The notes beneath the pieces were generated by a model that saw only the letters and a list, made by a program, of their open reading frames with translations, did not search any database and was not told the DNA's origin. Below are positions 1 to 33,679 of a DNA stretch of 33,679 nucleotides, in pieces. The translations under genes and the position numbers were made by a program. The DNA is from Acidithiobacillus sp. GTDB lineage: Bacteria; Pseudomonadota; Gammaproteobacteria; Acidithiobacillales; Acidithiobacillaceae. Location: positions 1 through 33,679 of the forward strand of contig NZ_JAGDVS010000037.1 of NCBI RefSeq assembly GCF_023255755.1. The letters are read 5' to 3'. Numbering within the stretch: position 1 is the first letter of the stretch; each line of letters starts with the position of its first letter.

Positions 1-2
1 GG

Positions 3-434
3 GCGCATTGGCCCGTGCGTATCCGCAATGAGGCCCTGGCCTGGTCGGTGAGCCGGGCTGCGGTCTGGGAGATTGAGCGCTACAATATTCTCCAGGCATC
101 GTTGCGTGCCATGGCGCGGGCTATCGCCGGCCTGCCCCGGCGACCTCAGCGGATTCTCGTCGACGGCAACCAGCCGCCCCCCGGCTGGCAGGTGGAGACA
201 CTTGTGGGTGGCGATGGCCGGGTGGATGCTATCGCCGCCGCGGGTATTCTGGCCAAAGTGGCACGGGATGAGGAGATGCAGTTGCTCGACAGGTATTACC
301 CCCAATATGGACTGGCGCGGCATATGGGTTACGGCACGGCGGTGCATCTTCAGGCATTGCAGCTTCGGGGTCCCTGCGCACTGCATCGGCGCGGCTTCGG
401 ACCCGTCGACCGGGCCTGGGAGGCACAGCGATGA
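3..434 (+). CDS. rnhB: Ribonuclease HII, C-terminal part (5' truncated by window edge)
   Basis: Protein ...ILVDGNQPPP...VDAIAAAGILAKVARDEEM...YPQYGLARHMGYGTAVHLQAL...HRRGFGPV matches RNase HII C-terminal motifs; stop overlaps dnaE start (ATGA). Confidence 0.9.
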   Translation, partial: AHWPVRIRNEALAWSVSRAAVWEIERYNILQASLRAMARAIAGLPRRPQRILVDGNQPPPGWQVETLVGGDGRVDAIAAAGILAKVARDEEMQLLDRYYPQYGLARHMGYGTAVHLQALQLRGPCALHRRGFGPVDRAWEAQR

Positions 435-3400
435 GTGCGCCGCAGTTTGTCCATTTACACGTGCACTCCGAGTATTCTCTGGAGGATGGCATTATTCCGG
501 TGAAGGCGCTGGCCAGGCGCTGTGCGGAGCGAGGTATGCCGGCGGTGGCGATCACCGATCATGGCAATCTTTTTGCCCTGGTCAAATTCTATAACGCTGC
601 CCGGGGGCAGGGCGTCAAACCGGTGATTGGCAGCGAGATCTGGGTGCATGATGCGGCAGAGCCGGAACAGCCGACCGGCCTTATCCTGCTGTGCATGAAT
701 AAAACCGGTTACGGCAACCTCAGCCGCCTGCTCAGCCGCGCTTATCTGGAGGGTGGTCGCCACGGACGTCCGCAGATCGATGCGGCGTGGCTGGAGGGCG
801 CGAGCGACGGTCTCATCGCCTTGTCTGCGGCAGGACAGGGGGAGATCGGGCGTGCCCTGCAGCGCAATCCGCAACAGGCGGAAGGTCGGGCACAGCACTA
901 CGCACAGCTTTTCCCGAAACGTTTTTATCTGGAAGTGCAGCGCAATGGCGAGGCCGGGCAGGAAGCCCTGGTTCAGGCCACTGTGGCGCTGGCGGAAAAA
1001 CTGGAATTACCGCTGGTGGCCACCAACAACGCCCATTTTCTCGATGCAGCGGACTTTGCGGCCTTCGATGCGCGGCAGTGTATTTCTGCGGGCTTTACCC
1101 TGGACGACCCGCGCCGTCCACGGCGTTTTACGCCGGAGCACCGCCTGCCGGACCCCGAAGAAATGTGGGAGCGTTTTGCGGACCTGCCGGAAGCTTGCGA
1201 CAATACCGTCGAAATTGCGCGGCGTTGTAATATGGAGCTGGTGCTCGGACATTATGCGCTCCCGGACTACCCCATTCCCGCCGGTCAGTCCGTGGATGAA
1301 TATTTGCACGACGCGGCGCAAAAAGGTCTGCAGGAACGCTTGCAGGAGCTGCGTATCAGTGGCGACGCCACGTTGCCTTATCACGAGCGTCTGTTGCGTG
1401 AGGTCGGCGTCATTCAGCAGATGGGCTTCCCCGGTTATTTTCTCATCGTCGCGGATTTCATCCAGTGGGCAAAAAATAATGGTGTCCCGGTAGGACCGGG
1501 GCGTGGATCTGGTGCCGGATCGCTGGTGGCCTATGCACTGCGGATCACCGATCTCGATCCCATTGGCAATGGCCTGTTGTTCGAGCGCTTTCTCAATCCC
1601 GAGCGCGTTTCCATGCCCGACTTCGACGTGGATTTCTGCATGGATCAGCGCGACCGCGTCATTCAGTATGTGGCCGACAAATACGGTCGCGACAGGGTCG
1701 GCCAGATCATCACTTTTGGGACGATGAAGGCGCGGGCAGTGGTACGTGATGTCGGCCGGGTGCTGGGTCTGCCTTATGGCTTTGTCGACCAGTTGGCTAA
1801 GTTGGTGCCGGGCGATCTGGGTATGACCCTGGCGAAGGCCCTGGAGGAATCCGAGGAACTGCGCCGCCGCCAGACTGAGGAAGATGATGTCCGCGACCTG
1901 CTGGACATCGCCCTGCGCCTGGAGGGTTTGCCACGCCACGCCTCGACCCATGCCGGTGGCGTGGTGATTTCCCCGGAACCGCTGGCCGACCGCCTGCCGC
2001 TCTTTAACGACGGCTCCGAAGGGGGGGGTAACGTCACCCAGCTCGATAAGGATGATGTGGAAAAGATGGGGCTGGTAAAGTTCGACTTTCTCGGGTTGCG
2101 CACCCTGACCATCATTGATATGGCGGTCAAACTCATCAATGCCGATGCGGTGGCGGCGGGCCGCGCACCGTTGAATATTCAGCAATTACCTTTAGACGAT
2201 ACGGCGACCTTTGCCTTGCTCAAATCCACCGAGACGGCGGCGGTCTTCCAACTGGAATCATCGGGTATGCGCGATCTGGTGCGGCGTCTGCAACCGGATA
2301 CCTTTGAAGATATCGTCGCCCTCGTCGCCCTGTTCCGGCCTGGGCCGCTGCAGTCAGGTATGGTCGATGACTTTATCGCCCGTAAACATGGCAAGGCGCC
2401 AGTGACTTTTCTGCATCCGGATCTGGCGCCGATTCTCGATGAAACCTACGGCGTGATCGTCTATCAGGAACAGGTCATGCAGTCTGCCCAGGTGCTGGCG
2501 GGCTATTCCCTCGGCGGCGCCGATTTGCTGCGGCGGGCCATGGGCAAGAAAAAGCCGGAGGAAATGGCCAAACAGCGCAGCATTTTCCTGGAAGGCGCCC
2601 ACAAAAATGGTCTGGCCGCGGATCAGGCCGGGGCCATCTTCGACCTCATGGAAAAGTTTGCCGAATATGGATTTAACAAATCGCACTCGGCAGCCTATGC
2701 CCTGGTTTCCTACCAGACCGCTTATCTGAAGGCCCACTATCCTCAGTTTTTTATGGCAGCCGTGCTGAGCGCCGATATGGACCACACCGACAAAGTTGTG
2801 GCCATGATTGCCGAGTGCGCGCGTATGGGCCTGCAGATTGCTCCGCCGAGCGTTCAGCGCAGTGTGCTGGAGTTCCGACCGGAGGGGGATAGTGATATCC
2901 GCTTTGGTCTGGGTGCCATCAAGGGCTTGGGACGGGCGGCTATTCAGGCGATTCTCGACGCCCGTAGAGAAGGGTCCTTCCTGAGTCTTTTTGACCTGCT
3001 CTGCCGGGTGGATAGCCAGAAAATCAATCGCCGTGCCCTGGAGGCGTTGATTCGCGCCGGAGCCATGGATGACTGGAGTGTGTCGCGGGCCAGCCTGATC
3101 GCTTCCGTGGATAGTTGTATTGAAGCAGCGGCGCAGTTTCAGAGCAGTCAGGCGAGCCTGCAAGAATCGTTGTTTAGTGGACAGGAAGCGTTACCGGTAG
3201 CTCCGCCGCTGCTGGCGGCCGAAGTGTGGAGCATCACCGAAACCCTGCGTCAGGAGCGGGAAACCCTGGGTTTCTATCTCAGTGGTCACCCCATGGACAG
3301 TCTGCGGGATGATCTGGCTGCGCTGGGAGCGGTGCCTCTTGGAGACATGCGTAATGGGACCACGGTATTGGTGGCCGGGTTGGTGGTAGCGCGGCGCAGC

Positions 3401-3931
3401 ACCCGGACCAAGCGTGGCGATCGTATTTATTTCCTGACCCTCGACGACGGTCACGGGCGGCTGGAGGTTGTCGTCTTTGCCGAAGTCTGGGCGCAGGCTG
3501 GCAAGGTCGGGGAGGGTGAGGAACCGGTGCTGGTTCTGGGTGAAGTGGGCGAGGACAGCTATTCTGGTGGTCTGCGGCTCAATGCCCTACGTGTGCTGGG
3601 CACGGCCCAGGCGCGTGAGGAACTGGCTGCCCAACTGACCCTGGAACTGGAAGTCGCTGCAGATGTGGCTCCGCAAGATCTGCTTGTCGTGCTCCGTAAA
3701 TACCCTGGCCAAACGGCCTTGCGTCTGCGTTTGCGCGTCGGTGACGATATTGTCGCGCAACTGCGGGTGGCGGAGAGCCTCAACTTTGTGGCGAGTCCGG
3801 CCGCTATCGCCGCGTTGACGGCATTGGCGCCCACGGCGCGCCGGCACTGGGACTATCGGCCGGCGACCCTTCTCGTCAATAATGTCATCCCCCTGGAGCG
3901 TGCCCGGCATGCGGCGCGACGCCCGGCTTGA
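431..3931 (+). CDS. dnaE: DNA polymerase III subunit alpha
   Basis: 1166 aa; PHP start FVHLHVHSEYSLEDG, GPGRGSGAGSLVAYAL, PDFDVDFCMDQRDRVIQYV, FNKSHSAAYALVSYQTAYLKAHYP, C-terminal OB fold. Confidence 0.98.
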   Translation: MSAPQFVHLHVHSEYSLEDGIIPVKALARRCAERGMPAVAITDHGNLFALVKFYNAARGQGVKPVIGSEIWVHDAAEPEQPTGLILLCMNKTGYGNLSRLLSRAYLEGGRHGRPQIDAAWLEGASDGLIALSAAGQGEIGRALQRNPQQAEGRAQHYAQLFPKRFYLEVQRNGEAGQEALVQATVALAEKLELPLVATNNAHFLDAADFAAFDARQCISAGFTLDDPRRPRRFTPEHRLPDPEEMWERFADLPEACDNTVEIARRCNMELVLGHYALPDYPIPAGQSVDEYLHDAAQKGLQERLQELRISGDATLPYHERLLREVGVIQQMGFPGYFLIVADFIQWAKNNGVPVGPGRGSGAGSLVAYALRITDLDPIGNGLLFERFLNPERVSMPDFDVDFCMDQRDRVIQYVADKYGRDRVGQIITFGTMKARAVVRDVGRVLGLPYGFVDQLAKLVPGDLGMTLAKALEESEELRRRQTEEDDVRDLLDIALRLEGLPRHASTHAGGVVISPEPLADRLPLFNDGSEGGGNVTQLDKDDVEKMGLVKFDFLGLRTLTIIDMAVKLINADAVAAGRAPLNIQQLPLDDTATFALLKSTETAAVFQLESSGMRDLVRRLQPDTFEDIVALVALFRPGPLQSGMVDDFIARKHGKAPVTFLHPDLAPILDETYGVIVYQEQVMQSAQVLAGYSLGGADLLRRAMGKKKPEEMAKQRSIFLEGAHKNGLAADQAGAIFDLMEKFAEYGFNKSHSAAYALVSYQTAYLKAHYPQFFMAAVLSADMDHTDKVVAMIAECARMGLQIAPPSVQRSVLEFRPEGDSDIRFGLGAIKGLGRAAIQAILDARREGSFLSLFDLLCRVDSQKINRRALEALIRAGAMDDWSVSRASLIASVDSCIEAAAQFQSSQASLQESLFSGQEALPVAPPLLAAEVWSITETLRQERETLGFYLSGHPMDSLRDDLAALGAVPLGDMRNGTTVLVAGLVVARRSTRTKRGDRIYFLTLDDGHGRLEVVVFAEVWAQAGKVGEGEEPVLVLGEVGEDSYSGGLRLNALRVLGTAQAREELAAQLTLELEVAADVAPQDLLVVLRKYPGQTALRLRLRVGDDIVAQLRVAESLNFVASPAAIAALTALAPTARRHWDYRPATLLVNNVIPLERARHAARRPA

Positions 3932-3964
3932 GCGCCGTCCTATTCGGAGTGGTAAGGAGTGAAC

Positions 3965-4915
3965 ATGAAAATCAGTTATCTGGACTTTGAACAATCGGTG
4001 GCGGAGCTGGATGCCAAGGTGGAGGAACTCCACGCCCTGAATCAGCCGGGTATTGCCGATGACATCAGTCGTCTGGAAGTCAAGGCGCGCAAGGAGTTGC
4101 AGCGTATTTACAGCAAGCTGGGTGCTTGGCAGACGGTACAGGTGGCCCGTCATCCACAGCGGCCTTACACCCTGGATTACGTGCAGGCCCTTTTCACGGA
4201 AGTACAGGTGCTGGCAGGCGATCGCGCCTTCGCCGATGATCAGGCTATTATTGGCGGCCTGGCCCGCTTCAATGGACAGCCTGTCGTCTGGATGGGACAT
4301 CAGAAGGGCCGCGACACCAAGGAAAAAATCCAGCGCAACTTTGGGATGCCGCGTCCGGAAGGTTATCGTAAGGCTTTGCGTCTGCTCCGTCTTGCCGAAC
4401 GTTTTGCCTTGCCGGTATTTACTTTCATTGATACGCCCGGAGCCTATCCGGGTATCGGTGCCGAGGAGCGTGGCCAGAGTGAGGCCATCGCCCGCAATCT
4501 CGCGGTGATGTCCGACCTGGCGGTACCCATTATCTGCACGGTCATTGGCGAAGGCGGCTCAGGCGGGGCGCTGGCGATTGGTGTGGGTGACCGGATGCTG
4601 ATGCTGGAGTACGGGGTATACTCCGTCATTTCGCCGGAAGGCTGCGCCTCGATCCTCTGGAAGAACGCCGCTATGGCAGCGGAAGCAGCGGAAACCCTGG
4701 GTATCACCGCACGTCGTTTGCAAGGCATGGGTTTGGTCGACGAAGTGCTGCCGGAGCCCCTCGGTGGCGCGCATCGCGATCCCGAAGCGGTTTTCGCGCT
4801 AACACGCGAGCGCTTCGCCCATCACCTGCGGGAACTGCAGGCGATGGATACCAGCAAGTTGCTGACCACCCGTTACGAACGCCTGATGCACTATGGGGTC
4901 GTCGGCGCCGCCTGA
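3965..4915 (+). CDS. accA: Acetyl-CoA carboxylase carboxyltransferase subunit alpha
   Basis: [92 protein letters not shown] at 3965 preferred to the GTG at 3959. Confidence 0.97.
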
Positions 4916-6287
4916 GCTGGAGCGACGTCTCCAGACGCGTCTGCAGGGGGATTTGCGCCCTCCGGGAGGACGTATACTCTATGTGGCCTACAGTGGTGGT
5001 GGTGATTCTACGGCACTGCTCGTGGCACTGCTTTCTTTAGGGTACGGCGTCCATGCCTTGCATGTGGATCACGGCTGGCATCCGGACAGCGCTCAATGGG
5101 CACGGTTCTGCCAGCAGCAGGCTGTGGCGCTGGGGGCTTTTTTCACCCTGCTGCGCCTGCCCGCAGATACACCGGGCGAAGGGCCGGAGGATCAGGCACG
5201 GCGTGCCCGCTATGCCCTGATGGCGGCGCAGTTGGCGCAGGGCGACTGGCTGTTTACGGCGCAGCACTTGGAAGACCAGGCGGAGACTCTGCTTTTGCAA
5301 CTGTTGCGCGGTGCTGGCGTAGCGGGGCTGGCGGCCATGCCTGCGCAGCGCCCTCTGGGAGCTGGGCTGCTGGTCCGACCCTTGCTGGATGTACCGCAAC
5401 GGGTGTTGCGGGATTATCTGGAACAGCGGCGCCTACCCTTTCTGAATGACCCGGCCAACGCCGATGTGCGCTATGACCGGGTACGGGTGCGCAATGTTCT
5501 GCTCCCCCAGCTGCGCGATCTGGGCTGGCCTCATGCGGCGGCCAATATCGCCCGCGCGGCGGATAATCTTGCCGATATGCGGGAAATCGCGGAGGACTGG
5601 TTTGCTTTGCGTTGGCAGCGGTATCGGGCAGATTACCCGGAACTCTCTGCGGAGCGGCTCTCCCTGGCGTATTTGCAGTCCCTCTCTGCTGCCGCGCAGC
5701 GGGTTTTCCTGCGCGGATGGCTTCGGAAACGGCAGATTTCGGTGCCGAGCCGGGAGCGTCTGGAGGCTCTGCAAGGCACCATAGCGCAGGGACGCGGAGG
5801 TGCGAGGATTCAGTGGGAAGGAGGAGAAGCCTGGCTGCGGGGCGGACTGCTGCGCGCCTGGCCGCAACCGCGCGCTACGGCGGAAAAAGAATGGGAAGAA
5901 GGCCCTTGGTGTGCCGCTTTGGAAAAACCGTTGCCGATCCCTGGCTGGCAGTTTGCTCTGCGGGATACATCACCGGACAGTTTTCATCACGCGCTGGCTG
6001 AACGTTTTGCGGAGACGAGCTTGTACTGGCGCCGTCGCCGCCAGGGGGAGCGCGTCCTAACCGGACAGGGCCAACATCGTCCACTGAAGAAATTGCTGCT
6101 GGAGGCGGAGGTCCCACCGGATCGGCGTGCGGATGTGCCCTTACTCTGGGACGAGGCGGGGCATCTGATACTCATTCTAGGTTACTACACTAGCCCCTGG
6201 GCGAGCGCCCCCCATGGGAGCACGGCGCTCTGCCTCTGGAATGCCGGTGCTCAGCCTACCGCCGGCAAGGGGGTCGGCTCGACATAG
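4893..6287 (+). CDS. tilS: tRNA(Ile)-lysidine synthase
   Basis: PP-loop motif [63 protein letters not shown]-terminal TilS domain. Confidence 0.95.
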
Positions 6288-7582
6288 TGCAGCGGCTGCC
6301 CGTGCGCGTTGGGGAGAATCTCGCCTTTGTCGAAAACCACCTGGCCGCCAACAATGGTAGTAATAGGCCAACCGGTCAGAACCCAGCCATTGAAGGGACT
6401 CCAGACCACCTTGGTGAACATCTCCTCATTGCGGACGGGCTTTTCATGGGTCACATCGACCAGGGTCAGATCCGCATCCCAGCCGATGGCAATGCGCCCT
6501 TTGTTCACCACCCCATAGAGACGCGCCGGGTTGTAGCACATCCAGCGCTGCAGCTCGGCCAGACTGCAATGGCCGTCGCGCATGGCGGTGAGCATCAGAG
6601 GCAGGCTGGTTTCCACGCCGGGCATGCCGGAGGGCGCGCGGGGATACCCCAAGGATTTGTCTGCCAGCAGGTGCGGGGCGTGATCCGTAGCAATGCAATC
6701 GATTACTCCGCTGCGCAAACCCTCCCAGAGGGTCTGGCGATCGTGCTCGCTGCGGATAGGGGGGTTCATCTGCGCCAGGGTACCCATTCTGGCATAGGCA
6801 TCGGTCGTCAGAAAGAGATGGTTGGGAATCGCCTCACAACTGATATAAGGCGTCTTTTCCTGCCGTAAGAACTCAGTCTCAATGGCTGTGGAGAGATGCA
6901 GGACGTGCAGACGGCGCTGATATTTTTTCGCCAGCCGAACGGCTCGCTTGGTAGCAATAAGTGCCGATTCTTCATCGCGGATACGGGAATGATCGGCAGG
7001 ATCACCACTGTCGGTAAACCGGGCGCGCCGCTCACGAATGCGTGCCTCGTCTTCCGCATGGACCGCTATCAGTTTGCGGCCATGGGCGAAAATACGATCC
7101 AGGTCTTCTTCCTTGTCCACCAGCAAATTACCGGTACTGGCACCCATAAAGATCTTGATGCCGCAGGCGGCATCGGCTGCCAGCAGATTGTCGAGATTGT
7201 CCGGGGTGGCCCCGATAAAAAATCCGTAGTTAACCACGGATTTTTCGGCACCGCGCGCCAGTTTGTCTGCTAGAGCAGTGGGGCTGGTAGTGGACGGATT
7301 GGTGTTGGGCATTTCCAGAAAACTGGTGACGCCGCCTTTGGCCGCTGCCCGCGAGCCACTGGCAATATCTTCCTTCTGCTCATTGCCGGGTTCGCGGAAA
7401 TGCACCTGCGGGTCCATAACGCCGGGCATCAGCATATGACCTTCGGCGTCAATCACCGTATCGGCGGCGCGGTCTATATCTCGATCGATGGCGACAATGC
7501 GACCATCTTCGGCAAAAAGATCCCCGTGATACAGTTCACCGGAGGGTAGCGCGATGCGCGCGTTACGGATCAGCAGACGCAT
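6251..7582 (-). CDS. pyrC: Dihydroorotase (class I, amidohydrolase family)
   Basis: MRLLIRNARIALPSGELYHGDLFAEDGRIVAID, GVMDPQVHFREPGNEQKEDIASGSRAAAKGGVTSFLEMPNTNP, IATDHAPH. Start placed at 7582; the longer ORF (to 7738) runs into dksA. Confidence 0.9.
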   Translation of the reverse strand: MRLLIRNARIALPSGELYHGDLFAEDGRIVAIDRDIDRAADTVIDAEGHMLMPGVMDPQVHFREPGNEQKEDIASGSRAAAKGGVTSFLEMPNTNPSTTSPTALADKLARGAEKSVVNYGFFIGATPDNLDNLLAADAACGIKIFMGASTGNLLVDKEEDLDRIFAHGRKLIAVHAEDEARIRERRARFTDSGDPADHSRIRDEESALIATKRAVRLAKKYQRRLHVLHLSTAIETEFLRQEKTPYISCEAIPNHLFLTTDAYARMGTLAQMNPPIRSEHDRQTLWEGLRSGVIDCIATDHAPHLLADKSLGYPRAPSGMPGVETSLPLMLTAMRDGHCSLAELQRWMCYNPARLYGVVNKGRIAIGWDADLTLVDVTHEKPVRNEEMFTKVVWSPFNGWVLTGWPITTIVGGQVVFDKGEILPNAHGQPLHYVEPTPLPAVG

Positions 7583-7586
7583 GGCA

Positions 7587-8051
7587 TCAGTCCTGCGCCA
7601 TCTGTTTTTCGCGTTTTTCTTCCAGCGTTTTGCAATCAATGCAGAGAGTGGCGGTAGGGCGGGCTTCGAGGCGGCGCAGGCCGATCTCCACGCCACAACT
7701 TTCGCAGTAGCCATATTCGCCGATCTTGATGCGGTCAAGGGCCTGGGTGATCTTACGGATCAGCTTGCGTTCCCGATCGCGGGCGCGCAGTTCCAGACTC
7801 ATGTCCGTTTCCAGACTAGCCCGATCATTGGGGTCGGAATAGTTGACGTTTTCCATCTGCATGTGTTGTACGGTACGGTCGACTTCCGCCATCAGTTCAC
7901 CGCGCCAATCTTCCAGAATTTTCTGGAAATGGGCGATCTGCGCGGGGCTCATATACTCTTCGCCGGGCGCGGGTTCGTAAGGGGTGAAGGCGGTGAACTG
8001 CTGGGCTGCGCCGGGCACTGTTTTCGCGGGCTGGAACGTGTTTTGGTCCAT
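7587..8051 (-). CDS. dksA: RNA polymerase-binding transcription factor DksA
   Basis: 154 aa; coiled-coil plus DxxDxA-like NDRASLETD and four-Cys zinc finger CESCGVEIGLRRLEARPTATLCIDC. Confidence 0.95.
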   Translation of the reverse strand: MDQNTFQPAKTVPGAAQQFTAFTPYEPAPGEEYMSPAQIAHFQKILEDWRGELMAEVDRTVQHMQMENVNYSDPNDRASLETDMSLELRARDRERKLIRKITQALDRIKIGEYGYCESCGVEIGLRRLEARPTATLCIDCKTLEEKREKQMAQD

Positions 8052-8216
8052 AGGGGCTTCCTGTCTTTGTGGTATATCCGCTTACGTTTAACAGAGAACA
8101 GCCGTTTTGGCAATCCAGGGTATGCTGGTTACAATGGCCTGCCCAGGCTGTTTTGGATGTCGAGGGTTTACCAGGTGATTATGACGCTTTTTGATAAATT
8201 CAGGAGATAATGATTC

Positions 8217-8981
8217 ATGCCTTTGCGCGCGCTGATCTTTGATGTGGACGGGACCCTTGCCGATACCGAACGGGATGCCCACCGGGTTGCTTTCAATCAG
8301 GCTTTTGGCGAAGCCGGCCTTCCTTTTAGTTGGGATGTGCCGACCTATGGCCACTATCTGAAGGTTACCGGCGGCAAAGAACGCCTCAGGGCTTTCCTGA
8401 ATGAACATCCGCAGTTGCCGCAACTGAGCGATGCTGACATTGCCTCTATCCACCGTCAAAAGACCGGGTATTACGTGGAGATGATGAATGCCGGGCTATT
8501 GCCGCTACGCCCCGGGGTGGAGCGTTTACTGAACGCGGCACGGGATCATGGCCTGCTTCTGGCCATCGCCACGACCACCACGCCAGCCAATGTCGAGTCC
8601 CTGTTGAAGAGCACCCTGGGTGCGGAGGCGCTGCAGCGCTTTCATACTATCGGCGCTGGGGATGTCGTTCCCCACAAAAAGCCGGCACCGGACATTTATA
8701 CCCATGTGCTGGGTCAATTGGGTTTGTCTGCTGCAGACTGTCTCGCGATTGAAGATTCGGCGAACGGGCTGCAATCAGCCCGCGGAGCGGGGCTCGCCAC
8801 TATTATTACCCAGACGGAATATACCGAAGGACAGGACTTTAGCGCAGCGCTGCGGGTTCTCGATCAGCTGGGAGAAACGGTATCCCCTGCGCAGGTATTG
8901 CAGGGCCAGACTGCTGGGGAACAGGTGGTCGTGGATATTCCCACCCTGCAGGGGTGGTGGGCAGATAGGCGCGAAGTTTGA
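8217..8981 (+). CDS. cbbY: CbbY-like HAD-superfamily sugar bisphosphate phosphatase
   Basis: LIFDVDGTLADTERDAHRVAFNQAFGEAGL, YLKVTGGKERLRAFL, ATTTTPANVESLL, KKPAPDIYTHVLGQLGL, AIEDSANGLQSARGAGL. Confidence 0.85.
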   Translation: MPLRALIFDVDGTLADTERDAHRVAFNQAFGEAGLPFSWDVPTYGHYLKVTGGKERLRAFLNEHPQLPQLSDADIASIHRQKTGYYVEMMNAGLLPLRPGVERLLNAARDHGLLLAIATTTTPANVESLLKSTLGAEALQRFHTIGAGDVVPHKKPAPDIYTHVLGQLGLSAADCLAIEDSANGLQSARGAGLATIITQTEYTEGQDFSAALRVLDQLGETVSPAQVLQGQTAGEQVVVDIPTLQGWWADRREV

Positions 8982-9118
8982 GTGTGTGGGAACGTTGTCA
9001 GCGATCGTCATGCGGTCAGCATATGTTCCATAAACGCTTTACCGTTCAATAACAGGCCCCCGACGGGACTTTTGGGTATTATCAGGGAAGCTCACACCGG
9101 ATATGTACCGAGTACCCG

Positions 9119-9595
9119 TCAGTTTTTGGGGAGCGGTTTCTTCCCGCAGTGAGCGCAGACCCCGTTGACCACCAGTTCCATTTCAATCATGGAGTAATCG
9201 GCGGGCAAGCGGGGCACCGGTACACTGCTTTCGGGCAGGCAAAACACCTGGCCGCAAGAGACACAATGGAAATGCGGGTGTTGGGTGGCCGTTTCTTCAC
9301 GGCGGGCGCTAAAGCGCCAGACCCGGTCATCTGCCGTGATCCGGTGGGCCAGTCCGATCTGTACCAGCCATTCCAGGTTACGGTAGAGGCTGACGCGGTC
9401 AATCGCCCCCCTTTCCGACGCCTCCAGACGTTGTCGCAGCTCGGGGTGACTCAGTGGTTGCTCAGCTTCCAGCAGTGTCTTGAAGACCGCTACCCGTAAA
9501 CGGGTGATGCGCTGTCCGATAGCGCGGAGACGCTGCGTTGCCTCGGCGTCGGAAACTTCCGCCGCGAGGGGGTGGGGGAGTGATAAGTGCGTCAT
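9119..9595 (-). CDS. Fur-family transcriptional regulator
   Basis: Winged-helix region RITRLRVAVFKTLLEAEQPLSHPELRQRL...RVSLYRNLEWLVQIGLAHRI; HFHCVSCGQVFCLPE and CAHCGKK metal-site cysteines. Confidence 0.9.
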   Translation of the reverse strand: MTHLSLPHPLAAEVSDAEATQRLRAIGQRITRLRVAVFKTLLEAEQPLSHPELRQRLEASERGAIDRVSLYRNLEWLVQIGLAHRITADDRVWRFSARREETATQHPHFHCVSCGQVFCLPESSVPVPRLPADYSMIEMELVVNGVCAHCGKKPLPKN

Positions 9596-9711
9596 GAAGT
9601 CATGCTAGAGCAGAAGGCGGGGAGGGTGCAACAATGGCCTTGTGTTGCTTCCCTGGACAGCGCCCCATCTACCGCGCTAGATTTTCAGTCAGGCCCATTC
9701 AGGAGTTCCGC

Positions 9712-10191
9712 ATGTCCTCAGAAACCATCACCATCGGTCAACCTGCACCCCGGTTTCATGCCGCAGCCTATGGTAAGGCATCGTCCATCAGCCTCGATGA
9801 CCTGCACGGGAAGGTCGTGGTGCTCTATTTTTACCCTAAAGATAACACGCCGGGTTGTACGACAGAGGGGCAGGAGTTCACGGCACTTTATCAGGAATTT
9901 CAGGCCGCTGGCGCGGAAATTCTCGGTGTTTCCCGGGATACCGTCGCCAGCCATGAAAAGTTTTCCTGCAAGTTTAACTTTCCTTTCCCGCTTCTGGCCG
10001 ACACCGATGAAGCACTCTGCAAGGCCTTTGATGTGCTCAAAGAAAAGAACAATTACGGCAAGGTGGGTATTGGTGTTGAACGCAGCACTTTCGTGATCGA
10101 CCGGGAAGGCAAAATCGCCTACATCGAGCGTAAAGTGAAGGCCGCCGGACATGCAGCCGCCATGCTGCAAATCGTCAAGCAGTTACCATGA
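9712..10191 (+). CDS. bcp: Peroxiredoxin (Bcp/PrxQ family)
   Basis: VVLYFYPKDNTPGCTTEGQEFTALYQEFQAAGAEILGVSRDTVASHEKF; start moved to ATG 9712 (MSSETITIGQPAPRF). Confidence 0.92.
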   Translation: MSSETITIGQPAPRFHAAAYGKASSISLDDLHGKVVVLYFYPKDNTPGCTTEGQEFTALYQEFQAAGAEILGVSRDTVASHEKFSCKFNFPFPLLADTDEALCKAFDVLKEKNNYGKVGIGVERSTFVIDREGKIAYIERKVKAAGHAAAMLQIVKQLP

Positions 10192-11597
10192 GTCGCCAGG
10201 AGGTGGCAGGTTCAAATGAGGTGAGGGCGCGTCTCTACATTCTGGACACCAACGTGCTGATGCACGATCCCTCAGCGCTATTCCGCTTTCAGGAACACGA
10301 CATCCTGCTGCCGATGATCGTGCTGGAGGAGCTGGATCAGCACAAAAAGGGCCTGAGTGAGCAGGCACGCAATGTGCGTCAGGTGAGCCGTTATCTGGAC
10401 GAGATGCTGACGGATACGGCTGATCTGGATCAGGGTTTGGTGCTGCCTTATGCTCAGGGACGGCTTTATTTTCAGACTGCTGCACATCAGCAGGTGCTGC
10501 CGGAAGACCTGGCCGGCGGCAAGGCGGACAATGAAATCCTCGCCGTGACTCTGGCCTTACAGAATCGCCATCCCGAAAAGGATGTGATTCTGGTCAGCAA
10601 AGACATCAATTTACGCATCAAGGGGCGCACCCTTGGCATCCGGGTGGAGGATTACCAGAACGATCGTGCTCTGGACGATGTAGACCTGCTCTACACCGGT
10701 GCAGAGACGCTGAGTGCCGATTTCTGGGAGCTGCATAGTCGTGATCTGGACGCCTGGCAGGAGAGCGGACGGAGTTATTACAAAATCAGCGGCCCCGCCA
10801 TTCAGCGCTGGCACCCAAATCAATTTATCGCGCTCAACACACTGGAAGGATCGGCTGAGGATTTTGCCGCGATCGTCCGTGAAGTGCATCCGGAACACGC
10901 TATTATCGAGCGCATAACCGATTATCGGAGTGACCGGCACGCGGTGTGGGGCATTTTGGCGCGTAATCCGGAGCAGAATTTTGCCTTGAATCTACTCATG
11001 GATCCGGACATCGATTTTGTCACCCTACTGGGTCATGCAGGTACAGGTAAGACGCTGCTGACGCTGGCGGCGGCGCTGCATCAGATTTTCGAGCAGAAGC
11101 GCTACTCGGAAGTGATCATCACCCGCGCGACGGTACCGGTGGGCGATGAGATAGGCTTCCTGCCCGGCACGGAGGAAGAAAAAATGCTGCCGTGGATGGG
11201 GGCGCTGGAGGATAACCTGGAAATTCTGGCGCGCGGCAGTGATGAGAGCGGCAGTTGGGGGCGCAGTGCGACACAGGATCTGATCAGTAAGCGGATTCGC
11301 GTCAAGTCCATGAGTTTTATGCGCGGACGTACTTTTCTGGAGAAATTCGTCATCATCGACGAGGCGCAAAATCTGACTTCCAAGGAAATGAAAACCCTGA
11401 TCACCCGTGCCGGTCCGGGGACCAAAATTGTCTGTCTGGGTAATATTGCCCAGATCGACACGCCCTATCTGACGGAAACCACCTCAGGTCTGACTTATGT
11501 GGTGGATCGCTTCAAGGACTGGGCCTACAGCGGACACATCACCCTGCGTCGTGGGGAGCGTTCGCGTCTGGCGGATTTTGCCAATGATGCCTTGTGA
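10188..11597 (+). CDS. PhoH-family ATPase with N-terminal PIN domain
   Basis: PIN start RLYILDTNVLMHDPSALFRFQEHDILLPMIVLEELD; PhoH P-loop LLGHAGTGKTLLTLAAALHQ and FVIIDEAQNLTSKEMKTLITRAGPGTKIVCLGN. Confidence 0.95.
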   Translation: MSRQEVAGSNEVRARLYILDTNVLMHDPSALFRFQEHDILLPMIVLEELDQHKKGLSEQARNVRQVSRYLDEMLTDTADLDQGLVLPYAQGRLYFQTAAHQQVLPEDLAGGKADNEILAVTLALQNRHPEKDVILVSKDINLRIKGRTLGIRVEDYQNDRALDDVDLLYTGAETLSADFWELHSRDLDAWQESGRSYYKISGPAIQRWHPNQFIALNTLEGSAEDFAAIVREVHPEHAIIERITDYRSDRHAVWGILARNPEQNFALNLLMDPDIDFVTLLGHAGTGKTLLTLAAALHQIFEQKRYSEVIITRATVPVGDEIGFLPGTEEEKMLPWMGALEDNLEILARGSDESGSWGRSATQDLISKRIRVKSMSFMRGRTFLEKFVIIDEAQNLTSKEMKTLITRAGPGTKIVCLGNIAQIDTPYLTETTSGLTYVVDRFKDWAYSGHITLRRGERSRLADFANDAL

Positions 11598-11660
11598 TCC
11601 CCTTGTCTCCTGACCCGCTGAGCCCGTAGACTGCGCGCAGGGCATCGGGGGAGTGAGCGC

Positions 11661-13574
11661 ATGACATGGTCGGTCGCGGATAGTCGCCATCTGTATAACC
11701 TGCCGCATTGGGGCGATGGGTATTTCGATGTGGGCGCGGACGGGCAGATTATCGTCCGTCCCGACGCCAACCCTCAGGGTGCCGCCATTGGGCTGGCCGA
11801 TGTCGCGGCAGTACTGGGTGAACATTCCCTCGGTTTACCCTGCCTCCTGCGTTTTCCGCAGATTCTCGGGGATCGTGTTGCACGCTTGCACGGCGCGTTT
11901 GGCGATGCCATCCGCGCCCTCGACTATGGCGGCAGCTACACTCCCGTTTATCCGATCAAGGTCAACCAGCAGCGGCGCGTCGTAGAAGAAATTTTGCGTG
12001 CCGGTGCGGGTAGCGTCGGTCTGGAGGCAGGTAGCAAACCGGAGCTGCTGGCGGTCATCGGACTGATGCCGGTGGGCGGCACCATCATCTGCAATGGTTA
12101 CAAAGACAACGAGTATATTCGCCTGGCCCTGACGGGTGAGAAGTTGGGCATGCAGGTCTACCTGGTGGTGGAAAAACCATCGGAACTGGCTCTGATCCTG
12201 AATGAGGCCCGCAAGCTCGGCGTTAAACCCCGGATCGGGGTGCGCGCGCGGCTGGCATCCGCAGGTTCCGGCAAGTGGCAGAATACCGGTGGCGAAAAAT
12301 CTAAATTCGGCCTGTCTACGGCAGACATTCTGGAACTCGTCCACCGCCTGCGGGCAGAAAATGCGCTGGAAAGTCTGCAATTACTGCACTTCCATCTCGG
12401 CTCCCAGATTCCCAATATTCAGTTCATCAAAGGCGGCATGCGCGAATGTGCCCGCCTGTATGCGGAACTGCGACGCCTGGGCGCGGCCCTGGAGGTGGTG
12501 GATGTGGGCGGCGGGCTCGGTGTGGACTATGAAGGGACGCACTCCCGCGCATACTGCTCCACGAACTATCATGTCTCCGACTATGCCCATGCCATCGTCG
12601 CCACGCTGGCCGATGTATCGCGCCAGGAAGGTCTGCCGGAGCCGCGTATCATCTCCGAATCGGGGCGGGCGCTGACGGCCCATCACGCCATTTTGCTGAC
12701 TAATGTCACCGATGTGGAGATGGCGGCCGGAGAGCATCCGCCGTCAACACCTTCCGCCGACCTGATGGAGGGTGAATGGGGCCGTCTGCTCACCCGGCTG
12801 GATCAGGGTAACGCCGCCGCGGCGCTGGAAATCTATCAGGAGGCTCTTTATCTTCTGGCGGAGATTCACCAGCAATTCAACCTCGGTATCATTCACATTG
12901 AAGAGCGGGCCGAGGCCGAAGGCGTTTATGCCCAACTACTCTGGCGGGTGCGCGGCTTCCTTGACCCGCACAACCGCGCGCACCGTGACATCCTTGACGA
13001 GCTCGACGAAAAGCTGGTGGACAAATATTTCGTTAACTTTTCCCTGTTTCAGTCGCTGCCCGATGTCTGGGCCATTGATCAGATTTTCCCGATATTGCCC
13101 ATACAGCGGCTGAATGAAGAGCCGACCCGGCGGGCCCGTCTCGAGGATATTACTTGCGACTCCGACGGCCGGATTGATGCGTACGTCACGGCCGAAGGCC
13201 TGACACCGGCGCTGCCGGTACATGCGCTACAGGCAGGTACGCCTTATCTCCTCGGTATTTTTCTGGTGGGTGCGTACCAGGAAATTCTCGGGGATATGCA
13301 TAATCTGTTCGGCGACACGGACTCGGTTAATGTGTTCTGTGATGCCTCGGGCGCCATGCGTCTGGAGCAGCCGCTGGCGGGGGATACGGTGGAATCCGTC
13401 TTGCAATACGTACAATTTTCCGCTATCGACCTGCTGGCCCGTTATCAGAAGAAAGTGGAAGCCTGCAGCCATCTCGACAATGTGGAGCGTCACGAGTTTC
13501 TACAGCAGTTTGCGGATGGGCTGCATGGTTATACCTATTTAACCGTCCATAATCAGATTGAAGACCTGACGTAG
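11661..13574 (+). CDS. speA: Biosynthetic arginine decarboxylase
   Basis: 637 aa; YTPVYPIKVNQQRRVVEEIL, GLEAGSKPELLAVI, LHFHLGSQIPNI, VDVGGGLGVDYEGT, SESGRALTAHHAILLTNV. Confidence 0.97.
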   Translation: MTWSVADSRHLYNLPHWGDGYFDVGADGQIIVRPDANPQGAAIGLADVAAVLGEHSLGLPCLLRFPQILGDRVARLHGAFGDAIRALDYGGSYTPVYPIKVNQQRRVVEEILRAGAGSVGLEAGSKPELLAVIGLMPVGGTIICNGYKDNEYIRLALTGEKLGMQVYLVVEKPSELALILNEARKLGVKPRIGVRARLASAGSGKWQNTGGEKSKFGLSTADILELVHRLRAENALESLQLLHFHLGSQIPNIQFIKGGMRECARLYAELRRLGAALEVVDVGGGLGVDYEGTHSRAYCSTNYHVSDYAHAIVATLADVSRQEGLPEPRIISESGRALTAHHAILLTNVTDVEMAAGEHPPSTPSADLMEGEWGRLLTRLDQGNAAAALEIYQEALYLLAEIHQQFNLGIIHIEERAEAEGVYAQLLWRVRGFLDPHNRAHRDILDELDEKLVDKYFVNFSLFQSLPDVWAIDQIFPILPIQRLNEEPTRRARLEDITCDSDGRIDAYVTAEGLTPALPVHALQAGTPYLLGIFLVGAYQEILGDMHNLFGDTDSVNVFCDASGAMRLEQPLAGDTVESVLQYVQFSAIDLLARYQKKVEACSHLDNVERHEFLQQFADGLHGYTYLTVHNQIEDLT

Positions 13575-13967
13575 CAGCGTCAACTCCGTCATCGGCAAGC
13601 GCCGCAGCTCACTGATGGGCTTGAAAACGCCATCGTGGGCTGCGATTGCCTCGTGTGGGGCTTCAAATGTCGTGAAGCGGGCGAGGTGGATCTGAATTGG
13701 ACCGGAGTCGGTAGACAGCCAAGCCTCGAAACCGTCGTCCAGCGCTATCTGGCTGGGATTTATGTTCAATTTCTCCAATACTGCATGCAGTGCATCAGTG
13801 GGCGTATCGCCGGTCTCCGTGGGTGCTGCAACCATACTGGTGTTCTCCGGCAGTGGCGCTGGCAGCATCACACTGTCGTTGATGCGAACGAAGCGCAGGG
13901 CGGTACTGTAGCTGTCGAAGTGACAGAAGATCAGGCGATTGCGTTCGAGGAGATCGGATGTGGGCAT
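13539..13967 (-). CDS. Uncharacterised protein, last gene of the fix operon run
   Basis: 142 aa ORF, RBS-like AGGA upstream, collinear with the minus-strand gene run; 3' end overlaps speA by 36 bp. Confidence 0.7.
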   Translation of the reverse strand: MPTSDLLERNRLIFCHFDSYSTALRFVRINDSVMLPAPLPENTSMVAAPTETGDTPTDALHAVLEKLNINPSQIALDDGFEAWLSTDSGPIQIHLARFTTFEAPHEAIAAHDGVFKPISELRRLPMTELTLLRQVFNLIMDG

Positions 13968-14002
13968 TGGGTTATTCCTGTTTCGATTGGGGGGTGATCG
14001 GG

Positions 14003-14686
14003 TTAGCCGATGGTGATGGTCAGCGGTTCCAGCCCGGCAACAGCGGCCTCGATCACGTCGCCTTTCACCACCGGACCCACGCCGGCGGGGGTACCGGTGA
14101 AGATGAGGTCTCCGGGAAAGAGTTCGACCTGATTCGACAGGAGATGGACGATCTGCGGAATTTTCCAGAGCATGTCACCGACATCGGCGCTCTGGCGGAT
14201 TTGACCATTCACCTTGAGTTCGATCTTACCGCGGGCGATGGTTCCCGAATAAAACTCGGGCGTGATGGCCGTGCAAGGCGCCGAATGGTCGAATGCTTTG
14301 GCCATCTCCCAGGGCTGGCCCTTTTCGCGGGCAACGCGTTGCAGGTCGCGGCGCGTCATGTCCAGACCCACGGCATAACCGAACACATAGTCATAATCGA
14401 CCTTGTCCATGGGGATATTTTTGCCACCCTTGTGTAGCGCCACCACCAGTTCTACCTCGGGCTGCAGGTCGGTAGTGCCGGGCGGGTAGGGCAGCACTGA
14501 ATTATTCTGCAGGATGGCGCTGGCCGGTTTCATGAAAAAGAAGGGTTCGGTATCGGGCGCGCTGCCCATTTCCCGGACGTGATCAGCGTAGTTCTGCCCG
14601 ACGCAAAAAATGCGGCGCACCGGGAAAGGGTTGCTGGACATGGCGTCCAGAGTCACGACAGGGGCGGGCGGGAAGGCGTAGTTCAT
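14003..14686 (-). CDS. Fumarylacetoacetate hydrolase (FAH) family protein, fumarylpyruvate-hydrolase-like
   Basis: RRIFCVGQNYADHVREMG, FFFMKPASAILQNNSVLPYPPGTTDLQPEVELVVAL, GYAVGLDMTRRDLQ, LFPGDLIFTGTPAGVGPV. Confidence 0.92.
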   Translation of the reverse strand: MNYAFPPAPVVTLDAMSSNPFPVRRIFCVGQNYADHVREMGSAPDTEPFFFMKPASAILQNNSVLPYPPGTTDLQPEVELVVALHKGGKNIPMDKVDYDYVFGYAVGLDMTRRDLQRVAREKGQPWEMAKAFDHSAPCTAITPEFYSGTIARGKIELKVNGQIRQSADVGDMLWKIPQIVHLLSNQVELFPGDLIFTGTPAGVGPVVKGDVIEAAVAGLEPLTITIG

Positions 14687-14958
14687 GGACGGGCTCCTGT
14701 GTCGGGTGAAATGGCGGGATAACAGGCATCTGCTCCCATTTCTTGATAACTGATCCTGAAGCGGGATTCAATGTGCTTTTCATCAAGGATTCGGTCGCGG
14801 CACTCGGGGTAACGTTGTACCAGACGGTTTCGGTGCGCCTGCCAAGCGTGGAGCAGGGCGCGGCGGGCCGCCTCCCGATCCTCGCCGGTGCCCTGGAAGG
14901 TGAAATGATGGGTGCGCATTTCCGCCAGAACAAAGCAGTTTGCGCTTTCCGTTGTCAT
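14683..14958 (-). CDS. Uncharacterised small protein in fix operon run
   Basis: MTTESANCFVLAEMRTHHFTFQGTGEDREAARRALLHAWQAHRNRL...; overlaps both neighbours by 4 bp (translational coupling pattern). Confidence 0.7.
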   Translation of the reverse strand: MTTESANCFVLAEMRTHHFTFQGTGEDREAARRALLHAWQAHRNRLVQRYPECRDRILDEKHIESRFRISYQEMGADACYPAISPDTGARP

Positions 14959-15575
14959 CGATAGCCTTCCTCGCGCAGTACACGCTGCACGGCAGGCCTG
15001 GCCCGCAGGCGTTGGTAGTGGGCGTCGCAATGTTCAGGTAGCGGGATGCCCAGCCGGGCTGCCCAGAACTCCACGTAAAACAGCGCCGCATCGGCGATGG
15101 AGAAGCCGCCGGTGACATAATCCAATCCGGCAAGGGCGTCATTCATGATGGCGAATCCCTGATTGACGATTTCCCGTCCGCGCGCCTGCACGGCTGCGTG
15201 ATCGGCGGCGTTGGGGGTGAAGGTGTCCGTAATGAAAATGCGGGCGAAGCCCTGGCCGTGCAGGGTGCCGACAGCATAGTCCATGACTTCCAGCACGCGC
15301 GCCTCGCCGTCGGGATACTCTGGCAGCAGTTTCGCCTTGGGGTGGGTGCGTGCCAGCCACCAGGCGATGGCCTGGAATTCAGTCAGCGCCGTGCCGTCCC
15401 GACGCACCAGGGTGGGGATGGTGGACTTCGGATTGATGGCGCGGTACTCGGGCTTGTGGTGCTCGCCGGCTGGCAGATTGACGATCCAGGCCTCGAAGGG
15501 GAGATCCAGTTCTTCCAGCAGAATATGGATGCCGGTGGAGCATGATCCGGGGGTCATGTAGAAGCGCATCGCCAT
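14955..15575 (-). CDS. Glutathione S-transferase family protein (beta-class-like)
   Basis: MAMRFYMTPGSCSTGIHILLEELDLPFEAWIVNL...YRAINPKSTIPTLVRRDGTALTEFQAIAWWLA...YVTGGFSIADAALFYVEFWAARLGIPLPEH. Confidence 0.88.
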   Translation of the reverse strand: MAMRFYMTPGSCSTGIHILLEELDLPFEAWIVNLPAGEHHKPEYRAINPKSTIPTLVRRDGTALTEFQAIAWWLARTHPKAKLLPEYPDGEARVLEVMDYAVGTLHGQGFARIFITDTFTPNAADHAAVQARGREIVNQGFAIMNDALAGLDYVTGGFSIADAALFYVEFWAARLGIPLPEHCDAHYQRLRARPAVQRVLREEGYR

Positions 15576-15928
15576 CAGTTGTCCTCTTTAAACCGTTCCG
15601 GCTGGTTTTTGCGGTACACCCGCAGCCACATCAAGGTATCTGGTGCCAGCGCGCGCACCGCGAGCCAGAGCAGGGTGTCCTCTGCTTTATCACTGGTTGC
15701 GAGGCGCTGGTCGAGGGCGCGCCAGCCTTCCCAGTCTATTTCCACCAACAGGGCGTGGATCTCTGGCGACAGGAGCAGGGCGGACTTGCTCATGAGGCGA
15801 AGCTGGCGTCGAGTTTCTGCGCGGGTGAGGCGCGACGCGAGAAACTCTTCCTTCTCCAGCCCTTCAGTCAGCGTGAGTACGGCAGTCCCCGCCTCTTCAA
15901 TCGCGTTAAAGGGCGAGATGCTCAGCAT
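15575..15928 (-). CDS. Uncharacterised protein in fix operon run
   Basis: 117 aa ORF, collinear; stop overlaps GST start. Confidence 0.65.
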   Translation of the reverse strand: MLSISPFNAIEEAGTAVLTLTEGLEKEEFLASRLTRAETRRQLRLMSKSALLLSPEIHALLVEIDWEGWRALDQRLATSDKAEDTLLWLAVRALAPDTLMWLRVYRKNQPERFKEDN

Positions 15929-15976
15929 AGACGCGCTCCGGGTGGGTATTCCATCTTGTATGGCACATCGCCAGGC

Positions 15977-16471
15977 TCAATGCGCCGTCAGACCATCGGC
16001 ATAGGCGCGGATGACGGAGGCTCCTACCAGATCGTGAGGGTCCAGTTCGCCGATCTTTTCCAGAACCTCCCGGCATTCGTCCAGTTGCTTGCGGCGTAAC
16101 AGGATGAAACTCAGGCCCTTCAGGGTGAAGAGATAAAAATGGGCAGGACTGTGAATCACGGACCAGTCTGCGGTGCCTGGAGCGAGGTGCTGCCAGTTGG
16201 GGGGGAAACCGCCCAGTCGTGCCCCGCTGGCCAGGGCGGTGCGTGCTATCTCTTCGGCCTCCGCCAACCGGGACTGGCGAAACAGCAGCTTGTACATGGC
16301 AAAATAGGCGGGCAGGTAATCCGGATCGGTCAGTAGATGCTGCCTCAGCAGTTTTTCCACCTCGGTCGGGTATGTGCTACTGGCCAGTGCAGTCTCCAGC
16401 AGCGCAGCCACCTGCCCGGTCGGGTCGGCAAAGGGCAGGGTGATCTCGCCGAGGGCACCGTCAGGGCTCAT
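15977..16471 (-). CDS. TPR-like protein of unknown function
   Basis: Helical-repeat pattern: LLRQHLLTDPDYLPAYFAMYKLLFRQSRLAEAEEIARTAL...LKGLSFILLRRKQLDECREVLEKIGELDPHD. Confidence 0.75.
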   Translation of the reverse strand: MSPDGALGEITLPFADPTGQVAALLETALASSTYPTEVEKLLRQHLLTDPDYLPAYFAMYKLLFRQSRLAEAEEIARTALASGARLGGFPPNWQHLAPGTADWSVIHSPAHFYLFTLKGLSFILLRRKQLDECREVLEKIGELDPHDLVGASVIRAYADGLTAH

Positions 16472-16796
16472 TGGACCAAGCCTCCGGCGTCGGGTAGAGG
16501 CGGGTGACGGGTGTGCCGCCGATCAGATGTTCGTCGATAATGACGTCGATATCATCCTGACGTACTCCCGCGTAAAGGATGCCTTCGGGATAAACCAGCA
16601 CATTGGGACCCTCGCCGCAGGGTCCCAGACAACCGCACTGAGTCAGGGCGAAACGCCCCCAGAGTTTGCGTGCTTCAAAGGTGTCCTGAAAAGTACGGAG
16701 CAGATCCGCGGAGCCTTGAGTGCCGCAGGAGCCCTTGGGATGACTCGGCGGCCTGGACTGGACGCAGACGAAGACGTGGCGTTCTGGTTTGCTCAT
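16461..16796 (-). CDS. Thioredoxin-fold [2Fe-2S] ferredoxin (Shethna protein I-like)
   Basis: RHVFVCVQSRPPSHPKGSCGTQGSADLLRTF...ALTQCGCLGPCGEGPNVLVYPEGILY; four-Cys pattern of this family. Confidence 0.9.
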   Translation of the reverse strand: MSKPERHVFVCVQSRPPSHPKGSCGTQGSADLLRTFQDTFEARKLWGRFALTQCGCLGPCGEGPNVLVYPEGILYAGVRQDDIDVIIDEHLIGGTPVTRLYPTPEAWSNEP

Positions 16797-16809
16797 GAAA
16801 TGCCCCCAC

Positions 16810-17097
16810 TTAACCGAACTTGAAAAGGATGCCGTGACCGCCCCGTGGATAGGACCAATCCACGTTGCGATATTCGGAACAAATGATCCGACAGGTGCCG
16901 CACTCCAGGCAGCCGTCCGTGGTCAGGACCACACCACCGCCCTCGTCTTTGGCGTAACAGGCCGCAGGACAGGCGAAGGTGCAGGACTGGGTTTTACAAT
17001 CATCCGCGCAGACCTGAGGATCGCTGATCTGGATATGCGGCCGGCCTTCATCGACCCGGTAGCGGTTTTGAAACAGTTTCTCTTCGATCTTGATCAT
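16810..17097 (-). CDS. fixX: Ferredoxin-like protein FixX
   Basis: [70 protein letters not shown] overlap with fixC stop. Confidence 0.95.
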
Positions 17098-18392
17098 CGC
17101 GTTGCCCTCCACATGCGGTAAGCGTCTCCCACCAAACCCCACAACGAGCGTTGCTGTACAAAGCTGCCCCGAATGGTCTTTTCCTTGCTGTGCTTATCCT
17201 GACCATCGACCATCAGCATGGTATGCGCGGCGCGGTTGAGGAGTTGCGGATACACCGAAAAGAAATGCGGATTGCCGTGCAGGATATCAGGCAACTCCTT
17301 GTATTTCCGCAAATCTTTCATGACGAAACTGTCGTCCAGCGCGGTTTTGTAACGGGCAAGATGGGGGGCCGTACAGGGGAGCTTCATGTCTTTCAGCGCG
17401 ATAACCGTTTCTGCGGCCAGCCGGCCACTGGTCATCGCCAGGTTGGAGCCTTCGCGGTGGACCGCATTTACCAGTCCGGCGCTGTCCCCCGCAATCATCC
17501 AGCCCTCGCCGTAGAGGGTCGGAACGGCCTTGTAGCCCCCTTCGGGAATCAGGTGGGCGGCATACTCCTTCATTTCGCCCCCCTCAATCAACGGGGCAAT
17601 GGCCGGATGCGCCTTGAGTTCTTCGAGGAGGGTATAGGGCGCGATGCCCGCTTTTTTGAAGTCGGACAAGAGGCAACCGATGCCCAGCGTGATGGATTCC
17701 TTGTTGGTATAGAGGAAGGCGGTGCCGACCATGCCGTGGGTGACGGCGCCGGCGATCTCAATGACCACCCCTTCGTTGCCCTTGATGTTGAAACGGCTCT
17801 GGACGACCTCCTCGGGCAGAAAGTGAATTTCCTTGACCGCGAGCGCGACATTTTTAGCTTCGAGTTCGCCATGGAAGCCGGCTTTTTTGGCCAACAGCGA
17901 ATTGACGCCATCCGCCAGGATCACCACATCGGCATAAATGTCGCCTCCCTCACGATCGGTACGGACGCCGATGACCTTTTTGCCTTCCTGGATGAGCTCG
18001 GTGACCGTCGTCTCGCAGATGACCAGGCCGCCTGCGGCCTTGACCTTCCCGGAGAACCACTTGTCGAAAGGCGCCCGGAGGATGGTATAACGATTGGGCT
18101 GGTCGCTGTTAAAGGCATCCGAGCGATAGTTGGTACCGATGAAGGATTTTTCATCCAGCACCCACATGCGCTGTTCGATGACGTGGCGCTCCAACGGGGC
18201 GTCGTCGCGGAAATCGGGAATGATGCGCTCCAGCGCGTCGGCGTAGAGAATGGCCCCCTGGACGTTTTTGGTGCCGGGGGTTTCACCGCGCTCCAGTTGC
18301 AATACGCTCAGACCCGCCTGGGCCATGGTATACGCGGCCGCATTACCGGCGGGGCCGGCACCTACCACAATAGCATCAAATTTTTCGGCCAT
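17094..18392 (-). CDS. fixC: FAD-dependent ETF-quinone oxidoreductase FixC
   Basis: 432 aa; [82 protein letters not shown]. Confidence 0.96.
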
Positions 18393-18408
18393 GTCATGAC
18401 TCCTGTAA

Positions 18409-19503
18409 TTAACCAGCCCGGCGGTTCACAGCCAGGCGACTGCGAAAGGCGTCGGTGAGGACGGGAAGGATCTGCACGGCGTCGCCGACAATGGCATAAG
18501 TGGCAAAGTCGAAGATGGGCGCATTGGGATCGTTGTTGATGGCGATGATGACGTCGGAGGCTTCCATGCCGACGCGGTGCTGAATCGCCCCGGAGATGCC
18601 CGCAGCAATATAAAGCTTGGGACGCACAGTCTTGCCCGATTGCCCGACCTGACGGTCAGCGGGTAGCCAGCCGGCATGGGTCACCGGACGCGATCCGCCG
18701 ACTTCGGCGCCGAGTACGGCAGCCAGGTCCCAGATCAGGCGAAAATTTTCGGCCTTGCCCATGCCTCGGCCGCCCGCCACGATAATGTCGGCATAGGCGA
18801 GCTGAGCCTGCTCCTGGGCCTCGTCGGGGATGAACTCCAGGACCTTGGCGATAATGTCGTCTTCCTGCATCTGCAGGTTTTCAGAAATGACACGGCCGCT
18901 GCGTTCTGGCATGGCGTCGGGCATGGCCATGACCCGGGGGCGGATGGTGGCCATCTGCGGGCGATAGTTCAGAGTCTGGATGGTGCAGAGCAAGCTGCCG
19001 CCGAAGGTCGGACGGGTGGCGAGGAGTCCGCGATTGTCCGGGTCAATGGCGAGTTCCGTGCAGTCTGCGGTCAAACCCGTGAGCAGAGTGGTGGCCACAC
19101 TACCGGCGAGATCGCGGCCCAGGGTGGTGGCGCCGAGCAACAGAATCTCCGGCTGATAGCGGTTGACGAGGTCGGTCATGGCCTTGGTGTAGGGCTCGTT
19201 GCGATAGTCCGTGAGAATGGGATCGGCCACGATATAGGCCACATCGGCGCCATAGGTGAAAGCGTTACGGGCAGCGGCACCCAGTTCATCGCTGCTGCCG
19301 CCGAGGATGACGGCGCCCAGTTCTACGTCGAGAATATCGGCCAGCTTGCGTCCTTCGCCGAGCAATTCCCAGGACATCTGGTGTACCTGGCCCCGTTCCA
19401 TTTCGACAAACACCCAGATCCCCTTGTAGGCCGCCAGGCGGGGGTCCAGCTCCAGGCGCTTTTTGCCTTTGGGCTTTGCGGGTGCGGCAGTGTTCTCGCT
19501 CAT
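18409..19503 (-). CDS. fixB: Electron transfer flavoprotein subunit alpha FixB
   Basis: [32 protein letters not shown]-terminal [73 protein letters not shown]. Confidence 0.96.
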
Positions 19504-19522
19504 GCGAATGCTCCTTGTGCGT

Positions 19523-20365
19523 TTATGGGGTGATCAGGCCGAGTTCCTGCGCCAGGCGCGGGTGCTGGCTGCTGATAATATCCAGGATGGCGTTGGCGGT
19601 GCCGCTGGCGTCCAGATCAGCGCCGATCATCTGTGCCTTCACGGCCCGGGGCTTGGGGGTGAATATCTTGCTGACCACTGTGGGCGAGCCCTTGAGGCCG
19701 ATTTTGCTGACGTCCTCAATACCGGCGCGCTCTTTATTCCATTTAGGCACGTCAAAGCGAGCCGAGCGGAACATATCATCCATGCCCGCGAAGCGGATCT
19801 GGTTGCTACCCTCCAGCATGGTGATCAGTGCGGGCAGGCGGGTCCGGATCACCTGCACACCGCCTTCAGAACGGCGTTGTACGGTGATGCTGCGCTCCTC
19901 AAGGTCCAACGCATCGATAGCCGATACGTAGGTGAGGAGTTGCAGGCCCAGGCGCTTGGCAATGCCCGGTCCGACCTGCGCGGTATCCCCGTCAATGGTC
20001 TGCTTGCCCGTGAAAACCAGATCGACGGGATGTTCCTCACCAATTTTGCGGATGGTCTGTGCCAGGGCGAAGGAGGTCGCCAGGGTATCGGCACCGGCGA
20101 AGGCGCGGTCGGTCAGGAGTATCACGTCGTCGGCACCATAGGCGATGGCCTTGCGCAGTGCGTCTTCCGCTTGGGGCGGCCCCATGGTCAGCACGGTGAC
20201 TCGCCCGCCGAAGCGGTCTTTGAGGCGCAAGGCCTCTTCGATGGCGAAAACGTCGAAGGGATTGATGATGGCGGGTACACCCTGCCGCATGATGGTATTG
20301 GTGACCGGATGCACCCGGATCTGGGCGCTGTCGGGAACCTGTTTGATACAGACGACAATATGCAT
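19523..20365 (-). CDS. fixA: Electron transfer flavoprotein subunit beta FixA
   Basis: [89 protein letters not shown] upstream of ATG. Confidence 0.96.
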
Positions 20366-20422
20366 GGCGTACTCCTGTTACCGATCTGTCGGTGATCTGA
20401 AAGATGCTGTTGCACCGATCTA

Positions 20423-20438
20423 AGCAATCTTCATTCCA
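20423..20438 (-). promoter_or_regulatory. Candidate sigma-54 (-24/-12) promoter of fixABCX
   Basis: Minus-strand TGGAATGAAGATTGCT: GG and GC at required spacing, perfect TTGCW -12 box; predicted TSS near 20412, 47 nt before fixA ATG. Confidence 0.7.
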
Positions 20439-20515
20439 GATACGACTGTCTTGTTAATTTCAAGATAAACAGTCTTTTGGCTAGAATGCACCAGAAAAAC
20501 AACGCCAGCAGCAGA

Positions 20516-20531
20516 TGTAGGCTTTGCGACA
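20516..20531. promoter_or_regulatory. Candidate NifA upstream activator sequence TGT-N10-ACA
   Basis: TGTAGGCTTTGCGACA on + strand, centred about 111 bp upstream of the predicted sigma-54 TSS, inside the 191-bp intergenic region. Confidence 0.65.
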
Positions 20532-20556
20532 AAATGCATGCTTTATCACGGTAAAC

Positions 20557-22197
20557 TCAATGCGTCCGCTGGCTGTCGGTGACGGGAACGGCTTTGGCGA
20601 GGAGTACGGCATTGCTGCTGAGGGCAAACTCCCGCCAGGCGGCAGCGAGGTCGCGGGCGATGGTGGACAGGTATTCCTTGCCGGGTTCGTGCTCTTCGGG
20701 AAAATTGGAGAGCGCACAGGAACTGCGGTTGAAGGCGAGGGCCTCACTGATCAGTGTCTGATGAACGGTTGCGAAAGGTGCATGCACTTCCGGCGTTAGA
20801 TCAGAACGCCCCTTATGGACACCCGTGCCGCTGGTGTCAAAAGGCAATGCGCTCAGTTGGCGCAATGCCTCGCTATAGAACTGCTCCATGGTGTCGAGCA
20901 GGGCGCGCTGGGTCAACTGTTCCTTGTGCTGGCGGGCCAGATATTGATTCAGGTGGCGGCGATAGGTCGCCAGCAAGTCCGGCTGTTGCGCGGTCACCCA
21001 TGTACCGAATATGGCGATGCAAGCGGTGTTGTCGGCAGGACCGTTCAGTGCTTCCGGGCCGCGCGATATGGGGTCAGACACGAGTGTCCGCTGAATGCGG
21101 GCGGCGGATTCCAGGGCGCCTTCCAGATAGCCCCCGCCATAGCCCGCCGTTTCAGAACCGCCGAAAAACAGCTTGTTTTTCCACAGCGGCAATCGCAGGT
21201 TCGGGTTGTCGTATTCGGGATGCGTACTGGGAGGCGTGCGGTCCAGGGTGCTGCAGGTGTAGGCTTCCTGAGCCCAGTCATGGACATGTTGTTCTCCGTC
21301 TTCTGCCGGCAGATCAAAGACCTGTACCAGTTGGCTGGAGATCAGTAAGGCCATGGTGGCGGGCGGGATGGTGGCGCGAAATGCCGGTGGGAGGGAAAAA
21401 AAGGCGCCGAGTGCGGCCTGCTCACCGGTGGCATCACAGGCGTCGAAAATCTCGGGGAGTACCACCTGTTCGTGGGTGACGAAGGCGTTCCCGGACTGGC
21501 CCGAGTCCCGCCAGAACGCCTGATCGTAAGCAACGACCACCTTGGCTTGATCGGCCATCCAGGTGTGGGTCGTGCGCATGGCCTCGCGCAGGGACGCGTT
21601 CAGGGGAGGATCGAAACGGACGTGCTCTTCCAGCAGACGGGGAGGGAGGGCCAGAACCGCATGACGCGCATTGACCTGCACGATCCTTTCGTTGTGGCGG
21701 AAACTGAGAATAACGTAATCGTCATCTTCCTCCACGGATAGCAGCGTATGGCCCAGGTGCAACCGGTCCACAGGGAGTTGCGCGGTCATGGCGGTCACGA
21801 GACGTCCCATCCCGCCTACCACGCGCCGGGCACCCCCATGTACCTCTGTCAACTTCATGACCTCCGGTTTTTCATCTGTTGTATTCAGGCGCAGGATGTC
21901 ACCGTGGTCGTGCTGGGCAAACGTATCGAGCCCAAGGCCCGAGATCATCTGGGTGACGCGCGGTTGGGTATCCGGCCAGAACCAGGTTGGCCCCAGATCC
22001 ACCGCCAGATTATTGCGTCGGCAGCGTTCGGAAAATATACGCCCGCCCATACGCTCACGCGCTTCATAGAGTGTGAAATCCCGCCCGCGCTCCTGCAGGC
22101 TTTTGGCCAATGCAAGCCCACATAAGCCACCACCAACAATGATTGTATCTGGCACGGTTCCGATCCTCATGGCTGCATCATTTCGCGTATCCAGCAA
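20557..22197 (-). CDS. Flavin-dependent amine oxidase (monoamine oxidase family)
   Basis: DTIIVGGGLCGLALAKSLQERGRDFTLYEARERMGGRI, VDLGPTWFWP, C-terminal LFFGGSETAGYGGGYLEGALESAARI. Start may instead be ATG at 22170. Confidence 0.9.
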   Translation of the reverse strand: MLDTRNDAAMRIGTVPDTIIVGGGLCGLALAKSLQERGRDFTLYEARERMGGRIFSERCRRNNLAVDLGPTWFWPDTQPRVTQMISGLGLDTFAQHDHGDILRLNTTDEKPEVMKLTEVHGGARRVVGGMGRLVTAMTAQLPVDRLHLGHTLLSVEEDDDYVILSFRHNERIVQVNARHAVLALPPRLLEEHVRFDPPLNASLREAMRTTHTWMADQAKVVVAYDQAFWRDSGQSGNAFVTHEQVVLPEIFDACDATGEQAALGAFFSLPPAFRATIPPATMALLISSQLVQVFDLPAEDGEQHVHDWAQEAYTCSTLDRTPPSTHPEYDNPNLRLPLWKNKLFFGGSETAGYGGGYLEGALESAARIQRTLVSDPISRGPEALNGPADNTACIAIFGTWVTAQQPDLLATYRRHLNQYLARQHKEQLTQRALLDTMEQFYSEALRQLSALPFDTSGTGVHKGRSDLTPEVHAPFATVHQTLISEALAFNRSSCALSNFPEEHEPGKEYLSTIARDLAAAWREFALSSNAVLLAKAVPVTDSQRTH

Positions 22198-22358
22198 TAT
22201 TTATACCGGGACGCGGAGCGTGGGGTAGCGGTGCCGGCACGTAATGATATATTAGAAGTATAAACAAGTGATTATAAGCTATCCGTGCAGTTCTTGCGGA
22301 TGTGGGTGTGGTCGGATGAGGCCATCGTTAGATAACCTTTTGTAGAGTCTGGTCAGGT

Positions 22359-22568
22359 TTGCGACAAAGTTTGTCTGGCACCGCCGCCGGCCTGGCCAAG
22401 ACATGCTTTTTCGGCAGTAACCTGCTCGGCGCAGCCTATCTGCTCATGGCAGATGCCCTGGCACGAAAACTGTTCTCCATGGATGTCCCAGTCGGTATAT
22501 TCGCCGGGCTTTTGGGCGCGCCGACATTTTTGCTGGTGCTACGGCAGATACGCGGGGCGTGGGTGTGA
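22359..22568 (+). pseudogene. C-terminal remnant of a FecCD/BtuC-type ABC transporter permease
   Basis: FGSNLLGAAYLLMADALARKLFSMDVPVGIFAGLLGAPTFLLVLRQIRGAWV matches the final TM region of FecCD permeases; nothing upstream for the remaining ~270 aa. Confidence 0.75.
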
Positions 22569-22619
22569 ACTGCCAACCCTATAGGAGACGTCGAAAAAAG
22601 ATAGCCGCCGGATATGTGG

Positions 22620-22635
22620 TGGCATATATTTTGCC
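22620..22635 (+). promoter_or_regulatory. Candidate sigma-54 (-24/-12) promoter of globin-GGDEF-EAL gene
   Basis: TGGCATATATTTTGCC: TGGCA -24 and TTGC -12 at correct spacing; predicted TSS near 22646, 84 nt before the ATG. Confidence 0.6.
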
Positions 22636-22729
22636 TTATTGTCAAACCACTATTTTCGATGGAACACCAGATGTCCACCAAGATCATTCATGCCCAACCA
22701 GCGACTACTAAGACTGAGGACATCATCTC

Positions 22730-25393
22730 ATGAACGGCCTGACATTCAGACCAGACTCTCTGCCTAATTTCCTGGGGCTGCAGGAAGAGGATTTTCAGCT
22801 CATCGATCGATATCAGTCTATTTTACAAGCAGAAACAGGTGCATTAGCCCATATCTTTTACGATTATCTGCTCTCTCATCCGGTTACTGCTGCTGTTTTC
22901 CGTGACTTCACGCCTGAACGACTGGATGCCCTGATCAAAAAACAGTCCGAACATATCGGCGGACTCCTGACCAACCATCTTGATAAACTCTGGCGCGAAT
23001 CCATGCGCAGCATCGGCGCTATGCACCACCATCTCGGCATCGAGCCTTCCTGGGTTGCCGGTGCCTATATCCTTTACTGGCGCCAGTGGCAAAAAATACT
23101 GCAGGAACAGGTTCCGGCAAGCGAGCGGAATTTATTGCGGGATGCGTTGTTCCGACTATTGATCGGCGATCTGATGATTCAACTGGATGGCTATGCCCGA
23201 GCCTCCCGTGAAACGGACGCAGAGCGGCTGGCGTTATTCGATGTACTACTGGGTGTACTTGCGGTTCCCCGTGGCACCGATTCTCCGCGTCCGGAGGGAT
23301 TACTTCAGCAAATCTGCGAAGCCTTACCGCGTAAAAGTTCCAGTGTACGGCTGGCCGGCTATCTTGTGAGCAGCGCCATGGGAGATACATTATCATTGGA
23401 ATGTGCTGCCGGGCTTCCGTTGCCTACACTACAAATAGCAGAAATGTCAGGAGGCCCCTGCTGGGACGCGTTGGAAAAGGGACAGACCGTCATCCAGTCC
23501 ACAGATGATCCTAACGCACCGGAATGGATCAAAGTGTTGCACAATCGCGTTGCAGAAATTGGCATCTTTCCTTTTGGCGCGGGCGAAATGCGCGGAGTCG
23601 GGCTGGTCGGTGCACGGCAGAAGGGATATTTTCGCAGGGTCGGATCCGTCTATTTTGATGCCTTTGCGCATCTTGGCGAGTTAGTGCTGTTGTTACGTAA
23701 CCAATCTTTGCACGACCCGCTTACCAACCTGCCTAATCGCGTACTCTTCCTGGACCGCCTGACCGTTGCGCAACAGCAGACTCTGCGACAAGAGCGGTTG
23801 CTGGGTGTCGGGATCCTCGATCTGGATGGCTTCAAACAGGTCAATGACCGTCTGGGGCATGGTGCCGGTGATCATTTGCTTCAGGTAGTGGTGGAACGCC
23901 TGCAAACGCAACTACGTGTGGGGGATACCCTGGCGCGCATGGGTGGCGATGAATTCGGACTCTTGTTGCTTGGCTTGGAACGACTTGAAGATCTGGAAGG
24001 GATCTGTAGCCGGCTACTCGACACCATCCGTGAACCGATCGAAATTCACGGTGAATTGGTCAATGTTTCAAGCAGTCTGGGGATGACCATTTACCCTTTC
24101 GACGACAATAATGCAAGCATGCTCATACAGCATGCGGATATGGCACTGTATGCCGCAAAAAACGCCGGTCGGGACCAGTTTTGTTTGCATACTCTGGCAT
24201 TGGATGAGGCCATACAGGCAGCACAGGATACCCGCACCATGTTGGAGAATGCGCTGCATGAAGGCCGCTTGCTTTTGCACTACCAGCCCATTATTTCCGG
24301 TGCCGGCACGCTATTGGGCGTAGAAGCACTGTTACGATTGCATCATCCCGAAAAGGGGATATTGCCTCCGGCAGCTTTTTTCAGTGCATTGGATCACCAC
24401 CGTCTTGCGCGCCCGCTTGGACGCTTCGTCCTTGATGCCGCATTGCGGCAAGGCACCCTCTGGCAAAAACAGGGTCTGCCGTTGCGGATTTCGGTGAATA
24501 TCAGTACCCGCCACTTACTTGATGCCCGTTTCCTGGACGATCTCAAAGAAGTCTTATTGAGGTACCCAGACCTACCGCCCAGTCAGATCGAAATCGAAGT
24601 CACCGAATCCGCTCCCTTGGCGGATGTTCCCGGAGCACAAGTGCTACTACGCGCCTGCAATGATCTCGGTATACGGGTGGCGTTGGATGATTTCGGCACT
24701 GGCAACGCCTCTTTGAGTTATCTGCAACAACTTCCGGCGCAATCCATCAAAATCGATCAGAGTTTTGTACGTAACATTCTGAATGATCCTAAAGACCTCG
24801 CCATAGTAACGGCGGTTATTACCGCCAGTCGCATGCTCGGTATGGAGGTCGTCGCCGAGGGGGTAGAAACAACGGCACACGCCACGCTGCTGGTAAAAAT
24901 GGGCTGTAGCCAACTGCAGGGATACCTTTTCTCCAAACCACTACCACCCGAAGATATCCTCGCCTGGAAAAATCATTTTCGGCACGTCCCCCCATGGGAG
25001 GAAAGCCTGGCCCCCATGGACGTGCTTGCCCCCATTCTGGAAGGGCATACCTTGCGCGTCCAGGAAGTTCTTCGTGCCTTGCGCGAGAAAACCGCCTTCC
25101 CTAGCCATGTCCTGGATGAACATGCCGAAGAGTTTTGCCACCTGGGGAGATGGCTGCACGGAGATGGTGCACGACTCTTCGGACAAAACCCCAGATTCAC
25201 GAAGTTGCTCACCCGTCATGTACGGATTCATCAACTTGCGCGCGAAGCACATGCGTTTCTGAGCGCAGAAAAAATTGCGGCGGCACTGCGTTACGGAAAC
25301 CTCCTCGAACGGGAAAACCTTTACTTAATAGAGGAGTTATTGGCTATCACTGGACAGATACCGGGCCGCCACCCTATCAGTCAGCCGCCATGA
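22730..25393 (+). CDS. Globin-coupled GAF-GGDEF-EAL protein with C-terminal CZB-like zinc-binding domain
   Basis: N-terminal protoglobin-like region (KQSEHIGGLLTNHLDKLW...HHHLGIEPSWVAGAYILYWRQW); ARMGGDEFGLLLLGL; GVEALLRLHHPEKG, ALDDFGTGNASLSYLQQLPAQSIKIDQSFV, VVAEGVET; C-terminal HAEEFCHLGRWLHGDG...RHVRIHQLAREAH resembles CZB. Confidence 0.88.
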   Translation: MNGLTFRPDSLPNFLGLQEEDFQLIDRYQSILQAETGALAHIFYDYLLSHPVTAAVFRDFTPERLDALIKKQSEHIGGLLTNHLDKLWRESMRSIGAMHHHLGIEPSWVAGAYILYWRQWQKILQEQVPASERNLLRDALFRLLIGDLMIQLDGYARASRETDAERLALFDVLLGVLAVPRGTDSPRPEGLLQQICEALPRKSSSVRLAGYLVSSAMGDTLSLECAAGLPLPTLQIAEMSGGPCWDALEKGQTVIQSTDDPNAPEWIKVLHNRVAEIGIFPFGAGEMRGVGLVGARQKGYFRRVGSVYFDAFAHLGELVLLLRNQSLHDPLTNLPNRVLFLDRLTVAQQQTLRQERLLGVGILDLDGFKQVNDRLGHGAGDHLLQVVVERLQTQLRVGDTLARMGGDEFGLLLLGLERLEDLEGICSRLLDTIREPIEIHGELVNVSSSLGMTIYPFDDNNASMLIQHADMALYAAKNAGRDQFCLHTLALDEAIQAAQDTRTMLENALHEGRLLLHYQPIISGAGTLLGVEALLRLHHPEKGILPPAAFFSALDHHRLARPLGRFVLDAALRQGTLWQKQGLPLRISVNISTRHLLDARFLDDLKEVLLRYPDLPPSQIEIEVTESAPLADVPGAQVLLRACNDLGIRVALDDFGTGNASLSYLQQLPAQSIKIDQSFVRNILNDPKDLAIVTAVITASRMLGMEVVAEGVETTAHATLLVKMGCSQLQGYLFSKPLPPEDILAWKNHFRHVPPWEESLAPMDVLAPILEGHTLRVQEVLRALREKTAFPSHVLDEHAEEFCHLGRWLHGDGARLFGQNPRFTKLLTRHVRIHQLAREAHAFLSAEKIAAALRYGNLLERENLYLIEELLAITGQIPGRHPISQPP

Positions 25394-25553
25394 CCTACTG
25401 GATATCCGCCACAGTTCAGTCGAGCCAGGTCGATGAACTTTGCGCGCTACTGCACCTTTGATAGAAACCCTGGTAATACTGAAACCCAAACAGCATGCAT
25501 CATAACCTAAACTGTTACAACATCCACAATCCATCAAATACAGGAGACATATT

Positions 25554-26477
25554 ATGGACGAACTATTTTTACATTACATTCAGGAACTGCTCGCCCCATT
25601 AGACACATTGGAAATGCTCGCTGAGGCGGATGAGCGCATGGAAAACGTGATTTTTTATATGAATCCAGCCGCACAACGAATCATGGAGAACGCCCATACT
25701 GGCCTCAATGCTGAACTTCGTGGTGCCGATGTCCGCACCGCCTATGGGCATTCCATCCATCAGTTTCATAAAGATCCTGAGCGAATTCGCAATATTTTAT
25801 GTAAGTTGGCTAGTGGTGCTGAAAATGAAAGCCGTACCGAAATGACCATTGGTCCAGTAATCTTCGCGTTGAACTTTACTGCTGTCCGTGATATATCGGG
25901 TAAAGTCATCGCGTTCCATGCTAGCTGGAGAGAAATAACTGCCAGAAGAATGGGGCAACATACTGCCAAGGAACTAGCTCTGATGGTCGATAATATCAGC
26001 GGGGCCGTCACTGAGTCAAAAATGCAAGTAACGACTATGGAACAAGCCCTGAAAAGTGTCGTTAGCGGCATGGAAGACAACCAAAAAGCCGTAAAGACCT
26101 TAGAGCGACAGGCAAAAACTATTGGCGAGATAGCCACCACCATTCGGGGGATTTCTTACCAGACCAATCTGCTCGCGCTGAATGCCGCCATTGAAGCTGC
26201 TCGTGCAGGTGAATATGGCCGTGGTTTTGCAGTTGTCGCCGATGAAGTACGTAATTTAGCAAAAAAAGTGCAGGATGCCACCGTCATCATACAGGAAAAC
26301 ATGGATGCGGTTGAACACCAGGCAAAGTCCATAGAAGACGCGGAGTCAGTGGCCCGCAAGCAAGTCGATAAAGCCGGTCAGACCTTGCGCACATTATCTT
26401 TGCAGTTTGACAGCCTGCAAGGCATTTCCCGCAATCTACAAGACTTAACCCATAACCTCACCACTATTCTGAAATAA
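25554..26477 (+). CDS. Soluble PAS-domain methyl-accepting chemotaxis protein
   Basis: No TM segment; PAS-like [17 protein letters not shown]...; hairpin tip [39 protein letters not shown]. Confidence 0.9.
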
Positions 26478-26490
26478 CCCTGTTACTGTA

Positions 26491-26850
26491 GGGAGCCGCG
26501 AATAACAAAAACTTCGCTGTTTGAAGTGGAGGGACTCCTTCTTCTTCGCCATTTTCCGGCGGTTTTTATGTATTATCCATTTTTGCGGATTTTGGACGGA
26601 TTACCCCCTACCAAGCCATTTCCTGTTTTAGAAAGCAGGTAAAGCGCCGCATGTTATTGACCAGATTCATCATCCCAATCCTGACGGCAGCGCGGGTCTT
26701 GCCAATTGTCCGTAGCATCTTGCCACCCTGCTGGGTTTGGGCACCAAAAACATGCTCGACCCGGGCACGGTGGCGGGACCGGCGGCGGGACCGGCGGGTA
26801 TTGCCCCGTTCCTGCGCTTTGGTTGCCCTACCAGTCCTGCCATGGGCACT
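26491..26850 (-). mobile_element. IS5-family insertion sequence remnant (transposase C-terminus plus putative terminal repeat)
   Basis: Reverse-strand reading (stop at 26608) gives RATKAQERGNTRRSRRRSRHRARVEHVFGAQTQQGGKMLRTIGKTRAAVRIGMMNLVNNMRRFTCFLKQEMAW*, the IS5-family C-terminal signature; GGAGCCGCGAATAAC near 26492 resembles an IS5-type terminal repeat. No N-terminal half present. Confidence 0.8.
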
Positions 26851-27016
26851 CTCCGATCTAATCTACTCCCTATATTTCACTGCACATGGGGAGTTTTTCG
26901 AACTTCCCTTTACAGATAACGCCCGCATCGGCAAGTTCTTCGTCGAGGACAAAGGAATCGGACTAATCGAAGTGGCTGAGGTAGGGCCGCTGCTAACAGA
27001 AAGGAGTTTTCACTTC

Positions 27017-27820
27017 TCAGGGCGAGGAGGAGGTCAAGGTTTCCATCTCGATGCACACCGTCTGCCCCTGCAGTCGCGTATCGATGCGCCGGGCCGCCTC
27101 CTGCAGCAGCGGTACCCAGCTCTCCTGGCGGCGTTCGATGGGCGCAGAGATGCTTAGGCCGGTGTTCCAAGGCAGCGGGGTGCGCAGGAGAACGCCAATA
27201 CAGCCGACACCGATTTCCGCTTCTTCATTATCCAGGGCATAACCGCGTTCGAGAGATGTCCGGGCGTCCTGCCACAAGGCCAGGGCTTGATTTACGGTAT
27301 GGATGGTAAGTGCGGGCAGGCCCGTGCGCTGGGCATATCGAGCGATCGCGTTTTCGCCATTCAGCGCCAGCATCAGTTTGCCCACCGCCGTGGTATGCAG
27401 GGGCGCGCGACTACCGATGATCTGCTCCACCCGCATCATCCGGGTTGAGGTGGCGCGTTCGACATAGACGGCCTCGTCGCCTTGCTCGATGGTCAGATTG
27501 ACAGTTTCCTGTACCTGATCGCGCAGCCAAGTCATGATCGGGCGGGCGATGGCGCGCAGGTCACTGCGCCCATGGGCGAGTTGTGCCCAGTTTTGCAGGT
27601 GTGGCCCGAATCGGTAATGACCGGCGGCGTCGCGGATAATCAGCGCATTTTCCTGCGCCGAGGCGAGGATGCGAAAAGCAGTGGAGGGAGCCAGGCCAGA
27701 GACAGCCGCCAGGGTTTTCAGGGAAGCCTGGCCGCCCTCATCGGCCAGGATGTCGAGCAGGACGCGCAAGCGGTCGATGACCTGGATGGTATGGCTGTGG
27801 CGATTGGTGCTGTCTGACAT
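27017..27820 (-). CDS. IclR-family transcriptional regulator
   Basis: VIDRLRVLLDILADEGGQASLKTLAAVSGLAPSTAFRILASAQENALI; IclR effector domain AVYVERATSTRMMRVEQIIGSRAPLHTTAVGKLMLA. Confidence 0.95.
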   Translation of the reverse strand: MSDSTNRHSHTIQVIDRLRVLLDILADEGGQASLKTLAAVSGLAPSTAFRILASAQENALIIRDAAGHYRFGPHLQNWAQLAHGRSDLRAIARPIMTWLRDQVQETVNLTIEQGDEAVYVERATSTRMMRVEQIIGSRAPLHTTAVGKLMLALNGENAIARYAQRTGLPALTIHTVNQALALWQDARTSLERGYALDNEEAEIGVGCIGVLLRTPLPWNTGLSISAPIERRQESWVPLLQEAARRIDTRLQGQTVCIEMETLTSSSP

Positions 27821-27826
27821 AGCATA

Positions 27827-27860
27827 TTCCGCATTGTGGAAATGATTCCCTATTGCGGAA
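27827..27860. promoter_or_regulatory. Two tandem palindromic candidate IclR operators
   Basis: TTCCGCATTGTGGAA (27827-27841) and TTCCCTATTGCGGAA (27846-27860), both TTCC-N2-ATTG-N-GGAA, 19 bp apart, in the divergent intergenic region. Confidence 0.6.
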
Positions 27861-27916
27861 TAATACGGTCTTCCTTACAGTGAGGGCAATATTTTTTGTC
27901 ACAGGATCTCTGCGCC

Positions 27917-30136
27917 ATGACCGATCACACAGCTCTGCCCGCCAATGCCCCCGCTTTTTGCGAAGGAATGTTCTATTTCGGAAAAGCCTGGCCGGATTTT
28001 GCGCAATATGGCCAGAGTGCGGCCATTGCTGCCGGTCATAAGGCGATCCCCGATCCGGCGGCTAAAGCGGCGGTCTACCAAACCCTGATGCTGGCCGATG
28101 CTTTGCGTTACTGCACCTTGCAGGTCTGCGCCTCCAAGTCTTCCGGGCACCCCGGTGGTTTTGCTTCCAGTGCTGAGGCCTATGCTGCACTGGTCATGCT
28201 TGGCCACACCAACATCGTCACCGAGGTGGGTCATCATGCCCCAGGCTTCTATAGCGCCATGTTCCTCGACAGTTCTTTGGAAGAAATGGGTATCCGCAAT
28301 ATGACGGACATGATGGCGCGTTTCCGGGAGCAGCACGGCTTGCTCGGCCATCTCTCCGGAGCCATCCCCGGTTTGCTGGCCCCTGCCGGGCCGCTCGGGC
28401 AGGGGCAGCATTTCGCCATGGCCGGGGCATTGCTGCATCCGGGAACCCTCTTCCCGGTGACCATCGGCGACGGGGGTTTCGGCGAACCTTATGTGCTCAG
28501 TGCCATGAAGCACTTTCACTTTGCCTACCCGCAAGTCACCAACTACCTACCGGTGCTGGTCTGGAACGGCTTCAGCCAGGAGCATCACTCCATGGTTTCC
28601 CTGATGCAAAATGACGAAATGATCGCCTATTGGCGCGCCCATGATTTCGACGAGGTCATTCTGATAGATGCCAAGGCGTTCGACGACGCCGGTCAGGAGG
28701 GTGCCTACGTGGATTCCGCGCGCTTCTCCTTCAGTCAGCGCCTGGCTTTCATGGAAGCGGTGCTGGCAGGTGTCGCCAAGGCGGCAGACAATGCCCTGAG
28801 CGGACGGCACACGGCCTTCATTATCAAGCAGCTAAAGGGAGCGGGTATGCACGTTTCGGGAGCCAAGTCCCATAATTTGTATCCCAAGGACACCCCGGAG
28901 TCACCGGAAATACAAGCGGCATTGGAACAGCGCGCCCTCAGTCCCGAGTCCTGGGCTCTGGTGCGGGACAATTTCTCTCGCGCCGGCGGCGGGCCTGCCG
29001 CCAAGACCGCAGTGACTGAGCATGTGCTGCCAATTATGGAACTGGGGGAATTCCCCTTGCAGGAGTTCAAAACCGGCGCGCAGGCAGTACCGGCCACCGC
29101 CATGGGCGCTCTCGTAGCCTGGCTGGGGCAACAGGACAAGCGCTTTGTGGTGACCAACGCCGACGGCAACGAAGCCTCGGCCATGAAAAACATCAACGAT
29201 ACCCTGAAGATCCGTCATCCCACGGTGGACCCGCTCTACAACCAACAGCCCGGCGGTCAGGTCTATGAACCCTTGAACGAAGACGCCTGCGCGGGGCTGG
29301 CAGCAGGTCTGGCTCTCTTTGGCAGTCGTTCCCTATGGCTGTCCTACGAGTCCTTCGCCATCAACGGCTGGCCCATCATGCAGACGGTAGCCCAGGCCAT
29401 GGCCGAGTTGCGCCGCAAGACACCGTCGGCGGTCTGCATGTTCACGGCGGGGGCACTGGAGCAGGGGCGTAACGGCTGGACCCACCAGCGTCCGGAGATC
29501 GAGAACTACTTTGCGGCGCAGATGCGTAACGGCAACGTTTTCCTGCTCTACCCGACTGATGCCAACGTCATTCAGGCAGCCTATGAATATGCTGTGCATA
29601 GCGTCAACAAAGCCATGGTGATCATCGCTTCCAAGAGTCCCCTGCCGGTGTACATGACCCTGGCCCAGGCGCGGGAGGCTGTGCGCAAGGGTGCATCACT
29701 GCTCCATGACACGGGCGCTGGCAAACGTGGCACGCTAACCATCGCCGTGACCGGTGATATGGTCCTCTTGCCGGTATTTGCGGCGAAGGAGCAGTTGGAA
29801 AAGGACGGCTACCGCGTGCGGATTGTTTCGGTGGTCAACCCACGCCAGCTCTACCGGCCGACGGATGTGGCGGCACATACGGTCGCCGAAGCCGATACCG
29901 GATTTATGAGCGATACCGATTTTCACAGCCTTTTCAGCGGCGACCTGCTGTTGGGGATCAGTGGTGGCACTTCTGGTGCCCTGGAACCGGTGCTGCTGCG
30001 CAGTCGGGCGGGGCAGCGGGATGTGCTGGCCTGGCTGCGCGGTGAAACCACCGCCACGGCGGGCGAGCTCATGGCCTTCAACGGCATCACCGCCGAAACC
30101 ATCGTCGCCAGGGTCCACGACTTTAGCGCCGCATAG
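27917..30136 (+). CDS. Phosphoketolase-family thiamine-diphosphate enzyme (divergent; similar proteins sometimes annotated xylulose 5-phosphate 3-epimerase)
   Basis: SSGHPGGFASSAEAYAALVMLGHTN, VTIGDGGFGEPYVLSA, VWNGFSQEHHSMV, HVSGAKSHNLYPKDTPESP, RNGWTHQRPEIENYFAAQ..., TDANVIQAAYEY. ATG at 27917 preferred to TTG at 27896. Confidence 0.85.
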   Translation: MTDHTALPANAPAFCEGMFYFGKAWPDFAQYGQSAAIAAGHKAIPDPAAKAAVYQTLMLADALRYCTLQVCASKSSGHPGGFASSAEAYAALVMLGHTNIVTEVGHHAPGFYSAMFLDSSLEEMGIRNMTDMMARFREQHGLLGHLSGAIPGLLAPAGPLGQGQHFAMAGALLHPGTLFPVTIGDGGFGEPYVLSAMKHFHFAYPQVTNYLPVLVWNGFSQEHHSMVSLMQNDEMIAYWRAHDFDEVILIDAKAFDDAGQEGAYVDSARFSFSQRLAFMEAVLAGVAKAADNALSGRHTAFIIKQLKGAGMHVSGAKSHNLYPKDTPESPEIQAALEQRALSPESWALVRDNFSRAGGGPAAKTAVTEHVLPIMELGEFPLQEFKTGAQAVPATAMGALVAWLGQQDKRFVVTNADGNEASAMKNINDTLKIRHPTVDPLYNQQPGGQVYEPLNEDACAGLAAGLALFGSRSLWLSYESFAINGWPIMQTVAQAMAELRRKTPSAVCMFTAGALEQGRNGWTHQRPEIENYFAAQMRNGNVFLLYPTDANVIQAAYEYAVHSVNKAMVIIASKSPLPVYMTLAQAREAVRKGASLLHDTGAGKRGTLTIAVTGDMVLLPVFAAKEQLEKDGYRVRIVSVVNPRQLYRPTDVAAHTVAEADTGFMSDTDFHSLFSGDLLLGISGGTSGALEPVLLRSRAGQRDVLAWLRGETTATAGELMAFNGITAETIVARVHDFSAA

Positions 30137-30147
30137 GAGCCCCAGGT

Positions 30148-31470
30148 ATGGCCGAGCACAAAATCATCGTCATTGACGACGATCCTACCGGGTCACAGAC
30201 GGTGCACTCCTGCCTGCTGCTGACCGGCTGGGATCCGGAAACCCTGGTGGAAGCCCTGCGCGATCCGGTGCCGCTGTTCTTCATCCTCAGCAATACCCGG
30301 GGGATGGCTGCTCCCCAGGCGGCAGCCGTCACCCAGGAGATCTGCCGGAATCTGCGGATCGCTCTCGAGCGGTCGGCAGCAACGGGACACGCCATTCAGC
30401 CCCTGCTGGTAAGCCGCTCCGACTCTACTCTGCGCGGTCATTATCCGCTGGAAACGGATGTCATTTCGGAAGAACTCGGTCCCTTCGATGCCCATTTCCT
30501 TGTCCCCGCCTTTTTTGAAGGTGGGCGCATCACCCGTGACAGCATCCACTATGTACGCCAAAATGGAATGGACGTCCCCGCCCATGAGACGGAATTTGCG
30601 CAGGACTCCACTTTCGCATTTAATCATAGCTATCTTCCGGATTATGTTGAAGAAAAGACCAATGGAAAAGTACCGGCGGCGGCGGTGCAGCGCTTTGTGC
30701 TGGCGGATCTGCGTGCTGGCTGCCTGCCTCGTCTGTTAGCACTACAGGACAACGCCTGTGTGGTGGTAGATGCAGTAGAGCCCGCCGATCTTGCCGCTTT
30801 TGCCCAGGATTTGCGAGCGGCGACGGCGCAGGGCAAGCGCTTTTTGTTCCGCAGCGCGGCAAGCCTGCTCACGGCGCTGGCCGATCTGCCGCCCCAGCCG
30901 GTGGCCGCTGGCGCTATGGCGCGTCTGGTGCGAGGCGGTAAGGCGGGGGCCATTGTCGTCGGTTCTCATGTGCGGAAAACCACGGAGCAACTGGAGCGAC
31001 TGCTGCACGAACCCGGTTTGGAGGCGGTCGAAGTGAATGTCGACGCCTGTAGTGGCGACGAAGGCAGCGCGCAGCGGGCGAAGATTTTGCGGCAGGCAGC
31101 CGCAGCCCATGCAAAGGGGCTGGATGTGGTCATCTATACCAGCCGCAGCGAGCGGCGGTTTGCCGATCAGGCCACTCGTCTGGCCTTTGGCGAGGTGATA
31201 TCGGCCTTCCTGATGGAGGTCGTCCGTGGTCTGCCGGAAGATCTCGGCTATCTCATCAGCAAGGGCGGCATCACCTCCAATGATGTCCTTAGCAGTGGTC
31301 TCGCCCTGCGTATGGCCAGGGTGATGGGCCAGATTCTGCCGGGCTGCTCGGTGGTCGCCTGCCCCGCCGATCACCCCCGTTATCCTGGAATGCCGGTGGT
31401 GATTTTTCCCGGCAACGTGGGCGATGCCGACAGCCTCGCCCTTGCCCGTCGCCGTCTGCGCGGACAATGA
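30148..31470 (+). CDS. Four-carbon acid sugar kinase family protein (DUF1537)
   Basis: IIVIDDDPTGSQTVHSCLLLT, LVSRSDSTLRGHYPLETDVI, VPAFFEGGRITRDSIHYV, LISKGGITSNDVLSSGL, GNVGDADSL. Confidence 0.92.
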   Translation: MAEHKIIVIDDDPTGSQTVHSCLLLTGWDPETLVEALRDPVPLFFILSNTRGMAAPQAAAVTQEICRNLRIALERSAATGHAIQPLLVSRSDSTLRGHYPLETDVISEELGPFDAHFLVPAFFEGGRITRDSIHYVRQNGMDVPAHETEFAQDSTFAFNHSYLPDYVEEKTNGKVPAAAVQRFVLADLRAGCLPRLLALQDNACVVVDAVEPADLAAFAQDLRAATAQGKRFLFRSAASLLTALADLPPQPVAAGAMARLVRGGKAGAIVVGSHVRKTTEQLERLLHEPGLEAVEVNVDACSGDEGSAQRAKILRQAAAAHAKGLDVVIYTSRSERRFADQATRLAFGEVISAFLMEVVRGLPEDLGYLISKGGITSNDVLSSGLALRMARVMGQILPGCSVVACPADHPRYPGMPVVIFPGNVGDADSLALARRRLRGQ

Positions 31471-31482
31471 GTTCGGGCGCAC

Positions 31483-32949
31483 ATGTCTGCCGCTCCTGAT
31501 GTTTCTGCCGTGGTCGCGGATTTGCAGGCCGTTTTGCCGGCCGGGGCGGTATTGAGCAGTGCAGAGGATTTGCGTCCCTACGAGTGCGATGGTCTTTCGG
31601 TGCTGCGCGAGCTTCCCCTCTGTGTGGTTCTGCCCAACGACCGGAAAGGCGTACAGGCGGTACTGAAAATCTGCTTGCGTCATGGCGTGGCGGTCGTGCC
31701 ACGGGGTGCCGGAACCGGCCTGTCCGGTGGCGCACGGCCCATTTGCGGCGCAGTGCTTTTGTCATTGGCACGAATGAAACAGATCGGCGCCATCGACCGG
31801 GAAAACCGCACGGTCCGAGTACAGCCGGGCGTGCGCAATCTCGCCATCAGCGAGGCGGCGCGGCCTTACGGCCTCTATTACGCGCCGGACCCCTCCTCGC
31901 AGATCGCCTGCAGCATCGGCGGCAATGTAGCTGAAAACTCTGGCGGCGTGCATTGTCTGAAATATGGTCTTACCGTCCACAATATCCTGGCGCTCGAAGT
32001 CCTCAGCGCAGCAGGGGATATTTGGGAGATCGGCAGCCAGGCTCCCGACAGTCCCGGTTATGACCTGCTGGCGCTGATGGCTGGTTCGGAAGGCCTGCTG
32101 GGGGTGATGACGGAATGTACGGTGCGCCTGTTGCCGACGCCGGAGCATACTCTGGTGCTGCTGGCCGCATTCGCCACTGTGGTGGCGGCAGCAGATGCCG
32201 TCAGCGCTATCATTGCCGCCGGTATCATTCCGGCGGGGCTGGAGATGATGGACAAGCTCGCCATTGAGGCGGCTGAAGATTTCGTCCATGCCGGGTATCC
32301 GCGCGACGCCGCTGCCATCCTGCTCTGTGAACTGGATGGTCCCGTTGCGGAGTTGCAGGAGCGGGTACGGGAGGTCGAGGCCATTCTCCAGCGCCATGGT
32401 GCCGGCAGTATCCGCATTGCAGAAGATACGGCCACCCGTCTGCTCCTCTGGAAGGGGCGTAAAGCCGCTTTTCCAGCCGTGGGGCGCCTGGCCCCGGACT
32501 ATTACTGCATGGACGGCACCATCCCGCGCCAGCGACTGGCCGACGTACTTGGGCAGATTGCGATATGGTCCCAAGAATATGGTCTGCGGGTCGCCAATGT
32601 GTTTCATGCTGGCGATGGTAACCTGCATCCCCTGATTCTCTATGACGCTAATGTCGAAGGGCAGTTGCACGCCGCCGACGAATTTGGACGGCGTATTCTC
32701 GAATTGTGTGTCGCAGTCGGCGGCAGTGTCACCGGTGAACATGGTGTCGGCGTCGAGAAACTGGACAGCATGTGCGCCCAGTTCAACGCGGCTGAACTGG
32801 CGCAACTACATCGCATTAAAGCTGCCTTTGACCCCGAAGGTCGCCTCAACCCCGGAAAGGCTGTGCCCAGCCTGCATCGCTGCGCAGAACTGGGCGCCAT
32901 GCACATCCATCATGGTCAGCTGCCTTTCCCCGAACTGGAGCGCTTTTAA
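31483..32949 (+). CDS. glcD: Glycolate oxidase subunit GlcD (FAD-linked oxidase)
   Basis: VVPRGAGTGLSGGARPICGAVLLSLARMKQI, PDPSSQIACSIGGNVAENSGGVHCLKYG, VFHAGDGNLHPLILYD, GEHGVGVEKLDSM. Confidence 0.93.
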   Translation: MSAAPDVSAVVADLQAVLPAGAVLSSAEDLRPYECDGLSVLRELPLCVVLPNDRKGVQAVLKICLRHGVAVVPRGAGTGLSGGARPICGAVLLSLARMKQIGAIDRENRTVRVQPGVRNLAISEAARPYGLYYAPDPSSQIACSIGGNVAENSGGVHCLKYGLTVHNILALEVLSAAGDIWEIGSQAPDSPGYDLLALMAGSEGLLGVMTECTVRLLPTPEHTLVLLAAFATVVAAADAVSAIIAAGIIPAGLEMMDKLAIEAAEDFVHAGYPRDAAAILLCELDGPVAELQERVREVEAILQRHGAGSIRIAEDTATRLLLWKGRKAAFPAVGRLAPDYYCMDGTIPRQRLADVLGQIAIWSQEYGLRVANVFHAGDGNLHPLILYDANVEGQLHAADEFGRRILELCVAVGGSVTGEHGVGVEKLDSMCAQFNAAELAQLHRIKAAFDPEGRLNPGKAVPSLHRCAELGAMHIHHGQLPFPELERF

Positions 32950-33679
32950 CATCGACCAGAGCCAGACATTGCAGGCGCAGGTAAGCGAAGCGCACCGCGT
33001 GTCCCGGCCCCTGAAGATCCAGGGGAGCGGGACCAAGGCCTTTTATGGCCGTGCGACGCCGGAAAGCCCGCTCCTCGATCTCAGTACCCACCGCGGCATC
33101 ATTGACTACGAACCCAACGAGCTTTTTATTACCGTGCGCTCGGGAACCCCCCTGCAGGAGTTGGAGGTGCAACTGGCGGAGGCTAACCAGATGCTGCCTT
33201 TCGAACCGCCTTATTTCGGTTCGGCGGCCACCATCGGTGGCACGCTCGCCTGCGGCCTCTCCGGGCCGCGCCGTCCCTATGCCGGATCGGCCCGCGACTA
33301 TGTACTGGGCGTGCGCATTCTCAATGGGCAGGGAGAAATTCTACGCTTTGGCGGCCAGGTGATGAAAAATGTCGCCGGTTATGATGTGTCGCGGCTCATG
33401 GTAGGCGCCCTAGGCACCCTCGGGGTCCTGCTCGACGTTAGTCTCAAGGTGCTGCCGCGCCCGGCATGTACCCTGAGTTTGGTGCAGGAAAGCGATGCGG
33501 TTACGGCCATTCAGTGCATGAACCACTGGGCCGGTCAGCCTTTGCCCCTGTCGGCCACCGCTTTTTACGGAGAGCGTCTGTATATCCGCCTTTGCGGTAC
33601 TGAGGGTAGCCTGCAGGCTGCGCGCTGCCGGATCGGCGGCGAGGTTCTGGCGGAGGTTGATGCGGATGCCTTTTGGGCT
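32912..33679 (+). CDS. glcE: Glycolate oxidase FAD-binding subunit GlcE (3' truncated by window edge)
   Basis: Not in ORF track; reading from ATG 32912 gives ...RPLKIQGSGTKAFYGRATPES...FGSAATIGGTLACGLSGPRRPYAGSARDYVLGVRILNGQGEILRFGGQVMKNVAGYDVSRLMVGALGTLGVL; start overlaps glcD by 38 bp. Confidence 0.9.
   Translation, partial: MVSCLSPNWSAFNIDQSQTLQAQVSEAHRVSRPLKIQGSGTKAFYGRATPESPLLDLSTHRGIIDYEPNELFITVRSGTPLQELEVQLAEANQMLPFEPPYFGSAATIGGTLACGLSGPRRPYAGSARDYVLGVRILNGQGEILRFGGQVMKNVAGYDVSRLMVGALGTLGVLLDVSLKVLPRPACTLSLVQESDAVTAIQCMNHWAGQPLPLSATAFYGERLYIRLCGTEGSLQAARCRIGGEVLAEVDADAFWA

Follow-up and report, generated by a model that had tools for sequence, protein, structure and literature searches.

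The fixABCX locus

The window, i.e. the whole 33,679-nt stretch of DNA analysed here, corresponds to contig C67. The assembly totals 2.73 Mb in 203 contigs at 96% completeness, and among named organisms it is closest to species of Acidithiobacillus, for example A. ferruginosus and A. ferrivorans (FixA identity 97-98%). The window contains all four genes fixA, fixB, fixC and fixX, in order, with a 2Fe-2S ferredoxin gene and a TPR-repeat gene that are probably part of the same operon (Table 1). The start of the fixX ORF overlaps fixC, and the ATG in use likely lies further inside. Downstream of the TPR gene, positions 15575-15928 encode a 117-aa protein with relatives at 10 of 80 fixA loci sampled from named genomes.

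On the other side of fixA is a flavin amine oxidase-like gene, which is found at this position in some Acidithiobacillus only and is a neighbour, not a conserved part of the fix locus. The gene upstream of fixA varies between close Acidithiobacillus species. Divergent from the amine oxidase gene, positions 22730-25393 encode a protoglobin-GGDEF-EAL-CZB protein, likely an oxygen-sensing cyclic-di-GMP enzyme. A short protein at 25554-26477 matches chemoreceptors, Aer2 among them, over their signalling part.

Table 1 Genes and promoter features of the fixA region, with the matching promoter pairs found elsewhere in the assembly. Positions are those of the window unless a contig is given.
Feature	Position	Strand	Evidence and remarks
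TPR-repeat protein	15977..16471	(-)	TPR Pfam matches; found in 31/80 fixA loci
2Fe-2S thioredoxin-like ferredoxin	16461..16796	(-)	NF041613, 114.5 bits, under cut-off 195; relatives in 46/80 fixA loci
fixX, ferredoxin-like	16810..17142	(-)	NF011993 FixX, 69 bits, under cut-off 166; PF05187 above cut-off
fixC, ETF-quinone oxidoreductase-like flavoprotein	17094..18392	(-)	FixC-type NCBIfam models, 333-355 bits, under their cut-offs
fixB, ETF alpha-like	18409..19503	(-)	PF01012 and PF00766
fixA, ETF beta-like	19523..20365	(-)	Pfam PF01012, 152 bits; NCBIfam ETF beta models
Predicted start at 20412; 47-nt leader containing an AGGAG ribosome-binding site	20366..20412	(-)	From -12 position and sequence
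Sigma-54 promoter -24/-12	20423..20438	(-)	TGGAATGAAGATTGCT = TGG-N8-TTGC; kept in 12/12 family orthologues
UAS-to-(-24) spacer	20439..20515	(-)	77 nt, 40% GC; IHF-like matches weak
NifA UAS	20516..20531	(-)	TGTCGCAAAGCCTACA = TGT-N10-ACA, centre -111.5; kept in 11/11 Acidithiobacillaceae fixA upstreams
Flavin amine oxidase-like gene	20557..22197	(-)	PF01593; upstream neighbour of fixA
UAS + sigma-54 pair, nifU	C188:14467-14571		Whole-assembly pattern scan (also finds the fixA pair)
UAS + sigma-54 pair, nifH	C188:25109-25210		Whole-assembly pattern scan

Promoter elements upstream of fixA

The gap separating fixA from the stop codon of the amine oxidase gene spans 191 bp (20366-20556). The initial annotation had placed a TGT-N10-ACA motif and a -24/-12 element in this gap, and the sequence confirms both positions exactly. 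The GC of the -12 element falls at 20425/20424, with the predicted +1 at 20412; recomputing the estimated leader of about 47 nt and the UAS near -111 gave 47 nt to the fixA ATG (20365) and a UAS centre of -111.5. In NifA/sigma-54 promoters the UAS classically lies about 80-150 bp upstream, a range that includes this value. The sigma-54 element has the GG-N10-GC of a -24/-12 promoter, and its -24 half, TGGAATG, is two positions off the consensus TGGCACG.

The elements were scored using consensus patterns, shuffles and conservation. Among 60,000 dinucleotide-preserving shuffles of the 191-bp gap, the UAS alone appeared in 7.5% and TGG-N8-TTGC in 1.6%, while the two in order and 40-110 nt apart appeared in 17 (2.8e-4). 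An IHF site between the UAS and the -24 is usual in NifA promoters but dispensable. The nifU promoter has an exact match to an IHF-like site; the best match in the fixA spacer has one mismatch and is equalled by 16% of shuffles, which leaves an IHF site at fixA without clear support. The two UASs of fixA (-111.5) and nifH (-105.5) also differ in helical phase. Between the UAS and the -24, the region 20439-20480 contains an imperfect inverted repeat, GACTG..CTTG..CAAG..CAGTC, which is kept in part of the genus and lost in other species; in the relative G014, both outer arms have changed together (GGCTG/CAGCC).

nif genes, regulators and specificity of the motif pair

A second contig of the assembly, C188, carries nifH, nifD, nifU, nifS, nifV and nifB, with a 539-aa ORF after nifD at the expected position of nifK, an assignment made by position. 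The genome encodes a full-length NifA (TIGR01817, 709 bits, cut-off 528.85), adjoining nifHDK, and RpoN (TIGR02395, 516 bits, above cut-off), both on contigs other than the window. Absence of nifA or rpoN, which the initial annotation had recognized as fatal to its reading, is thus not the case here, and the nifHDK genes it had proposed to look for in the genome are accounted for by nifH, nifD and the ORF after them. The NifA of this genome has a C-X4-C motif, CQRNQC. In A. ferrooxidans NifA, a C-X4-C motif has been tied to a direct oxygen response without NifL, according to the accessible part of that study (PMC2607301).

A scan of the 2.73 Mb assembly for TGT-N10-ACA followed by TGG-N8-TTGC at 55-85 nt gave three matches, at fixA, nifU and nifH, and none for a reversed control. 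The nifB gene also has a UAS and a -24/-12 element in the same layout, with a longer spacer of 93 nt. Searching for TGGNAYGNNNNTTGCW gave 11 matches genome-wide versus none for its reversed control, and in an informal comparison the off-register pattern TGG-N10-TGC gave ten scattered matches in the genome and none at fixA. However, the genomes of relatives hold 0-10 copies of the UAS and sigma-54 pair, nifH-negative family members included, so it is partly luck that all three pairs in this genome fall at nif or fix genes, and the pattern alone cannot serve as a diagnostic. The diagnostic feature is the recurrence of the pair at an equal position in orthologous loci. Elsewhere on C188 (locus L064, 4110-4145), two TGT-N10-ACA motifs 20 bp apart occupy the interval separating a WtpA-like transporter gene from a divergent ORF of 565 aa, and may represent a further NifA-related site.

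Conservation in the Acidithiobacillaceae

We compared fixA orthologues from 12 genomes of the family, this one included, at identities of at least 77%. Eleven of these extend far enough upstream to be assessed, and every one has both elements; the UAS centre lies at -111.5 in nine, -112.5 in one and -109.5 in one. The twelfth is cut by a contig end and keeps its -24/-12. When the spacers of other genera are anchored on the -24/-12, they agree with the window at 22-26 of 77 positions (~30%), which is near chance, whereas the promoter itself matches at 10-16 of its 16 bases. The latter agreement is partly by construction, because the -24/-12 anchor was picked by pattern, and the independent part of the conservation is the UAS at the right distance. 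Spacer GC also shifts, from 40% in this genome to 59-65% in relatives of genus g4. At the level of sequence comparison, such retention of the elements while the spacers diverge is a phylogenetic footprint. The initial annotation would have been undermined by motifs missing from close relatives; they are kept in close and distant ones alike.

The fixA region of G014 lacks the amine oxidase gene. Homology to the window stops at 20559, at the amine oxidase stop, which leaves the promoter gap within the conserved block, and the promoter is kept next to a different upstream neighbour (loci L014 and L189). We also considered whether C67 and C188 are contiguous, since the resulting fixA-nifH distance would suit G014. 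This was rejected as unproven because nothing in the G014 stretch corresponds to the part of the window beyond 20559.

Co-occurrence with nif and fixA loci in other bacteria

Among 29 genomes of the family, again counting this one, nifH scored above the cut-off in 14. fixA occurs in 12 of these 14 and in none of the 15 nifH-negative genomes (Fisher p = 1.8e-6, uncorrected for relatedness). In the two nifH-positive genomes where fixA was not found, G007 and G015, the assemblies are incomplete (85% and 81%). Where relatives have both genes on one contig, fixA and nifH are 18-39 kb apart. The tie between this operon and nitrogen fixation, originally drawn from the motifs, is therefore also supported by the nif genes on C188, by the promoter layout shared with nifH and nifU, and by linkage.

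In a wider sample of 80 fixA loci from named genomes, the promoter pair is present at 9 of the 11 loci with a gap of more than 100 nt, compared to 2 of the remaining 69. These two are Acidithiobacillaceae loci in which a mechanically called ORF overlaps the promoter. In most betaproteobacterial loci, fixA sits 10-40 nt behind another ORF and the pair is absent; Methylotenera and Methylophilaceae fixA loci do have it, at about -104. Perhaps fixABCX gains or keeps its own NifA/sigma-54 module whenever it lies outside a larger nif operon, and in the Acidithiobacillaceae that module stayed with the operon while the upstream neighbour was exchanged, though we hold this only tentatively and lean slightly against it.

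Proposed regulation and alternatives

The 191-bp gap is very likely a NifA-activated, sigma-54-dependent promoter of fixABCX, probably reading on into the 2Fe-2S ferredoxin and TPR genes. RpoN-RNA polymerase would park on the -24/-12 as a closed complex. NifA would bind TGT-N10-ACA about 111 bp upstream and, by looping, open this complex under low fixed nitrogen and low oxygen. FixABCX would in turn provide nitrogenase with low-potential electrons. Going by these sequence features, fixABCX would almost certainly be switched on together with nitrogenase. Points that weigh against this model are the copies of the motif pair in nifH-negative relatives, the two departures from consensus in the -24 half, the phase difference between the fixA and nifH UASs, and the two nifH-positive assemblies, both incomplete, in which no fixA was found.

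It is very improbable, though the likeliest of the alternatives, that the -24/-12 is genuine while the main activator is another enhancer-binding protein of the NtrC type or HupR-like, with TGT-N10-ACA incidental. About ten further sigma-54 activator-like proteins are encoded in the genome and could in principle fill this role, but an incidental motif would not be expected between -109.5 and -112.5 in every one of 11 orthologues, nor would it be shared with nifH and nifU at an operon that tracks nifH. We consider it still less probable that the promoter is genuine but a relic, with the Fix proteins in a role outside nitrogen fixation. ETF-like complexes do serve other pathways as well; within the family, however, fixA is confined to nifH-positive members, and the regulatory sites look constrained. 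Equally hard to sustain is a chance origin of the motifs, with fixA transcribed from a sigma-70 promoter or through extension of transcripts of the co-directional amine oxidase gene 191 nt away (read-through): up to several copies of the pattern do occur per genome in relatives, but the shuffle probability within this single gap is low, the elements are conserved across genera, no sigma-70-like promoter was found within 20300-20700, and G014 keeps the promoter behind a neighbour that is no amine oxidase.

Comparison with known systems

NifA control of fixABCX is already known from rhizobia and Azospirillum, and the NifA/sigma-54 promoter favoured here is not novel in kind. The free-living diazotroph Azospirillum brasilense has a fixABCX promoter that is reportedly NifA-dependent, by the title of Sperotto 2004, cited in PMC2607301, as we propose for this genome. 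For the Mesorhizobium loti fixABCX-nifA1 operon, the accessible text describes established NifA control: a -24/-12 element precedes fixA, as here, and expression of that fixABCX is NifA-dependent (PMC3538637). The M. loti element is TTGGCACGAATGATGCT, compared to a -24 half of TGGAATG here, and that operon ends in nifA1, whereas here nifA lies elsewhere, beside nifHDK. On the acid mine drainage fosmid DX-1A-14 (nifV-nifW-fixABCX-nifQ), fixABCX is likewise linked to nif genes, comes from an acid habitat and is accompanied by predicted sites for NifA and sigma-N. Those sites precede nifV and leave fixABCX internal to the operon, while in the window fixA is the first gene and has its own promoter (PMC3912193).

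The nif model of A. ferrooxidans, in the portions of the two papers at hand, likewise includes nifHDK, nifA without nifL, and NifA as the activator (PMC2621215, PMC2607301). We found no mention of a fixA promoter in those portions, or in the corresponding part of a study of Acidithiobacillia sigma factors (PMC12194929). In R. palustris, a bifurcating FixABCX feeds electrons to nitrogenase, as stated in a paper that also cites work in A. vinelandii (PMC9973337).

These comparisons give good support to a genuine NifA/sigma-54 promoter at fixA, conserved and of the usual type. They provide comparative evidence that the NifA regulon of Acidithiobacillus includes the electron-supply operon fixABCX alongside nifH, nifU and nifB. 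This is useful for modelling how bioleaching bacteria fix nitrogen, and it extends a known rule without changing it.
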